Source: Halothiobacillus sp. (lineage in GTDB: Bacteria > Pseudomonadota > Gammaproteobacteria > Halothiobacillales > Halothiobacillaceae). From it: 64,000 bases of DNA. The notes below the pieces were generated by a model. The model saw only the letters and a list, made by a program, of their open reading frames with translations, ran no database searches and was not told the DNA's origin. The stretch covers positions 1 to 64,000 of the forward strand of contig JAGDVP010000025.1 of assembly GCA_023255735.1 (NCBI GenBank), written 5' to 3'. The position numbers and the translations under genes are program-made. Below, in pieces: positions 1-64,000 of the stretch (positions are counted from its first letter, which is position 1; each line of letters opens with the position of its first letter).

Positions 1-1743
1 GGATGCAGCACCGTGCCGGCAAGCGCACCCCTTGCGACGCAGCCAGTAACGCCACCCGAAGCTGAGCAGGCGCAAATTCTCGCCCAAACACCCGAGCAGC
101 TTGCCCAAACGCGGGCGCAGATCGAAAAAGACCCAATTTATCTAATTATGGCGGGCGAGCTTGAAGGGCAGGCCGATAACTTAACGCAATCGGCCGATTT
201 TTATTATGCGGCGGCACAAAACTCCGATGAGGTGGCGATTTTAGCGCGCGCAGCGCAAATCACGCTGATCGCCAAGCGGTACGATTTAGCGTTTAAAACA
301 GCGCAGCGCTGGGTGCAGCGGGCGCCTACTTCAGATAAAGCCGCAGCGACGCTCACAGTAAGCGCGCTTCAGTTGGATAACTTCTCCGCCGCAGACCAAG
401 CCTTAACCCAATGGCTACAACGCGCCGGCACCAACGATACGGCCGTGTTTAATGAGCTGGGTGCTTATTTAGATAAAAACGTCCCGCAAGCGCTCGCCAT
501 TCGCTACACCGATCATCTCGCCCAGCAATTTCCCAACGTGGTGGCCGCACAGTTAATTGTAGCCAAGCTCGATCTTAAATTTGGCCGAATGCAAACAGCC
601 ATCAACGCCACGCGTCAAGTTATTGTGTTAGATCCCCACAATGAAACCGCCTACGACATATTAATTGTGGCCATGAGCCAAGCCAACGATCCATCTGGCT
701 TAATTGATGCGCTGAAATTAGCCCACCGGCAATTTCCCAACACCGATCGCTTCAGCTCAGGTTTAATTGAGGCTTACGTGCGCTCAGGCGATTCGCATCA
801 AGCAGGCAAACTCATTGAAGCGGTTTTACGCAAACCGATACAAGACCCGGCACAACTGCGTAATCTCGCCTTATTTTCCTTGCAAATTGAGCGCCCATCC
901 CTCGCGCAAAAGGCTCTGCTGAAATTAGAAAAAATTCCTGGCCAGCGTGATCTCGCCGAGCTTTTACTCGGCCGTTTAGCGGCTCAAGCCAATGAGCTAA
1001 ATGTTGCAATCAAGCACTTTAATCGCATTCCATTCAGCAGCCAGCAGTACACCGAGGCACGAATTTTAATGGCCGCGGCTTATGCGCAATCCGATGATAT
1101 GACAGGCGCCATGCAAAGCTTGGATATTGCGCTGACCGCCCCGATTGATATTGCCGATAAGCAACGACTAACCCTCGCCAAGGCCGGCCTGCTCCAATCA
1201 CAAGGGCTCGATCAAGAATCCCTCACCCTGCTCACTGAAGCGGCAGCCCGCTGGCCCGGCACCGCAGATATTCAACTGCAACGCGCCATGCTGTTACTCA
1301 AACTCAATCGCGGCATCGAGGCGCGTGACGCATTAAGACAAGTCATCAACGATGACCCCAGCAACGCCGCCGCCCTGAACGCATTAGGCTTCACCTTGGC
1401 CGATGAAAATACAAATCTTGATGAAGCCGAGCAATTAATTCAAAAAGCACTCAAACTTGATCCCGACAATGCAGCCTATTTGGATAGCATGGGCTGGGTT
1501 TATTATCGCCAAGGCAAGCTCAATGAAGCGGCAGAAACGCTCCAAAAGGCATTTAAAATCACACCCGATCCTGAAGTGGGCGCGCATTGGGGCATCGTGC
1601 TGTGGCACCAAAACAAACACGATGAGGCCAAATCGATTTGGCAGCGTGCATTGGGCCTGAATCCCAACCTGCCGGTATTACGGGCGGCGGTGAAAAAATA
1701 TGCCCCTGAACTTTTGCTTAATTTGCTCGAAACTGATCAATGA
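1..1743 (+). CDS. TPR-repeat outer-membrane lipoprotein (5' end outside window)
   Basis: Tetratricopeptide-repeat protein, 580 residues visible. The frame is open to the window edge and its first residues read G-C-S-T, which looks like the end of a lipobox with the cysteine codon at 4-6. The true start therefore probably lies upstream, and the GTG at 13 is not the start. Helical TPR-type repeats run along the protein and are clearest at the C-terminus (motifs such as LGFTLADE, YLDSMGWVYYRQGKLNEA). TPR lipoproteins at this position in gammaproteobacteria are thought to scaffold envelope complexes; the partner is unknown. The stop overlaps the lolB start (ATGA), so the two are co-transcribed and probably translationally coupled. 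Confidence 0.85.
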   Translation, partial: GCSTVPASAPLATQPVTPPEAEQAQILAQTPEQLAQTRAQIEKDPIYLIMAGELEGQADNLTQSADFYYAAAQNSDEVAILARAAQITLIAKRYDLAFKTAQRWVQRAPTSDKAAATLTVSALQLDNFSAADQALTQWLQRAGTNDTAVFNELGAYLDKNVPQALAIRYTDHLAQQFPNVVAAQLIVAKLDLKFGRMQTAINATRQVIVLDPHNETAYDILIVAMSQANDPSGLIDALKLAHRQFPNTDRFSSGLIEAYVRSGDSHQAGKLIEAVLRKPIQDPAQLRNLALFSLQIERPSLAQKALLKLEKIPGQRDLAELLLGRLAAQANELNVAIKHFNRIPFSSQQYTEARILMAAAYAQSDDMTGAMQSLDIALTAPIDIADKQRLTLAKAGLLQSQGLDQESLTLLTEAAARWPGTADIQLQRAMLLLKLNRGIEARDALRQVINDDPSNAAALNALGFTLADENTNLDEAEQLIQKALKLDPDNAAYLDSMGWVYYRQGKLNEAAETLQKAFKITPDPEVGAHWGIVLWHQNKHDEAKSIWQRALGLNPNLPVLRAAVKKYAPELLLNLLETDQ

Positions 1744-2399
1744 GTCCATTTAAGATAAGGCTTGCGCTTTGCGGTGGGTTTTTAATTGGCGCAATTGCCG
1801 GTTGCGCGCAAATCCCCACTCAACCTGAATTATCCGCAGCCCAGCAACAAAACCTAATGCCCACCTGGCAGCGTCACGCGCAGGCCATTAAAAGCCAGCG
1901 CGATTGGCAGTGCATTGGGCGCATTGCGATTCGCACAGAAACTCAAGGCGGCACAGTTAACCTTGATTGGAAGCAAACTGGCGATTTTTCGCGGGTAACA
2001 CTCAGCGCCCCGCTCAATCAAGGGATCGTGGAACTCAAAGGGCAACCCGATTTAATGATGATTACCGATTCTTCGGGCAATCAGGAAATAACCCGCGACC
2101 CTCAGGCCACCATTGCCAAGCTGACCGGCTGGCAGATACCCATCGCAGCCCTGCCGGACTGGATCCGTGGCATTCCCCATCAAACCAATGCCAGCTTTAC
2201 CCTCAACGCGCAAGGGCTGCTGCAAACTCTGCACGATTCGGGTTGGAGCATAGAATATGAGCAATATACGCCTGCCGCAACCGCAACCGCCACCCTGCCC
2301 CGGCCCCAAAAAATCAACGTCAGCAAGGATAACGTGATCCTCAAATTAATTGTGGATTCATGGTCTTCGCCCCAAAGTACCGCCGAGCCACAGCCGTGA
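1740..2399 (+). CDS. lolB: Outer-membrane lipoprotein receptor LolB
   Basis: LolB accepts lipoproteins from the periplasmic carrier LolA and inserts them into the inner leaflet of the outer membrane. The protein has 219 residues, a normal length. It starts with a lipoprotein signal whose lipobox reads IAGC, with the modified cysteine at residue 22, followed by the conserved block RIAIRTETQGGTVNLDW and a mid-domain DWIRGIP typical of LolB. The ATG overlaps the stop of the TPR gene by four bases and the stop overlaps the probable ispE start, the usual lolB-ispE coupling of gammaproteobacteria. Confidence 0.93.
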   Translation: MSPFKIRLALCGGFLIGAIAGCAQIPTQPELSAAQQQNLMPTWQRHAQAIKSQRDWQCIGRIAIRTETQGGTVNLDWKQTGDFSRVTLSAPLNQGIVELKGQPDLMMITDSSGNQEITRDPQATIAKLTGWQIPIAALPDWIRGIPHQTNASFTLNAQGLLQTLHDSGWSIEYEQYTPAATATATLPRPQKINVSKDNVILKLIVDSWSSPQSTAEPQP

Positions 2400-3316
2400 C
2401 GGGCATCCCAGCACCATCCTACCGGGGGCTTGCCCCGGCCAAACTCAACCTCTTTTTGCACATCAATGGGCGCATAGCTGAAGGCAAGCACCAAGGCTAT
2501 CACGAGCTGCAAACCTACTTTCAGCTCATCCATTACGGTGATTGGCTGCACATTGAGACAACCCAAACGCCGCAAATTACCGTGCAGTGGCAAGCGGGCG
2601 ATGAGTCTATTTTGCACCAACCAAGCAATGCGCAGGATGACCTCATCTATCGCGCTGCAACCGCCTTACAACAAATCGCTATTGAGCAAGGTAAATTGCC
2701 GCTCGGCGCGCACATTCTGCTACAAAAAAACACCCCTGTTGGCGGCGGGATGGGCGGCGGGTCTTCTGCTGCCGCCACAACATTACTTGCCTTAAACCGC
2801 CTCTGGTCACTCAATTTATCGCGCTCTGAGCTCCAAGATATAGCGGTACTATTAGGTGCCGATGTTCCAGTCTTTATCATGCAGACCAGCGCATGGGCTG
2901 AGGGCATCGGTGAGCGCACAATGCCTATGCCAAGCCCACAAAATGCGCCCTATTTTGTTATTGTTGTGCCGCAATCAACCCAATTCACACACCAACTGTT
3001 TGCCCATCCGCAACTGTGCCGCGACACCCCAAAACAAGAAGCCCAAGACACTTTGTCCCACTGGAAAACACAGGCCGGCAACGCGTTTGAGCCGATTGCG
3101 CTCAAAGAATCAGCCGCTATTAGCGACTGCTTTTATGCCTTGCGTGCACAAGCCGGTTTTGCCCGCTTAACCGGCAGTGGCGCATGCGTGTTCGCACCGG
3201 TTGCAAGCGAAGCGATTGGACAGCGTATTGCCGCCCATATTCTCAATGAAATCAAGGCGGCTCGGCGGGTTATTGTCGCAAAAGCCTTTGTGCCAGCAGA
3301 GCGGGCCACAAATTAA
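2396..3316 (+). CDS. ispE: 4-diphosphocytidyl-2-C-methyl-D-erythritol kinase
   Basis: GHMP-family kinase that phosphorylates CDP-methylerythritol in the MEP isoprenoid pathway. The N-terminal substrate segment (PAKLNLFLHINGR) and the glycine-rich ATP loop (PVGGGMGGGSSAAA) are clear, as is the C-terminal GSGACVFA. I chose the GTG at 2396 because it overlaps the lolB stop as GTGA and gives 306 residues; an ATG at 2360 in the same frame would add 12 residues inside lolB. It is followed by a separate promoter and tRNA-Gln. Confidence 0.92.
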   Translation: MTGIPAPSYRGLAPAKLNLFLHINGRIAEGKHQGYHELQTYFQLIHYGDWLHIETTQTPQITVQWQAGDESILHQPSNAQDDLIYRAATALQQIAIEQGKLPLGAHILLQKNTPVGGGMGGGSSAAATTLLALNRLWSLNLSRSELQDIAVLLGADVPVFIMQTSAWAEGIGERTMPMPSPQNAPYFVIVVPQSTQFTHQLFAHPQLCRDTPKQEAQDTLSHWKTQAGNAFEPIALKESAAISDCFYALRAQAGFARLTGSGACVFAPVASEAIGQRIAAHILNEIKAARRVIVAKAFVPAERATN

Positions 3317-3349
3317 AAATAAAAATATTCAAAAAACTGCGCAAAGTAC

Positions 3350-3378
3350 TTGGCAAAGCCACAACGCTTCGTTAAGAT
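3350..3378 (+). promoter_or_regulatory. Sigma-70 promoter of tRNA-Gln/prs
   Basis: A -35 hexamer TTGGCA (3350-3355), a 17-base spacer and a -10 hexamer TAAGAT (3373-3378) lie in the gap between ispE and the tRNA. The predicted start point is about ten bases before the mature tRNA 5' end at 3395. Spacing is ideal and each hexamer differs from consensus at one or two positions. Confidence 0.7.
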
Positions 3379-3394
3379 GCGCTCCTCTTTCGTT

Positions 3395-3471
3395 TGGGCC
3401 GTCGCCAAGTTGGTTAAGGCACTGGGTTTTGATCCCAGCATACCTAGGTTCGAATCCTAGCGGCCCAGCCA
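3395..3471 (+). tRNA. tRNA-Gln (anticodon TTG)
   Basis: A complete cloverleaf can be drawn: the acceptor stem TGGGCCG pairs with CGGCCCA, the D-arm contains GCCAAGTTGGTTAAGGC, the anticodon stem CTGGG/CCCAG encloses a TTTTGAT loop with anticodon TTG, and the T-arm CTAGG-TTCGAAT-CCTAG is perfect. The discriminator is G and the CCA end is encoded. It reads CAA codons. The prs start codon is only 14 bases past the CCA, so prs probably shares the tRNA transcript and is released by tRNA processing. Confidence 0.97.
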
Positions 3472-3484
3472 AATTCCCGGAAGA

Positions 3485-4444
3485 ATGATGACAATCCAAA
3501 GAACACTGATGGTATTTTCTGGCAACGCAAACCGAGCCTTGGCTGAGCGTGTTGTCGAAAGCCTTGATATACAACTTGGTCAAGCCACAGTTTCCCGATT
3601 TAGCGATGGCGAAAGCTTCGTTGAAATTTTGGAAAATGTTCGCGGACGCGATGTTTTCATCATTCAACCAACCTGTGACCCCACCAATGACAACATCATG
3701 GAACTCATGGTTATGGTGGATGCGTTACGCCGAGCATCGGCTTATCGCATTACAGCGGTCATCCCCTATTATGGTTACTCACGTCAAGATCGTCGCGTTC
3801 GCTCCGCTCGGGTGCCCATCAGCGCGAAAGTTGTTGCCAACATGCTCCAAAGTGTCGGCGTCGATCGTATTCTCACCGTTGATTTACACGCCGATCAAAT
3901 CCAGGGGTTTTTCGATATTCCCGTGGATAATGTCTACGCCTCGCCTATTTTACTCGGGGATATTTGGCGCCAAAAATACAACGATCTCATCGTCGTATCG
4001 CCTGATGTAGGGGGCGTGGTTCGGGCACGTGCGGTAGCTAAACGCCTGGATGATTCCGATCTTGCCATCATCGACAAACGCCGCCCGCGCCCGAATGTCT
4101 CTCAAGTAATGCACATCATAGGCGAGGTGCGCGATAAAACCTGCATCATTGTTGATGATATGGTCGATACCGCTGGCACGTTGTGCAAGGCGGCAGGCGC
4201 ACTCAAAAAACATGGCGCCAAAAAAGTGGTGGCTTACGCCACGCATGCCATTTTGTCTGGCGACGCCATCCATAACATCAACACCTCTGATTTAGATGAG
4301 TTAGTTATAACCGACTCCATTCCACTCAAGCCTTGCGCGCAGCAATGTCAAAAAATCCGGGTACTTTCGGTGGCTGGCATGCTGGCTGAAACCATTCGCC
4401 GAATCCATACCGATGAATCGGTGAGCTCCCTCTACAACGACTAA
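3485..4444 (+). CDS. prs: Ribose-phosphate pyrophosphokinase (PRPP synthetase)
   Basis: Makes 5-phosphoribosyl-1-pyrophosphate from ribose-5-phosphate and ATP for purine, pyrimidine, NAD, histidine and tryptophan synthesis. At 319 residues it is a class I enzyme. Visible signatures are [13 protein letters not shown] at the N-terminus, [10 protein letters not shown], the metal-binding [14 protein letters not shown] and the PRPP loop [13 protein letters not shown]. Two ATGs lie in tandem (3485, 3488). Its 14-base distance from tRNA-Gln implies co-transcription with the tRNA. Confidence 0.97.
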
Positions 4445-4499
4445 ACCCAATCATCCGGGTAAACCCGCTGATTTTCTAGCTATTCTCGGGCTATTCCTT

Positions 4500-4505
4500 T
4501 ATAAT
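4500..4505 (+). promoter_or_regulatory. Possible -10 element upstream of rplY
   Basis: A perfect TATAAT hexamer sits in the prs-rplY gap. No convincing -35 element occurs 16-18 bases upstream, so this is a weak promoter call. A start six to eight bases downstream would place the transcript 5' end at the first arm of the 4509-4553 inverted repeat. Confidence 0.35.
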
Positions 4506-4508
4506 TTC

Positions 4509-4553
4509 GCGCCTTATCAAGTATGGCTATTTGGATCAAGCTTGATAAGGCGC
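4509..4553 (+). promoter_or_regulatory. Perfect 13-bp inverted repeat in the rplY leader
   Basis: The arms at 4509-4521 and 4541-4553 are exact reverse complements, separated by 19 bases. No T-run follows, so it is not a plain terminator. Its core GCCTTA/TAAGGC recurs in the second leader hairpin at 4588-4625, which allows alternative pairing between the two structures. Confidence 0.6.
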
Positions 4554-4587
4554 TGGGGCTGTTTGGTCGCGAACATCCCCCATCACA

Positions 4588-4632
4588 CTGGCCTTAGCGC
4601 GATTTACCGCGCGCTATAAGGCCAGATGTTTT
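4588..4632 (+). terminator. Terminator/attenuator hairpin before rplY
   Basis: CTGGCCTTA (4588-4596) pairs perfectly with TAAGGCCAG (4617-4625). Inside it GCGCG pairs with CGCGC, leaving a two-base bulge and an 8-base loop. TTTTT follows at 4628-4632, and the rplY ribosome-binding site GGAG is at 4641. It may terminate prs transcripts or act as an attenuator controlling rplY. Confidence 0.65.
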
Positions 4633-4652
4633 TAAAATTTGGAGTTTATTTT

Positions 4653-5261
4653 ATGTCTAAAGAAACGTTTGTACTTAATGCCAAGCGTCGGGATGATCAG
4701 GGGAAAGGTGCGAGCCGCCGCCTGCGTCACGAAGGCCGCATTCCGGCGATTGTTTATGGCGGGGGCGTAGCGCCCCAAGCGATTACCATTGAGCACAATG
4801 AAATCATCAAGCACTTAGAGCACGAAGCGTTTTATTCGCATGTGCTTGAATTAAATCTTGATGGCGCCACCACCCAAGTTATTTTGCGTGATTTGCACCG
4901 CCACCCATTCAAACCGTCGGTCATGCATGCCGATTTTCAGCGCGTTTCGGCCAACGAAACTTTGCGTGTTACAGTGCCTTTGCATTTCTTGAACAAAGAT
5001 ACCTGCGTCGGCGCGAAAGCCGGTGGTTTGGTACATATCGGCCTAACTGAAATTGACATTGACTGCCTGACAAGTGCTTTACCTGAATTTATTACGGTTG
5101 ATCTTAAAAACCTTGATATTCATCAATCTTTGCATTTAAGCCAAATTACCTTGCCCGCCGGCGTTAAAATCCCGGCATTAGCGCAAGGAGCTGAGCATGA
5201 CGCTGCGGTGGTTACCATTCACGCATCAAAGTTGGATAAAACCATCGAACCCGAAGTCTAA
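4653..5261 (+). CDS. rplY: 50S ribosomal protein L25, CTC/TL5 long form
   Basis: L25 binds 5S rRNA in the large ribosomal subunit. At 202 residues this is the two-domain general-stress (CTC/TL5) form: the 5S-binding domain has RRLRHEGRIPAIVYGG, and the C-terminal beta domain contains LVHIGLTEIDIDC. I chose the ATG at 4653 because GGAG lies eight bases before it; an in-frame ATG at 4626 has no such site and lies just beyond the leader hairpin. The gene sits between prs and pth, as in many Proteobacteria, and its upstream region holds two strong hairpins that may control it. Confidence 0.95.
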   Translation: MSKETFVLNAKRRDDQGKGASRRLRHEGRIPAIVYGGGVAPQAITIEHNEIIKHLEHEAFYSHVLELNLDGATTQVILRDLHRHPFKPSVMHADFQRVSANETLRVTVPLHFLNKDTCVGAKAGGLVHIGLTEIDIDCLTSALPEFITVDLKNLDIHQSLHLSQITLPAGVKIPALAQGAEHDAAVVTIHASKLDKTIEPEV

Positions 5262-5301
5262 TTTTTGATGACCCGATGACATCGGGGATTTCAATGCTGC
5301 T

Positions 5302-5355
5302 AAAACCCGTTGTGTTTGCCTTCCAGCTTGGAAAGTGCCAAACCAGCGGGTTTTT
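5302..5355 (+). terminator. Hairpin with T-run between rplY and pth
   Basis: AAAACCCGTTG (5302-5312) pairs with CAGCGGGTTTT (5344-5354) with one G-T pair; the loop contains a second small stem TTCCA/TGGAA (5321-5333). The 3' arm ends in TTTTT. This can terminate rplY mRNA or attenuate entry into pth, whose ribosome-binding site GGAGG begins at 5372. Confidence 0.65.
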
Positions 5356-5385
5356 AGTTCTAACCCCTATTGGAGGCAAACCATC

Positions 5386-5967
5386 ATGGCAATTCAATTA
5401 ATTGCGGGGCTTGGAAATCCCGGGCAAAAATATGAGGGCAACCGCCACAATGCAGGGTTTTGGTTTTGCGATAACCTTGCTCGTAAACTTAAGGGTACTT
5501 TTGCCTCAGAACCTAAATTTCATGGTGATGTGCTGCGCGTTTCTCTGGCGCAGTTAGATCGCCGGATTGTTAAACCCCAAACATTTATGAATTTATCGGG
5601 CAAATCCGTCGCCGCCGTGGCGAATTTTTATAAAATTGCACCGCAGGATATTCTCATCGTGCACGATGAGCTTGATTTATTACCCGGTAAAATGAAAATC
5701 AAACAAGGCGGGGGGCATGGTGGGCATAATGGTCTTAAAGATATTCAATCTCAGTTGGGTAGCGCAGAATTTTGGCGTTTAAGATTGGGCATTGGCCATC
5801 CGGGTGATCGTGCTCAGGTGGTGGGATTCGTCTTAACCAATCCCCCCGTTTCTGAGCGCAAGCTAATCGATGGCTGTATAAACCACGCAATAGATCATAT
5901 TGATCAGTTGCTTATTGCGGATTTAGCACAAATGATCCCGCTGATTAATGGTTTTACCGCAGCCTAA
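5386..5967 (+). CDS. pth: Peptidyl-tRNA hydrolase
   Basis: Cleaves the ester bond of peptidyl-tRNAs released from stalled ribosomes and so recycles tRNA. It has 193 residues, the normal Pth length. The catalytic block [16 protein letters not shown] (Asn11, His21) and the Asp of [10 protein letters not shown] are present, together with the [11 protein letters not shown] loop. The start at 5386 is set by GGAGG at 5372-5376 and by homology of [13 protein letters not shown]; an in-frame extension to 5335 lies in the hairpin region. Neighbours rplY and ychF are its usual companions. Confidence 0.96.
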
Positions 5968-6056
5968 TTCATTTGCAGGCTTCCCCACAGCGTCGGTTAT
6001 TTGGCGTACCATAGTCGCCATTTTTAATTATTTTCTACCAAACGCGGAGATATTCC

Positions 6057-7151
6057 ATGGGTTTTAATTGCGGCATCGTTGGTTTGCCAAATGTGGGGAA
6101 ATCTACCCTTTTTAATGCCTTAACCAAGGCCAATATTCAGGCAGAAAACTACCCGTTTTGCACCATTGAACCCAATGTAGGGATCGTGGCTATGCCCGAT
6201 CAACGTCTCGATCAATTAGCGGCCATCGTAAAACCCGAACGGGTTGTGCCCACAACCATGGAATTTGTTGATATTGCGGGCTTAGTCAAAGGAGCCTCTA
6301 AAGGGGAAGGTTTAGGTAATCAGTTTTTAACCAATATTCGTGAAACAGACGCCATCGCCCAAGTGGTTCGCTGTTTTGATAATGACGATATCATCCATGT
6401 CGCGGGTAAAGTTAATCCATTAGATGATATTGAAATTATTAACACGGAATTGATATTAGCCGATTTAGACGTAGTGATTCGCAATCTAGATCGCGCTGTA
6501 AAAGCGAGCAAATCGGGTGTTAATAAAGAAGCGATAGCGCGCAAGGAAGTTCTTGAAAAAGTTTTTGCGGGATTAAATGCCGTGCAACCCGTGCGCGCCT
6601 TGGGATTAAACAAAGAAGAATTGGCGGTCATTCGTGATCTGCAACTCATGACAGCGAAACCCATTATGTATATTGCTAACGTCAGCGAAGATGGCTTTGT
6701 GAATAATCCTTACCTTGATGCCGTTATGGCGCACGCATCGGCTGAAGGGGCGCCGGTTGTTGCGGTGTGCGCCACCATTGAGTCCGAGCTGATGCAGCTC
6801 GATGATAGCGAACGCGATGAGTTTTTAACCGCATTAGGTTTAGAAGAGCCTGGGTTAAATCGCCTCATTCGTGCAGGGTACAGGCTTTTGGGCTTGCAAA
6901 CCTACTTTACGGCTGGTGTTAAAGAAGTGCGTGCCTGGACAATTCATGAAGGTAACACAGCGCCCCAGGCGGCGGGGGTTATTCACACCGATTTTGAACG
7001 CGGATTTATTCGCGCCCAAACCATCGCTTTTGATGATTTTATTCAGTACAAAGGCGAGGCGGGCGCTAAAGAGGCAGGCAAAATGCGCGCCGAAGGTAAA
7101 GATTACATCGTTAAAGATGGCGACGTTCTAAACTTTTTATTTAATGTTTAG
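6057..7151 (+). CDS. ychF: Ribosome-associated ATPase YchF
   Basis: Obg-family P-loop protein that prefers ATP and binds ribosomes; in E. coli it dampens the oxidative-stress response. It has 364 residues. The G1 motif is [10 protein letters not shown]3 is [17 protein letters not shown], and the position of the usual NKxD is replaced by NVSE (in YIANVSEDG), the feature behind ATP preference. A C-terminal TGS-like domain ends in [17 protein letters not shown] lies upstream of the ATG. It follows pth, the standard order. Confidence 0.96.
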
Positions 7152-7247
7152 TCTATTTTAAACTGAATTTACAACCGGGCGAGCCAAGCCATGTTCGGGG
7201 ACTCGCTCACAAAAAAGCAAGGTTCAAATCCCCATGAGGAACCCTAA

Positions 7248-8255
<1,008 letters not shown>

Positions 8256-8307
8256 TTCAATAAGGGTTTTTACACCCTAACCTTTATCTCAAAAGGTACC
8301 CGCCATA

Positions 8308-8336
8308 AAAAAAGCCAAGTTGATCTTGGCTTTTTT
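8308..8336. terminator. Bidirectional intrinsic terminator
   Basis: AAAAAAGCCAAG (8308-8319), a five-base loop and CTTGGCTTTTTT (8325-8336) form a perfect 12-bp palindrome with A- and T-runs on both flanks. It can end the hemB transcript on the plus strand and the small 8355-8486 gene on the minus strand. Confidence 0.9.
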
Positions 8337-8354
8337 CATCAATACAACCCAAGC

Positions 8355-8486
8355 TTAGTGGGTGCTGATACCCAATGTTAAAGCCAAGGTTGTAAAAACA
8401 ATGGCTTGAACAGCGAGTAAACCGCCGATAGCCCAATGCACAATTTTCCATGGCGTGTGTTTATTCAACGCGTCTTTCATCGACAT
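8355..8486 (-). CDS. Small single-pass membrane protein (43 aa), unrecognised
   Basis: A 43-codon ORF too short for normal ORF cut-offs. GAGG lies about eight bases upstream of the ATG, and the strong terminator at 8308-8336 follows the stop. The N-terminus is short and basic (MSMKDALNKHTPWK), followed by one hydrophobic helix of about 23 residues (from WAIGGLLAV to ALTLGI) and a polar end STH. Two histidines flank the helix start (H10, H15) and one ends the protein. Codon use resembles its neighbours. I do not recognise the family; the shape resembles small subunits of membrane complexes, but that is only analogy. Confidence 0.65.
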   Translation of the reverse strand: MSMKDALNKHTPWKIVHWAIGGLLAVQAIVFTTLALTLGISTH

Positions 8487-8603
8487 AACTGATACCTCAT
8501 AAAATTTAATTCAAAAAGATTCTATCAGGTATTTGCCAATTAAAAAATTAATTAATGATGACAACGAGAATTTTATGATGCACAAACCCACCGCCTAGCC
8601 GTT

Positions 8604-9029
8604 TTATCCGCCCGACTTGGGTTGATTGATCCGCAACAACAGCTGAGCCTCGCTTTCTGATAAGCCAAAATCGTTGATTAACTCCTGCAGCGATACGCGG
8701 CCTTGGGTGCTTAAGCGAACTGCATGGGAAAATCCTCGCTCGGTATCATCGGCATTGGTTGCACTCGCCACGCGGGTTTCAATGTGCTCTATGCGTTGCG
8801 TTTGTTGTTTGATTTTTTGATCGAAGCCATCCATGTGCCGGCCTAAACCCGCTAACGCGGATTCGATAGAACCTTGCTCGTTTTCAATGCGCTCGAGTTG
8901 AGCTTGTAACCAACGCGCGTTGCTGCTGTGGGTTTTAACCATCGCGGCCAGCCGGGTCACAGCGATCATAGAAATCAGGGCAAATAGCACCGCCCCCCCC
9001 GTCATGCCGATCAACAAATATTGACTCAT
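8604..9029 (-). CDS. DUF2802 family membrane-anchored protein
   Basis: 141 residues: one N-terminal transmembrane helix (residues 5-26), a long predicted coiled coil (about 30-90, rich in Glu, Gln and Arg heptads), then a C-terminal helix-turn-helix-like segment (LQELINDFGLSESEAQLLLR). This is the DUF2802 architecture, which in Pseudomonas-type genomes lies directly after cheW at the end of the chemotaxis cluster, exactly as here. Function is unknown. Its start overlaps the cheW stop by four bases. It is the last gene of the long minus-strand motility block. Confidence 0.8.
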   Translation of the reverse strand: MSQYLLIGMTGGAVLFALISMIAVTRLAAMVKTHSSNARWLQAQLERIENEQGSIESALAGLGRHMDGFDQKIKQQTQRIEHIETRVASATNADDTERGFSHAVRLSTQGRVSLQELINDFGLSESEAQLLLRINQPKSGG

Positions 9030-9541
9030 TTTTCTCCGAGTTCCGATAGCCCTTTAAGATCGACAAGAATAATCAATCTATCGTTGCCTTTCTCAGTTTG
9101 CGGCACCACACCTAAAATATGAGCGGAACCTTCATCACCGCCGCTGCGTTTTGCCGCATTGACCACCGCCTCATCCAGCACAATCACCTCGGCGACACTA
9201 TCGACCACGATGCCGGCAATCTCTCCCGAGCGAAGTTCGGCCACCATTATGCGGCTATCGTCATCAAAGGGCTTTTCGGGTAGCGCAAAAAATACGCGCG
9301 CATCTAAAATGGTCACCACATTGCCGCGCAAATTAATAATGCCGCGCACGGCGGGATGGGCACCGGGTATTGGGGTGATATCTGCCGCTCGCAAAACCTC
9401 CTGCACATCTAATACATTCACGGCGTAGGTTTCATTGGCCACGGTAAAGGTAACCCAGCGCGAAATGACGACCGGCCCTTGCTCTAAACCCATGTCATCG
9501 AGTGAATCTTGGTTATTGATGAGGTAGGTGCTCATGCTCAT
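9026..9541 (-). CDS. cheW: Chemotaxis coupling protein CheW
   Basis: CheW bridges chemoreceptors and the kinase CheA in the polar array. At 171 residues it holds one CheW domain: WVTFTVANETYAVNVLDVQEVLR, the hallmark PAVRGIINLRGNVVTILD and GIVVDSVAEV. (The first block is split here by normal reading; each motif is contiguous in the protein.) It lies downstream of parP and overlaps the DUF2802 gene by ATGA. A 72-base gap separates it from parP. Confidence 0.93.
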   Translation of the reverse strand: MSMSTYLINNQDSLDDMGLEQGPVVISRWVTFTVANETYAVNVLDVQEVLRAADITPIPGAHPAVRGIINLRGNVVTILDARVFFALPEKPFDDDSRIMVAELRSGEIAGIVVDSVAEVIVLDEAVVNAAKRSGGDEGSAHILGVVPQTEKGNDRLIILVDLKGLSELGEK

Positions 9542-9613
9542 AGGCTTTATCCTGATTAATTCACAAATTGGGTTAAAAATACGCTTTTGATCAGCAAGCT
9601 GTGCCGGTTGGGT

Positions 9614-10501
9614 TTAATTCGTCAAATCAAAAAGTGCGCGTAATTCATTCGGATCAAGAAAAACCAGCCCCGCCGCTTGATTAAAACCCATAAATCCCGG
9701 GCGCGCCGGATTACGCGTGCCGGCTTCTCGCCAGCTGGTTTGCGTATCATCCCAAACAAAATCCAACAGCTCCTGCCCCACATTCAGCCCCCATAATCCT
9801 TGCGCGCCAAAGGTTAGGGTTGTATCGGTTAATTTTTGTGCCCCCAACCATGCGGGCAGCGATAACACCATGCGGATACGCCCTTCATGTTCGAGTGCGC
9901 CTGCAACACTTTGGGGCGCACCCGCAATCGGCGTGAGAGCGGTGGGTGATAGAACGTGTTTGATTGCCGTGCGAGCAATCGCAATTTTAATAGCGCCCGC
10001 TGAAAAAATACGCCACGGGCACACCGAGGGGCTGGGCAGCGCATCCTCAAGCGGGCGGTGTGGTGCTTGAGCAACCTGTGGGTGCACTAAGGATTCAGAA
10101 AAATCCGCCGGATTATTCGCCGCCGCTGTTTGAGGTTGATCCGGCTCAGTTTGGGGCAATAAGATATGGGTGCCGTCTGCTTTGCTCGTATTTGGCTTAT
10201 CTGCAATGGTTTCACCTTGTTGGGGTATCGTTAAGGTTAAATCGTTGGCAGGCGCAGACGTGCAAAGCTCAGACGGTGCCATATCCTCGGTGACAGTATT
10301 GGGTATTTGAGGCTTAACTGATTGATATTCTGTACGGATAGTGGGCTGCGGCTGGGTAGCCACGATGGCCAATTTGACCGGCAGGTGCGAGGGCTCAGGG
10401 GCTGAATCGTCTTTAAGTAACCCCTCTAAATAATCGGCTAAGGCGTTATCCTGCGGCACTAATCCGCTGGGTTTATCGGCTGATAAATGCGCGACGCTCA
10501 T
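9614..10501 (-). CDS. ParP-like protein: variable linker plus CheW-like domain
   Basis: 295 residues. The N-terminal 150 or so are low-complexity, rich in Pro, Gln, Ala and Thr. The C-terminal part (about 165-295) resembles a degenerate CheW/AIF domain (MVLSLPAWLGAQKL, LGLNVGQELLDF-like). A ParA-like gene followed by a protein of this shape within a che cluster matches the ParC/ParP pair of Vibrio and Pseudomonas, which places chemotaxis arrays at the cell pole. ParP binds CheA and ParC. Its start overlaps the ParA-like stop as ATGA. The name rests mainly on context and architecture. Confidence 0.72.
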   Translation of the reverse strand: MSVAHLSADKPSGLVPQDNALADYLEGLLKDDSAPEPSHLPVKLAIVATQPQPTIRTEYQSVKPQIPNTVTEDMAPSELCTSAPANDLTLTIPQQGETIADKPNTSKADGTHILLPQTEPDQPQTAAANNPADFSESLVHPQVAQAPHRPLEDALPSPSVCPWRIFSAGAIKIAIARTAIKHVLSPTALTPIAGAPQSVAGALEHEGRIRMVLSLPAWLGAQKLTDTTLTFGAQGLWGLNVGQELLDFVWDDTQTSWREAGTRNPARPGFMGFNQAAGLVFLDPNELRALFDLTN

Positions 10502-11322
10502 GGCAATACCTCTTGGGATATTGCGGGTATCGTACTCGGGGAGGGCGGTTGAGCCACACCCAATGGTGCATGTGCTAATAAGACAGCGTAGGCTTGGCTG
10601 CCGCGGCTCTGAGGCTGGAGAAACGGTAAAGGCTGCCCCAAGCGGCTGGCTTCACGAAACAGGGTATCAACCGGAATAAATTCGGCCCAAAGTGCCGATG
10701 AATAACGATCACGCAGGGTTTGCAGCGTATCGCGCGAGGCGCGGGTGCGCATATCTACCATCGTGGGCACAATGAGGTAATCCAACCGTTGTTTGCGTGA
10801 ACGCTGCACCATGGCCAGCGTGTTGAGCATGCGCTCTAGCCCTTTAAGCGCCAAAAACTCGGTTTGCACGGGGATAAATAAAAACTGCGCTACGGCCAGT
10901 GCATTCACCATCGTCACCCCCAAAATGGGCGGGCAATCGATCAGAACCACATCAAATTGATCGTGCAGCAAAGCTAATGCGCGTTTGAGTACTAACCCCA
11001 TGCCATCTTGTTTGCCGAGTTGACGATCTAAAGTCGCTAAGGCCGTTGCGGCTGGCATTAGGCTGATTTGCTCAAAAGCGGTGGGGTGAATGACCCGCAG
11101 GGGATTTAATACAGCCCCTTCTGCGGCGGTTTTAAAAAGCGAGTAGACACTTGCGCCGGGCGCATCGGGTTCCATGCCAAAGTAAGAGGTCATGGAGCCG
11201 TGCGGATCAATATCAATCAGCAATACCCGCAAGCCCTGCTGGGCTAAATGCCCCGCTAAGCTAATGGTGGTGGTGGTTTTACCAACGCCGCCTTTTTGGT
11301 TTGCAATGGCCCAGATTTTCAT
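10498..11322 (-). CDS. ParA-family ATPase of the chemotaxis cluster (ParC-like)
   Basis: MinD/ParA ATPase, 274 residues from the ATG at 11322. The deviant Walker A is KGGVGKTTTT, the switch I region LLIDIDPHGSMTSYFG, and Walker B VVLIDCPP. I chose 11322 because it overlaps the cheB stop as ATGA; a GTG at 11331 would add three residues. It lies between cheB and a CheW-like gene, the place of ParC (polar positioning of chemotaxis arrays) rather than of a chromosome or plasmid partition system; no parB is nearby. Confidence 0.85.
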   Translation of the reverse strand: MKIWAIANQKGGVGKTTTTISLAGHLAQQGLRVLLIDIDPHGSMTSYFGMEPDAPGASVYSLFKTAAEGAVLNPLRVIHPTAFEQISLMPAATALATLDRQLGKQDGMGLVLKRALALLHDQFDVVLIDCPPILGVTMVNALAVAQFLFIPVQTEFLALKGLERMLNTLAMVQRSRKQRLDYLIVPTMVDMRTRASRDTLQTLRDRYSSALWAEFIPVDTLFREASRLGQPLPFLQPQSRGSQAYAVLLAHAPLGVAQPPSPSTIPAISQEVLP

Positions 11323-12386
11323 CGCACGCACCTCGATAGTGCAAGACCCATATCGTTTAAAGCTAACACCGCTTCCACTAAACCGGCTTTAGCCACCGCT
11401 GCGGGCATCCCGTAAATTACGCAGCTGGCCTGATCTTGCGCCCAGATATGCCCGCCGCTTGCGCGCACCGCGCGGGCGCCTTCCGTGCCATCATCACCCA
11501 TGCCGGTTAAAATTACGCCCAGCACATCAGCGCCCCCTGCTTTAGCCGCCGATTGGAATAAAACATTCACACTGGGGCGAAAGTGCTCATCAATTAACGG
11601 GGTGCGCGAGATAAACACCCAACCACCTGCCTGCAACTTGACTTCACCGTGCATACCTCCAGGGATAAGGTAGGCAGTTCCGGGCGTGAGCGAGGCGCCA
11701 TCAGCCACTTCCACTACGTTCAAGGGCAGGCTATCGTTTAATCGGCTCGCAAAGGGGCCGGTGAACGCGGCGGGCATGTGCTGGGCTATTACAATCGGTA
11801 CGGGGAAATCGGCGGGGATTTCCTGTAATACGCGCTGCAATGCCGCAGGCCCACCGGTTGATGAGCCAATAACGACAATGCCCCGCCGAGCAATCACGCC
11901 GCGTTCAGCCGTGCTTGTTGTGAGGGGGCGTTGCGCCGAATTGCCCGTGCTGCGCGGGGGCGCATCAAAATTCAAAACTTGTCGTTGTTTACGCAAGGCC
12001 AGTAGGCGCAAACGCGTTGTTAACATTTTGCCGCTTTGATTGAGGGCTTGCGCTGGGTCATCCGAGTTTTTGGTATAAAAATCTACGGCGCCCGCATCTA
12101 GCGCATCAAAGGTTGCCACCGCGCCCGCCCGTGTTAATGAGGACAGCATCATGATGGGCACAGGGCAGCGGCTCATAATTTCTCGCACCGCGGCAATGCC
12201 ATCGAGAATCGGCATTTCCACATCCATCGTGACGACATCGGGTTTGAGCTGGCAGGCCTTGAGAATGGCTTCCCGCCCATTAGCCGCCTCACCTACGATG
12301 GTTAAGCGATCGTCGCTGGAAATAAGCATCCTAAGCGCCCGACGGAAGAAAACCGAGTCATCGACGATTAAAACGCCTACGGCCAT
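11319..12386 (-). CDS. cheB: Protein-glutamate methylesterase/deamidase CheB
   Basis: Removes methyl groups from chemoreceptors when phosphorylated by CheA, giving adaptation. 355 residues: receiver domain with DD at 9-10 and phospho-acceptor Asp55 (VTMDVEMP), a linker, then a methylesterase domain with the catalytic triad motifs GSSTGGP (Ser), AQHMPA (His) and GMGDDG (Asp). The ATG at 12386 sits two bases after the cheA stop; a TTG at 12392 would overlap cheA. No motC/motD genes follow, unlike in Pseudomonas. Confidence 0.95.
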   Translation of the reverse strand: MAVGVLIVDDSVFFRRALRMLISSDDRLTIVGEAANGREAILKACQLKPDVVTMDVEMPILDGIAAVREIMSRCPVPIMMLSSLTRAGAVATFDALDAGAVDFYTKNSDDPAQALNQSGKMLTTRLRLLALRKQRQVLNFDAPPRSTGNSAQRPLTTSTAERGVIARRGIVVIGSSTGGPAALQRVLQEIPADFPVPIVIAQHMPAAFTGPFASRLNDSLPLNVVEVADGASLTPGTAYLIPGGMHGEVKLQAGGWVFISRTPLIDEHFRPSVNVLFQSAAKAGGADVLGVILTGMGDDGTEGARAVRASGGHIWAQDQASCVIYGMPAAVAKAGLVEAVLALNDMGLALSRCVR

Positions 12387-12388
12387 AA

Positions 12389-14569
12389 TCAAGCCACAAC
12401 CTTGAGTTTGGCTTTGAAGCGGGGTTGGATGTTGCGTCGCATTAGGCCGGGCAAATCTAGAATTAAGGCGATATGGCCGTCACCGGTAATGGTGGCGCCC
12501 GCAAAGCCGCCCACATTGTGCAACAGCTCACCTAAGGGCTTGATGACCACCTCCTCTTGGCCGATCACTGAATCAACTACCAAGGCAATCAACTGCGCCC
12601 CCACTTGCACCATAACGACTAAATCACTGGCGCCGCGCCCGGTCATAGGTTCACCCGGTAGCGCTAGCCAATGGTTTAAGCGGTATAACGGCAGCGCCCG
12701 ATCACGCACGGTAATGGTGGCTTGGCCATCGACAATATTAATTTCTTTATCCGCCATTTCAAAAATTTCACTCACGATACCGAGCGCAATGGCGTATTTG
12801 CGCTCGCTGACCACCACCATCAAGGTGGGTAAAATCGCCAGTGTTAACGGCACTTTAATGTTGATTGTGGTGCCTACACCGGGCGATGAATCAATACTGA
12901 TTAAACCTGAGAGCCGTGTAATGGCGGTTTTAACCACATCCATACCTACACCCCGACCTGAAATATCCGAGATTTCATCCTTGGTTGAAAAACCGGGCAG
13001 TAAAATCAGCTCAAAGCACTCTTGCTCGGTGAGCCGCGCGGCAGCTTCTTCGGTTAAGAGCCCTTTTTCAACGGATTTTCGGCGCAGCAATTCGGCATTC
13101 ATGCCCGCGCCATCATCACTAATCGATAAGCGAATGTGATCACCCTCTTGCGCGGCGGATAAGGTCACTGTGCCTTGGGCGGGCTTGCCTTGAGCTAAAC
13201 GCACAGCCGGCAACTCAATGCCGTGATCCACAGAGTTGCGCACTAAATGCACCAAAGGATCGGCCAAGGCCTCGACCAGATTTTTATCGAGATCAGTTTC
13301 CTCGCCCACCAGTACAAGCTCTACCTCTTTGCCTAACAGGCGGGCGGTATCTCGAACCACGCGCGGAAAGCGACCAAACACTTTTTTCACCGGCTGCATA
13401 CGGGTTTTCATGACCGCGCCTTGCAAATCGGAGGTTACCCGATCTAAGGTGGCAATCACCTGTGTGACTTCTTCGTTGTTAAAGCTGAGTTTTAGGGTAT
13501 TCATACGGTTGCGAACCAACACCAATTCGCCCACAAGATTCATAATAAAATCCAAGCGTTCGGTATCCACACGCACCGTGGTTTCAACTTTTGCAGCCTC
13601 AGGAGCGGGGGTAGGCACAACCGGTTTGCTCGATATGGGCGCAACGGCGTTGGGCACAGTCGCAATTTTTTCGGCCGGTGCCGCAGGCTTTATGGCCGAC
13701 GTGGGGCCTTGGCCTTTACCGTATAATGAATCCAGCACGCGCTCAAACTCATCATCGGTTATTAAATCGTGCCCTGCCTCTGCCGATTCATCGCGGGCGG
13801 GCGGAGGCTCCCCGTGCGTCGTGATTGGCGCGGCATCGGATGAATGAGCGAGTGCGCCCCGCCCCGCCCCCTGAAACTGGCCCTTGCCGTGCAACCGATC
13901 CAACAAGGCTTCAAACTCCTCATCGGTAATTAAGTCGCTTGACGTTGAAGGCTTAGGCGCGGGCGCCGACTGCGCTTCTTCTGCCGCCTCGAGGGCCTGC
14001 AACAGGGCATCGAACTGCGCATCAATTGATGCGGGTTTCATCACCGGCATCTCTGAGGGCACAGTTGCGGATGGGGTGGTTTCAGCTAGGGGAGCAGCCC
14101 CCATAGCGACTTGGGGCAACGGTGCCCCCGGCGTGGGCTGTTCTGCTAAATTAGTTTTTTTCGGCGCTTGTGCGGTTTTATGGGCATGAGCTAACACTTC
14201 AATTTCATGCAAAAAAGGCGCCCCCACCGAAGGCGGCAATACCCCTTGGCGCAAGCTGGCAAACATGCTGTTTAAGGCATCGAGCACGCGCAGCATCACA
14301 TCCATAATGGCAGGTGTTACGGTTAATTCGCCGGTGCGGAGCAAATTAAAAATATCTTCCGCCCGATGGCACACTTCAACCAGTGGTGTCACCTCAAGAA
14401 AGCCGGCACCGCCTTTGATGGTATGAAATGCACGAAAAATCGCATTCAGTAAGTCTTTATCGTTCGGTGCCTGTTCAAGCCCGACCAATTGCGAATCGAG
14501 GGCATCAATGAGCTCGCCGGCTTCGATCAAAAAGTCTTGGAGTAATTCATTGGTCGGTTCAAATGCCAT
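12389..14569 (-). CDS. cheA: Chemotaxis histidine kinase CheA
   Basis: Receptor-controlled kinase that phosphorylates CheY and CheB. 726 residues: Hpt domain with phosphorylated His49 (RAFHTIKGGAGF), a long Ala/Pro-rich linker, the dimerisation segment from about residue 335 (VRVDTERLDFIMNLVGELV), ATPase N-box LVHLVRNSVDHGIE, G-box GRGVGMDVVK and a C-terminal CheW-like regulatory domain. No typical P2 domain is apparent. Instead the linker carries two near-identical acidic peptides (residues 212-231 and 268-287, pattern DLITD[ED]EFE..LD.L.GKGQ) and a weaker third copy at 181-192. It lies in the order cheZ-cheA-cheB. Confidence 0.96.
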   Translation of the reverse strand: MAFEPTNELLQDFLIEAGELIDALDSQLVGLEQAPNDKDLLNAIFRAFHTIKGGAGFLEVTPLVEVCHRAEDIFNLLRTGELTVTPAIMDVMLRVLDALNSMFASLRQGVLPPSVGAPFLHEIEVLAHAHKTAQAPKKTNLAEQPTPGAPLPQVAMGAAPLAETTPSATVPSEMPVMKPASIDAQFDALLQALEAAEEAQSAPAPKPSTSSDLITDEEFEALLDRLHGKGQFQGAGRGALAHSSDAAPITTHGEPPPARDESAEAGHDLITDDEFERVLDSLYGKGQGPTSAIKPAAPAEKIATVPNAVAPISSKPVVPTPAPEAAKVETTVRVDTERLDFIMNLVGELVLVRNRMNTLKLSFNNEEVTQVIATLDRVTSDLQGAVMKTRMQPVKKVFGRFPRVVRDTARLLGKEVELVLVGEETDLDKNLVEALADPLVHLVRNSVDHGIELPAVRLAQGKPAQGTVTLSAAQEGDHIRLSISDDGAGMNAELLRRKSVEKGLLTEEAAARLTEQECFELILLPGFSTKDEISDISGRGVGMDVVKTAITRLSGLISIDSSPGVGTTINIKVPLTLAILPTLMVVVSERKYAIALGIVSEIFEMADKEINIVDGQATITVRDRALPLYRLNHWLALPGEPMTGRGASDLVVMVQVGAQLIALVVDSVIGQEEVVIKPLGELLHNVGGFAGATITGDGHIALILDLPGLMRRNIQPRFKAKLKVVA

Positions 14570-14624
14570 GGCCTAACCCTCGTTGCGCTTCTAGTGGGAA
14601 TGAATTTCTTGCAAAAGGCAAATT

Positions 14625-15374
14625 TTAAAAACCTAAATTGGCCAGTAAATCATCAACATCATCTTGGTTTTTGATTGGTTCAGCCGCGCTCGAATGATTT
14701 TTAGCGCCGGGCACACCGGGCCCTAAGCCTTGGCTAAGGGCCGCTTGGGTTAGCGCCACCGGTTTTTCACTGGCAACGGGGTGCGTTTTTTGCAACAAAC
14801 CCAGCATTTTGCCTTCCAGCGTTTCAAGCAGGGCAATCACACGCAACAGCAATTGGCCGGATAAATCCTGAAATTCTTGCGCCATCATAATGTCTGTCAG
14901 CCGTGTTTTTAATGCACCGCCATCTTGCTGCACCGAATCGAGATACTCCGCAAGCTCGGTAATTACACCGACCAGCGCGACGTTATCCACTTGGCTTTGC
15001 CGGATTTGCCCGAGCGCCTGCTGCAGGCGCTCGGCGCGATCCATGAGCCGATCTGCGACGGGAAGCGCCTCTTCAACCAGCGTCAAAGTTCGATTGGCCG
15101 CTTGCTCGGTGAGGGTGATGACATAGCGCAAGCGATCACGCGCATCGGGCATTTCATCTTCAGCCAAAAGATTTAAGCGGTCATCGGTGGCAAATGCCAT
15201 CAGTGCCTCGTGGACTTCTCGCGTCATGCGCCCCACCGCCTCAAACATCGGCTGGGTTTGGCTGGCGGCTAGCGCATTTAAACTTGCCAAATACCCAGCC
15301 TCATCATGCGCTTCCAACGCGGCCACCAGCGCGCGCGCTTGGATCAGTCGGCTCAATTTTTCTGATTCTTCCAT
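14625..15374 (-). CDS. cheZ: CheY-P phosphatase CheZ
   Basis: Dephosphorylates CheY-P and so ends the motor signal. 249 residues, mostly helical. The catalytic helix reads MMAQEFQDLSGQ, matching the E. coli segment that supplies the catalytic Gln. The C-terminus DDVDDLLANLGF is the CheY-binding peptide. A low-complexity linker (about 195-235) joins the two. CheZ is largely confined to beta- and gammaproteobacteria, which supports the taxonomic reading. It follows cheY directly. Confidence 0.94.
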   Translation of the reverse strand: MEESEKLSRLIQARALVAALEAHDEAGYLASLNALAASQTQPMFEAVGRMTREVHEALMAFATDDRLNLLAEDEMPDARDRLRYVITLTEQAANRTLTLVEEALPVADRLMDRAERLQQALGQIRQSQVDNVALVGVITELAEYLDSVQQDGGALKTRLTDIMMAQEFQDLSGQLLLRVIALLETLEGKMLGLLQKTHPVASEKPVALTQAALSQGLGPGVPGAKNHSSAAEPIKNQDDVDDLLANLGF

Positions 15375-15413
15375 TGCGATGGTTCCTGTTTCGACAAAAT
15401 GAGCGCAGCGTAT

Positions 15414-15800
15414 TTAGCCTTGAACGCGCTCGAAAATTTTGTCGATTTTTTCTTTTAAGGTCGGGCCGTTAAAGGGTTTAACGACGTACCCATTGACACC
15501 CGCTTGCGCCGCCATAATGATTTGTTCGCGCTTGGCTTCGGCTGTCACCATGAGCACCGGCAAATGCGCCAAAGCCGGATCAGCGCGCACGGCTTTTAGA
15601 AGATCAATCCCCGTCATGCCGGGCATGTTCCAATCAGTCACCAGAAAATCAAAATGGCCTTGTTTGAGCATTGGCAGCGCAGTTGCCCCGTCATCGGCTT
15701 CTTCAATATTGGTAAAACCCAGCTCTTTGAGCAGATTTTTGATAATTCGGCGCATGGTAGAAAAATCATCTACCACGAGAATTTTCATATTTCGATCCAT
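15414..15800 (-). CDS. cheY: Chemotaxis response regulator CheY
   Basis: Single receiver domain, 128 residues, close to the E. coli length. Acidic pair DD at residues 11-12 ([11 protein letters not shown]), phospho-acceptor Asp56 ([10 protein letters not shown]), conserved Thr in VTAEAKRE and Lys in VVKPF. Phosphorylated by CheA, it binds FliM/FliN at the switch (both encoded in this window) to change rotation. ATG at 15800 gives the family length; an internal ATG at 15788 would start at MKILVVDD. A sigma-28-type promoter lies just upstream. Confidence 0.96.
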
Positions 15801-15844
15801 TATTTTAAGCCTCTATTTAATTTGGATAGAATCAATTATCCAAG

Positions 15845-15871
15845 GTATCGGCAGGATTGGCCGATTGTTTA
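15845..15871 (-). promoter_or_regulatory. Sigma-28 (FliA) promoter of cheY
   Basis: On the minus strand a -35 element TAAACAAT (15864-15871), an 11-base spacer and a -10 element GCCGATAC (15845-15852) match the sigma-28 consensus TAAA-N15-GCCGATAA; the -10 is 7 of 8 and the spacing exact. It lies between fliA and cheY, 45 bases before the cheY ATG, and would put cheYZAB and downstream genes under FliA control. Confidence 0.8.
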
Positions 15872-15901
15872 ATTTTATCAGCGCATCAATGCAGCAAGGG
15901 C

Positions 15902-16621
15902 TTAACGCCAATCCTGCAAGGCGGATTTAAGCCGCAAAATGGCTTTGCTCTGAATTTGGCACACTCTCGATTCAGACACGCCGAGCACGGCGCCAATTTC
16001 TTTTTGATTTAATTCATCCACGTAATACAACGACATAACCAACCGCTCACGCTCGGGCAAGGCCGCTATGTGCTTGGCTAAATCAGCTGAAAACCGCTCT
16101 TGGCTTAGGTGTTGATCGGGTTGGTAGCTATGATCGGCAATATCCTGCGTCTCATCATGATCTTCCCCCCCATGATCAAGCGGCGTTAAGCGAACTTGGG
16201 CAAAATCATTGATGGCATCGAAGTATTCATCCAAGCTCATGCCGAGCTTCGCGCACACGTCGCTGTCTTTGGCCTCTGCGCCGGTTTGGGCTTCAATCTC
16301 GCGTACCGCTTGGGCAATTTCTCGGTGCCGCCTATGCACTGAACGCGGGGTCCAATCACTGCGGCGCAGTTCATCGAGCATGGCGCCGCGAATTCTTATA
16401 CCTGCATAAGTTTCAAATGAGGCGCCCTGGCTTGCATCAAAAAGCCTGATCGCATCTAGCAGCCCGATCATGCCGGATTGAATGAGATCATCAACTTGCA
16501 CGTGATCGGGCAATCGATTCATTAAGTGAAACGCAATCCTTTTAACCAAATTGGCATGTTCGGCCACCACGGCCTCATTGCCCCCACTTTGCACATGACG
16601 ATACATGGCACGCACATTCAT
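15902..16621 (-). CDS. fliA: Flagellar sigma factor FliA (sigma-28)
   Basis: Sigma factor for late flagellar and chemotaxis genes. 239 residues with region 2 (LVKRIAFHLMNRLPDHVQVDD, DLIQSGMIGLLDAI), region 3 (RGAMLDELRRSDWTPRSVHR) and region 4 (ERLVMSLYYVDELNQKEIG, VSESRVCQIQSKAI). Its start overlaps the fleN stop (TAATG). A matching FliA promoter lies immediately downstream, before cheY. Confidence 0.96.
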   Translation of the reverse strand: MNVRAMYRHVQSGGNEAVVAEHANLVKRIAFHLMNRLPDHVQVDDLIQSGMIGLLDAIRLFDASQGASFETYAGIRIRGAMLDELRRSDWTPRSVHRRHREIAQAVREIEAQTGAEAKDSDVCAKLGMSLDEYFDAINDFAQVRLTPLDHGGEDHDETQDIADHSYQPDQHLSQERFSADLAKHIAALPERERLVMSLYYVDELNQKEIGAVLGVSESRVCQIQSKAILRLKSALQDWR

Positions 16622-17451
16622 TAGATTACTTCCAATCCCAGATCAGATTTAACGAGCCGCTCGGCAAAAAATTGTAAATGACCCTGCATGCCGCGCGGCA
16701 ACGGCCAGCGGCCAATTTGGGATGCCATGTCAATAAATGCCCGCGATGAGCGGGCGCTACCAAATGCTTGCAAAACAGGCTGTTGGCGCTGAATTGCCCG
16801 ACGAAGATAATCATCAAACGGCACGGAACCTAAATGGATGAGGGTAACATCTAAAAATCGGGTCGCCGCAGAATTAAGTTTTTCAAACAATCGCCGCCCC
16901 TCGCTTGCATCCCGCACCATATTGGCAACCACCTGAAAACGCTGCACGCCGTGATCGCGCGACAGCACTTTAATCATGGCGTAGGCATCGGTAATGGATG
17001 CGGGCTCATCGCACACCACGACCAATACATCGTTCGCGGCCTGCGCGAAACGCACCACAGAATCAGCAATACCCGCCGCGGTGTCAACCATCATCACATC
17101 CACAGGGTAAGTTAAGGTGCTAAACGCGTGGATTAAACCAGTATTTTCTGTGGGTGATAATTCGGCCATGTGCTTGATGCCGCTTGAGGCAGGCAAAATG
17201 CCCACGCCCTCGGGCCCTGCCAGTAAAATTTCGTCTAAGGTGGCGATGCCGGCGAGCACGTGGCTTAAATTTTTAAGCGATTTAAGCCCCAGCAACACAT
17301 CGACGTTGCCCAAGCCTAAATCGGCATCCATCAATACAACACGCTTACCCTGACGCGCTAGGGCTACGGATAAATTGACGGACACATTGGTTTTGCCGAC
17401 CCCACCTTTGCCACTGGTTACGGCAATCACTCGAACGGGTTGGTTTTGCAT
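16621..17451 (-). CDS. fleN: Flagellar number regulator FleN/FlhG
   Basis: MinD-like ATPase that limits flagellar number, acting with FlhF and, in Pseudomonas and Vibrio, restraining the master activator FleQ/FlrA. 276 residues from the ATG at 17451. Deviant Walker A GKGGVGKTNVSVNL, DADLGLGNVDVLLGL and Walker B MMVDTAAG. A GTG at 17481 would add ten basic residues; the ATG agrees with family starts. Neighbours flhF and fliA are its standard partners, indicating polar flagellation. Confidence 0.93.
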   Translation of the reverse strand: MQNQPVRVIAVTSGKGGVGKTNVSVNLSVALARQGKRVVLMDADLGLGNVDVLLGLKSLKNLSHVLAGIATLDEILLAGPEGVGILPASSGIKHMAELSPTENTGLIHAFSTLTYPVDVMMVDTAAGIADSVVRFAQAANDVLVVVCDEPASITDAYAMIKVLSRDHGVQRFQVVANMVRDASEGRRLFEKLNSAATRFLDVTLIHLGSVPFDDYLRRAIQRQQPVLQAFGSARSSRAFIDMASQIGRWPLPRGMQGHLQFFAERLVKSDLGLEVI

Positions 17452-17524
17452 ACGGTTTCGCCTAAAAATTAACACACCCACCAGGGGCGATTCGATAACA
17501 CATGAACAAGCATCTTAAGGCGCA

Positions 17525-18967
17525 TTATGCCGGTGTTTTTTGGCGTCCAAACACGGGAGACAAGGGACTCTCCTCCCTACGCGCCCATTCGCCCTGCCCT
17601 AACTCTAGGGTTTGTTTCATTAAATCGGCACTGCTGGGATACCACAAATCTTCCGGCACCCGCTGACCCACGCCGCTACACACTAAGGGCAGCCCACTGT
17701 GAATCAAGGCAGCTAAGGCGTTACCCAAGAGCAAGGTTTCATCTAATTTAGTTAACACCATACCCGCCAGCGGTAAGGTGCTAAATCGATTAATGGCATC
17801 AACCATCGCACTATATTGGGCTTGGGCAGAGAGCACGAGCAACAAATTAACCCGCCGATCAATCTTGGGCATTTTATGCAATAAATTCATCATTTGCGTA
17901 TCACGCGGCGACATGCCCGCCGTATCGATGAGCACTAAGCGACGATCCGACACGGCGGGCAAGAGTTCACTTAAATGCTGCTCATCGCGAGCCACATGCA
18001 AGGGAATATTGAGAATGCGGGCGTAATTACGCAATTGCTCTTGCGCGCCAATCCGAAATCGATCGGTGGTAATTAATGCAATAGAATCTCGCCCATGCGT
18101 TAACACGGCTTGCGCGGCAATTTTAGCGAGGGTCGTTGTTTTACCCACGCCCGTGGGGCCAATAAAGGCAAAAATACCCCCTTGATTAAATTGCGCTTGC
18201 CCGGCAATTTTTATTTGCTGCCCGAGCAGCCTTAACGCGGCTGAAAACGCGCGCGTGGGTTCTTGCTGGGCTGCTGCTTGCGCGAGGGATTTGGCCAAGC
18301 CTAAGGGTAAGCCTAAATTTTGCAGCCGCTCGCGGGTTTCAAGCTCGATTGGATGGGCAGTATTGTATTTATGCCATTCCAACACAGAAAGCTGCCGCTC
18401 GAATAATTCGCGCAGCTGACTCACGTCACGCTGGAGTTCTGATAGTGGTTCATCCGCACTTGGGTGCGGCTGGGCGTGGCTGGGCGCCCAATCACCATCC
18501 CAAGGCGCACGGGGTGTCTCAAGCTGGGTTTTGTTCAACGCGGGCGCGGGTTGATCGGCCACGGCGGCATGAAACTCAGCCCAACCCTCGCAATGCGCGC
18601 CTTGCGCGGGTTCTGCGTGGCCAGCAAAAGGAAATGGCGGCATTTGCCGTTCAGATTTAAGCTTTGCGCGCTGCGCCAGTAATTCGGCCGTGGTCAGCTC
18701 ATCGGATGAGGCGACGGCGGGCGCGGCATCCGGCATTTGATTAGATGGGCCAAAACGATCCTGCGGCGATGTACCCGCCACACGGTAGGGTGCTTGGCGC
18801 GCCGCCGACAATTGAATGGCTTGCTCATCAAAATCAATGGCGGCAACTAACTCGACCCCTTCGGGACACGCGCGATTCGATAAGATAAGGGCTTCATCGC
18901 CAAATAATTGACGAACCTGCCGCATGGCTTCGCGCATATCGTTTGCAATAATTCGTTTAATCTTCAT
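17525..18967 (-). CDS. flhF: Flagellar SRP-like GTPase FlhF
   Basis: Sets the polar site of flagellar assembly. 480 residues: a basic N-terminal B domain (MKIKRIIANDMREAMRQVR, FGDEALILSN), a poorly conserved Pro/Ala-rich middle (about 65-190), then NG domains with G1 GPTGVGKTTTLAKIA, TTDRFRIGAQEQL, DTAGMSPRD and TKLDE. It lies between flhA and fleN, as in polar-flagellated gammaproteobacteria. Confidence 0.95.
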   Translation of the reverse strand: MKIKRIIANDMREAMRQVRQLFGDEALILSNRACPEGVELVAAIDFDEQAIQLSAARQAPYRVAGTSPQDRFGPSNQMPDAAPAVASSDELTTAELLAQRAKLKSERQMPPFPFAGHAEPAQGAHCEGWAEFHAAVADQPAPALNKTQLETPRAPWDGDWAPSHAQPHPSADEPLSELQRDVSQLRELFERQLSVLEWHKYNTAHPIELETRERLQNLGLPLGLAKSLAQAAAQQEPTRAFSAALRLLGQQIKIAGQAQFNQGGIFAFIGPTGVGKTTTLAKIAAQAVLTHGRDSIALITTDRFRIGAQEQLRNYARILNIPLHVARDEQHLSELLPAVSDRRLVLIDTAGMSPRDTQMMNLLHKMPKIDRRVNLLLVLSAQAQYSAMVDAINRFSTLPLAGMVLTKLDETLLLGNALAALIHSGLPLVCSGVGQRVPEDLWYPSSADLMKQTLELGQGEWARREESPLSPVFGRQKTPA

Positions 18968-18995
18968 CTCAAATGCCTCTTACGATCGGGCGGAT

Positions 18996-21131
18996 TTAAG
19001 CGACTGCTCGCTGATTTCCCACACTGGCAACGACTTTAATTTCTTTGTTATCCGGCACTTCGTTATAACTCAACACATGGAGCTGGCGGATGGAATAACG
19101 CACCATGCGCGCGAGCCAAACACGGATTTGCGGCGCCACCAATAAAATGGCGGGTTGGCCGGCCTGCTCTTGTTTTTCTGCCGCATCCCGCAGCGACTGA
19201 TGCAACCGTTCAGCCAGCCCAGGTTCTATGCCCGGTGTGCCTGCGGGGTTATCGCCATTGCGCTGAGTTGAGTTAAGCAAGAGTTGTTCCAATTGAGGGT
19301 CTAAGGTAATCACCGGCAGGTTGGGGGTCAGCCCGTTGATGTGCTGAACAATCATTCGGCCCAAAGCGATTCGTACCGTTTCGGTGAGCTGTTGCACGTT
19401 TTGGGTGTGCTGCCCTTGGCGCGCCAAGGTTTCGGCAATGGTGCGGATATCTCGAATCGGAATGCGCTCCTCTAATAAATTGCGCAATACCTGCACGATG
19501 ATGGTCATGGCTAAGGTTTTGGGCACTAAATCTTCAACCAGCTTGGGCGCGCCTTGTTTTAAGGTATCAATTAACTGTTGTGCTTCTTCATAGCCAAAAA
19601 GATCGGCCGCATTTTCATTCAAAATTTGCGATAAATGGGTGGCCACCACGGTCGCCGGATCCACCACGGTGTAGCCCATGGCTTGGGCGTGCTCTTTGGT
19701 GTTGCGCTCAATCCAATAGGCCTCAAGCCCAAACGCCGGATCCGTGGTCTTAATGCCGGTTAAAGGACCTGAAACTTGCCCCGGATTAATCGCCATATCC
19801 CGGTCGGCATAAATTTCTGCCAAGCCCATGGGTACGCCGTTTAAGCTGATTCGATATTCACCGGGTTTTAAATCGAGGTTGTCGCGAATATGCACCGCCG
19901 ACACAAGAAAACCTAAATCTTGGGAGATTTTTTTACGCACGCCTTTAATACGTGGCATAAGTTGCCCGCCTTGATTGCGATCCACCAGCGGGATAAGCCC
20001 ATAACCCACCTCAAGGCCAATCACATCAACGGGCGGGACATCATCCCAGCTTAATTCTTTAAGTTCGGGTTTTTTATCTTGGGGCAATTGGGCAGATACT
20101 TCGGCCGCGTGGATGGTTTCGCGCTTTTTACGCGCGATAAGATACGCGCCGCCACCGGCTATGGCTGCCAGCGTCAAAAAAGCGACATTGGGCATGCCGG
20201 GAATCATGCCGAGCGCCCCCATGAGCCCCGCCGCTACCCCCAATACGCGCGGATCCGATAGCATTTGGGTTTGCACTTGTTTGCCCATATCTTGAGCGGT
20301 AGCAACCCGAGTCACAATGATGGCGGTGGCAGTAGAAATCAGCAGGGAGGGAATGGTGGCAACCAAACCATCCCCAATGGTCAGCAAAACATAGGTTTGA
20401 GCCGCCACGCCAAAGGGCATGCCATGTTGCAGCACGCCAATCATTAAGCCGCCAAATACGTTAATCAGCACGATTAAAATACCGGCCACCGCATCGCCGC
20501 GCACAAATTTGCTGGCGCCATCCATTGAGCCATAAAAGTCGGCCTCGGCTGCCACCTCTTCTCGGCGCAACTTGGCTTGATCGTGATTAATAATGCCGGC
20601 GTTTAAATCGGCATCAATGGCCATTTGTTTGCCGGGTAAGGAGTCTAAGGTGAATCGCGCCGTGACCTCAGCCACTCGCCCCGCCCCCTTGGTAACCACA
20701 ACAAAGTTAATGAGCATCAGGATGATAAACACCACAATGCCGACGGCGTAATTGCCGCCAATCACGAACTCACCAAATGAGCTAATCACATGGCCGGCCG
20801 CCTCGGTACCATTTTGACCGTGCAGCAATACGACCCGGGTTGAGGCCACATTCAGCGCTAACCGCAACAAAGTCGCCATTAAAATGACGGTGGGAAATAC
20901 GGCAAAATCCAGCGGGCGCATTACATAAATTGTCACCATGACAATCATGATCGACAGGGTGATATTGAAGGTAAAAAGCACATCCAATGCCAGAGGCGGC
21001 AAAGGCACAATCACCATGGCCAACAACATCACGATGATGATCGGCGGGCCAATGCCTTGGCCACGGTAGCGGGCAATGCCACGCCCCGCTGCACGCCAAT
21101 CAAAAGCCGCCATCAATGTTTTCATCTTCAA
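18996..21131 (-). CDS. flhA: Flagellar export apparatus protein FlhA
   Basis: Core membrane component of the flagellar type III export gate. 711 residues: about eight transmembrane segments in the N-terminal 330, including the conserved FHIPEP-type stretch (RLALNVASTRVVLLHG), and a large cytosolic domain (about 360-711) that forms the nonameric ring and docks chaperone-substrate complexes. It lies 36 bases after flhB and before flhF. Confidence 0.96.
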   Translation of the reverse strand: MKMKTLMAAFDWRAAGRGIARYRGQGIGPPIIIVMLLAMVIVPLPPLALDVLFTFNITLSIMIVMVTIYVMRPLDFAVFPTVILMATLLRLALNVASTRVVLLHGQNGTEAAGHVISSFGEFVIGGNYAVGIVVFIILMLINFVVVTKGAGRVAEVTARFTLDSLPGKQMAIDADLNAGIINHDQAKLRREEVAAEADFYGSMDGASKFVRGDAVAGILIVLINVFGGLMIGVLQHGMPFGVAAQTYVLLTIGDGLVATIPSLLISTATAIIVTRVATAQDMGKQVQTQMLSDPRVLGVAAGLMGALGMIPGMPNVAFLTLAAIAGGGAYLIARKKRETIHAAEVSAQLPQDKKPELKELSWDDVPPVDVIGLEVGYGLIPLVDRNQGGQLMPRIKGVRKKISQDLGFLVSAVHIRDNLDLKPGEYRISLNGVPMGLAEIYADRDMAINPGQVSGPLTGIKTTDPAFGLEAYWIERNTKEHAQAMGYTVVDPATVVATHLSQILNENAADLFGYEEAQQLIDTLKQGAPKLVEDLVPKTLAMTIIVQVLRNLLEERIPIRDIRTIAETLARQGQHTQNVQQLTETVRIALGRMIVQHINGLTPNLPVITLDPQLEQLLLNSTQRNGDNPAGTPGIEPGLAERLHQSLRDAAEKQEQAGQPAILLVAPQIRVWLARMVRYSIRQLHVLSYNEVPDNKEIKVVASVGNQRAVA

Positions 21132-21167
21132 AATCCTTTAATTAAGGCCGAATGCCTCAATGCAGAT

Positions 21168-22316
21168 TTAGCGTTGAGGACGACCATCACGATTAGCAGC
21201 AAACTCATCTGGCACAACGGGCTCTGGCCGATCGGGGGATGCCGCGCCCCCCGTTTGCGTGCGTAACTGGAAGATATACGCCAGCACTTGCGCCACGGCG
21301 GTATACAAACCGGCGGGGATCGGTTGATCCACTTCCACATAAGCAAACAAGGATCGTGCCAACTGGGGCGATTCAAACAAAGGTACCCGATGCGCTTGGC
21401 CAATTTTGCGGATATTCAGCGCCATTTCATCCGCGCCTTTGGCCACGACAATGGGCGCCTCATTGCGGTTGGGTTGGTATTTGAGCGCCACTGCAAAGTG
21501 GGTAGGGTTGGTGATAATCACATCGGCTTGCGGCACCGCTTCCATCATGCGGCGCTGAGCCATTTGCCGCTGAAGCTGCCTGATTTTTTGCTTGATTTCT
21601 GGTTTTCCTTCCATTTCTTTATATTCATCAATCAGTTCTTGGCGCGTCATGCGCAAGCCTTTTTTGTATTCATACAGCTGAAACGGCACATCAATGAGCG
21701 CCACAATTAAAAGACCAGACGATAAGCCCAAAAAAGACCAAGCCAACAAGGCGCCGGCACTGGCAAGCGCCGGCTCTAAGCTCATTAAGCCCAAACCCAC
21801 AAATTGTTTTTCCTGAGCGGTAAATAAGCCAAACGCGATGGCCATAATGAGGCCAAATTTTGCGAGGGTTTTCAGCAATTCAACGAGGGATTTCATCGAG
21901 AACATGCGGCCTATGCCGGCAATCGGATTTAAGCGGCTAAATTGCGGCGCTAAGGCTTGAGATGAGAAATTCCAGCCGCCCACGAGCAAGGTCGAAGCGA
22001 GCGCCAGCACAACAGTGGCAATAAATAAGGGGGTGAGCGCAAAAAACCCTTCAGAAAAAATCAAGGCCAGACGATGAAACATGGTGGCCGGATCATAAAT
22101 CTCCGGGCGCGAAATAATAAAAGCTTGGCGCATCATGCCGGCCAAACTTGTCATCATTTGGCCGCCTAAAACTAGAAAAACCACAGCAGACCCAGCCGTG
22201 AGCGCAAGCGATGCCAGTTCACGAGAGCGCGGTACCTGCCCCTTCTCTCGCGATTCTTGAAGGCGCTTTTCACTGGGTTCTTCGGTTTTTTCTTGACCGT
22301 TTTCGTTTTCAGCCAT
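21168..22316 (-). CDS. flhB: Flagellar export switch protein FlhB
   Basis: Export-gate component that switches substrate specificity after autocleavage. 382 residues: N-terminal EKTEEPSEKRLQESREKGQV, four transmembrane helices, and a cytosolic domain with the self-cleavage site NPTH within ADVIITNPTHFAVALKY. The C-terminal tail after about residue 350 is Pro/Arg-rich. I chose the ATG at 22316 (MAENENGQ); a TTG at 22328 would overlap fliR. It comes between fliR and flhA. Confidence 0.95.
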   Translation of the reverse strand: MAENENGQEKTEEPSEKRLQESREKGQVPRSRELASLALTAGSAVVFLVLGGQMMTSLAGMMRQAFIISRPEIYDPATMFHRLALIFSEGFFALTPLFIATVVLALASTLLVGGWNFSSQALAPQFSRLNPIAGIGRMFSMKSLVELLKTLAKFGLIMAIAFGLFTAQEKQFVGLGLMSLEPALASAGALLAWSFLGLSSGLLIVALIDVPFQLYEYKKGLRMTRQELIDEYKEMEGKPEIKQKIRQLQRQMAQRRMMEAVPQADVIITNPTHFAVALKYQPNRNEAPIVVAKGADEMALNIRKIGQAHRVPLFESPQLARSLFAYVEVDQPIPAGLYTAVAQVLAYIFQLRTQTGGAASPDRPEPVVPDEFAANRDGRPQR

Positions 22317-22324
22317 GGGCAAGC

Positions 22325-23107
22325 TCAACCATCAACGTGCCGGAATAAATGGCTTAAAAACTGAAGCGCTTTTTGCAGAAAATGCTCAAGGTTGGGCAAC
22401 CAAACCGGGCTAGATACCAAGATCAGAAAGAAACCGATCAATAGAGTCGCTGGAAACCCAATCGAAAAAATATTCAGCTGCGGCGCGGCGCGCGTAATCA
22501 CCCCCATGGCAATGTTCACCATGAGCAAGCTAATAATGACCGGCAAGGCGATTAATAAGGCATTCACAAACATAGCTTGGCCAAAGCCGACCACCCGCCA
22601 GAAATCCTGAGGATTAAGGCCGATGGGCGACACCGGTAGCCATAAGAATGAATCCGCCAAGAGCTTAAGGGTTAAAGCCGGACCATCTAATGCAATAAAA
22701 AGCAAGGTGGCCACAATGGTTAAAAATTGAGAAATGAGCGGCACGCTCACGCCATTTTGCGGATCTACCGTTTGGGCAAACCCCAGCCCCATCCCCAGTG
22801 CCATCGCCTCACCGGCCATAACAAATGAGCTAATCACCATGCCTAAAACAAAACCTATGGTGACGCCAATCATAATTTGTTGCGCAACCAGCACAATGCC
22901 TTCTGCCGATAAGGGGTCAATCGCAGGTGGCGCGGGTAAGGTGGGGGCGATAACAAGGCTTATCACCATGGCCGCCAACGCGCGCAACCGTTTGGGCACA
23001 CCGCGAGCACCAAAAACGGGGGCGACCATTAACACGGCACCCACGCGAATGAGTACCCAGAGATAGGTACCGACCCAGCCCATGATGTCTGCCAGTGGTA
23101 GGGTCAT
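22325..23107 (-). CDS. fliR: Flagellar export apparatus protein FliR
   Basis: Export-gate membrane protein, 260 residues with about six hydrophobic helices; conserved segments VFGARGVPKRLRALAA and FVMAGEAMALGMGLGFA. The ATG at 23107 gives the family length (E. coli 261) and lies 11 bases after the fliQ stop. The longer reading to 23188 would overlap fliQ by 70 bases and add an atypical N-terminus. Confidence 0.93.
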   Translation of the reverse strand: MTLPLADIMGWVGTYLWVLIRVGAVLMVAPVFGARGVPKRLRALAAMVISLVIAPTLPAPPAIDPLSAEGIVLVAQQIMIGVTIGFVLGMVISSFVMAGEAMALGMGLGFAQTVDPQNGVSVPLISQFLTIVATLLFIALDGPALTLKLLADSFLWLPVSPIGLNPQDFWRVVGFGQAMFVNALLIALPVIISLLMVNIAMGVITRAAPQLNIFSIGFPATLLIGFFLILVSSPVWLPNLEHFLQKALQFLSHLFRHVDG

Positions 23108-23118
23108 GGCTTTGAGCG

Positions 23119-23388
23119 TTAGCCGATAAGGCTCGGTATGCGATGAAATAAATTCAAGGTGTAATCCGTTAACAAATGCAGCATCCAAGGCCCTGCCAAT
23201 AAAATGGCAAGTACGACGGCAAAAAGCTTAGGGATAAAACTTAATGTCATTTCATTAATTTGCGTGGCGGCCTGAAACATGCCAATTAATAAACCCACCA
23301 CTAGGGCTGTTAATAAAATGGGCATGGATAACAATAAAATCATCACCATGGCTTGACGCGTGATGTCGAGGACGGTATCGGCATTCAT
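23119..23388 (-). CDS. fliQ: Flagellar export apparatus protein FliQ
   Basis: 89 residues, two transmembrane helices separated by a short polar loop (GMFQAATQINEMTLSFIPK, the family signature). FliQ packs around FliP/FliR to form the export gate. Normal length and gene order (fliP-fliQ-fliR). Confidence 0.95.
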   Translation of the reverse strand: MNADTVLDITRQAMVMILLLSMPILLTALVVGLLIGMFQAATQINEMTLSFIPKLFAVVLAILLAGPWMLHLLTDYTLNLFHRIPSLIG

Positions 23389-23433
23389 CTGGGCTTAACT
23401 CCCGTGGGGTGGTTCCAAAATGTATCCATGGGT

Positions 23434-24288
23434 CTAAGACGCAATCGGTGCGCCTAGGTAAAAGCTCGATGCCAACGTGCCCATGAGCAGAGTCCAGCCA
23501 TCAACCAACACAAATAACATCAACTTAAATGGCAGCGAGACAATCATCGGGGAAAGCATCATCATCCCCATCGACATTAAAACCGAGGCGACGACTAAAT
23601 CAATAATCAAAAACGGAATGAAGATTAAAAAGCCTATTTGAAACGCAGTTTTTAATTCCGAGGTCACAAAAGCCGCCATCAGCACGGGGTACGGTACATC
23701 GTCTGGTGTATTGAATGCGGGGTAATGGCCAATATTCTGAAACAGGGCAATATCCGTTTGGCGGGTTTGGTTCAGCATAAAGGTGCGCAAGGGCGCAGCG
23801 GCATTGGCAATGGCCACTTGTGCTGTAATTTTTTGATCCATATAGGGTTTTACCCCGTCGTCATACGATTTTTGGAATACGGGCGCCATAATAAACAGCG
23901 TGAGAAACAAGGCCAGCCCAATCAAAATTTGGTTTGAGGGGGTTTGCACGGTGCCTAATGCTTGGCGCATCAGCGATAACACGATGATAATTCGAGTAAA
24001 AGACGTCATCATCAATAACAGCGAAGGCAGCAACGTTAAAACCGTCATCAAGGCCAAAATCTGCAAAGTGAGGCTGTATTGCGTGCCTTGACCGTTGGTG
24101 GTGAGTGTAACGGCCGGCAGCCCCGGTGCGGTCAGTGCATCGGTTACGGTCGGTGCCGCAAAGGCTGTATGCGGCAGAAATAAAAGCAGCAGTACCGCCA
24201 TTAAAATCCCGAACAGACCAAGGCCGCGTGGTGTTATCAGGCCAGCGGAAAGACGTTTTAGTGGTAAACAAGCGAAGAAAGGCGTCAT
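23434..24288 (-). CDS. fliP: Flagellar export apparatus protein FliP
   Basis: 284 residues. An N-terminal signal peptide (hydrophobic stretch about 27-42 ending AFA) is followed by the FliP domain with [30 protein letters not shown] and [14 protein letters not shown]. FliP forms the pentameric core of the export gate. The start overlaps the fliO stop as ATGA. Confidence 0.95.
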
Positions 24289-25004
24289 ACGGGTGGCTCT
24301 GCAGCGCGGGGGGCTTTGGGTGGTGCGGGAGCTTTATTTTTTTGTCCCATGTAATTCTGCAACAATCGGGTGAACGGCACATCAGGATATGGAGCCGGCG
24401 CGCTTGGCTCGGGTGCCAAAGGCGGGTCTACCCAACCTAAAGCCGTTACTTGACCCGGCGCCACGCCCACTAACATTTGTCGATCGCCCACAGCCACGAG
24501 AAAAACCCGCTCGCGGGTGCCGAGCGGCATTTGCGTTAATACCTGCAAAGGATAACGCCCGGCTCGGCCTGAAAACCGGCCAGTGCGCTTTAAAATCCAC
24601 ACCACGGCGAACATTAAAGCCAAAACCAGCACAAGGCTGGACACGAGCTTGAGCAGATACGCCGTACTTAAGGGATCAAACGCGGCGGGCTCTGGCTGTG
24701 CTTTGCTGCTGCTCGGCGGCTGCCCGAGTGACTGCACGGGTGAAAACTCAAACGGTGCCGGCTGTGCAGCGCTCACAGGGGGTGGCACAGAAGTGGGTAC
24801 AGGCGTGGGCATTTGCATGGGCGCTGGATCAGGCGCTGGAGAGGGCATTTGCATGGGCAGCGGTTCTGCCGCGAACACCGCGCCGACACCCCATAGCATT
24901 AAAAGAACAAACGCGCTGCTGCGTGCATTTAATGCGGGAGCCCACCTAGCTTGCTGCGGGTTGCACACTTTTATCCCGTTGAGGCTACGCATGAAATGGG
25001 TCAT
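24285..25004 (-). CDS. fliO: Flagellar assembly protein FliO
   Basis: FliO helps assemble and stabilise FliP. 239 residues: an N-terminal hydrophobic segment ([17 protein letters not shown]), a Pro/Met-rich region with a PMQMP motif occurring twice, a single membrane helix (about 115-140), and the FliO domain ([20 protein letters not shown]). It ends in a Pro/Ala/Lys tail. It is longer than many FliO proteins because of the periplasmic Pro-rich insert. Start at ATG 25004; a GTG precedes it. Confidence 0.9.
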
Positions 25005-25019
25005 CACAGGGCAACCTAA

Positions 25020-25433
25020 TCAACGCAGCTTCTTTAAGCGCTCAGCGGGGCTAATCACATCGGTTAAGCGAATGCCAAACTTCTCGTTTATGACCACAAC
25101 CTCACCACGGGCAATGAGGGTGCCATTAACCAGCACGTCCAAAGGCTCCCCAGCCAATCGGTCAAGCTCAACAATCGAGCCTTGATTGAGTTGCAGTAAG
25201 CTTCGGATATTAACGATTGTTCGCCCAATTTCCATGGACAAGGTGACCGGTACATCCATCAATACATCCAGATTGATGGGGTTTTCTTTATTGCTTGCCA
25301 CATTGGTTTGCAATTGATCGAGCCCTAGCGTCTGCGCGGGATCATTTGGCTTGGCATTTGCGTCTGCTTGTTCAGCCATTGCGGCGGCCCAGTCGTCCAT
25401 GCCGTCAGGGGAGGTTTCAGAATTTTCTGCCAT
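25020..25433 (-). CDS. fliN: Flagellar motor switch protein FliN
   Basis: Switch-complex (C-ring) protein, 137 residues. A variable acidic N-terminus precedes the SpoA domain: LDVLMDVPVTLSMEIGRT, ELDRLAGEPLDVLVNG and VVVINEKFGIRLTDV. CheY-P acts on the FliM/FliN ring. Order fliM-fliN-fliO is standard. Confidence 0.96.
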   Translation of the reverse strand: MAENSETSPDGMDDWAAAMAEQADANAKPNDPAQTLGLDQLQTNVASNKENPINLDVLMDVPVTLSMEIGRTIVNIRSLLQLNQGSIVELDRLAGEPLDVLVNGTLIARGEVVVINEKFGIRLTDVISPAERLKKLR

Positions 25434-25483
25434 TTTGCTGCCTTTCGTGTTTATCCATTCGCTCGAATTTAAGTTGAACGGGG

Positions 25484-26530
25484 TTAATCTTGTGCATCGT
25501 CAATCGCGGGCGCTTTTGCTTTGGCGCGCAAAGCATCGTTGGGGCGCACCGTGCGCTCTAAACGCTCATGTACGGGGGAATCAATCCGAATCGCCTTGTT
25601 ACCCCGATGCACACCCAGCTTGCCTTGATAGAGCGGCAATCCCTCGGCGGTGAGAATAATTTTCTCCGGCATCTCAAAGGGAAGAATTTGACCAACTTCT
25701 AACTTCGCAATATCGGAGATGAGGATGCGGGCTTCGCCTAATTGAGCCACAAGCTCAATCTCCGCCAACCCCAGCTCGCGTTTGAGCGCCGATGTCCAGC
25801 GTTCATCCACCTCCAGGCGATCGCCTTGCATCCCCCCATCGAGTAAATCGCGAATGGGTTCAATCATTGAGTAGGGGAACACAATATCGAATTTACCGCC
25901 GCCGCCTTCCACCTCAATTCTAAAGCTATTAACCACGACCACCTCTGTGCTTGAGACGATATTGGCCAATTGCGGATTCATTTCATGACTAAGGGTTTGA
26001 ATACTAATAGGATAAACCGGCATCCAAGAGCGCTGCACTTCATCGATGGCTTGCTCAAGCACGCGGGTAATAACCCGCAGTTCGGCTGGCGTAAAGTCGC
26101 GACCTTCAATCTTGGCGTGCAAACCGAAGCCGCCAAAAAAATTATCCACCAGTTTGAAGACGAGTTGAGATTCCATCATAAACAAACCCACACCTTTTAA
26201 GGGGCGCACATGCACCAGAGTCAGCGAGGTAGGTACATAAAGGGCATGGGAGTATTCGGCGTATTTCATCATCCGAACGCCTTCAATGGAGATATCGACC
26301 GTGCGTCGCAGCATGGATACCAATCGAATCCGAAAATTGCGGGCAAACCGCTCGTTCAGCATTTCAAGCGTGGGCAAACGGCCGCGCACAATGCGCTCTT
26401 GAGTGGTTAAATCGTAATCGCGGGCTTTAGTTGGGTCACCCAGCCCCTGCTCGGTGGCTACATCGCCCTCATCCACGCCATTGAGTAAGGCATCGATTTC
26501 ATCTTGCGAGAGAATGTCCGCACTACTCAC
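25484..26530 (-). CDS. fliM: Flagellar motor switch protein FliM
   Basis: C-ring protein that binds CheY-P. 348 residues; the CheY-binding peptide at the N-terminus reads ILSQDEIDALLNG, followed by the CheC-like middle domain (RNFRIRLVSMLRRTVDI, YIPTSLTLVHVRPLKG-like) and a C-terminal SpoA domain. The start is GTG with a GGGGG ribosome-binding run five bases upstream; no nearer ATG fits the conserved N-terminus. Confidence 0.95.
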   Translation of the reverse strand: MSSADILSQDEIDALLNGVDEGDVATEQGLGDPTKARDYDLTTQERIVRGRLPTLEMLNERFARNFRIRLVSMLRRTVDISIEGVRMMKYAEYSHALYVPTSLTLVHVRPLKGVGLFMMESQLVFKLVDNFFGGFGLHAKIEGRDFTPAELRVITRVLEQAIDEVQRSWMPVYPISIQTLSHEMNPQLANIVSSTEVVVVNSFRIEVEGGGGKFDIVFPYSMIEPIRDLLDGGMQGDRLEVDERWTSALKRELGLAEIELVAQLGEARILISDIAKLEVGQILPFEMPEKIILTAEGLPLYQGKLGVHRGNKAIRIDSPVHERLERTVRPNDALRAKAKAPAIDDAQD

Positions 26531-26538
26531 GCCGCCCC

Positions 26539-27102
26539 CTACTGCATCAACAATTTAGTAAAATACACATCATCAATCGCATTTTTTAAATTAGCGCGTT
26601 TTTCCAGCACGCTATTGATGGCATCTTTAAGCTCTTTTTGTAAGGCTTCTTTGCCTTCACGCGTGCGCAAATTGGCCGCATTAACGCCGCTTAACACCAA
26701 CATGATGTTATTAATAATTTCAGCGCGATTGGTTTTAACCGCTGCATCGGCCGTATGGCTGTAAGTCACCATATCCATTTCCACTTGCAGCAACTTTGCA
26801 TCATTGGGAGCGGCTAAATTCACGGTAACCGGTTGCCCTAACGGAATGGTGACCGGCGCGCCGGCTTTGGCATCGCCATGCCCATCGCCCGCTTTTGCGT
26901 CATGCGCATCAGCTTTTTGTTCTGTCGCGGCAGGGGCTGCTGCACCAGCATCCGTGGCGGGTTTTTTCAGCAATAACAGGGCGCCCACGGCAACCACCGC
27001 CAAGAGCAAAAGAATAATTACGATCATTAAAATCATGACCAATTTATTCCCGCTTTTGGGTGCGGGGGTTTGCTCATCGTTCACCACGGGGGCCTTGGCC
27101 AT
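26539..27102 (-). CDS. fliL: Flagellar basal-body protein FliL
   Basis: Inner-membrane protein that surrounds the stator and supports torque. 187 residues: a short cytosolic N-terminus, one transmembrane helix (about 20-45, VMILMIVIILLLLAVVAVGA), an Ala/Asp/His-rich linker and the periplasmic FliL domain ending LKNAIDDVYFTKLLMQ. It is the first gene of the fliLMNOPQR run; GGAG lies before its ATG. Confidence 0.95.
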   Translation of the reverse strand: MAKAPVVNDEQTPAPKSGNKLVMILMIVIILLLLAVVAVGALLLLKKPATDAGAAAPAATEQKADAHDAKAGDGHGDAKAGAPVTIPLGQPVTVNLAAPNDAKLLQVEMDMVTYSHTADAAVKTNRAEIINNIMLVLSGVNAANLRTREGKEALQKELKDAINSVLEKRANLKNAIDDVYFTKLLMQ

Positions 27103-27241
27103 AAATCAACTCCTTTATCATGGATTTATTCATTCAACAGCGGCAGAAAAAGCTCATGCCTATAGAGCGCGTAGCTTAACTGGAGCCGATCGGTTTTTCA
27201 CACTGATATTTAAGGAATAAGCACTTTTTAGCGAATTTAAC

Positions 27242-28180
27242 TTACGCTGCAACCCATTTATGGGCTCGTTTATTTTCGTACAGGGCTTGATCGGCTCTGC
27301 GAAACCAGTCGCGTTCATCACCGCCCTGCTCTGATTCTGCTACCCCATACGAGGTATGAATGGAAATGCGCTCGCCCGATTGAAGCTCAACGGCATGCTG
27401 CATTAACCACGCATCCAGTCGATCTGTCATTTTTTTGGCGCCATAGGCATTCGTTGCCGACAAAATGGCACAAAACTCATCACCACCCAAGCGAAACGCA
27501 TGATCGGTTTCACGCAGTATGTGCATTAAGCCTGTGGCGAAGAGCTTGAGCACGCGGTCACCCACATCATGCCCCCAGGTGTCGTTAATGGATTTGAAGC
27601 TATTAAGATCCATCGCCACCAAGCAAGATTTGATGCCGTAGCGCACAAAATGGGCGTGTTCCCGCGCTAACTGCGCATCAAAAGAGCGCCGGTTTTTAAG
27701 GCACGTTAAGGGATCTTGCTGGGCATCGCTTAAGGCTCTTTGATACAACAGGCTGTTGCGCAAAGCAAAAGCCACTGTTTGCGCCAATTGCGTGAGCCAA
27801 TGGCATTCCGCATCCGATAGGGCACGCACGGATTGGACGCCTAATTTACCCAAACGCACATCGGCATGAGTCAGCTCAATCCACTTTATGGGCGAATTTT
27901 GCGCGGCTGTTGCGATAAAATTTTGCGTTTGAACTAGCTCGCTGTCCTGAATCCAAGCAAACCCTTTAATCGGCAAGTAGGTAATGACGCGCTCATATAA
28001 TTCATTGAGCACGCTAACAGGGTCCGTGCAACGCTGAGCCGCCAGCACCAAATCTAAATTGAGTGCCGCCCACTCGGTGGGCAACCGATTGAGATTAGGC
28101 ACGACCGCAGACAAAGGCAGCCGATAAGTGTTTGGCTCAATTAAAGAATCGCGGAGTGTGGTGCGGTAAGCGGCCATCAT
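27242..28180 (-). CDS. GGDEF-domain diguanylate cyclase
   Basis: Predicted to make cyclic di-GMP. 312 residues: an N-terminal sensory region (about 30-150) compatible with a GAF-like fold, then a GGDEF domain with the active site RLGGDEFCAIL intact and the substrate-binding block LNSFKSINDTWGHDVGD. The inhibitory RxxD is not seen five residues before the motif. It sits directly upstream of the fliL operon on the same strand, so a motility-related role is plausible but inferred. Tandem ATGs at 28180 and 28177; GAGAGG spacing favours the second. Confidence 0.9.
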   Translation of the reverse strand: MMAAYRTTLRDSLIEPNTYRLPLSAVVPNLNRLPTEWAALNLDLVLAAQRCTDPVSVLNELYERVITYLPIKGFAWIQDSELVQTQNFIATAAQNSPIKWIELTHADVRLGKLGVQSVRALSDAECHWLTQLAQTVAFALRNSLLYQRALSDAQQDPLTCLKNRRSFDAQLAREHAHFVRYGIKSCLVAMDLNSFKSINDTWGHDVGDRVLKLFATGLMHILRETDHAFRLGGDEFCAILSATNAYGAKKMTDRLDAWLMQHAVELQSGERISIHTSYGVAESEQGGDERDWFRRADQALYENKRAHKWVAA

Positions 28181-28216
28181 GTGCCTCTCATTAACGTTAG
28201 AAGTTAATTAAGAGTT

Positions 28217-28233
28217 AGCACAACGTATGCCAA
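28217..28233 (-). promoter_or_regulatory. Possible sigma-54 promoter of the GGDEF gene
   Basis: The minus strand carries TTGGCATACGTTGTGCT, with GG and GC at the obligatory 10-base separation of -24/-12 promoters and 8 of 11 consensus positions matched. It lies 37 bases before the start codon. Only a by-eye match; no activator sites were identified. Confidence 0.35.
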
Positions 28234-28309
28234 ATTTTAAATTCAACCCCAAGCAATTGAATTTAATTAAAGAAATGCCCGCCGCTCAGCACAAGAGGCA
28301 GCGGATGGA

Positions 28310-29644
28310 TTAACCTGCCAAAGATTCGACACGTAAGCGCACCACCGGTGCTTGTACGGTATCTAAGGTTTCAATCGCGGTGATGGCGGCGTTCATGCGG
28401 GCTTCTTGCAAGGGGTGGGTGAGCAACACGATGGGTAAATGCGCAGTTTCAATACTGGCTTCTTTTTGAATCATCGCTTCAATATTCACGCCGTGGTCGG
28501 CCAAAATGCGGGCGATATTCGCCAAGACACCCGGCTGATCGCGCACGGTTAACCGCAGGTAATAGCCAGTTTCAACCTCACTCATCGGCAAAATTGGCAA
28601 ATCGGTGATTTGATCGGGCAACACGGCCAGATGCGGCACGCGATGGGTGGGGTCGGCGGTGCGCGTGCGCACCACATCCACTAAATCGGCCACGATGGCC
28701 GAAGCCGTAGGTTCAGCACCTGCGCCCGCACCGTAATACAGCGTGGGTCCGACCGCATCCCCCCAAACCAGTACCGCGTTTTTAACGCCATCCACATTCG
28801 CCAATATGCGCCGCTCGGGGATTAACGTGGGGTGCACACGCAGCTCAACCCCATTCTCGAAGCGCCGCGCAATACCTAAATGCTTAATTTGATAGCCCAA
28901 TTCGCGCGCGTACCGCACATCTTCCGTTTGAAGCTGGCTGATGCCTTCGGTATAAACAGCATCAAACTTGAGCGGCATACCAAACGCAATGGCCGCCAAA
29001 ATGGTGAGCTTGTGTGCCGCATCAATACCTTCCACATCAAAGGTGGGATCCGCCTCGGCATAACCCAAAGCTTGCGCTTGCGCCAATACATCGGCAAAGC
29101 TGCGGCCTTCATCGCGCATGGCAGTGAGAATAAAATTGCTCGTGCCGTTAATAATGCCGGCCAACCATTCAATGCGGTTGCCCGCCAAGCCTTCACGAAT
29201 GGCTTTGATAATGGGGATACCGCCAGCCACGGCGGCCTCAAATGCCACCACGGTGCCATTATTTTGCGCCAAAGCAAAAAGCTCATTACCCTCATGGGCG
29301 ATGAGCGCTTTGTTGGCGGTAATCACCGGCTTACCGAGTGCCAGCGCCCGACGAATCAGGCTGCTGGCGGGCTGCATGCCGCCCATAACCTCAACAATGA
29401 CATCCACATCGGGGTTTTCGACAACGTCCATGGGGTTTGTGGTGAGCAGAATGCCATCAAGCGGGCAAATACGCACCGCATCCAAACGCCGCGCTGACGC
29501 ATGAATAACCTCAATCGACCGCCCCGCGCGCCGCGATAAATCGAGGACATTGCGTTTTAAGACATTAACCACGCCGCCGCCGACGGTACCCAGCCCCAGC
29601 AAACCAATTCGCACCGGGGGTAACTCATCTTTGATCGAACTCAT
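28310..29644 (-). CDS. hom: Homoserine dehydrogenase
   Basis: Reduces aspartate semialdehyde to homoserine for threonine and methionine. 444 residues: NAD(P)-binding [12 protein letters not shown], catalytic region [10 protein letters not shown] and [14 protein letters not shown], and a C-terminal ACT domain ([20 protein letters not shown]) for allosteric control. The start overlaps the alaC stop (ATGA). Gene order here is thrC-alaC-hom, with thrC first rather than last. Confidence 0.96.
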
Positions 29645-30867
29645 GCCTGTGCCGCTCCCCGTTTGCCGGCCATGTCTGCTTGGCGCAATTCTTCTTTGCG
29701 AAACATAGATTTGATGCCACGCAAGGCTTGCCGAGTACGATGCTCATTTTCAATGAGTGCAAAGCGCACATGATCATCGCCGTAGTCGCCAAAGCCCACG
29801 CCGGGCGATACCGCCACCTTCGCTTCTTCCATTAAATGCTTGGTGAATTCCAGCGATTTCATATGCGCAAAGAGCGGGGGGATTTTTGCCCAAACAAACA
29901 TGGTCGCTTTGGGAATCTCGACCATCCAGCCTGCGGAATGCAGCCCTTCACACAATACATCCCGCCGTTTTTGGTACATGTTGCTAATCTCTTGCACGCA
30001 AGATTGATCGCCTTCTAGCGCCAAAATTGCCGCAACTTGGATGGGCGTAAATGTGCCGTAATCAAAATACGATTTCATCCGCGCCAAGGCATTCACCAGC
30101 ACGGGGTTGCCCACCATAAACCCCACCCGCCAGCCGGGCATGTTGTAACTTTTAGAGAGCGTGAAAAATTCAACTGCAATATCTTTGGCACCGGGCACTT
30201 GCATAATTGAGGGGGCTTTATAACCATCAAAGGCAATATCGGCATAGGCTAAATCATGCACAACCCAAATACCGGCTTCTTTACAAATCGCGATTACTTT
30301 CTCAAAAAACGCTAAATCAACGCATTGCGCCGTTGGGTTGGCCGGAAAATTGATAATCAGCATTTTAGGTTTTGGCCAGGTTTCTTTGATGGCGCGCTCA
30401 AGCTCTTCAAAAAAATCTACATCAGGTGTGAGGCGCACATGCCGAATATCCGCATCGGCAATCACGCTGCCATAAGGGTGAATAGGGTACGCGGGGTTAG
30501 GCACCAGCACCGTATCGCCAGCCGACATGGTGGCCATAGCCAAATGCCCCAATCCTTCTTTGGAGCCGATGGTGACAATCGCTTCTTTTTCAGGATCGAT
30601 ATCCACGTCATAACGGTTTTTATACCAATGCGCGATGGCTAAGCGCAACCGAGGAATACCCTTAGATTGCGAATAACGATGCGTGTCACCTCGGCGCACG
30701 GCTTCAATCAGTTTTTCGACAATGTGCGGCGGGGTCGGTTGATCGGGATTCCCCATACTAAAGTCGATAATATCTTCGCCGGACGCTCGCGCCTTCGCCT
30801 TTAGTTCTCCAATAATATTAAATACATAGGGTGGCAAGCGGCTAATGCGGGCGAAATTGTCGTTCAC
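29641..30867 (-). CDS. alaC: Alanine-type aminotransferase (AlaC family)
   Basis: Class I PLP aminotransferase, 408 residues. Signatures: [40 protein letters not shown] and the PLP lysine in [15 protein letters not shown]. In gammaproteobacteria this family (glutamate-pyruvate transaminase) is commonly encoded next to hom and thrC, as here; its exact amino donor cannot be read from sequence. It overlaps hom by four bases and lies 69 bases after thrC. Confidence 0.9.
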
Positions 30868-30936
30868 GGTAATCCTGCGATAATCAATAAATAATAAAAC
30901 CGCGCCACAGCATGACGCGGACGTTCAAAATAAAGG

Positions 30937-32100
30937 CTACATAAAGCCTAAAATTGCACTGCGAACCGAATCTAAATTGGCATCAATGGTGAGCATGCGG
31001 GCTTTTTCTACTCCGGCTTGTTCGCCTTGACATTGGGCAATTGCGGTATCGGGGTCTTTTAGCCCATTGCCGGTTAAGGTGAGGACGACACTTGCGCCCT
31101 CCTCGATTTTACCGGCTTTTATATCGTTAATTAGGCCAGCGAGCGAGGCGGCTGAGGCCGGCTCGCAAAAAATGCCTTCATACATTGTGAGCATGCGTTG
31201 GGCGGCCAGAATTTCTGTATCAGTGATTTCGGCAAACCAGCCACCCGATTCGCTCATTACCTTCCATGCCCTAGCCCAACTTTGCGGGTGGCCAATGCGA
31301 ATGGCTGTGGCGATGGTTTCCGGATGATCGACCATACCGCCCCGAATAAATGGTGCAGAACCCGACGCTTGGTAGCCAATCATTTTCGGTCGATTGTGGC
31401 ACACAGACCCTTGCACAAACTGGCAATTCCCATCACAAAACGCGCAAGATTCTGTTAGGTTTTGACCTTGTACGGCTGAGTATTCGCAATAACCAATCCA
31501 ATGCGCGGTGATATTGCCGGCATTGCCCACGGGTAAACAGTGGTAATCGGGGGCTCGACCCAATTCTTCAACAATCTCAAAGGCGGCGGTTTTTTGGCCT
31601 TGCAAGCGGAAGGGATTAACCGAGTTTACGATGGTTACCGGTGCGTGCTCGGCCACTTCTTTAACCAGACGCATACCATCATCAAAATTGCCGCGAATTT
31701 GTAAGGTGGTGGCACCGTACATCATGGCTTGCGCGAGCTTGCCCATGGCAATTTTGCCATCGGGAATCAACACAAATGCGGTAATGCCCGCCCGCGCGGC
31801 GTACGCGGCAGCAGAGGCCGATGTGTTGCCGGTTGAGGCACAAATCACCGCTTTTGAACCCGCTTCAACCGCTTTGGTGACGGCCATCGTCATGCCACGA
31901 TCTTTAAACGAACCCGTGGGGTTTAGCCCTTCATATTTCACATAAATTTCAACAGCTTTACCCAAAATTCTCGGAATATTATTTAAGCGAATTAACGGGG
32001 TGTTACCCTCGCCTAAGCTGATAACCGGAGTGGTTGAAGTGACGGGCAGTCGATTACGGTAACGATCAATTAAACCGGTGTAGCGCTGTGCTTGCGACAT
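30937..32100 (-). CDS. thrC: Threonine synthase with a Cys-rich insertion
   Basis: PLP enzyme converting O-phosphohomoserine to threonine. 387 residues. The PLP lysine is Lys66 (GSFKDRGM); phosphate loop GNAGNITAHW; ASTGNTSASAAAYAARAG is also conserved. Relative to ordinary bacterial threonine synthases it carries an extra segment of about 25 residues (about 208-234) with cysteines at 219, 222, 226 and 234 (CAFCDGNC then SVC), resembling a small metal site. An inverted repeat and AT-rich DNA lie upstream. Function as threonine synthase is firm; the insert's role is unknown. Confidence 0.94.
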   Translation of the reverse strand: MSQAQRYTGLIDRYRNRLPVTSTTPVISLGEGNTPLIRLNNIPRILGKAVEIYVKYEGLNPTGSFKDRGMTMAVTKAVEAGSKAVICASTGNTSASAAAYAARAGITAFVLIPDGKIAMGKLAQAMMYGATTLQIRGNFDDGMRLVKEVAEHAPVTIVNSVNPFRLQGQKTAAFEIVEELGRAPDYHCLPVGNAGNITAHWIGYCEYSAVQGQNLTESCAFCDGNCQFVQGSVCHNRPKMIGYQASGSAPFIRGGMVDHPETIATAIRIGHPQSWARAWKVMSESGGWFAEITDTEILAAQRMLTMYEGIFCEPASAASLAGLINDIKAGKIEEGASVVLTLTGNGLKDPDTAIAQCQGEQAGVEKARMLTIDANLDSVRSAILGFM

Positions 32101-32239
32101 GGGGATTTAGGCTCTCACTTAGGTAGTAAAGAAAACGAACGCGGCGGGTAACAATGTGCCACACCAGCTTTGGCAAAAATAAACCCCGCATTTTACGCTG
32201 CATTACGTGCTTTTGCATAAGGCAATCAAAAAAACTTTT

Positions 32240-32259
32240 TGTGTTTAAGCTTAAACACA
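32240..32259. promoter_or_regulatory. 20-bp perfect palindrome between mtnP and thrC
   Basis: TGTGTTTAAG followed by CTTAAACACA is an uninterrupted perfect palindrome. It is AT-rich with no loop and no T-run, which fits a dimeric protein binding site better than a terminator. It lies 140 bases upstream of the thrC start and 60 bases past the mtnP stop. Confidence 0.55.
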
Positions 32260-32277
32260 TAATTTGCGTTTTTGCAG

Positions 32278-32300
32278 AGCCGCCACCGTTCACGGCGGCT
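32278..32300. repeat. GC-rich inverted repeat after mtnP
   Basis: AGCCGCC and GGCGGCT form a 7-bp perfect stem around a 9-base loop, 20 bases past the mtnP stop. There is no T-run on either side, so it may stabilise the mtnP mRNA end or work with Rho; it is not a classic intrinsic terminator. Confidence 0.4.
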
Positions 32301-32319
32301 GTTGATGTCTGCGGGCTTA

Positions 32320-33084
32320 TTAATGATCGGCGCAAATCGCGCAATCTCGGGTTTGTAAAATCTGCGTAAAAATTGCGCGCACATTGTTCATGGCATGCGC
32401 AATGGTGTGATTCATTTTTGAAAAATCCACTTCCCCGCCGCCATTTTTACCCGCTGCCCGATTAGCAACCACATTAAGGCTCGCATAGGCTATATCGCTT
32501 TCACGCGCCAGCACCGCCTCCGGCATGCCGGTCATGCCGACCACATCGCAACCATCGCGTTCAAACTTTAAAATCTCGGCAGCCGTTTCTAACCTTGGGC
32601 CTTGTGTGGCGCCATAGGTGCCGCCATCAATCAAGGGGATGGATAACGCGGCCGCCGAGCGCAAAAATGCCGCCCGCAAGGACTGCGCAAAGGGGTAACT
32701 AAAATCGATATGCGTGACGGATTCTAAATCCCCCTCAAAAAAGGTGGAAGGCCGCCCCCAGGTGTAATCGATAATTTGATTGGGCACGCACAAAGTGCCG
32801 GGCTGCATGGCCGGGGTAATGCCGCCGACCGAGGATACGGCCAAAATGCGGGTAATGCCCATTTCTCTAAGCGCCCAAATATTGGCGCGGTAGTTAATTT
32901 CATGCGGCGCAATGCGGTGGTTATAGCCATGGCGCGGTAAAAACACCACATCACAGCCCGACATTCGGCCAATACTCAAAGGACCTGAAGGCTCACCAAA
33001 AGGGGTTGAAACCACTTGGTGTCGAACCGATTCCAAGCCTTCAAGCTGACTTAGCCCCGTGCCGCCAATAATAGCAAAGTGCAT
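32320..33084 (-). CDS. S-methyl-5'-thioinosine phosphorylase
   Basis: PNP/MTAP-family phosphorylase, 254 residues from ATG 33084. The phosphate and purine motifs IIGGTGLSQLEG, NYRANIWALREMGI and TQGPRLETAAEI are present, as is DVVGMTGMPEAVLA. Gammaproteobacterial members beside hpt and nagZ, as in Pseudomonas, act on S-methylthioinosine (made from methylthioadenosine) and feed hypoxanthine to Hpt, so the neighbouring hypoxanthine phosphoribosyltransferase fits. A 24-residue in-frame upstream extension is discarded because it overlaps the intergenic region and lacks homology-like features. Confidence 0.86.
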   Translation of the reverse strand: MHFAIIGGTGLSQLEGLESVRHQVVSTPFGEPSGPLSIGRMSGCDVVFLPRHGYNHRIAPHEINYRANIWALREMGITRILAVSSVGGITPAMQPGTLCVPNQIIDYTWGRPSTFFEGDLESVTHIDFSYPFAQSLRAAFLRSAAALSIPLIDGGTYGATQGPRLETAAEILKFERDGCDVVGMTGMPEAVLARESDIAYASLNVVANRAAGKNGGGEVDFSKMNHTIAHAMNNVRAIFTQILQTRDCAICADH

Positions 33085-33133
33085 GATGTACCTCGTTTTA
33101 TAGCAAAAGTTAAACGTTAACCCAGCCTGCGGC

Positions 33134-33754
33134 TTAACCGGATTCAGGCAAGGCATAAATCCCAGTTAAGTTTCTAAAATAGCCGTGGTAATCCAAGCCT
33201 TCGCCAAAGATAAAGCGATTGGGTACATCGATGCCGATAAAATCAGCATGAACGCCCTTCATTTTATTATCGTGCATTTTATTGGTGGCAACAGCTATCC
33301 ACACTTTGGCCGCCCCCACTTGATAACACCAATCGCGCACGGCGTTGAGGGTTACGCCTTCATCTAGAATATCATCAACAATTAACACATCGCGCCCATT
33401 GAGTGCCCGCTCGGGGCGCACCAACCAGTTAAGCTCGCCGCCCGTTGTGGCGCCTTGGTAGCGCGTGGCGTGCACGTAATCCACTTCCAGCGGAAACATT
33501 AAGCGCGGCAAAATTTGCCCAGCCACAATCAGCCCACCGTTCATCACCACCAACACAATCGGTAAACGATGGCGCAGCGCTTGGGTAATTTCTATTGCCA
33601 ATCGATCATAAACCGTTTGCATGGTTTGCGCAGACACCACGCATTCACAGGTGCTAAGCAAGGATTCAAGCTCGGCGGCTTGCGCGTGCAGGGCTCGGGC
33701 TGTTGCATCGGGATTTGGGGTATTAGCGCCCTCTTCGGCGTGTGGTTCAATCAC
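33134..33754 (-). CDS. Hypoxanthine-guanine phosphoribosyltransferase
   Basis: Purine salvage enzyme, 206 residues. The PRPP-binding motif is VLIVDDILDEGVTLNA, and the flanking VMNGGLIVAGQILPRL and VDYVHATRY are typical of the Pseudomonas-type HPRT. GTG start at 33754 with AGGAG six bases before it; the gap to the nagZ stop is three bases. It likely converts the hypoxanthine released by the adjacent thioinosine phosphorylase to IMP. Confidence 0.9.
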   Translation of the reverse strand: MIEPHAEEGANTPNPDATARALHAQAAELESLLSTCECVVSAQTMQTVYDRLAIEITQALRHRLPIVLVVMNGGLIVAGQILPRLMFPLEVDYVHATRYQGATTGGELNWLVRPERALNGRDVLIVDDILDEGVTLNAVRDWCYQVGAAKVWIAVATNKMHDNKMKGVHADFIGIDVPNRFIFGEGLDYHGYFRNLTGIYALPESG

Positions 33755-33757
33755 GGC

Positions 33758-34831
33758 TTACTCCTCGTTTAAAAACCAGCCGGCATTAGTACCGGCGCGA
33801 TCATCCTTTAAGCGCTCAGCCCATAACTTCGCCTCAATAGTGCGCGGATCATGCATAAAACGATTGGGTGATGGCACAAAGCCATGGCCGATTAAATGCG
33901 TTAGCCGCACCTCGCGCAGCGGATCGGGATTAAATTTTCGGTGCGCTAACACCTCATCTGCCCACTCAGGATGGTTACAAATTAAGGCCATATCGCAGCC
34001 CGCAGATAAGGCCGCATCCACCCGCGCGGTTATGTCGCCCACCGTTGATGCCGCCGTCATAGTTAAATCATCGGTAAACAGCGCGCCCTGATAATTCCAG
34101 CGTTGCCGCAGCAACGTGTTTACCCAAACGTTTGAAAACCCGGCGGGCTTATCATCAATTTGCGGGTACACCACGTGCGCCAGCATTAGAGCGGGAATGT
34201 AGCGCTCAATTAAGGCCAGAAATGGCCGCAAATCTTCGCGCTCAATGGTGGCTAAGCTGCGCGGATCGACTGGATGGGCGATGTGGGAATCTTCAGCGAT
34301 GGAGCCATGCCCCGGGAAGTGCTTGCCAACCGCCGCCATACCCGCGTCTTTCATGCCGAGTGTCCATGCGATACTGAGCGCAATGATCGCGGCGGGATCG
34401 CGCGCAAAAGCCCGATCGCCGATCACGCCACTCACACCCCGCTGCAAATCAAGCACGGGCGCAAAGCTTAAATCGACGCCCGCCATGCGCAGCTGGGTGG
34501 CCATAAGCCAGCCCAAACTTTTGGCGGCTAAAAGCCCCGCTTGCCGATCCTTTTGAAACAGCTCGCCCAAACGCCCCATCGGTGGCAAATGCACAAAACC
34601 ATCGGTCCTGAAGCGCTGCACCCGCCCGCCTTCTTGATCTACGGCAATCAGCAGATGGGGGTGACGCAAGGCACGAATAGCCTGCGTTAACTCGGTTAAT
34701 TGGGCGGTGGATTCAAAATTGCGGGCAAATAAAATCACCCCACCCACGGCGGGATTTTGCAAACGCACCGACTCGGCCGGCGTCAAGCTCAAACCGGCCA
34801 CATCGACCATCAAGGGTCCCAATGCCGTCAT
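33758..34831 (-). CDS. nagZ: Beta-N-acetylglucosaminidase NagZ
   Basis: Cytosolic GH3 enzyme that removes GlcNAc from anhydro-muropeptides during peptidoglycan recycling. 357 residues from ATG 34831 (MTALGPLMVDVAG). Signatures: GVILFARNFES, AVDQEGGRVQRF, and KHFPGHGSIAEDSH containing the catalytic His loop of NagZ. An upstream in-frame ATG at 34867 would add 12 residues. First gene of the nagZ-hpt-mtnP unit. Confidence 0.95.
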   Translation of the reverse strand: MTALGPLMVDVAGLSLTPAESVRLQNPAVGGVILFARNFESTAQLTELTQAIRALRHPHLLIAVDQEGGRVQRFRTDGFVHLPPMGRLGELFQKDRQAGLLAAKSLGWLMATQLRMAGVDLSFAPVLDLQRGVSGVIGDRAFARDPAAIIALSIAWTLGMKDAGMAAVGKHFPGHGSIAEDSHIAHPVDPRSLATIEREDLRPFLALIERYIPALMLAHVVYPQIDDKPAGFSNVWVNTLLRQRWNYQGALFTDDLTMTAASTVGDITARVDAALSAGCDMALICNHPEWADEVLAHRKFNPDPLREVRLTHLIGHGFVPSPNRFMHDPRTIEAKLWAERLKDDRAGTNAGWFLNEE

Positions 34832-34900
34832 GTCGGCTCCTTTGAACAAAATGGATAAAAAATACACCCATTTTCAATGCGATGCGCCCGGCGCCAGCAT

Positions 34901-34927
34901 AAAAAAAGGCACCCCAAATCGGGTGCC
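34901..34927 (-). terminator. Intrinsic terminator (minus strand) with no known upstream gene
   Basis: On the minus strand GGCACCC, a 6-base loop and GGGTGCC are followed by seven T residues, a textbook terminator. It lies only 70 bases upstream of the nagZ start. The only candidate transcript ending here is the 36-codon ORF at 34946-35056 or a small RNA. Confidence 0.85.
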
Positions 34928-34945
34928 CAACAATAACAGGAGGAG

Positions 34946-35056
34946 TCAAACGCTGCCACGCGGGATTTCATCAAAACGAGGGACAGGGAAGGAACCCTTT
35001 TTTAATGATCTCTGCTTGGCATTTATATAGATAGCGACATTCATGCCAATGTTCAT
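34946..35056 (-). CDS. Candidate 36-residue ORF or small RNA gene
   Basis: ATG at 35056 to TGA at 34946, 36 codons, ending 19 bases before the strong terminator at 34901-34927. The peptide is basic and proline-containing (ends SFPVPRFDEIPRGSV) with no membrane helix or signal. The Shine-Dalgarno site is weak (GAG within GAGTG). The DNA from 35060 to 35115 upstream is strongly AT-rich, suitable for a promoter. The unit could equally be a small non-coding RNA. I do not recognise the peptide. Confidence 0.35.
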   Translation of the reverse strand: MNIGMNVAIYINAKQRSLKKGSFPVPRFDEIPRGSV

Positions 35057-35175
35057 TCGCACTCAATCAATTAAAAATTATTCAATAGAATCATAATAAT
35101 AAAAATTAAAACGCCTTTTTAAACGGGGGCACCAGCGGGCAGCGACTGCATGACGATGGGGCAATCTTCTCGCTT

Positions 35176-35200
35176 AAAGCACCCTTTTAGGGCGCTTTTT
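35176..35200 (-). terminator. Probable terminator of the dienelactone hydrolase gene
   Basis: On the minus strand AAAGCGCCC, a TAAAA loop and GGGTGCTTT pair with one G-U, 37 bases past the stop. Only three T residues follow, so it is a moderate terminator. The 405-base gap between this hydrolase and nagZ also holds the small ORF and the second terminator. Confidence 0.5.
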
Positions 35201-35236
35201 ATCGCCGTGCGGTGAGATTCAATCGCCGCGCCTAAC

Positions 35237-35977
35237 TTAGGTGCCCAAGACGGACTTCAAAAAAACCTGCATTTGCTGCCATGAATCATCCGCTGCATCG
35301 GCATCAAACTGCAACGGTAAATTAAATCGCTCACCCTTCTCGGTGGCGGCAGGATTGGTGAACGCATGCTTGGCGTGCGCGTAGGTAACCACCTCAATAT
35401 CTGTTTTTGCAGCTCGCATTTGCGCTACGGTGGCCTCGACTTGCAGAGTGGGCACAAACGGATCAGCCCCGCCGGTAAATAATCGCACCGGGGTTTTAAT
35501 CGGAGGATGGGCAATCGGTGCGATGCCACTAACCCCGGCATGAAACCCCACCATCGCCGCTAAATCAACCCCTTGGCGAACCATGCTTAACGCAACCGAG
35601 CCGCCAAAGCAGTAACCAATCACGGCGATTTTATTCGGATCAACCTCGGGCTGCTGTTTAATGGCGCGCAGGGCTGCCATAAACCGGTTGGTCATCAGCG
35701 GCAGATTCTCGCTAATTGCACTGGATAATCGGGATGCCTCGGCGGGATTATCCGCTTGGGCGTGGTTACCAAACATATCTACCGCAAATCCCACATAGCC
35801 CAATTTGGCTAAAGCACGTGCTCGATCATCGCTAAACGCATTGCGCCCCCACCATTCATGCATCACCAGCACCGCTGGCCTGCGCCCGGCTTGGGCGGTG
35901 TTAAGCGCCATTTCACCTTGCATGGTGATGCCATCTAAAGTGTAGGGAATCGATTTGGTTTGAATTGTGCCGGTCAT
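35237..35977 (-). CDS. Dienelactone hydrolase family alpha/beta hydrolase
   Basis: 246 residues from ATG 35977 (GGAG 10 bases upstream). The alpha/beta-hydrolase nucleophile elbow reads GYCFGGSVAL with Cys as nucleophile, the DLH hallmark; the His is in YAHAKHAFTNP and an Asp in GGADPFVPT. No signal peptide, so cytosolic. Substrate unknown: many DLH-family proteins outside aromatic degradation clusters are general esterases, and no chlorocatechol genes are nearby. Confidence 0.88.
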   Translation of the reverse strand: MTGTIQTKSIPYTLDGITMQGEMALNTAQAGRRPAVLVMHEWWGRNAFSDDRARALAKLGYVGFAVDMFGNHAQADNPAEASRLSSAISENLPLMTNRFMAALRAIKQQPEVDPNKIAVIGYCFGGSVALSMVRQGVDLAAMVGFHAGVSGIAPIAHPPIKTPVRLFTGGADPFVPTLQVEATVAQMRAAKTDIEVVTYAHAKHAFTNPAATEKGERFNLPLQFDADAADDSWQQMQVFLKSVLGT

Positions 35978-36133
35978 CAAGAGCAATCTCCTTTATTCAT
36001 TGTCGCCATAAAATTAAGCGGTTTATAATTAGCACACGAATCAATAATTCGCTAAGCTAAGTTAACTTAAACCCGCTTAAATTTGGCTCTTTGAAAAAAA
36101 TTCAGTCCTTCGCAGCAAAAGATTGCAAGATTT

Positions 36134-36349
36134 TTATAATTCCTGACGGGGTGCTAATTGAGTAAGCTCTTGCTCCACCACCGCAAGCGCCCCGCGCATG
36201 CCTTCGATAATTTCATGGTCGGCCGCTTTTTGATCGACATCGGGAATATCCCAATCGAAAATCGCGCGATATTTTTCAACTAAATGCCGCACATCACTTA
36301 ATAACTGCTTGCGGTGGTGATCCATTTCAATCGGTTCTATGGAGCTCAT
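36134..36349 (-). CDS. Hypothetical protein (71 aa)
   Basis: 71 residues, helical and charged, starting MSSIEPIEMDHHRKQLL and containing acidic FDWDIPDVDQKAADHE. GAGGT precedes the ATG at a good distance, codon use matches neighbours, and both flanks are intergenic, so it is probably a real cytosolic gene. No domain recognised. Confidence 0.6.
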   Translation of the reverse strand: MSSIEPIEMDHHRKQLLSDVRHLVEKYRAIFDWDIPDVDQKAADHEIIEGMRGALAVVEQELTQLAPRQEL

Positions 36350-36520
36350 GGGGTTTACCTCTCATCAAAAAAGATGGTTTGAATTAAATAACAGGGCATT
36401 AGGGCGAGCGTGCCGATCGTTGTTGAAGGGCTGACGCGGGCGATGTTGCATCCGTTTTAGGCGAAAATGCGCTCATCATAGGTGCGCTTGCGCTCAATCA
36501 AGGGAGCACAACGCACTTTT

Positions 36521-38980
36521 TTACTCCGCCGCAGTTAATCCGAAGCGCGGCAGCACGGCCTGCTTGATTAAATTCAGTGCGAGGGCAAAAAACCCACTGA
36601 GCACAACCACCAGCAACACAAAGCCTAACGGCAGAGCAATCATGAGCCACCCCATCGTGGCAAGCAAGCCCACGATTAGAATATCTAAGGTGCTGGCCAC
36701 GCCGAGTAGGCGGCCGGGTTTGACTTGCCAGAGTGCGCCATCGGTGCGAAGGGCGAACACGCTGGCTTGATTGGTAAACACTAAAATCAAAAACAAAAAC
36801 GTTTGGAGTTGGGCGGGGCTTAAATCACCGTGGACGCGCACCATGCTGTAGAGCGAAAACGAGAAAATCAGTGAAACGATACCCAATATCGCCGCACTGG
36901 TCATGAGCCTTTTCACTTGCCAGCGCTGCGGTAAGCGTGAGGGCATCACCCGATCACTGGCGATCGACATGGTGACAAAATCGTTGGTAAACATCAGCAG
37001 CACTATTAACGTGGGGCTAATCACAAAATCATGCGTCACGAGCAAGCCTAGCGTTAAAAAAATAACAATTTCAATCACTTTGATAATTTTATTCAATGTA
37101 TAGGTGAGCATCCGCCGGTGCACTTCTCGCCCCGTGCGCACCACATCTAATACGCCTGATAGCCCGGGTTGGGTCAGCACCACACCGGCTGCGGCTTTAG
37201 CCACATCGGTCGCGGTGGCAACGGCCACGCCCAATTCTGCCTGCTTAAGCGCTGGGGCATCATTAACGCCATCGCCGGTCATCCCGCCAATCTCGCCCTG
37301 TTTTTGCAGCGCCATCACTAAATGATATTTATCTTCTGGCAAAACCCGGGCAAAGCCATCGCAATCGGTAATCGCTGTTTTCGCGGTAGCCATCAAGGTG
37401 TTGGCCTGTAATTTATCTTGGGCCGTATGGCCTGCGGGCTGGGTCGCGGTTTGCTGCAAGCCTTCGATGACGCTGCGATCGCAAATTTTATCGCCCATAC
37501 CCAGCGCGCGCGCCATCGCACGCGCCGTTTCAACCGCATCGCCTGTCGCCATGCGCACCCGCACACCTAACGCGCCTAACGAGGCAATTAACGCGGCGGC
37601 ATCGGGGCGGGCGGGGTCGGCTAAAGCAAGTAATCCCAAAAACTGCATCCCCTGCCCTTCATCTGCCGCCACGGCTAACACGCGCGCGCCATCGGCGGCT
37701 AAGGCCGCCTCGGTTTTTGCCAACCAGTCGGCGGGGGGCACCACGCCAATTTCGGCCAACATATTGCTCGCGCCTTTAACAAAATGCCAAGAGGCGCCCG
37801 CGCCGCTATAGCGGCTTTCTGAGCGACGGGTTGCGGGGTCAAACGGGGTAAAATGCACGCGCTTGAGGGCGGGGTTATTGAGTTTTTGCCCATCTTCATC
37901 GGCGGCAACTGCGGCCAAAATCGCTAAATCAATCGGGTCTTGCGTGGCCGCATCGCTCGCCAACCCCGCTGCCATCAAAAGCTGGGCAGCCGAAACCCCC
38001 GGAGCCGGCTCCGTTTTACTCAAATTCAGCTTATTTTGTGTCAGTGTGCCGGTTTTGTCGGATATCAAGGTCGTCATGGCAGCGGCATCTTCCACGGCGG
38101 CAAGCCGGGTGACCAACACCCCGCGCTGGGATAATTCTTGCGCGGCCATGGCGGTGGCAAGCGCGTAGGTGGCTGGCAAAGCGACCGGCACCGAGGCGAC
38201 CAACAAAATCAAGACAAACGAAAGGGTATCGAGCAAGGGTAAGCCAGTTGCCAAGGCATACCCCAAGACAATGATCGATAAAAATGCATCAAAAATAATG
38301 AGATAGCGCACAATTCTTAAAATTATTTGCTGCATGTGGCTCGGCGCCGCTGCCGTTTGCACCAGTTCGGCTGTGCGGCCAAACGCGGTTTTTGCGCCGG
38401 TGGCGGTGACAACGCCCGTCGCCTCGCCTTGGCGCACGGTGCAACTGGCATAGGCCGTGGCGCCAACGGCAACGGATACCGGTAAAGATTCCCCCGTGAG
38501 GGCAGATTCATCCAGTGCTATCTGGCCTTCTTGCAACTGCAAATCGGCGGGGGTGATGTCGCCCGCCCGCACATGCACCCAATCACCGGGCACCACCTCG
38601 GAGGCAGGAATGGTTTTCCAAGCGCCATCCCGTTGCACCCGCGCGTTTACCTCAAGCTGTTGACGCAATAAAGCCAGGGCCGATTGCGCCCGTTGTTCAT
38701 TGATAAAAGCCAGCGTTCCGTTAAAAATCAAGAGCAAGCCGATGACAACCGCTTCCACCCAATGCTGCAAAACAAGCTCAAGCACAATCACCGCTTCGAG
38801 CATCCAAGCCACGGGCGACCAATATTTAAGTAAGTAAATTTTAAGCGGGTTAGTTTTTTGCTCCGCAATGGCATTGTGGCCAAATTCGGCTAGGCGCTGT
38901 TCGGCTTCTTTTTGGGTGAGCCCCGCCCCGGCTAAGATTGTGCTCGCGGCGCTATCGGGCTTTTGTTCTGGCGCTGGCAT
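36521..38980 (-). CDS. Plasma-membrane type P-type H+-ATPase (P3A)
   Basis: 819 residues from ATG 38980 (MPAPEQKPDSAAST); an upstream in-frame extension to 39127 is discarded. The N-terminal cation-ATPase domain (LTQKEAEQRLAEFGHNAI), the phosphorylation site DKTGTLTQNKL, TGES actuator motif (DESALTGESLPV), and hinge MTGDGVNDAPALKQAELGVAVA are intact. About ten membrane segments are predicted. The class resembles fungal and plant Pma1 proton pumps that use ATP to export H+; bacterial members are linked to pH homeostasis. It is transcribed alone. Confidence 0.9.
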   Translation of the reverse strand: MPAPEQKPDSAASTILAGAGLTQKEAEQRLAEFGHNAIAEQKTNPLKIYLLKYWSPVAWMLEAVIVLELVLQHWVEAVVIGLLLIFNGTLAFINEQRAQSALALLRQQLEVNARVQRDGAWKTIPASEVVPGDWVHVRAGDITPADLQLQEGQIALDESALTGESLPVSVAVGATAYASCTVRQGEATGVVTATGAKTAFGRTAELVQTAAAPSHMQQIILRIVRYLIIFDAFLSIIVLGYALATGLPLLDTLSFVLILLVASVPVALPATYALATAMAAQELSQRGVLVTRLAAVEDAAAMTTLISDKTGTLTQNKLNLSKTEPAPGVSAAQLLMAAGLASDAATQDPIDLAILAAVAADEDGQKLNNPALKRVHFTPFDPATRRSESRYSGAGASWHFVKGASNMLAEIGVVPPADWLAKTEAALAADGARVLAVAADEGQGMQFLGLLALADPARPDAAALIASLGALGVRVRMATGDAVETARAMARALGMGDKICDRSVIEGLQQTATQPAGHTAQDKLQANTLMATAKTAITDCDGFARVLPEDKYHLVMALQKQGEIGGMTGDGVNDAPALKQAELGVAVATATDVAKAAAGVVLTQPGLSGVLDVVRTGREVHRRMLTYTLNKIIKVIEIVIFLTLGLLVTHDFVISPTLIVLLMFTNDFVTMSIASDRVMPSRLPQRWQVKRLMTSAAILGIVSLIFSFSLYSMVRVHGDLSPAQLQTFLFLILVFTNQASVFALRTDGALWQVKPGRLLGVASTLDILIVGLLATMGWLMIALPLGFVLLVVVLSGFFALALNLIKQAVLPRFGLTAAE

Positions 38981-39187
38981 AACTTCACTCGTAACATTAA
39001 CTCCGGTAGCAGGCAATAAAAACACCCGTATATTACCATTGCATAGGCACACTATGCGTATGTTAGTTGCTAGGACAACCCCTACCGCCATTTGGTGCCC
39101 TAAGCTTAAATTTTGCACCAATGCCACTGATCCGCTTGGGTGAGAAATTACCCCAGCATTGATTCCGGTAAGAGCCGGGGCAAAGTC

Positions 39188-39736
39188 TTACGGCTTTGGG
39201 GCACAATTTTGCAGTAAGGCACTTAATTTCATCGCGCCCAAGCCCTCTAAAAGCGCGATATTGCGTTCGGGGATTAAATCAACCTCAGGATAATTCGCAA
39301 TCGCCGCCGCTAAACTGGCTTCTCGCAAAATTTGCAACACGGGATACGGCGATTTATTGGTGTAATTTTCGGCATCATCCGGTTCGGTGCCACCAAATTG
39401 ATAGTCGGGATGAAAGCTTGCAATCTGAAAAACGCCCTTGAGTTTTAATTGCGCTAATCGGTTATCCGCCCGGGTGAGAAACTGGTTGAAATCAAAAAAA
39501 TCATGCAAAACATCGGGGTGAATTAAAAGCGTGGTTTCAATCTCAAGGGTGTGCTGAATTAACATTAACTCAGCCTCCAAATCTCGCAGGAGCTGCTCTT
39601 CATCGGTGGCCGCACTTAACTGAAAGCGCACCCGATTTTTAACCAGCTCACGCTTGGCGAACGGACACAAATTCAATGCAATCACCACATCAAAAACCCA
39701 GGTTCGAACCGTATCAATCACGATGGGAGTATCCAC
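39188..39736 (-). CDS. DUF1415 family protein
   Basis: 182 residues, cytosolic. Conserved blocks include TVRTWVFDVVIALNLCPFAKRE near the N-terminus (split by one position from family consensus) and FQIASFHPDYQFGGTEPDDAENYTNKSPYP. (Each is contiguous in the protein; only short forms are needed to recognise it: LNLCPFAKRE, HPDYQF, NKSPYP.) These match the DUF1415 family of gammaproteobacteria. Function is unknown; the conserved Cys and Asp/Glu residues suggest an enzyme, but this is not established. Confidence 0.85.
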   Translation of the reverse strand: MDTPIVIDTVRTWVFDVVIALNLCPFAKRELVKNRVRFQLSAATDEEQLLRDLEAELMLIQHTLEIETTLLIHPDVLHDFFDFNQFLTRADNRLAQLKLKGVFQIASFHPDYQFGGTEPDDAENYTNKSPYPVLQILREASLAAAIANYPEVDLIPERNIALLEGLGAMKLSALLQNCAPKP

Positions 39737-39836
39737 AAAGCCGCCTCTGTTAATTGATTTAATTCACCCAAGCCTTGTATCACAGCGGCCAAAAGAATAG
39801 GATCAATTGTTATTAAATTGATGAGGAATAGCTCAA

Positions 39837-40172
39837 ATGTCTCAACCAACGCCTACGACCAGCATGGATGAACTTGCCGCTGTTAAAGCGGATCTATCCT
39901 TACTCAAAAAAGATTTGGCCGAACTGCTTATCGTTATGAAAGAATCAAGCAAAACCCGCGCCAGTAATTTAGAGCACGATGCCCTCGCCGCCGTGCATGC
40001 TGCGATAGACACCTTAACCGCGCGCGTTACCGAAGCTCGCGCAGGGGCAAGCCAACAGGCCAACGCCACGCTCGAACAAGCAGAACAGCTCGTCGATCGC
40101 CATCCCGTCGCCACCTTGTTAACCGCTTTTGGGGTGGGTTTCTTGCTGGCAAAATTATTTAGCAAAAACTAA
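39837..40172 (+). CDS. DUF883/ElaB-YqjD family membrane-anchored protein
   Basis: 111 residues: a long helical, Lys/Glu/Ala-rich region (about 10-85) and one C-terminal membrane anchor (ATLLTAFGVGFLLAKLF). This is the ElaB/YqjD shape; YqjD in E. coli is an inner-membrane protein that binds ribosomes in stationary phase. The next two genes resemble YqjE and YqjK, so the trio looks like the yqjDEK operon. Confidence 0.85.
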   Translation: MSQPTPTTSMDELAAVKADLSLLKKDLAELLIVMKESSKTRASNLEHDALAAVHAAIDTLTARVTEARAGASQQANATLEQAEQLVDRHPVATLLTAFGVGFLLAKLFSKN

Positions 40173-40179
40173 AAGCCTT

Positions 40180-40446
40180 ATGTCTGAATTTGTGATTGCC
40201 CTGCTGGAGCTGCTTGAAGCGGAAGGCAGGGCGTTGCGGCGCGCATTTCGTCGTGCCAGCTTTGGCGCCGCTTTTCTTTGTATTGCTACGCTCCTTGTCA
40301 TTTCAGGTTTCGGCTTTTTAATGGCTTCGGGGTATTGGGCGCTCACCGCCTTTTTTAGCGCCAGCATCTCAGCGCTTATTATGGGCAGTATGATTTTATT
40401 CGTTGCCGCAGCGCTGGGGTTCGCCGCCTATCGCGCCCTGCGATAA
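40180..40446 (+). CDS. YqjE-like / phage holin family small membrane protein
   Basis: 88 residues with two hydrophobic helices (about 28-52 and 58-82) after an amphipathic N-terminus (ELLEAEGRALRRAFRR). The ATG at 40180 lies seven bases after the DUF883 stop. The fold and position match YqjE in the yqjDEK order. Role unknown. Confidence 0.75.
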   Translation: MSEFVIALLELLEAEGRALRRAFRRASFGAAFLCIATLLVISGFGFLMASGYWALTAFFSASISALIMGSMILFVAAALGFAAYRALR

Positions 40447-40449
40447 GAG

Positions 40450-40704
40450 ATGAACACGATGCCACAACCGCCTTCCCTTGATGAAGCAAAAGCGCGTTTT
40501 CGCGCAACAAGCCAAGCGCTAACCCCCATCGCGCTTCTAAAAAAAACCGTGCGGCAGTATCCCAAAACAAGCATGGGTGTGGCCTTAGCGACAGGCGCGT
40601 TGTCGGTGCGCGTCCTGCCTAGCCTTTATGCGCACATCAACCAAAGCCTGCAAAAACATGCTGGGTTGGCCGTATTAATTTCACGCTGGATACTGCGAAT
40701 TTAA
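40450..40704 (+). CDS. YqjK-like small protein
   Basis: 84 residues, basic, with a moderately hydrophobic stretch near 40-60 (TSMGVALATGALSVRVLP). It follows the YqjE-like gene by three bases and is probably co-transcribed. The YqjK label is by position only; sequence similarity is not obvious by eye. ATGs at 40450 and 40459 are both possible. Confidence 0.6.
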   Translation: MNTMPQPPSLDEAKARFRATSQALTPIALLKKTVRQYPKTSMGVALATGALSVRVLPSLYAHINQSLQKHAGLAVLISRWILRI

Positions 40705-40751
40705 CCCGCCGCCCTTATCTGATTAGCCTTAACTGCTTTTAGAGTTTGCGT

Positions 40752-41960
40752 ATGGATTTTGATGTGATTGTGATTGGCGCTGGAGCCGCAGGCATGATGT
40801 GCGCGGCGCAAGCGGGTTTGCGTGGCCGGCGGGTATTATTAATTGATCATGCCGCCAAAATTGGTGAGCGCATCCGCATCTCAGGCGGCGGGCGGTGTAA
40901 TTTCACCAACCGAATTGTTAAGCCCGAGCATTTTATTTCACAAAATCCGCATTTTTCTCGTTCTGCCTTAACGCAATTTAGCGCCGCTGATTTTGTTGAT
41001 TTAGTTGAGCAATACGGCATTGCTTATCATGAGAAAACCTTAGGGCAGCTATTTTGTGATGAATCAGCCACGCAAATTATCGCCCTCCTTAAAGACCAAT
41101 GCGACAAAGGCCAAGTGCAATGGGCGTATCCTTGCGCCGTGCACAGAGTTGAAAAAACCCCGCAAGGCTTCGCGCTTGACACCGCAGAAGGCCGCTTTTC
41201 CAGTCAATCATTAGTAATTGCCACCGGTGGGCTTGCCATACCCCAATTAGGTGCAACTCCATTTGGCTACCGTATTGCCGAGCAATTTGGGCTGAATATT
41301 ATTCCGCCGCAACCTGCATTGGTGCCCTTGGCTGCGGCATCGGATGAGGTTGCAACCTTTAGCAAATGGGCGGGAAATTCTCTTGTGGTGCGTACCCAAT
41401 GCGGCGATAACACCCCGCAATTTAGGGAAAATTTATTGTTTACGCATCGAGGATTATCGGGTCCGGCCATTTTGCAGGTTTCAAGCTACTGGCAGAAGCA
41501 AGCGTATCAGGGCGGCAAAAAGCAGCCCATCTGCATCAATTTACTGCCCGATCTCGATATCCCAGCTTGGCTGCAAAGCCATCGCACCAGCAAATTAACC
41601 TTAGCGCAATTGCTGGCTCAGCCTGAAGGATCTGCCTGGTCAAAACGCATCGCACAAGCGTGGTGCGAGCTTAAAGGCTGGCGTAAACCCATGGCCGAGC
41701 ACAGCAATAAAGAGATTATCGCCATGCGTGATGCCTTGAGCGCGTGGATGCTGATACCCGCCGGCACCCTAGGTTACGCCAAGGCAGAGGTGACCTTAGG
41801 CGGCGTGGATACCCGTGCGCTTTCATCGAAAACCATGGCATGTACCACTGTGCCGAGCTTGTATTTTATCGGTGAGGTGGTCGATGTAACGGGTTGGCTT
41901 GGCGGCTATAACTTTCAGTGGGCCTGGTCATCTGGCTGGGTGGCGGGGCAATCCGCTTAA
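40752..41960 (+). CDS. NAD(P)/FAD-dependent oxidoreductase (HI0933/BaiN-like)
   Basis: 402 residues. The FAD Rossmann motif is VIGAGAAGMMCA, followed by the family block RIRISGGGRCNFTN and, near the C-terminus, GEVVDVTGWLGGYNFQWAW. These define the HI0933-like flavoprotein family (TIGR00275-type), of unknown physiological substrate. ATG at 40752; a TTG at 40746 is less likely. It reads away from the YqjDEK-like genes, with a 47-base gap. Confidence 0.9.
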   Translation: MDFDVIVIGAGAAGMMCAAQAGLRGRRVLLIDHAAKIGERIRISGGGRCNFTNRIVKPEHFISQNPHFSRSALTQFSAADFVDLVEQYGIAYHEKTLGQLFCDESATQIIALLKDQCDKGQVQWAYPCAVHRVEKTPQGFALDTAEGRFSSQSLVIATGGLAIPQLGATPFGYRIAEQFGLNIIPPQPALVPLAAASDEVATFSKWAGNSLVVRTQCGDNTPQFRENLLFTHRGLSGPAILQVSSYWQKQAYQGGKKQPICINLLPDLDIPAWLQSHRTSKLTLAQLLAQPEGSAWSKRIAQAWCELKGWRKPMAEHSNKEIIAMRDALSAWMLIPAGTLGYAKAEVTLGGVDTRALSSKTMACTTVPSLYFIGEVVDVTGWLGGYNFQWAWSSGWVAGQSA

Positions 41961-42082
41961 AGCCGATAAGGCGTAACACCAATCAGCCCACCCATCGCGG
42001 CACCCGCCCGCCACGGCGTTCACCCAGTAAAGGCGGGGCATCTTTGGGGATGACAAGTGTTTTATCCGAACAAACCGCGTTA

Positions 42083-42097
42083 GCCCTAGTTTAGGGC
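42083..42097 (-). terminator. Small hairpin after scpB
   Basis: GCCCTA and TAGGGC flank a 3-base loop directly after the scpB stop codon on the minus strand. No T-run follows, so termination strength is doubtful. Confidence 0.35.
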
Positions 42098-42098
42098 G

Positions 42099-42680
42099 TT
42101 AAACATCCAGCGCCCCCTGCCCTGCAAACGATTCAAACGCGGGTAAATGACTGAGTGATTCCAAATTGAAATCTTGTAAAAACTGCGGCGTTGTGCCCAA
42201 TAATTCAGGCTTGCCAGGGCTGTCTTTCACGCCCACAGCGCGAATCCAGCCGCGTTCCGTTAACAGACGAATAATCGGTGCATTCACCGCCACACCGCGC
42301 ACGGCTTCAATCTCTGCGCGGGTGATTGGTTGGCGCCAGGCAATCAGCGCAAGTGTTTCAAGCACCGCACGCGAGTATCGGCTTGTTTTAGGTGCCTCAC
42401 TGCGTGCTAAATAGGGCGCTAAACGCGCATTAGCAACCAATTGCCAATTGGGTTCTTGAGCCGATCCCCCTAATTTCATTTGAATGAAGGGGTGCGCTTG
42501 ATACTGGCGCTCAAGCTGCGTTAGAGCCATCTCAATGGCCGCTTGCGGCAATTCATTGCCGATCATGCGGGCAAGCGCGGCGCGTGTTAAAGGCTCAGCG
42601 TGCGTTAAAAGCAAAGCCTCAAGCAACGGCATCAGCCCATCAACGGTGTTATGTTCCAAAGCCAGCTCTGGGTTTTGCAT
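42099..42680 (-). CDS. scpB: Segregation and condensation protein B
   Basis: ScpB partners ScpA and SMC in chromosome condensation. 193 residues with two winged-helix domains; typical motifs are ALLLTHAEPLTRAALA and TLALIAWRQPITRAEIEAVRG, and GRPELLGTT-like KPELLGTTPQFL. Unlike most genomes, no scpA and no rluB adjoin it: upstream is the divergent znuA. It is transcribed alone. Confidence 0.93.
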   Translation of the reverse strand: MQNPELALEHNTVDGLMPLLEALLLTHAEPLTRAALARMIGNELPQAAIEMALTQLERQYQAHPFIQMKLGGSAQEPNWQLVANARLAPYLARSEAPKTSRYSRAVLETLALIAWRQPITRAEIEAVRGVAVNAPIIRLLTERGWIRAVGVKDSPGKPELLGTTPQFLQDFNLESLSHLPAFESFAGQGALDV

Positions 42681-42734
42681 TAAAAAATCAACCTGTCTAA
42701 AAATTGCACACCAACCGATTGAATACGGAATAAT

Positions 42735-42751
42735 ACGTTATAGTATTACGT
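42735..42751. promoter_or_regulatory. Zur-type operator upstream of znuA
   Basis: The 17 bases ACGTTATAGTATTACGT form a near-perfect palindrome (14 of 17 positions) and match the gammaproteobacterial Zur core GTTATANTATNAC. A -10-like TATAGT (42739-42744) lies within it, so Zur bound to zinc would block the promoter. It sits between scpB and znuA, 111 bases before the znuA ATG. Confidence 0.8.
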
Positions 42752-42861
42752 TAGATTGTCCGTTTTTGAGCGAATACGGCGATTATGGCATTGCTTGAGT
42801 CAACTTTTGGCAAGCCTATCAGCGACCCACGGGCGTTTTACCCAATTTCAAGGAGTTATCC

Positions 42862-43722
42862 ATGCGTTTTATTGCATTATTTGCGTTAATTTTGAGCTTT
42901 TGGGCGCCCGCAAGCTTTGCCGATACGCCTTTGGAAGTCGCAGTTAGCATTCCACCGCAAAAGTATTTTGTTGACGCCATTGGGGGCAAGCATGTGCAAG
43001 TGGAAGTGCTGGTGCCCGCCACGGCGGAACCTGAAACCTATGAGCCCACCCCAAAGCAAATTACCGCGCTCTCGCACGCCAATTTATATATGAAAATTAG
43101 CGTGCCGTTAGAACGTGCCTGGCTTGAGCGCTTCACCAACGCTAATTCTAAAATGGTGGTAGTAGATACCACGCGCGGCATCGAGCGCATGCCCATGATC
43201 AAAGGCACTGATGAGCACGTCGGTAAATCCGGGCTAGACCCCCATATCTGGCTATCGCCCGTACTGGTGCGCATTCAAGCCATGAATATTCGTGATGCGT
43301 TAATCAAAGCCGATCCCAGCCATGCGGCCGATTACCGCCAAGGCTATGCCAAACTCGCCCAAACCATTGATGGGGTGGATGGTGCCATTTTAAAAACCCT
43401 AAGCACCCACCCATTGCAACAAACCCAATTTATCGTGTTTCATCCGGCATTTGGCTACTTCGCGGCGGCCTATGGCTTAACCCAAGTGCCGATTGAAGTT
43501 GAAGGCAAGGAACCTGGCCCCAAGCAGCTAGCTGAATTAATTGATTTTGCCAAGAAAAACGCTATTAAAGTCGTGTTTATTGAGCCACAATTTGCCCAAA
43601 AAGCCGCCAAAACGATTGCCGATGCCATTGGCGGCGAAGTGGTCACCATCGATCCCCTGCAAGAAGATTGGCCGGCCGGCATGACCGCCATTGCTGCTGC
43701 CCTGCAAAAAACCTTGAATTAA
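42862..43722 (+). CDS. znuA: Zinc ABC transporter periplasmic binding protein
   Basis: Cluster A-I metal-binding protein, 286 residues, with a signal peptide cleaved after SFA (residue 20). Ligand positions: His128 (LDPHIWLSP), His194 (FHPAFGYF) and Asp264 (TIDPL) are present, but the usual first histidine (SPH-YEP) is replaced: the segment reads AEPETYEPTP. The His-rich loop of classical ZnuA is also short (GTDEHVGKSG). First gene of znuACB, behind a Zur box, so zinc is the likely substrate; manganese is not excluded. GGAG lies before the ATG. Confidence 0.9.
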   Translation: MRFIALFALILSFWAPASFADTPLEVAVSIPPQKYFVDAIGGKHVQVEVLVPATAEPETYEPTPKQITALSHANLYMKISVPLERAWLERFTNANSKMVVVDTTRGIERMPMIKGTDEHVGKSGLDPHIWLSPVLVRIQAMNIRDALIKADPSHAADYRQGYAKLAQTIDGVDGAILKTLSTHPLQQTQFIVFHPAFGYFAAAYGLTQVPIEVEGKEPGPKQLAELIDFAKKNAIKVVFIEPQFAQKAAKTIADAIGGEVVTIDPLQEDWPAGMTAIAAALQKTLN

Positions 43723-43732
43723 TCCACAACCC

Positions 43733-44560
43733 ATGACGCCAGAACCCATTATTGAAATTTGCGATTTAGCCTACGCCTATGACAACACCCAAGCGTTAAG
43801 TGGCGTGAATGTTCGCATTAACCGAGGCGATTTTATTGCCGTTATTGGCCCTAATGGCGGCGGTAAAACCACCCTCATGCGACTCATCTTAGGTTTGCTG
43901 GAACCGCAGCAAGGGCAAATATTGGTTTTTGGCGCGCCGCCAGGCACCACCCCAGATCGCATTGGTTATGTGCCGCAGCACAGCAATACCACGCAAGGGT
44001 TTCCGGCCTCAGCCGAGCAGGTTGTGCTGATGGGGCTCGCCCAAGGCAAGCGGCGAGGATTTCGGTTTACTGCACCCGAACGCGCCGCGGCTGAGCATGC
44101 CATGCAGCGTGCGGGGGTGCTGGATTTGCGCCATCGAAGGTTAAATGAACTCTCCGGTGGCCAGCGCCAGCGAATTTTAATTGCCCGCGCGCTCATTACC
44201 GAGCCCGAATTGCTGATTCTGGATGAACCCTTATCCAACATTGATCCCTATGGTCGCCAGTGTATTTTAGAGACACTAACCGGGCTCGGTTCCCACACCA
44301 CGGTCGTGATGGTAAGCCATGATTTAGGCATAACCGCCAACGCGGTCACCGACATTATCGCCGTCAATCATTATGCTTTAAGCGCCGGTGGCACCAAGCT
44401 TACCCCTGCCATGTTAGCGCTTATGTATGGCACCCATGAAGCCGGGTGCCCCGTGCATGCTTTGCTGCAGCAATTAGTCGATTCCGCCCAACCCCATGCG
44501 CCCACCGCGCACGCCCCGCACGAACACGCCACAACAGAACACACCCATGAACCTCGCTGA
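43733..44560 (+). CDS. znuC: Zinc ABC transporter ATPase with His-rich tail
   Basis: ABC ATPase, 275 residues: Walker [13 protein letters not shown], signature LSGGQRQR, Walker [13 protein letters not shown], switch His in MVSHD. The last 26 residues carry six histidines in a Pro/Ala/Thr/Glu-rich tail, unusual for an ATPase and likely able to bind metal. The stop lies inside znuB (14-base overlap). Confidence 0.94.
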
Positions 44561-45386
44561 TTTAATTCAACAAACCTTTATGCAACACGCGCTCATGGCC
44601 AGCCTGCTCGTCAGCATTACCTGCGGCGTGATTGGCGCGTTGGTTGTGGTCAACCGATTGATTTTCATGGCGGGCGGCATTGCCCACACCGCTTATGGTG
44701 GCGTCGGCTTGGCTTTTTTTTTAGGCACGCCCGTACTACCCACGGCAGGCTTATTTACAGCGGGCGCTGCGGTTATTTTGGGCACACTCACCCAAACTAA
44801 GCGCGAGCGCACCGATACGCTAGTTGGTGTTATTTGGGCGGCCGGCATGGCTTTTGGCATCATTATGATTAACTTAACCCCAGGATATAACGTGGGGCTG
44901 ATGAGCTACCTATTTGGCAGCATTCTCACCGTGCCCAGCTACGATTTATGGGTCATGCTCGGCATTGACGGGGTTATTGTTGGCTTAACGCTATTTTTTT
45001 ACCGGGATATATTATCGTTTTCGTTTGACCCTGATTTTGCGCGCTCGCGCGGCATTGCCGTGCGCGGGTTGTATTTCATGCTGCTGATTATGGTCGCCGA
45101 AGCAGTCGTTATGATGATTCAGGTCGTGGGCTTAATTTTAGTCATCGCCCTGCTCACCCTGCCACCGTACCTCGCCGAGCGCCACACAAAAAGTTTAGCG
45201 GGCTTAATGGTGGCCTCTGGGCTTTGGAGCTTGGTGTTTTGTGTGGTGGGGTTAGCGGTGGCCTATCAGTTTGATTTAAGCTCAGGCGCCAGCATTATTG
45301 CGACGGCCTGCGCCATTTATTTGCTAGTTATCGCCGGCCAAACCGGCTGGCAATGGCTGCGCGCGCAAACCAAAACTCCGGCATAA
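44547..45386 (+). CDS. znuB: Zinc ABC transporter permease
   Basis: ABC-3 family permease, 279 residues with about eight to nine hydrophobic helices; family motifs include GALVVVNRLIFMAGGIAHTAYGG and VVGLILVIALLTLPP. ATG at 44547 overlaps the znuC end; the in-frame extension to 44496 is inside znuC and is discarded. Completes znuACB under the Zur operator. Confidence 0.94.
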   Translation: MNLADLIQQTFMQHALMASLLVSITCGVIGALVVVNRLIFMAGGIAHTAYGGVGLAFFLGTPVLPTAGLFTAGAAVILGTLTQTKRERTDTLVGVIWAAGMAFGIIMINLTPGYNVGLMSYLFGSILTVPSYDLWVMLGIDGVIVGLTLFFYRDILSFSFDPDFARSRGIAVRGLYFMLLIMVAEAVVMMIQVVGLILVIALLTLPPYLAERHTKSLAGLMVASGLWSLVFCVVGLAVAYQFDLSSGASIIATACAIYLLVIAGQTGWQWLRAQTKTPA

Positions 45387-45435
45387 TCTTTGCCAAAGCA
45401 ACTAGGTTTAATATTTAAGGCGCACGAGGTTTTTG

Positions 45436-46284
45436 ATGGACTATCGCACACAATTTCTGGTTGATCCCACAAAGCAGCTTCTTCTCGGCGATATAGACCC
45501 CAGCAATACCGGCAATCTCGATTCCAAAAGTGCGGCCGCCGATTTAACCGATCAATATCGCGCGCAAATGGAAGCCGAGCAATTTTTGCTGTACGCCGAT
45601 GGCCGGCAATCGTTGTTGGTTGTGCTGCAAGCGCTCGATGCGGCAGGCAAAGATGGTGTTATCCGCCATGTGTTTAGCGCAATGAACCCCCAAGGCACCC
45701 GCGTACACGGCTTTAAGCAGCCCACACCCATCGAGGCCGCCCACGATTTTTTATGGCGCGCGCACCAACATGTGCCCGCCGATGGCGAAGTGGTTATTTT
45801 TAATCGCTCACATTATGAAGATGTGCTGGTGGTGCGGGTGCATAATTTAGTGCCTGAGGCGGTTTGGTCGCAACGCTTCGATAAAATCAATGAATTTGAG
45901 CGGCTCCTTACGGAAAATGGCACAAAAATTTTAAAGTTTTACCTGCACATCAGCCCGGAGGAGCAACTGGCGCGCTTCAAAAAGCGGCTTGATGACCCGC
46001 AACGCCACTGGAAAATCAGTGAGTCCGATTATTCAGAGCGCAAATTCTGGCCGCAATACATTGAGGCTTATCAAGATGCCTTAACCAAAACCAGCACCCC
46101 GCATGCGCCGTGGTATGTGATTCCGGCCAACAGTAAATGGTTTCGCAACCTCGCCATATCGCAGATCATTGCCGATACCTTAAAAGAGATGAAGCTTGAG
46201 CTGCCGCCCACCCATGTCAACATTGAAGAAATTAAAGCGCATTACCACGCCGCAGTAAAAGCCGCCAATGGCAACAAAGAATAA
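45436..46284 (+). CDS. ppk2: Polyphosphate kinase 2, class III type
   Basis: Transfers phosphate between polyphosphate and nucleotides; class III members can phosphorylate both AMP and ADP. 282 residues: Walker A DAAGKDG (68-74), Walker B region VVIFNRSHYEDVLVVRVH, and the lid FKKRLDDPQRHWK. The block FYLHISPEEQLARF is very close to the characterised Meiothermus class III enzyme. ATG at 45436. It lies 49 bases after znuB and may be read through from it. No ppk1 is visible in this window. Confidence 0.9.
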   Translation: MDYRTQFLVDPTKQLLLGDIDPSNTGNLDSKSAAADLTDQYRAQMEAEQFLLYADGRQSLLVVLQALDAAGKDGVIRHVFSAMNPQGTRVHGFKQPTPIEAAHDFLWRAHQHVPADGEVVIFNRSHYEDVLVVRVHNLVPEAVWSQRFDKINEFERLLTENGTKILKFYLHISPEEQLARFKKRLDDPQRHWKISESDYSERKFWPQYIEAYQDALTKTSTPHAPWYVIPANSKWFRNLAISQIIADTLKEMKLELPPTHVNIEEIKAHYHAAVKAANGNKE

Positions 46285-46319
46285 ATAAAACAAAAGCTTA
46301 AATATCATCACCGTTTTAT

Positions 46320-46337
46320 CCCGCCAATCAGTGCGGG
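46320..46337. terminator. Weak hairpin between ppk2 and dusA
   Basis: CCCGC and GCGGG flank an 8-base loop between the convergent ppk2 and dusA genes. No clear T-run; a weak bidirectional end signal at best. Confidence 0.3.
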
Positions 46338-46353
46338 CTTGTGGTGTTTGCGG

Positions 46354-47409
46354 CTATCCCGTGGACGCAAGCGGCAATGGCTGCCCGGTAAGTCGCCATT
46401 GCAGCTCGCCGCTTTGATCGGATTCAAAATCACCGAGCATCCCTACGGCTTCTCGCAATACGTCGGCGTCCCTGCTGCGTTTGGGGGCTTGTTCTGATAA
46501 ATGCCGCCGAAATTGGCGCGCACCGGGCAGGCCATTCACTAAGGTAAGTAACGGCTTGGTCATGCTATGCAAGGTTTGGCCTTGTTCTAACTGCACCTCT
46601 AGGTATTTAAGATATTGCTGAATCACTTCGGTGCGCGAAATAACGGGACAAGTTGCATTAAACAGGGTTTGATCCACAAATCTTAACCAGTCGATATGTT
46701 GATAGGCTGCGCGCCCCACCATCACGCCCGGCACCATGTTGAGCTGCTCGGCCATTTGCGGCAAGGTTTCAAGCTTGCCGTTAAGCACAAAGGTTAATTC
46801 AGGAAACTCTGCTTGAATGCGGTGCACAAAATCCCAGCGCAGCGGCGGGATTTCTCGATTTTGTTTGGGCGATAGTCCATCAAGCCAAGCTTTGCGGGCG
46901 TGAATAATAAATACCTCACACCCGCCCTGCCCGGCTACCGTGTCGATAAAGCGGCTAAATTCATCAAAACTATCCAAGCGATCAATGCCGATACGGGTTT
47001 TAACGGTGACGGGCACCGCCACTTCCGCCCGCATCGCGCGCACGCCCATCGCAACGATTTGAGGTGTGGCCATTAAGCAGGCGCCAAATGCGCCATTTTG
47101 CACCCGATCACTCGGGCAGCCGACATTCAAGTTGATTTCATCATAGCCATACTGCGCGCCCAGCGCGGCTGATTGGGCAAGTGCCGAGGCATCGCTGCCG
47201 CCGAGTTGTAATGCCACCGCATGCTCAGATGCATTAAACCGCAGATGGCGCGCGCTATCGCCGTGCATGAGTGCGCCCGTGGTGACCATTTCGGTATAAA
47301 GCCGCGTATGCCGAGTCATCAGGCGGGCAAGTACCCGGTAGTGAGAATCAGTCCAATCGAGCATCGGCGCCACACAGAAGCGCCAAGGGGAAATTTGTTT
47401 TAAAATCAT
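46354..47409 (-). CDS. dusA: tRNA-dihydrouridine synthase A
   Basis: FMN enzyme reducing uridine 20/20a in tRNA. 351 residues. FMN and catalytic motifs: [38 protein letters not shown] (the catalytic Cys is in NVGCPSD), VKTRIGID, and [16 protein letters not shown], all diagnostic of DusA. Its start overlaps the ubiB stop by four bases. Confidence 0.94.
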
Positions 47410-49082
47410 GACGTTTTATTTTTTTCTTTAAGCCCAAAGTAGACAAAAAAAAGCCCGATCAGCAAATTTAGCCAAGCGATTAGGGAGAGTTCTTGCCAGC
47501 CGCCCAAGGTGTCAAGCTTCGGATATTGGGTAAGCAAAAAGGCCAGCAGCAGCAAGCCGCCGATGAGCGTTTTGCGTTGACTGCGTTGCTGATAAGCCAA
47601 CTCAAGGCGCAGCTGCTTGATTGCTTTTATTTGCGCGGTGATTAATTCGCTCTGGCGCTCAGCTTGTTTGGCGGCGGTAATGTGCAGCCTGGGCAATTCG
47701 GCAATGTGCTCAAAAATAAAAGGAAGTTCCGTTTTAAGGCGATTAACGAAGGCTTTAGGACCGATGCGATTTTTCATCCAGCGTTCAATAAACGGTTTGG
47801 CGGTGGCCCATAAATCTAAATCGGGGTAAAGCTCACGCCCAAGCCCTTCAATGGCGAGCAAGGTTTTTTGCAGTAAGGTGAGCTGCGGTTGCACTTCCAT
47901 GTCAAAGCGGCGCGCCACTTGGAATAATCGGAATAAAAAATTACCAAAGGAGATGTCCCGCAGCGGTTTTTGAAAAATTGGCTCACACACGGTGCGAATG
48001 GCCGATTCAAATTCCTCTAAGCGCGTGGTGGCGGGCACCCAGCCCGATTCAATATGCAGCTCGGCCACTCGGCGATAATCTCGATTAAAAAACGCGTGAA
48101 AATTTTCAGCAATGTAGCGCTGATCTTCCGGCGTGAGGCTCCCCACAATCCCGAAATCAATCGCAATATATTGTGGCTTGGCGGGGTTATCCGCATTCAC
48201 AAAAATGTTGCCGGGGTGCATATCGGCATGAAAGAAATTGTTATCGAATACTTGGGTGAAAAACACTTCGACGCCGCGTTCCGCCAGCACGCGCATATCC
48301 ACCCCTGCCGCCCGCAGGCGATCGGTTTGGGCAATGGGAATGCCAAAAATTCGCTCTTGAACCAGCACATCGGTGCGGCAATAATCCCAATAAATTTCAG
48401 GGATATATAACAAAGGCGAATCCGAGAAATGGCGTTTTAGCTCTGAGGCATTCGCCGCTTCGCGCATTAAATCCAGCTCATCCATGAGCGTTTTATCAAA
48501 CTCGCCGACTACCTCGACCGGATGCAATCTAGGGCCCTCTGACCAATACCGCTCGGCCAGCCGGGCAATGGCGTAGAGCACGTCTAAATCTTGGCGGATA
48601 CGCGGCAAAATACCGGGGCGCACAATTTTCACCACCACCTCGCTGCCATCATGCAGGGTGGCCGCATGCACTTGGGCGATTGAGGCTGAAGCCATGGGCT
48701 CGGCACTAAACTCTGCAAAAATCGCATCGAGCGGGAAGCCTAGGCTTCGTTCAATGCGCGCGCGGGCAATATCCGCCGCAAACGGACGCACGCGATCTTG
48801 CAGCACCGTGAGCGCATCGGCATATTTGCCGGGCAATAAATCGCGCCGGGTAGAGAGCATTTGGCCAAATTTAACAAAAATGGGACCTAAATCTTCAAGC
48901 GCGGCGACCAAGCGCTCACCCTCGGGGCGATTTTTGTTATTGGAGAGCCAATACCACGGTGAGAGAAATTTGAGAAATTTAAACGGGCGCAAAACAGGCA
49001 GTGACAGCACCAGCTCATCGAGCCCATGGCGATAAAAAATGGTTTGGATAACGGCGATACGCCAGATTACGCGCAGCTTCAT
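47406..49082 (-). CDS. ubiB: Ubiquinone biosynthesis kinase-like protein UbiB
   Basis: ABC1/ADCK-family membrane protein needed for ubiquinone synthesis. 558 residues: the KxGQ-type motif [23 protein letters not shown]-rich loop [12 protein letters not shown], catalytic-like loop FHADMHPGN and DFG motif IDFGIVG, and two C-terminal membrane helices (about 500-550). It follows ubiJ with four-base overlap and precedes dusA. Confidence 0.95.
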
Positions 49083-49729
49083 GGGGTATCTCGCAGCGCT
49101 GGGGCGGGTGAATTAGGGTGGGCAGCGGCTAGCCGCTCAATACGGGCGGCTAGCGAATCCACCTCATCGCGCAAGGTGTCAACCGCATCAAGCCATTGTT
49201 GCATCGCGGGGCGCTCGGTGAGCAACGCGCGCTCAAAAATAAGAAAATCAGCCGCCTCAATTTGCCGCGTTCGGCGCCAAATGGCGGCTTGTGCGCGCAT
49301 TTGCTCAACTTTTCGCTCAATCAAACCCGCGGGAGCCGCCCCGACCCGTTCGGCAAGAAGGGCGAACGGGTCGGAATCTAAATTAACCAATAAGCGTAAA
49401 AATTGTTGCGCCGCCGCCTGATCGCCTTCGATTTGAATATCACCTGTAAACAGCGCATCCATTTTATGCGCCGCTTGACTTGCCCGCAGCAGCGCCCAGC
49501 TGCTGGCACGCAAGGTGGCATCAGGCATATCTTCGGTATCACGCAGCAATAACACCCCCTCTGGGGTGATGCTGATTGATAGCCTTAAGGCGGGATCACG
49601 CAGCAACACCTCAAACAAGCGCCCTTGTAGCGCGCGCAAAGCAGCCGCCGCAGAAGGATCACGCGCAATGTGATGATTAAGCGCACGCTCAATTAGGAGC
49701 AGTAATGGCAAAGGGGGGGCACCAATCAT
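49079..49729 (-). CDS. ubiJ: Ubiquinone biosynthesis accessory factor UbiJ
   Basis: Lipid-binding SCP2-domain protein that holds ubiquinone intermediates for the Ubi complex. 216 residues: N-terminal SCP2 fold (about 10-120, with [14 protein letters not shown] and [17 protein letters not shown]) and a C-terminal coiled coil ([18 protein letters not shown]). The ubiJ-ubiB order matches E. coli, but ubiE is not next to it here; dusA follows instead. Confidence 0.9.
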
Positions 49730-49899
49730 GGGTTACTCAAGGTTTTAACGATCGCGAAAAGGTGAGCCTGCATCAATTGGGCGAAACGCCACTCGATAAA
49801 GGCTTAATTTAAGCTCACAATCTTAGCAAATGCTTCATCATCCTGTGTCAGGATTCTAAGTTGCACACAAACTCATGGGTATCAGGGAGACGGTTTTCT

Positions 49900-50874
49900 A
49901 TGTCAATGGTTGAAATATCCTTTGAGCACTTAGAAAAACCGGCGCATCAGGTGATCGGTTTTATCATCAAGGCCATCGAAAAAAATGTGCAACACCAACG
50001 CTGGCTCATGCTGCTACACCATCATTCAAGCGTGGATGCCAACACAATGCCCCAACACCCGGAAGCCTTGCATGATTTTCGGGTGGAATTGCGTCGTTTG
50101 CGCGTGTGGCTGGTGCAATCGCGCGGTTGTGTTGCCACCCGCCGTGCCGCCCGGACTCAATTACGCCGGCTTGCCAAATTAAGCAATGCCCCGAGGGATA
50201 GGGAAGTTTTCCTCGATTTATTGGCCAAAACACAGCCGGCTTTGCCACGCCATGAGCCAAGAGATTCCGCGCCGTGCGCGCACCCCAATACGCAAAAGCC
50301 GACCAATACCCGGACACTAATCCAAGCGCTCGCCGCCCGCTTGCCCAAGCTGGCGCCACGCCGCCGCAAACAAAAACCCCAAGCGTTTGGCCTTTGGCTG
50401 GCGCAGCGCTTAAAAGAAGCCCAGCACCAGAGCGAGGTTTGCTTTAATGGCAATGAAACCTGCCTGCACAAGGCCAGAATTCACATCAAGCACCTAAGAT
50501 ATTTAATTGAGCCCTTGGCGGCGTTACCCATCATGACAGCGGCAATTAGCCACTTAAAATCCCTGCAAACCACCTTAGGGGATTTGCATGATTTGTATTT
50601 GATGCGCCAGTTGATCGCCCCTTGGGTTTGCACGCAATTAAACGGGCAATTATCGGAACTCATTAGCCAACCGATGGTTAAAAAAAACCAAATTCAGCAG
50701 GCTTTTAACCCCGCCCGTGATGAATTTATCCGCGCAATCCATTGGCAAACCACGCAATATCAAGCCGCGCTAAACCAATGGGATGAACAGGCGGCAAGCC
50801 ATCGTCAAACTTTAGAAACCAATCTGCGCGCGGTGATCGACGTGTTAACCGCGCAGGGCAAGCCTGATTCCTAA
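49900..50874 (+). CDS. CHAD-domain protein
   Basis: 324 residues. The CHAD fold is a helical bundle with conserved His and basic residues: LHDFRVELRRLRVWL at about 55-70 and ARIHIKHLRYLIEPL near 205 are the hallmark repeats. CHAD domains bind polyphosphate. The middle (about 115-175) is Pro/Arg-rich. I chose the ATG at 49900 with GGGAG 10 bases upstream; a TTG at 49861 would add 13 residues. The ppk2 gene 3.6 kb away handles the same polymer. Confidence 0.88.
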   Translation: MSMVEISFEHLEKPAHQVIGFIIKAIEKNVQHQRWLMLLHHHSSVDANTMPQHPEALHDFRVELRRLRVWLVQSRGCVATRRAARTQLRRLAKLSNAPRDREVFLDLLAKTQPALPRHEPRDSAPCAHPNTQKPTNTRTLIQALAARLPKLAPRRRKQKPQAFGLWLAQRLKEAQHQSEVCFNGNETCLHKARIHIKHLRYLIEPLAALPIMTAAISHLKSLQTTLGDLHDLYLMRQLIAPWVCTQLNGQLSELISQPMVKKNQIQQAFNPARDEFIRAIHWQTTQYQAALNQWDEQAASHRQTLETNLRAVIDVLTAQGKPDS

Positions 50875-50894
50875 ACACTGCCGCAAGCAACCGC

Positions 50895-52037
50895 TTAAAT
50901 AGATTGCATCACCCGCAGCCACGATTTAACGCCTTTAATATCACGCAAATGGATTAAATCGTGTTCGAGAATAAGCACTTGCTGGCGCAAGTCGCGCACC
51001 TCTTGAGACAAAAATCGCACAGCGGTCTTTGGGGTTAAACGCTCAGCGGGATTAATGCCATATTCGAGATGAAAATCGAACGCGGCTTGTTTGACCTGCA
51101 ATGTCACGTTTTTAAGTTCTGCCTTTAAGCTGAGCATAAACTGCTGCAATCGATCAGAGCTTAGCTGCCCCAATGCCGATTGATCAATCAGCGCCAATTG
51201 CATGTGCAATTCAAGCAATTTAAATAAGTTATTATTTTCATACGCTTGGTTCGCGCGCTGCATTAAATCGGTTTTGCGCAAGCGTTTGATCGGGTCCGGC
51301 TCGCGATCGGGGTGTAATAAGCTTGCAAGCTTGCGGTACAGCTCGCGGATGGATTGACTCATCTGTTTCTCCTCGGCTTGCAGGCGGGCTTCTTTTTCAA
51401 TTTGTTTGGCTGTTTTCATGCGTTTGGCCTGTCGAGCCGCTTGCGCCGCCTGCCTTGCTTGCCTGTGTGCTTCAGCAACGGCGTCTTCTTCGGCCATGCG
51501 CGCTTCAATCATCCGCATCACCGCCTCAGGATCGCTCATATCGCAGTATTCGCCTTGATCCAGCCCCGCCATTTGCTCAAGCCAAGCTTGCGTGGGCAAA
51601 AGCGCCTCATCATCAGGCGCACACGCCGCGTGCGCTAATTCGACTTGGGCTTGATATTTATCGGCTAATGCAAAGAGCGCCTCATCTTCCCGCTCGCCCT
51701 GCACACTGGCAACAAGATGCAAGATAAGATCAACCAAATGACTTCGTTCATTTTTATTTAAGCCTTTTTGATCAAAAGCGGCATCTAGCCGATAAATAAT
51801 TTGCACTTTTAAATCTAACTGCTGCGCAATAATCGGCAGGAGTTCTGATTGATATTTTTGCCGAAAATGCGTACGAGCCGTATCCCAAGCAGCCAGTTTT
51901 TGCTGCTGGGTTTCTATTTGCGCAATTAAGGTATTAAATGCCTGTTGCGCGGGTGATAGCGGGGCTGACGGACTCGGCACGATGCACAGGCGCGGTGCGC
52001 TATCATAAAAATCAAATGCTTCGACGGGGGATTCCAT
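50895..52037 (-). CDS. J-domain (DnaJ-like) protein
   Basis: 380 residues from ATG 52037 (GAAAGG upstream); an in-frame extension to 52073 is less likely. The C-terminal half holds a degenerate J domain with the essential HPD motif: ELYRKLASLLHPDRE, followed by RANQAYENNNLFKLLEL. Before it is a highly charged Ala/Arg/Glu/Gln helix (about 185-230). J domains stimulate Hsp70 (DnaK) ATPase; client unknown. The N-terminal 150 residues match no family that I recognise. Confidence 0.8.
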   Translation of the reverse strand: MESPVEAFDFYDSAPRLCIVPSPSAPLSPAQQAFNTLIAQIETQQQKLAAWDTARTHFRQKYQSELLPIIAQQLDLKVQIIYRLDAAFDQKGLNKNERSHLVDLILHLVASVQGEREDEALFALADKYQAQVELAHAACAPDDEALLPTQAWLEQMAGLDQGEYCDMSDPEAVMRMIEARMAEEDAVAEAHRQARQAAQAARQAKRMKTAKQIEKEARLQAEEKQMSQSIRELYRKLASLLHPDREPDPIKRLRKTDLMQRANQAYENNNLFKLLELHMQLALIDQSALGQLSSDRLQQFMLSLKAELKNVTLQVKQAAFDFHLEYGINPAERLTPKTAVRFLSQEVRDLRQQVLILEHDLIHLRDIKGVKSWLRVMQSI

Positions 52038-52331
52038 AAAAAACCTTTCAAACTGAATAACCAACCTTGCCATCTTGGTTGGCGGTAAAACACGCCAAAA
52101 AACCGAACCGAAGGCATGATTAAAGCCAGCCCCTAGCAGCCTGTCGGAATTAACCGCGTGACGGACGCCCTGCCCCGCCTAAACTGGCAGCGCGAATTGA
52201 TGAGAATTGGCGGCTGATGGGACAGCCCAACACAACAAGAGCGCTCTTATGCAAAATCCTATCAATCAAATTCCCGGACAACAAGATAGTTAACTAAACT
52301 TATCACTTTACTTAAATTCAATCGAGGAAGT

Positions 52332-54113
52332 ATGCGTCATCTTGGTTCAGATACCAGCCCACCCGGATCGGCCGATTGGCGCACCCTGCGCTTATTATTG
52401 CCCTACTTGTGGGAATTTAAGTGGCGGGTTGTGATCGCGCTGAGTTTTCTTATCGGTGCCAAACTGGCCATTGTCGCTATTCCGATTGTGCTCAAGCACA
52501 TTGTTGATAGTTTAAACCAGCCTAAAGACTTGCTGGTGGTACCCATGGCGCTCTTGTTTGGTTATGGTTTGCTGCGCTTGGCTAGCACGGTATTTGCCGA
52601 TATGCGGGATATTGTGTTCGCCAAAGTGACGCAGCGGGCGGTGCGGCGGGTGGGGCTTGAGGTGTTCAAACACCTGCATACTTTATCGCTGCGGTTTCAT
52701 TTAGGGCGACAAACCGGCGGGGTTACGCGCGATATTGAGCGCGGCGCCAATGGCATTTCATCCCTCATTCAAATGACGCTGTTTTCAGTGTTGCCTACCT
52801 TAATTGAAATTACCCTCGTGGCGGGCATTTTGTTTAGCCAGTTTGATTGGCAATTTGCGGCCATCACCTTGGTGATTGTGGTGATTTATATCGCGCTCAC
52901 AATCAGCATTACCGAATGGCGAACCAAGCTGCGCCGCCAAATGAACGAGATGGATTCCCAGGCCAATACCCGCGCCATTGACAGTTTGCTTAATTATGAA
53001 ACGGTTAAATACTTCGGCAACGAGGCTTATGAGGCCAGCCGCTATGATGCCAGCCTGCAAAAATGGGAGGTCGCAGCGGTTAAAAACCAAACCTCGGTTG
53101 GGGTGCTCAATGCCGCGCAAGCCCTCGTGATTGCCATCGGCATGACTCTTATGCTGATTTTGGCTTCCCGTGGGGTGGTGTCCGGCAAACTCACCGTGGG
53201 TGATTTGGTGATGATTAACGCCTTTTTAATCCAAATGTTTATTCCGCTTAATTTTTTAGGCGTGATGTATCGGCAAATTAAACAATCGTTAACCGATATT
53301 GAACGCCTGTTTGCGCTGCTTAATGTGCATCGTGAAATTTCTGATGCGCCAAAGGCAAAGGCATTAATCGTGGCGGGCGGTGCTGTGCAATTTGAGCAAG
53401 TGTATTTTGGTTATGAAACCAACCGCCAGATTTTGCATGGCATTAGTTTTCAGATTCCCGCCGGTCATAATGTGGCGGTGGTGGGCACCAGCGGCGCGGG
53501 TAAATCAACCCTCGCCCGGTTGTTATATCGTTTTTTTGATGTAACAAGCGGCCACATCGCCATCGACGGGCAAGATATTCGCGAGGTGACGCAAGCCAGT
53601 TTGCGCGCCGCCATTGGCATCGTGCCGCAAGATACCGTTTTGTTTAACAACAGCATTTACTTCAACATTGCTTATGGCCGCCCCGAGGCCAGCCGAGATG
53701 AGGTCATTGAGGCGGCGCGCGCGGCTCATATTTTGCATTTTATCGAATCCCTACCCGAAGGCTGGGAAACCACCGTAGGCGAACGGGGCTTAAAACTCTC
53801 CGGTGGCGAGAAACAACGCGTGGCCATTGCCCGCACCGTGTTAAAAAATCCCCGCCTATTAATTTTGGATGAAGCTACCTCAGCACTCGATACCCAAACC
53901 GAAAAAATTATTCAGGCCGAGCTCAAAGAAATTGCCAAAGACCGCAGCACACTCACCATCGCACACAGGCTTTCTACCATTGTCGATGCCGATCAAATCT
54001 TAGTGATGGAGCAAGGGCGCATTGTCGAGCGGGGGCACCACCGCCAATTGCTGGCCGAAGGTGGGGTTTACGCCAAACTTTGGGCGCTACAGCAAGAGGA
54101 AGCCCAAGCATGA
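52332..54113 (+). CDS. Atm1/HMT-type ABC exporter
   Basis: 593-residue half-transporter: six membrane helices (about 20-310) fused to an ATPase. The core has Walker A GTSGAGKST, Q-loop GIVPQDTVLFN, signature LSGGEKQR and Walker B LLILDEATSALD. The region RFHLGRQTGGVTRDIERG is typical of the Atm1/ABCB7 family; bacterial members (for example Novosphingobium Atm1) export glutathione conjugates and protect from heavy metals. GAGGAAG precedes the ATG. The stop overlaps the next gene as ATGA. Confidence 0.9.
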   Translation: MRHLGSDTSPPGSADWRTLRLLLPYLWEFKWRVVIALSFLIGAKLAIVAIPIVLKHIVDSLNQPKDLLVVPMALLFGYGLLRLASTVFADMRDIVFAKVTQRAVRRVGLEVFKHLHTLSLRFHLGRQTGGVTRDIERGANGISSLIQMTLFSVLPTLIEITLVAGILFSQFDWQFAAITLVIVVIYIALTISITEWRTKLRRQMNEMDSQANTRAIDSLLNYETVKYFGNEAYEASRYDASLQKWEVAAVKNQTSVGVLNAAQALVIAIGMTLMLILASRGVVSGKLTVGDLVMINAFLIQMFIPLNFLGVMYRQIKQSLTDIERLFALLNVHREISDAPKAKALIVAGGAVQFEQVYFGYETNRQILHGISFQIPAGHNVAVVGTSGAGKSTLARLLYRFFDVTSGHIAIDGQDIREVTQASLRAAIGIVPQDTVLFNNSIYFNIAYGRPEASRDEVIEAARAAHILHFIESLPEGWETTVGERGLKLSGGEKQRVAIARTVLKNPRLLILDEATSALDTQTEKIIQAELKEIAKDRSTLTIAHRLSTIVDADQILVMEQGRIVERGHHRQLLAEGGVYAKLWALQQEEAQA

Positions 54114-54640
54114 GCCTGCAACATTACCCGCTTTTTCAAAACCCAATGGATGCCAACGCACATTGGCGCTCGGCAGATGACCGCGTGATGGGCGGGGTAT
54201 CTGTAGGGGTCATTAAGCCCGCCCTTATCGAGCAAGCCGCTTGTACCTGCTTATCGGGCGAAGTTTCGCTGGCTAATCGCGGCGGCTTTATCCAAATGCA
54301 ATGGCCTTTTACGACCGCCTTAGATGCCAGCGCTTATACCGGCGTATTTTTTGATGCTTGGGGCAACAACGAGCCGTACAATTTGCATCTGCGCACGCAT
54401 CAATTGTGGCTTCCATGGCAATCTTACCGCCACACATTTACCGCAAGCGCCGCCTGGCAGCGGTTTTATATTCCCTATAGTGAATTTACCCCCTATAAAA
54501 CCCAATCCACCCTGAACCCCAAACGATTAAAATCGCTTGCGATTGTGGCCATCGGACGCGCGTTTACAGCTGAGGTATGCATTAAAGCGCTCGGGTTTTA
54601 TATCGATGACAACGCCGTATTAATCAACACTGCGCCCTAA
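54110..54640 (+). CDS. CIA30 family (NDUFAF1-like) protein
   Basis: 176 residues from ATG 54110, overlapping the exporter stop. It starts with the hallmark WRSADDRVMGGVSVG and continues as a beta-sandwich (LSGEVSLANRGGFIQM, FFDAWGNNEPYNLHLRT). The family is named after a mitochondrial complex I assembly factor; bacterial members have unknown roles. No signal peptide. Coupling to the Atm1-type exporter suggests a shared role, which is inference. Confidence 0.85.
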   Translation: MSLQHYPLFQNPMDANAHWRSADDRVMGGVSVGVIKPALIEQAACTCLSGEVSLANRGGFIQMQWPFTTALDASAYTGVFFDAWGNNEPYNLHLRTHQLWLPWQSYRHTFTASAAWQRFYIPYSEFTPYKTQSTLNPKRLKSLAIVAIGRAFTAEVCIKALGFYIDDNAVLINTAP

Positions 54641-54685
54641 CTTGGCACCATCCCCTTAACAACACGGTTAAAAAAGCACCCCACC

Positions 54686-55477
54686 ATGACCTACCCAATC
54701 AACACCCCTCAACATTTTGCAACATTGAGTTTTGGTGCCCCACTGCCGCAAGGCTGGGATATTACTCATCGATTAACGCATCAAGGCTTTTGTTTAGCCA
54801 GCGCCGAGGAGCTAACGGCGCTCGCCATCATCGAGCCGACAAGCTGCGCCGCCGCCGTGCCCTTGTGGGATGATTTACCCGCCGATCAATACCTTAAAGA
54901 CGGCGGCCATTATCGCTCGCGTCGCCACGCGAGCTTTATTCACACCCTGTCGCCATTACCCGGTGCGCCCGCGTTAAGCGAAGTACCACAACGCCCTCAT
55001 TGGCAACCCACCGCCTACAATGCCTTGCACGGGGGCATGCTCCGCCATTTTGAGGCGCTATCTGAAAAGCTTGTTCAATTAGCGTGCTGGAACCCACTGC
55101 TCACCGGGCTTGGCCAATTGTTTGCACAAATTAAACCCACCCAACAGTGGTTTATAGAAGCGCATCAATTTCGCATCGACACCCAAGGCGGGGTTGGCCG
55201 CCCAACCCCAGAAGGCGCCCACCGCGATGGGGTTGATTTTGTCGCGGTTGTATTTATTGGGCGGCAGGGCGTTAAAGGGGGGGAAACCCGCGTATTTGAA
55301 CTCGAGGGTCATCACGGTGTGCGCTTTACGCTCAACCAGCCCTTTAGCGCTTTGCTGATGGATGACACCCGAGTGATTCATGAGAGCACACCCATCCTCC
55401 CGCTTCAAGAAACTCATCAAGGCTGGCGCGATACCTTGGTGCTAACTTATCGTGCGGCGGGATTTTTAGCGCCTTAA
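54686..55477 (+). CDS. 2OG-Fe(II) dioxygenase family protein
   Basis: 263 residues of the PF10014-type 2OG-Fe dioxygenase family, which includes bacterial L-isoleucine hydroxylases. The iron triad is His179 and Asp181 (GAHRDGVDF) and His232 (RVIHEST); Arg248 or Arg256 would bind 2-oxoglutarate. FIGRQGVKGGETRVF is the family core. Cytosolic. Substrate not predictable; an amino acid is likely by family. It follows the CIA30 gene by 45 bases. Confidence 0.87.
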   Translation: MTYPINTPQHFATLSFGAPLPQGWDITHRLTHQGFCLASAEELTALAIIEPTSCAAAVPLWDDLPADQYLKDGGHYRSRRHASFIHTLSPLPGAPALSEVPQRPHWQPTAYNALHGGMLRHFEALSEKLVQLACWNPLLTGLGQLFAQIKPTQQWFIEAHQFRIDTQGGVGRPTPEGAHRDGVDFVAVVFIGRQGVKGGETRVFELEGHHGVRFTLNQPFSALLMDDTRVIHESTPILPLQETHQGWRDTLVLTYRAAGFLAP

Positions 55478-55529
55478 ATGCCCTGTCACTTGTGGCGCTA
55501 TTTTAGGCACCCCGGGCGCATTGCCTTGT

Positions 55530-55568
55530 AAAAAATAAAAAGCCAGTCACAATTTAACGGACTAGCTT
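55530..55568 (-). terminator. Terminator of the cytochrome c' gene
   Basis: On the minus strand AAGCTAGTC, an 11-base loop and GACTGGCTT (one U-G pair) are followed by TTTTTATTTTTT. It lies 57 bases past the cytochrome stop. Confidence 0.75.
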
Positions 55569-55625
55569 ATTTTGCGGCATTCACTCTGGGGCATTCAGCC
55601 CCGAGGAATGAAGATGTCTTACCGA

Positions 55626-56090
55626 TTACTCAGATTTTGAACGGAAACCATCGTGACATTTTTTGCAAGAATCCGCTGTTTCCTTAAACTTAGGCCCAAT
55701 CGCGGTCATATCGCCCGATTTTGCCGCCACCATTAAATCAGCAGACGCTTTTTGAAACGCCACCACATCTTTATTAAATTCATCTGGCTTGCTCCAAACT
55801 TCATCTTTGGCTTTAGTTTCACCGGCTAACGCATCGGAGCCTTTAGGAAAACCATCTTGCGTCAACATGCTCATAGTGTGCACGGTTGAAGCCATTTTTT
55901 CGAATTGCGCTTTATCAAAAGGCATTTCTTTTTTGACCATTGCGGCCATCATTTTGAAGTTATAGCCGGTGACTTCCATCATCGATTTACGATATTTAAT
56001 CGCATCCGACATCGCATCCGCTTGCGCCAAGCCGCCCGCCACAACAGATAACCCCAGTACCGCAGCAATTGCTGTTTTCACAAAACGCAT
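55626..56090 (-). CDS. Cytochrome c' (class II c-type cytochrome)
   Basis: 154 residues with an N-terminal signal peptide (about 1-25, ending AQADA). The haem site CKKCH (Cys142, Cys145, His146) is at the C-terminus and helices carry the family pattern (RKSMMEVTGYNFKMMAAM, ADLMVAAKSGDMTAI), as expected for cytochrome c'. Such proteins are periplasmic four-helix bundles that bind NO and CO; a role in NO protection is likely but not shown here. It has its own terminator and is read alone. Confidence 0.92.
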   Translation of the reverse strand: MRFVKTAIAAVLGLSVVAGGLAQADAMSDAIKYRKSMMEVTGYNFKMMAAMVKKEMPFDKAQFEKMASTVHTMSMLTQDGFPKGSDALAGETKAKDEVWSKPDEFNKDVVAFQKASADLMVAAKSGDMTAIGPKFKETADSCKKCHDGFRSKSE

Positions 56091-56429
56091 GTTGTATCTC
56101 CTTCACACTGCCAATAAAAAATAAACTCATCGGCGGCAAACTCAGTTGCGCACGCAGCCTTAGGTAACCGCCTCGGTTAAAAGTATAAGGATTTGCTCAA
56201 GATTGCAAAGTAAGTTTAGCTAATCAATTTGTCATAATTGAATAACGCCCGCCAAGTTATTAACCTAATTAAGAAAATACCCGAGGTTAAGGCGAAAAGT
56301 TTTGCAGCTTAAAATGTCACAGCATGGTTTTTTCTGCCTGTGGCGCGAACCATTAAAACCACCCCCAAAGCAAAAGTAACCTACCAAGCGGCCGCATCTC
56401 GTGCGATGGGCTCAACCTGAGCGAGCAAC
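56091..56429. other. Gene-free stretch of 339 bases upstream of cytochrome c'
   Basis: Leader of cytochrome c' and tail of ubiA. It contains a palindromic pair TCAATT (56224-56229) and AATTGA (56236-56241) with a six-base spacer, an operator-like site. No ORF with a ribosome-binding site was found, and no strong promoter hexamers stand out. Confidence 0.5.
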
Positions 56430-57326
56430 TTAAATGACGTTTGAAGCCTGAGCCACAATCAAGGCCAGCATGATGAGCGCGCCAAACCCATTGTTACGTT
56501 TAAAAGCCTGCATACAGTCTGAAGGCGTGCGCGTGCGCGCGCCGCGCACAATAAAAGCAGCGAGTACCGCAGAGAGCGCCAAAACAAGGTAATACCCAAG
56601 AGGATAATGGCTAATCCAGCCCAAAATACCCAAACACAGCAAGGCGGCGGCGTACAACAAGCTCACCATAAGCAAATCAAAGCGCCCAAATAAAATCGCG
56701 GTCGATTTAACGCCAATTTTTAAATCATCTGCGCGATCGGCCATGGCATAGAGCGTATCGTAGGCGATAGTCCAAAATACATTGGCCGCGAATAATACCC
56801 AAGCAATAGCTGGCACAGCGCCCGTTTGCGCGGCAAACCCCATCGGGATGCTCCAGCCGAATGCCAGCCCCAATTGTAACTGGGGCAGCTGATGCCAGCG
56901 TTTGCCTAAGGGATAGGTGACCGCCAGCACAACGGCAACCAGCGATAACGCAATCGTCAATTGATTGAGCTGCAACACCAAAACCAGCGCCAAGAGCAAC
57001 AAAGCCGCAAAAACGGCTAAAGCCTCTTTGGGGCTGACCGCCCCACGCACGATCGGGCGATTCCGAGTGCGCGCCACGTGGCCATCAATTCTACGATCAG
57101 CATAATCATTAATGACGCATCCGGCCGAGCGCATCACAATTACACCGAGTGTGAAAATAATCAAAACACTGAGCGCAGGCATGCCCACCCCTGCAATCCA
57201 TAGCGCCCAATAGGTTGGCCAAAGTAACAGCAAAATGCCAATCGGCCGGTTCAATCGGGTTAGCTCACTGTAGGCGATCATTTTTTGTCGCAAAATGGCA
57301 AAATTGCTGCGCACGGCGGTACTCAC
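56430..57326 (-). CDS. ubiA: 4-hydroxybenzoate polyprenyltransferase
   Basis: Attaches the polyprenyl chain to 4-hydroxybenzoate in ubiquinone synthesis. 298 residues with about eight membrane helices. The Asp-rich prenyl diphosphate motif NDYADRRIDGHVARTRNRP is present, with the second motif YDTLYAMADRADD. The first ATG at 57326 gives an N-terminal 15-residue extension over a second at residue 16; either is possible. ubiC is not adjacent. It is divergent from the carbonic anhydrase-like gene. Confidence 0.94.
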   Translation of the reverse strand: MSTAVRSNFAILRQKMIAYSELTRLNRPIGILLLLWPTYWALWIAGVGMPALSVLIIFTLGVIVMRSAGCVINDYADRRIDGHVARTRNRPIVRGAVSPKEALAVFAALLLLALVLVLQLNQLTIALSLVAVVLAVTYPLGKRWHQLPQLQLGLAFGWSIPMGFAAQTGAVPAIAWVLFAANVFWTIAYDTLYAMADRADDLKIGVKSTAILFGRFDLLMVSLLYAAALLCLGILGWISHYPLGYYLVLALSAVLAAFIVRGARTRTPSDCMQAFKRNNGFGALIMLALIVAQASNVI

Positions 57327-57438
57327 TGTGGTTTAAATGGTTATTTGGGCGCTCAATCGGCTAAAATCCGTCATTCACACAACGCCTCGCACTGCGATCA
57401 GTGCAATGGCTTTTCAGGCTCAGTATTCGGGAAACAGA

Positions 57439-57981
57439 ATGATACGAAATTTTAAAGATCAATCCCCGACCTTGGGTTTGAATGTTTGGATCGATCCTTC
57501 GGCTGTGGTGATCGGTGCCGTTCATTTGGCCGATGGGGTTTCAATTTGGCCAACCGCCGTGCTCCGGGGTGATGTAAACGCCATCACGATTGGCGAGAAT
57601 AGTAATTTGCAAGATGGCGTGATTGTGCACGTCAACCAACCCAGCAGCAAACACCCCACTGGCACGCCTTGCATCGTCGGCGCTGAAGTTACGGTGGGGC
57701 ACAGAGCCACCTTGCACGCCTGCACCATCGGCAATCGGGTACTGGTCGGCATGGGCTCGATTGTGATGGATGATGTGGTGGTTGAAGATTGGGTCATTAT
57801 TGGTGCCGGTAGCGTTGTTGCGCCGGGGAAACGCTTGGAATCGGGGTTTTTGTATTTAGGTGCGCCCGCCCGCAAGGTGCGCCCACTCACGGCCGATGAA
57901 CTGGATTATTTTACCCAATCGGCTGAACTGTACCGCAACTTAGCTGCGCAGCATGCCGCGATGAGCCGCACGCTCGATTAA
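57439..57981 (+). CDS. Gamma-carbonic anhydrase family protein
   Basis: 180 residues from ATG 57439. A left-handed beta-helix of hexapeptide repeats (IGAVHLADGVSIWPTAVLRGD, IGENSNLQDG, VTVGHRATLHACTIG) with the expected His metal ligands in DGVIVHVN, VTVGHRATLHA. Members of this YrdA/CaiE-like family can bind zinc or iron; carbonic anhydrase activity is often unproved. A longer in-frame reading to 57337 is discarded because it crosses into the ubiA divergence. Confidence 0.88.
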   Translation: MIRNFKDQSPTLGLNVWIDPSAVVIGAVHLADGVSIWPTAVLRGDVNAITIGENSNLQDGVIVHVNQPSSKHPTGTPCIVGAEVTVGHRATLHACTIGNRVLVGMGSIVMDDVVVEDWVIIGAGSVVAPGKRLESGFLYLGAPARKVRPLTADELDYFTQSAELYRNLAAQHAAMSRTLD

Positions 57982-58004
57982 TTAATCTGACAGGAGCCTT
58001 TAAA

Positions 58005-58157
58005 ATGCGCCGCATTGCTCAAAAATTTATGCTTGCCTTATTGTCTTTGATTTTTTTGGCGGGCATTGCCGGCTGCAGCACCATGAAAGGATTAGGCCAA
58101 GATATTAAATCGGGCGGCCAAAGTTTGGAAAATGCCGCCGAACGCCACGGCGGCTAA
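58005..58157 (+). CDS. Entericidin-like small lipoprotein (50 aa)
   Basis: A 50-codon gene preceded by CAGGAG. It starts with a lipoprotein signal whose lipobox reads IAGC (Cys24), followed by STMKGLGQDIKSGG and a short polar tail, the entericidin EcnA/EcnB pattern. In E. coli these form a toxin-antidote lipoprotein pair; only one is seen here. Between the carbonic anhydrase and DtxR genes, 23 bases after one and 15 before the other. Confidence 0.88.
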   Translation: MRRIAQKFMLALLSLIFLAGIAGCSTMKGLGQDIKSGGQSLENAAERHGG

Positions 58158-58172
58158 GGATAAAAATACGGG

Positions 58173-58844
58173 ATGAAAACCAGCACGGCACATGAGGATT
58201 ACCTCAAAGCCATTTTCAAATTAGCCGAGCACAGCCCCCAAGCCACGGTAGGCACCTCAGCCATTGCAGAGCGTCTAAATATTGCCCAAGCCTCTGTCAC
58301 GGCGATGCTCAAACGCTTAAGCACCGATGGCTTGATTACCTATGAGCGCTATCAAGGCGCACGCTTAACAAATGCAGGCTCGGCGATTGCTGTGGATATG
58401 ATTCGGCGCCATCGGGTGATTGAAACCTTTTTAGTGCGCGATCTGGACGTGCCCTTGGCCGATGTCGATGCTGAAGCAGAAATTCTTGAGCACGCTTTTT
58501 CTAGCGCCTTGATTGATCGGCTTTGGCAGCACTTAGGCCAACCTGAGTTTGATCCGCATGGCGCACCGATTCCCGTGGCATCCGAAGCGCCCATCGAGCG
58601 CCGGGATTTAATCGCTGTTTTTGAGTTAGCAGCCGGCGAGAGCGCAACCATTGTGCGAATCGCGGCGCACAATGCCACTCAGCTTAGGCTGCTCACGCAA
58701 TTGGGATTGGTGCCGGGGCAAACAATTCGGCGCGCCGAGCCCATCCCCGGCGCAAGTGATGTGGTGTTGCAAATCGAAAAACAAACCCGCGCCATTAACG
58801 CGTCATTGGCGCAAGCCGTTTGGGTTATCCGCAGTAAAAAATAA
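58173..58844 (+). CDS. DtxR/MntR-family metal-dependent repressor
   Basis: 223 residues: N-terminal winged helix (TSAIAERLNIAQASVTAML), dimerisation and metal domain with EILEHAFS and DPHGAPIP, and a C-terminal FeoA/SH3-like domain (about 150-223). The family senses Fe(II) or Mn(II). Which metal cannot be decided; target operators were not identified. Zinc import genes elsewhere in the window have a separate Zur-type operator. Confidence 0.9.
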   Translation: MKTSTAHEDYLKAIFKLAEHSPQATVGTSAIAERLNIAQASVTAMLKRLSTDGLITYERYQGARLTNAGSAIAVDMIRRHRVIETFLVRDLDVPLADVDAEAEILEHAFSSALIDRLWQHLGQPEFDPHGAPIPVASEAPIERRDLIAVFELAAGESATIVRIAAHNATQLRLLTQLGLVPGQTIRRAEPIPGASDVVLQIEKQTRAINASLAQAVWVIRSKK

Positions 58845-58880
58845 CCGGCCAAGGCTGCGTGCGCGCCCGTGGCAGTCAAT

Positions 58881-59972
58881 TTAGACTGAATACACGGGGT
58901 AATCGGTATAACCTTTCGCGTTGCCCCCATAAAACGTGTTGGCATCGGCCGCATTGAGCGGCGCATCCAACCTAAATCGATTGACTAAATCTGGGTTGGC
59001 AATAAACGGCACACCAAATGCCACAACATCGGCCAGTCCCTCGTGCACGGCGGCCTCAGCCCGCGCTTGATCGTACTGATAATTCACCATCATTTTGCCC
59101 GACCACAACGGCCGCAACGCGTTTAAATCAAAAGTAGGCCCAGCAGCACCCGGCTGATCAACTCCCATGCCGGCCACATGCAGGTAAGAAAGATTAAAGG
59201 CATCCACGGCGCGCACCACATGCGAGAAGGTCGCCCACGGGTCGCTATCACTCATACCATTGGCCGGCTGCAAGGGTGAAATACGCAAACCCACCCGATC
59301 CGCGCCCACGGCAGCAGTCACGGCATCCACTACATCCATTAAAAAACGCGCCCGATTCACAATGGAACCGCCGTATTGATCGCTACGCTGGTTACTGCCA
59401 TCACGCAAAAACTGATCGAGTAAATAGCCGTTGGCCGCATGAATTTCCACGCCATCAAAACCCGCTGCAATGGCGTGATGCGACGCCAATTCATAAGCCC
59501 ACACAAGCTTGGGGATTTCAGCGGTATCTAACGCGCGCGGTGTTTCAAAGGGCACTTTTTTAAACGTGGCATCGCGCCCTTCACCGGGAATCGCGATGGC
59601 CGATGGCGCTACCGGCAGTGCGCCATGCGGCTGAAAGCTGGAATGAGAAACTCGCCCTACATGCCATAACTGCAGCACTATTTTGCCGCCCGCCGCATGC
59701 ACGGCATCGGTGACTTTGCGCCAACCGGCAATTTGCGCTTCATTATAAATGCCCGGTGTATTGGGATAACCTTGGCCTTCGGGCATGATTTGCGTCGCTT
59801 CACTAATAATTAAACCCGCCGAAGCGCGCTGACGGTAATATTCCGCCATCAAATCGGTCGGCACATTACCCGCCCCCGCCCGGCAACGGGTTAATGGCGC
59901 CATCACAAGGCGGTTGGCAAGCTCAATTGCACCCAAGGTGATGGGTTGTAACAAAACAGACGTGTTGCTCAT
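58881..59972 (-). CDS. Old yellow enzyme family alkene reductase (NemA-like)
   Basis: 363 residues, FMN TIM-barrel. Conserved motifs: VMAPLTRCRA, LQLWHVGRVSH, FDGVEIHAANGYL (substrate His/Asn pair), DQFLRDGSNQRSDQYGGS. The close match to N-ethylmaleimide reductase suggests reduction of activated C=C bonds or nitro-compounds using NADPH. Physiological substrate unknown. Transcribed alone and convergent with the DtxR gene. Confidence 0.93.
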   Translation of the reverse strand: MSNTSVLLQPITLGAIELANRLVMAPLTRCRAGAGNVPTDLMAEYYRQRASAGLIISEATQIMPEGQGYPNTPGIYNEAQIAGWRKVTDAVHAAGGKIVLQLWHVGRVSHSSFQPHGALPVAPSAIAIPGEGRDATFKKVPFETPRALDTAEIPKLVWAYELASHHAIAAGFDGVEIHAANGYLLDQFLRDGSNQRSDQYGGSIVNRARFLMDVVDAVTAAVGADRVGLRISPLQPANGMSDSDPWATFSHVVRAVDAFNLSYLHVAGMGVDQPGAAGPTFDLNALRPLWSGKMMVNYQYDQARAEAAVHEGLADVVAFGVPFIANPDLVNRFRLDAPLNAADANTFYGGNAKGYTDYPVYSV

Positions 59973-60045
59973 GGGGCTCCCTCAACTATAGATAAATACA
60001 TAAATTAATAGCAGGCTATCAAAGTAGCACGGGAAGGGCAAAACT

Positions 60046-60417
60046 TCAGCGATTTAATTCTGATTCATCTGCGCCGCGTTGCTGCACCAAAACCCAAGGG
60101 TTCACCACCACCGCCCACAAATTAGGCTCACCTTGCGCCCAGCGCTTGGCGGTTGCCACATCCAGCAAGCCAAACTGTTGCTGCGCCATCCAGTGCGCTA
60201 CTTGGTTTTTGTCATCTTCAGCCACGGCAACGGCCGCCGCAATTAAATCAAGGCCGTCTGCCACATGGACAACTTGCCCACGCGCAAATAAAGGCGCTAA
60301 CTCAGGCCAGCTAATCTTCGCCGTTTGGCTTAAAAACAAGGCCCATCGATCTTCTGATAAATCGCCTGCGGGCTGCAAGGTGGCGTGGGGCTTAGCTGCG
60401 TTACTGTTCTTCGTCAT
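60046..60417 (-). CDS. DUF2288 family protein
   Basis: 123 residues from ATG 60417. Mid-region EDRWALFLSQTAKISWPELAP and ends NLWAVVVNPWVLVQQRG, a DUF2288 signature. Cytosolic, no known function. An in-frame reading to 60522 extends across the divergent promoter of the cupin gene and is discarded. Confidence 0.78.
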   Translation of the reverse strand: MTKNSNAAKPHATLQPAGDLSEDRWALFLSQTAKISWPELAPLFARGQVVHVADGLDLIAAAVAVAEDDKNQVAHWMAQQQFGLLDVATAKRWAQGEPNLWAVVVNPWVLVQQRGADESELNR

Positions 60418-60460
60418 TCGTGCCGCTCGGATAGTGATAAAGTGTTCATACTGTAAAAGA

Positions 60461-60474
60461 CCGCCCTTTGGCGG
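60461..60474. repeat. Small hairpin in the DUF2288-cupin divergence
   Basis: CCGCC and GGCGG flank a CTTT loop. On the minus strand it is followed by TCTTTTAC, a terminator-like ending, although no minus-strand gene lies upstream. It may be a leader hairpin of the cupin mRNA. Confidence 0.35.
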
Positions 60475-60501
60475 CTTAATCCCTTTATTTGAGTGTCCAT
60501 C

Positions 60502-60882
60502 ATGGCTGAATCTGTGCAGCAAAAACGCAAAAAACTACCCCCAAGCCGCGCTCATTTGCGCCATCGCGCCAGCTGCTCGCCAGAAAATTTCAATGATTAT
60601 GCAATAAAACGCACGCTTTTACCCCAAACCGCCTGGGGGTTGGAGGTGCTGGAAATGGAATTGCCCAGCGGCTCGCAAATCCGCTCGCCTGGCGTGCCTA
60701 ATCGAGAAACTATTTGGCAAATATTGGCGGGTAGCGGTTTAATGACACTCGGTGTGAATCAATTCGCGGTGGTGCCCGGCGATGTGATTTATATTCAACC
60801 CGACACGGCTTATGCCATTCGCAGCATGGCTGCCTCGCCCCTTCGGATTAATTGCATCAGCAATACCCGTGGTTTTTCTTGA
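60502..60882 (+). CDS. Cupin-domain protein
   Basis: 126 residues from ATG 60502. Small beta-barrel: WQILAGSGLMTLGVNQ and VPGDVIYIQPDT are cupin motif 1 and 2-like strands, but the usual His metal ligands are mostly absent, so it may bind no metal. N-terminal 40 residues are basic and variable. Function unknown. Confidence 0.72.
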   Translation: MAESVQQKRKKLPPSRAHLRHRASCSPENFNDYAIKRTLLPQTAWGLEVLEMELPSGSQIRSPGVPNRETIWQILAGSGLMTLGVNQFAVVPGDVIYIQPDTAYAIRSMAASPLRINCISNTRGFS

Positions 60883-60901
60883 TCTCAACATTGAGTTTTT
60901 T

Positions 60902-61099
60902 ATGCGTATTCAGCGTTCAACATTTGAATTTTTAGTCATTAGTGCCATTTTTGGGAGCATTATTTTGGTTACCTCGTATCTTGGCTACGGGGCGGGTACG
61001 CTCGTGATTATGTTTTGGGTCATCGTGATTTTATTTCGGCTCAAACGTAGAGCCCCCAAGCCATCAGCCAACCAAGCCCCGCCGAATGACCGCGCATAA
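60902..61099 (+). CDS. Small two-helix membrane protein (65 aa)
   Basis: 65 residues from ATG 60902: two hydrophobic helices (FLVISAIFGSIILVTSYLG and LVIMFWVIVILF) and a basic tail (RLKRRAPK). It starts 19 bases after the cupin stop and is probably co-transcribed. No family recognised. Confidence 0.6.
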   Translation: MRIQRSTFEFLVISAIFGSIILVTSYLGYGAGTLVIMFWVIVILFRLKRRAPKPSANQAPPNDRA

Positions 61100-61205
61100 T
61101 GCCCCACCCTGTCGCCAAAATTTAGGCACCCGCACACCTAACCGCATAAAAACAAGGCTGGCGCTACCCAAAATAGCGGCAATTTTAGCGGTACGCTTGA
61201 TGACG

Positions 61206-61991
61206 TTATGCTTTATGCGGGTCTAAAGCTGCGCGCACGCGCGCCAAATCAGATGGGGTATCTACCCCAATCGGCGGAATACATTGCGCCTTTGCTATGG
61301 CAATAGATTCCCCCATCGCCAGTGCGCGCAATTGTTCCAGCTTTTCGGCTTGCTCTAATTCGGCCATCGGTGTGGCCACAAAACGGCGCAAAAACCCTGC
61401 CCGATAAGCATAAAGCCCTAAGTGCCGATAGCCTAACACCTGCCCTTGTGCAGGCGAGCCGTCGCGATAACAAGGTATGGGCGAGCGTGAGAAATACAAC
61501 GCTTGGCCTTGGTTATTCACCACAACTTTAACGGCCGAAGGATCATTAAACTCATGCGCATCCACAATAGGCACCATGAGCGTGGCGAGTGCAGCTCGCG
61601 GTTGATCGACCAGTAGTTGCGCCACTTGCTGCAGCAATGCCGGTACCATAAGGGGCTCATCCCCCTGCAGGTTGACGACAATTTGGTGATCGGGTAATTC
61701 CAATTCGATAATCACTTCAGCTAATCGATCGGTACCGGATTGATGCGCGGGGCTGGTGAGCAACGCTTGGGCACCAAAGTCTTTGGCAACCTGCTGGATT
61801 TTTGCATCATCGGTTGCGATCACGATGAATTCTGCCCCACTTAATGCCGCGCAATCGTGCACCCAAGCCAACATGGGGCGACCATGAATATCGGCCAATG
61901 GTTTGCCGGGCAAACGGGTTGAGCTCATGCGGGCAGGGATAATCACGCAAAACCCGGGCGCCAAATTCGGTGATGCGGGCAGCGGGCTCAT
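61206..61991 (-). CDS. kdsB: CMP-Kdo synthetase
   Basis: Activates Kdo as CMP-Kdo for LPS inner core. 261 residues: nucleotide motif [18 protein letters not shown], metal-binding [10 protein letters not shown], and [11 protein letters not shown]. Its start overlaps the Trm112-like stop as ATGA; the gene ends the msbA-lpxK-Trm112-kdsB block. Confidence 0.95.
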
Positions 61992-62206
61992 GGGGCCATT
62001 GGCCCGGCGGGATGGGCTTTCCGCAAGGTTTCATATTCCTCATCGGTTAAAACACGGGCATCGGTTTCCAGCATAATCGGGATGTCATCGCGAATGGGAT
62101 AGGCCAAACGTGCCGATAAGGAAATCAATTCCTTCGTGCCCGATTGATAAATCAAGGGGCCTTTAGTCACCGGGCAAACCAAAATTTCAAGCAAACGTTT
62201 ATCCAC
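61988..62206 (-). CDS. Trm112/UPF0434 (YcaR-like) protein
   Basis: 72 residues from a GTG at 62206 with GGAG six bases before it. Starts with the family block [17 protein letters not shown] and has [14 protein letters not shown]. Only one Cys remains of the four zinc cysteines of archetypal Trm112. Family members can activate methyltransferases; here, between lpxK and kdsB, the role is unknown. The frame stays open to 62275 but without a start matching the family. Confidence 0.88.
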
Positions 62207-62222
62207 AATTATCTCCAAGTAA

Positions 62223-63272
62223 TTAACTAGCCGTATTGGATCGCGCATCGAGCAGGGCAAGAACTGAATCCACAAGCGCCGGGCTTAAGGGTATGTGGCC
62301 ACACACAGCAAAAACCTGACCTGGTTGGGTATGCCAGGCGGGTTTTCTTTCACGCCATTTCACGGCATCTTTTTCAGTCATCAGGAGCGGTTGGGCTAAC
62401 CGCCCCAAATGCACCAGCAACTCAGCCGGCACGGGCTGATGATCGGCCAAGGGATAGGTTTCTAATTTTAGACCCAAGCTGCGCAGCGCATCAAAAAAAC
62501 GCGCGGGATTGCCAATTGCAGCCAACGCCGCCGCCCTACCCTCACAGGCTGGCAGAACTTGCGCAATAAACTCATCAATGGTGTAGCGCGTGTCATCATG
62601 CAAATCGCAAATTTCGTACAACTCAAACGCGACAGGCCAATAATTGGCCGGCATGGGGGCGGACAAATTCGGAGGCGCTCCATTAATCAGCACAAAATCC
62701 CTCTTTGATAGCGTACTCATGGGCTCACGCAGCGGGCCTGCCGGCAAACAGAATTGATTGCCTAGGCCCCGCACGCCATCAATCACCACAAGCTCAATGG
62801 CGCGCACCAATGCATAATGCTGCAAACCATCATCACTGAGCAGCACATCAACCTCAGGATAACGCGCACGCAATTGGCTTGCTGCTCGCACCCGATCGGG
62901 GTGTACCACCACGGGCAAACCCAATCGCTGATAGATTAACCAGGGTTCATCGCCCACCATCTGTACCGACAACGATTCCGCCACATCACGCGGCTCCACG
63001 CCAATTTTTGCACCATAGCCCCGGCTAATAATGCCCACCTTTTTACCCCGAAGGGTTAGGGCTTGCGCCAAAGCAATCAAAACGGGGGTTTTACCCGTGC
63101 CGCCTACGGTAATGTTGCCAATCACAATGACCGGGCAATCCGTTGCCAGCGCGCCGGTGCGGTTTTGCGCCTTTAATCGACGCGATTTAGCCCACCTGCA
63201 GGTAATTAACGAGAACGGCCAAAGCAAAATGCTCAGTACGCCGCGATGCTGCCAAAAGGCGGGATAACGCAC
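62223..63272 (-). CDS. lpxK: Tetraacyldisaccharide 4'-kinase
   Basis: Phosphorylates the lipid A precursor at the 4' position at the inner membrane. 349 residues: an N-terminal hydrophobic segment ([16 protein letters not shown]), P-loop [11 protein letters not shown], and [13 protein letters not shown] with the catalytic Asp. GTG start at 63272, overlapping the msbA stop by one base (TAGTG). Follows msbA. Confidence 0.93.
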
Positions 63273-64000
63273 TAAAGCCTCGGCTGCGGCAAATCCGCAG
63301 ACTTAAATTGCAGACGATGCAGTGCCGCATAAGCACCCTCAATACTTAACAAGTCGTGGTGGCTACCCGATTCAATAACACGCCCTTGATCGAGCACCAC
63401 GATGAGGTCGGCGTGTTCAATCGTCGATAGCCTATGCGCAATCACGAGCGTGGTTCGCCCCCGGCTTAAATTTTCAAGCGCCGCTTGAATATACCGCTCC
63501 GATTCGGTATCCAGCGCTGAGGTGGCCTCATCCAAAATTAAAATGGGCGCATCTCGATACAACGCCCGCGCAATGGCTAAGCGCTGGCGCTGGCCACCAG
63601 ACAATAAAACCCCATTTTCGCCTACGGGCGTATCAAAACCCTCCGGCAATTGTTCAATAAAATCAAAGGCAAATGCCGCTTTAGCCGCCGCAATAATGCG
63701 CGTCTTATCGGCGGCCAAGCCATCGCTATAGCCAATATTTGCCGCCACACTGGTGTTAAACAACACGGTATCTTGCGATACATACGCAAATTGGCGGCGC
63801 AAATCGCTGCGCTTAAGGGTGCTAATGTCGATACCATCTAGGCGAATCACACCGCGTTCAATTTCAACAAACCGAGGCAAGCTCGCCATTAGGCTGGATT
63901 TACCGGCACCGCTGCGCCCCACCAGCGCCACGGTTTTACCGGCGGGTATATCAAGGTTGATGTCCGATAAGACCCAAGGGGCATTTGAGGCCGCGCTATC
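63272..64000 (-). CDS. msbA: Lipid A flippase MsbA, 3' part (5' end outside window)
   Basis: 242 residues of the ATPase domain are visible, open to the window edge; the annotated GTG at 63931 is internal. Walker A GRSGAGKSSLM, Q-loop AYVSQDTVLFN, signature [14 protein letters not shown] and Walker B ILILDEATSALD are intact. The missing upstream part should contain six membrane helices. The assignment as MsbA rests on the following lpxK and kdsB. Confidence 0.9.
   Translation of the reverse strand, partial: DSAASNAPWVLSDINLDIPAGKTVALVGRSGAGKSSLMASLPRFVEIERGVIRLDGIDISTLKRSDLRRQFAYVSQDTVLFNTSVAANIGYSDGLAADKTRIIAAAKAAFAFDFIEQLPEGFDTPVGENGVLLSGGQRQRLAIARALYRDAPILILDEATSALDTESERYIQAALENLSRGRTTLVIAHRLSTIEHADLIVVLDQGRVIESGSHHDLLSIEGAYAALHRLQFKSADLPQPRL

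Follow-up and report, generated by a model that had tools for sequence, protein, structure and literature searches.

Behind prs on a 64,000 nt stretch of Halothiobacillus sp. DNA (contig JAGDVP010000025.1, forward strand; hereafter, the window) lies rplY, the gene for ribosomal protein L25, and the gap between the two genes holds several potential RNA hairpins. This raises the question of whether the hairpins simply end the prs transcript or form a regulatory leader of rplY and, if a leader, what it senses and how it acts. A first-pass annotation had proposed a four-segment, attenuator-like leader built from two hairpins with shared sequence, with termination of prs transcripts as the alternative. 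The features of the region are collected in Table 1.

Table 1. Features of the prs–rplY region, in window coordinates.
Feature	Position	Strand	Basis or remarks
tRNA gene directly upstream of prs	3395–3468		Rfam tRNA, 63.5 bits
prs (ribose-phosphate diphosphokinase), gene upstream of rplY	3485–4444	+	ORF
Weak hairpin and TTTT directly after the prs stop codon	4450–4475	+	-6.7 kcal/mol, z -2.2, 5/200 shuffles equal or better
TATAAT, putative -10 box of the rplY promoter	4500–4505	+	Followed by GC-rich discriminator GCGCC, 4509–4513
H1, 5' hairpin, beginning just ahead of the predicted start site	4509–4553	+	Folding, complementary arms
Window-only alternative helix, about 4552–4562 with 4587–4598	4552–4598	+	Would displace both H2 and H3 in a transcript cut short within H3
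H2, putative L25-leader hairpin, hexaloop GGUCGC at 4565–4570	4555–4580	+	Conservation, covariation, folding
H3, intrinsic terminator, stem to 4629 and U-run 4629–4633	4586–4633	+	Folding, U-run
Canonical Shine-Dalgarno GGAG of rplY	4641–4644	+	Sequence
rplY, long bL25, 202 aa	4653–5261	+	ORF

From prs to rplY the order is the TATAAT box, H1, H2, H3, the U-run, the GGAG and the start of rplY, and the region 4450–4680 folded as one piece gave a z of -5.7. The rplY product is one that we take to be a two-domain, CTC-type bL25; this description of long bL25 comes partly from section 3.8 of a review (PMC10931766). The prs protein is 66–98% identical to that of the prs adjoining rplY in 27 of 29 other loci (tblastn). 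The tRNA gene upstream of prs has the anticodon TTG (Gln) as judged by eye, and other family members likewise carry a tRNA gene upstream of prs. DNA similarity across the prs–rplY gap was found in 6 of 96 genomes, all of the same genus, so conservation of the primary sequence stops at the genus; since this similarity fades, the rplY upstream regions of relatives were lined up by gene.

The stretch 4500–4655 is most likely the promoter and 5' leader of rplY. All 18 loci examined in the family's two best-sampled genera (L002–L014 and L016–L020) have TATAAT or TACAAT followed by GCGC upstream of the hairpins, and class-wide a -10-like box was found in 59 of 174 loci, compared with 14% in shuffles. 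Transcription of rplY would start near 4511–4513. GC-rich discriminators are typical of stringently controlled promoters, and the promoter of E. coli rplY is under stringent control. A simple consensus scan picked up no sigma-70 promoter at 4500 and no terminator at 4588–4633, mainly because there is no good -35 box and the stem of H3 is bulged. As the TATAAT lies upstream of the structures, a transcript starting there must pass H3 to reach rplY, which argues for an rplY leader and against the suggestion that the second hairpin merely ends prs transcripts. The weak hairpin directly after prs, upstream of the rplY promoter, is a possible prs terminator; most of 12 family members have a post-prs hairpin of some kind, but its sequence varies and the U-run is often missing.

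H1 and H3 are the two hairpins of the first-pass annotation, which had described them accurately. The arms of H1 (13 nt, 4509–4521 and 4541–4553) are 100% complementary and those of H3 (14 nt, 4588–4601 and 4612–4625) 86%, the hairpins share GCCTTA (at 4511 and 4591) and TAAGGC (at 4546 and 4617, within ATAAGGC at 4545 and 4616), and the TTTTT noted after the second hairpin is the U-run of H3. In folding energy both lie far beyond dinucleotide shuffles, at -25.1 kcal/mol (z -6.4) for H1 and -23.3 kcal/mol (z -5.0) for H3 (4588–4625), with 0 of 200 shuffles equal or better in each case. Family members have a stem of different sequence at the H1 position, and a stem followed by a U-run occupies the H3 position in eight of nine congeneric leaders, L006 having no U-run.

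The assignment of these structures to an rplY leader stands, given the promoter-like box that precedes them in all 18 loci, but the 1:2 / 2:3 / 3:4 geometry does not. The complement needed for the 2:3 pairing, TAAGGC at 4546–4551 with GCCTTA at 4591–4596, does exist in the sequence, and H3 with its U-run, below the conserved TATAAT, supplies what an attenuator has between promoter and gene, namely an intrinsic terminator. However, at -8.8 kcal/mol the 6 bp 2:3 helix is not set apart from shuffled sequences, which average -7.7 (p 0.31), and H1 (13 bp) and H3 are both much stronger. Nor is it kept in relatives: the lowest p among 18 family leaders was 0.13, and an alignment of the four closest leaders shows the TAAGGC/GCCTTA pairing to be broken in L003 and L005. 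There is also no conserved leader peptide: of 11 further listed leaders from the family, ten have no ATG-started ORF of at least eight codons, and that of L007 is unrelated. A four-segment attenuator in which the TAAGGC at 4546 pairs with the GCCTTA at 4591 is thus very improbable. A 24-codon ATG ORF at 4523–4597 was considered as a leader peptide and rejected; it has no Shine-Dalgarno sequence.

Between these two hairpins sits a third, H2, which is absent from the first-pass annotation. H2 has the least remarkable folding energy of the three (4553–4582, -14.0 kcal/mol, z -2.8, 2 of 200 dinucleotide shuffles equal or better), yet it is the hairpin that is kept far beyond the genus. Among 144 relatives, rplY was present in 137 genomes and 130 loci entered the main count (G050 and G024 were left out); a hairpin with a GGTCGC loop lies 30–130 nt upstream of rplY in 103 of these loci, and the exact loop is missing in 27. 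Five loci added after the main count include one with the loop. In a set of named gammaproteobacterial loci that partly overlaps the first (five of its hairpins recur unchanged in the 130-locus set), GGTCGC is found 10–200 nt upstream of rplY in 77 of 80 cases. These include Halothiobacillus, Pseudomonas, Halopseudomonas, Marinobacter, Alteromonas and Pseudoalteromonas, as well as Xanthomonadaceae, Legionellaceae and Chromatiales, and the only named loci without the leader hairpin are those of the methanotrophs Methylobacter, Methylococcus and Methylovulum (L166, L170 and L178). The position is also restricted, with 109 occurrences of GGTCGC at 30–119 nt upstream of rplY and 18 in the remaining bins to 450 nt (distances for loci L037–L136 are off by one base).

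The loop occurs in two forms, UGGUCGCG (137 loci) and UGGUCGCAA, which has one extra base on the 3' side (37 loci). Where the base after the loop is not A, at least six of eight stem pairs can form at 103 of the 137 motif sites and at 30 of 354 GGTCGC sites elsewhere; for the subtype with A after the loop, the corresponding counts are 34 of 37 and 24 of 72. An ungapped alignment (A2) was made of 97 distinct hairpins, kept of 102 after duplicate 30-mers were dropped. Locus L015 lies outside both A2 and the 174-locus set, and five named loci with already-included hairpins are also outside the latter. Loop invariance in A2 is by construction, because its rows were chosen for GGTCGC. Across the 10 bp stem, 79.5% of cells are standard pairs compared with 52.6% in shuffles, and the covariation score of the 97 hairpins is 0.733, where shuffles give 0.260 and slid controls no more than 0.343. 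Both-sided changes occur in nine of the ten pairs, a count no higher than in shuffles, and further pair types number 43, barely above the 41.2 of shuffles. By these sequence comparisons, H2 is a conserved RNA hairpin. In several A2 rows (L051, L070, L077 and L102) the stem is interrupted directly beneath the GGUCGC loop by an internal loop in which GAA faces GGGA or a similar sequence; its form, C-GAA-CC / GG-GGA-G, possibly represents tandem G.A pairs.

The tie between H2 and rplY was followed with a covariance model (R1) built from A2, with no E. coli sequence included. In the window's own genome the best match of R1 is 4553–4582 (26.2 bits), and the sole other match scores 18.9 bits. In 27 of 40 genomes, mostly with in-sample leaders, R1 ranks the rplY leader first genome-wide; in G019 and G009 the rplY leader ranks below the best match, and in the other genomes the best listed match is elsewhere, or there is none. 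At E ≤ 1 on 78 named loci, three of which carry hairpins already in R1, the model returned 48 rplY leaders and four places elsewhere, and it misses many leaders of the shifted subtype with the extra 3' loop base.

An operator of E. coli rplY has reportedly been described by Aseev, Bylinkina and Boni (2015). The E. coli leader reads CCUGUUGCUG-GGUCGC-CUGUAGCAGG and has the same GGUCGC hexaloop hairpin as H2, so the remark of the first-pass annotation that E. coli uses a different leader has to be revised. According to section 3.8 of a review (PMC10931766), L25 represses its own gene at translation via this leader, an irregular hairpin and a weak Shine-Dalgarno sequence (GAGA) being needed, and the leader features are inherent only to species with short bL25; a passage of the same review adds that changing GAGA to GGAGG abolished control. 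The L25-Gammaproteobacteria leader was found again, as a passage of Eckert and Weinberg (2020, PMC7247131) indicates. The Rfam model RF03131 matches the E. coli rplY leader at 46.9 bits, and the best match of R1 in 5 kb of E. coli falls at the same place (15.2 bits, E 0.014; same hexaloop, with standard pairing at 9 of the 10 stem positions).

RF03131 itself gave no match in the window between 4400 and 4800 up to an E value of 5 (gathering score 34.1 bits). It was over the cut-off in none of the 144 relatives under strict filters, with none of the listed weak matches at rplY, and had no match at the cut-off in the loci of 20 relatives scanned directly. The sole Rfam match on the window at a relaxed threshold, SprD, is meaningless. 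In short-bL25 loci the GGUCGC loop is present in six of eight, three of which are matched by RF03131. Class-wide, the Shine-Dalgarno sequence contains GGAG in 141 of 174 loci and is GAGA alone in one of 174. As far as the compared genomes go, the loop hairpin is not limited to short-bL25 species, whereas the weak Shine-Dalgarno sequence is. The element in the window appears to be a divergent variant built like the E. coli leader, homologous to it or at least so built, and is not filed under RF03131. Its branch is marked by long bL25 and GGAG, and in the window's family also by a putative upstream promoter and an intrinsic terminator before rplY. A literature search with limited coverage of subscription papers found no published description of the leader in long-bL25 species.

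The H2 leader is most likely regulatory, an L25 autogenous leader of Gammaproteobacteria with long bL25. For the window, we favour, with a probability of about 0.6, an rplY leader in which H2 would be the L25 operator and repression autogenous, here likely through termination at H3; we infer that the ligand is L25, that its effect is repression and that H2 acts through H3. A transcript from near 4512 would form H1, H2 and the terminator H3 in turn before reaching the Shine-Dalgarno sequence. L25 in excess of uptake by 5S rRNA would bind H2, the putative operator with its invariant GGUCGC hexaloop, and so lower the expression of its own gene. The strong GGAG and the terminator between operator and Shine-Dalgarno sequence make transcription termination at H3 the likely output in the window's family, while in E. 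coli the output is at translation. The window's assembly (93.5% complete, 29 contigs) yielded no 5S rRNA gene, which was probably lost with collapsed rRNA operons, and we know of no convincing likeness between H2 and the L25 site on 5S rRNA.

Counts across the class bear on how far this output extends. An intrinsic terminator distinct from the leader hairpin, lying between it and the start codon, was detected in 42 of 174 loci (18 of 522 in shuffles), and in 36 of 174 the leader hairpin itself ends in a U-run, compared with 47 of 522 (9%) tail-shuffled controls. With neither type found in 96 of the 174, termination cannot account for the output throughout the class. Spacing matters, in that a separate terminator is found in 36 of 61 loci with more than 70 nt from loop to start and in none of 70 with 55 nt or less. 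The prevalence of GGAG here, set beside the loss of E. coli control with GGAGG, argues for another output level. A conserved pairing that would make H2 and H3 mutually exclusive, as expected of an antiterminator, was not seen in the 44 terminator-bearing loci (median p 0.66, three of 44 at p ≤ 0.05).

The 96 loci with neither terminator and the lack of a conserved antiterminator would both suit a reading in which H2 is the L25 operator but acts on translation or mRNA stability, H3 being a leaky, non-regulatory terminator of prs read-through, and the E. coli leader does act at translation (PMC10931766, section 3.8). We consider it unlikely, as the promoter-like box is upstream of H3, so that rplY transcripts also pass H3, and H2 ends 60 nt before a Shine-Dalgarno sequence that is strong; a separate weak hairpin with TTTT, moreover, already follows prs, upstream of the promoter. 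Improbable, too, is an antiterminator specific to the window, in which the 5' strands of H2 and H3 pair with each other, so that binding of L25 to H2 would release H3 for termination. The duplex has p 0.005, the lowest of the 44 loci and the floor of 200 shuffles, and in a truncated RNA it is 2.0 kcal/mol better than keeping H2, but H2 is replaced in none of eight congeners and one such match among 44 tests can be chance; the helix may reflect chance or a recent gain. Somewhat less probable again is that H2 has a different ligand or function, such as binding a protein other than L25, pairing of its loop with a second RNA, or protecting or processing the mRNA, or that 4512–4633 is a free small RNA. 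The promoter and terminator would yield a discrete RNA of about 120 nt, and L25 as the ligand of H2 is itself deduced; against this, the motif accompanies rplY throughout the class, and its E. coli match is a leader reported to answer to L25.

On a broader scale, we make a tentative proposal, to which we give somewhat less than even odds: the GGUCGC-loop, L25-sensing hairpin would be ancestral to most Gammaproteobacteria and would have been fitted with different outputs by lineage, as riboswitches have been. The output would lie near the Shine-Dalgarno sequence in E. coli and at close spacings, at a separate terminator in the window's family, and elsewhere in the hairpin itself, acting as terminator with its loop gripped by L25.

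Outside the class, in loci L254–L293 of the same phylum (e.g., L259, L260, L264 and L268), presumably Alphaproteobacteria, a different conserved hairpin loop, CACCCCUGGAGG, is found upstream of rplY, with the variants CAUCCCUGGAGG and CACCCUUGGAGG. In 20 of 26 loci, with L253 in addition, a loop of this type lies 55–169 nt ahead of rplY, and its flanks tend to pair. Eight such loci searched against Rfam gave no match at E 0.5, and the hairpin is a candidate for a second, unrelated L25 leader. A third hairpin upstream of rplY, ACGGGYCRACCCGUC, occurs in three of 28 loci (L252, L256 and L289).

The published view ties the features of the E. coli leader to short bL25, and the same loop precedes rplY in long-bL25 lineages (Pseudomonas, Marinobacter, Alteromonas, Xanthomonadaceae, Legionellaceae, Chromatiales and Halothiobacillaceae), where the Rfam model is blind. 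If L25 binds H2, the element would be unusually widespread for a ribosomal-protein leader and would offer a natural experiment on the change of output of one RNA sensor, and GGUCGC is a six-base loop open to direct testing.

Among known systems, trp-type attenuators resemble the window's leader in having successive hairpins that end in a terminator, but the latter is without conserved 2:3 pairing and without a conserved leader peptide. The closest likeness in the sensing element is to RF03131, which shares a hairpin upstream of rplY with a GGUCGC hexaloop and a stem of about 10 bp in the same register. The two differ in the protein encoded (a long bL25 of 202 aa in the window, a short single-domain bL25 with the RF03131 leader), in the Shine-Dalgarno sequence (GGAG, 60 nt after H2 with H3 between, compared with GAGA directly after the hairpin in E. 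coli), in the terminator that stands between hairpin and Shine-Dalgarno sequence in the window, and in the pair adjoining the loop, which is U.G or U-A in the window's branch and G-C in RF03131. In general layout, the leader resembles that of B. subtilis rplJL (PMC4538822), where leader hairpins and then an intrinsic terminator precede a ribosomal protein gene, as in the window. The B. subtilis leader involves a different protein and a different fold, and the window's leader is without a conserved antiterminator, but the presumed autogenous logic would be that of termination-type ribosomal-protein leaders such as rplJL.
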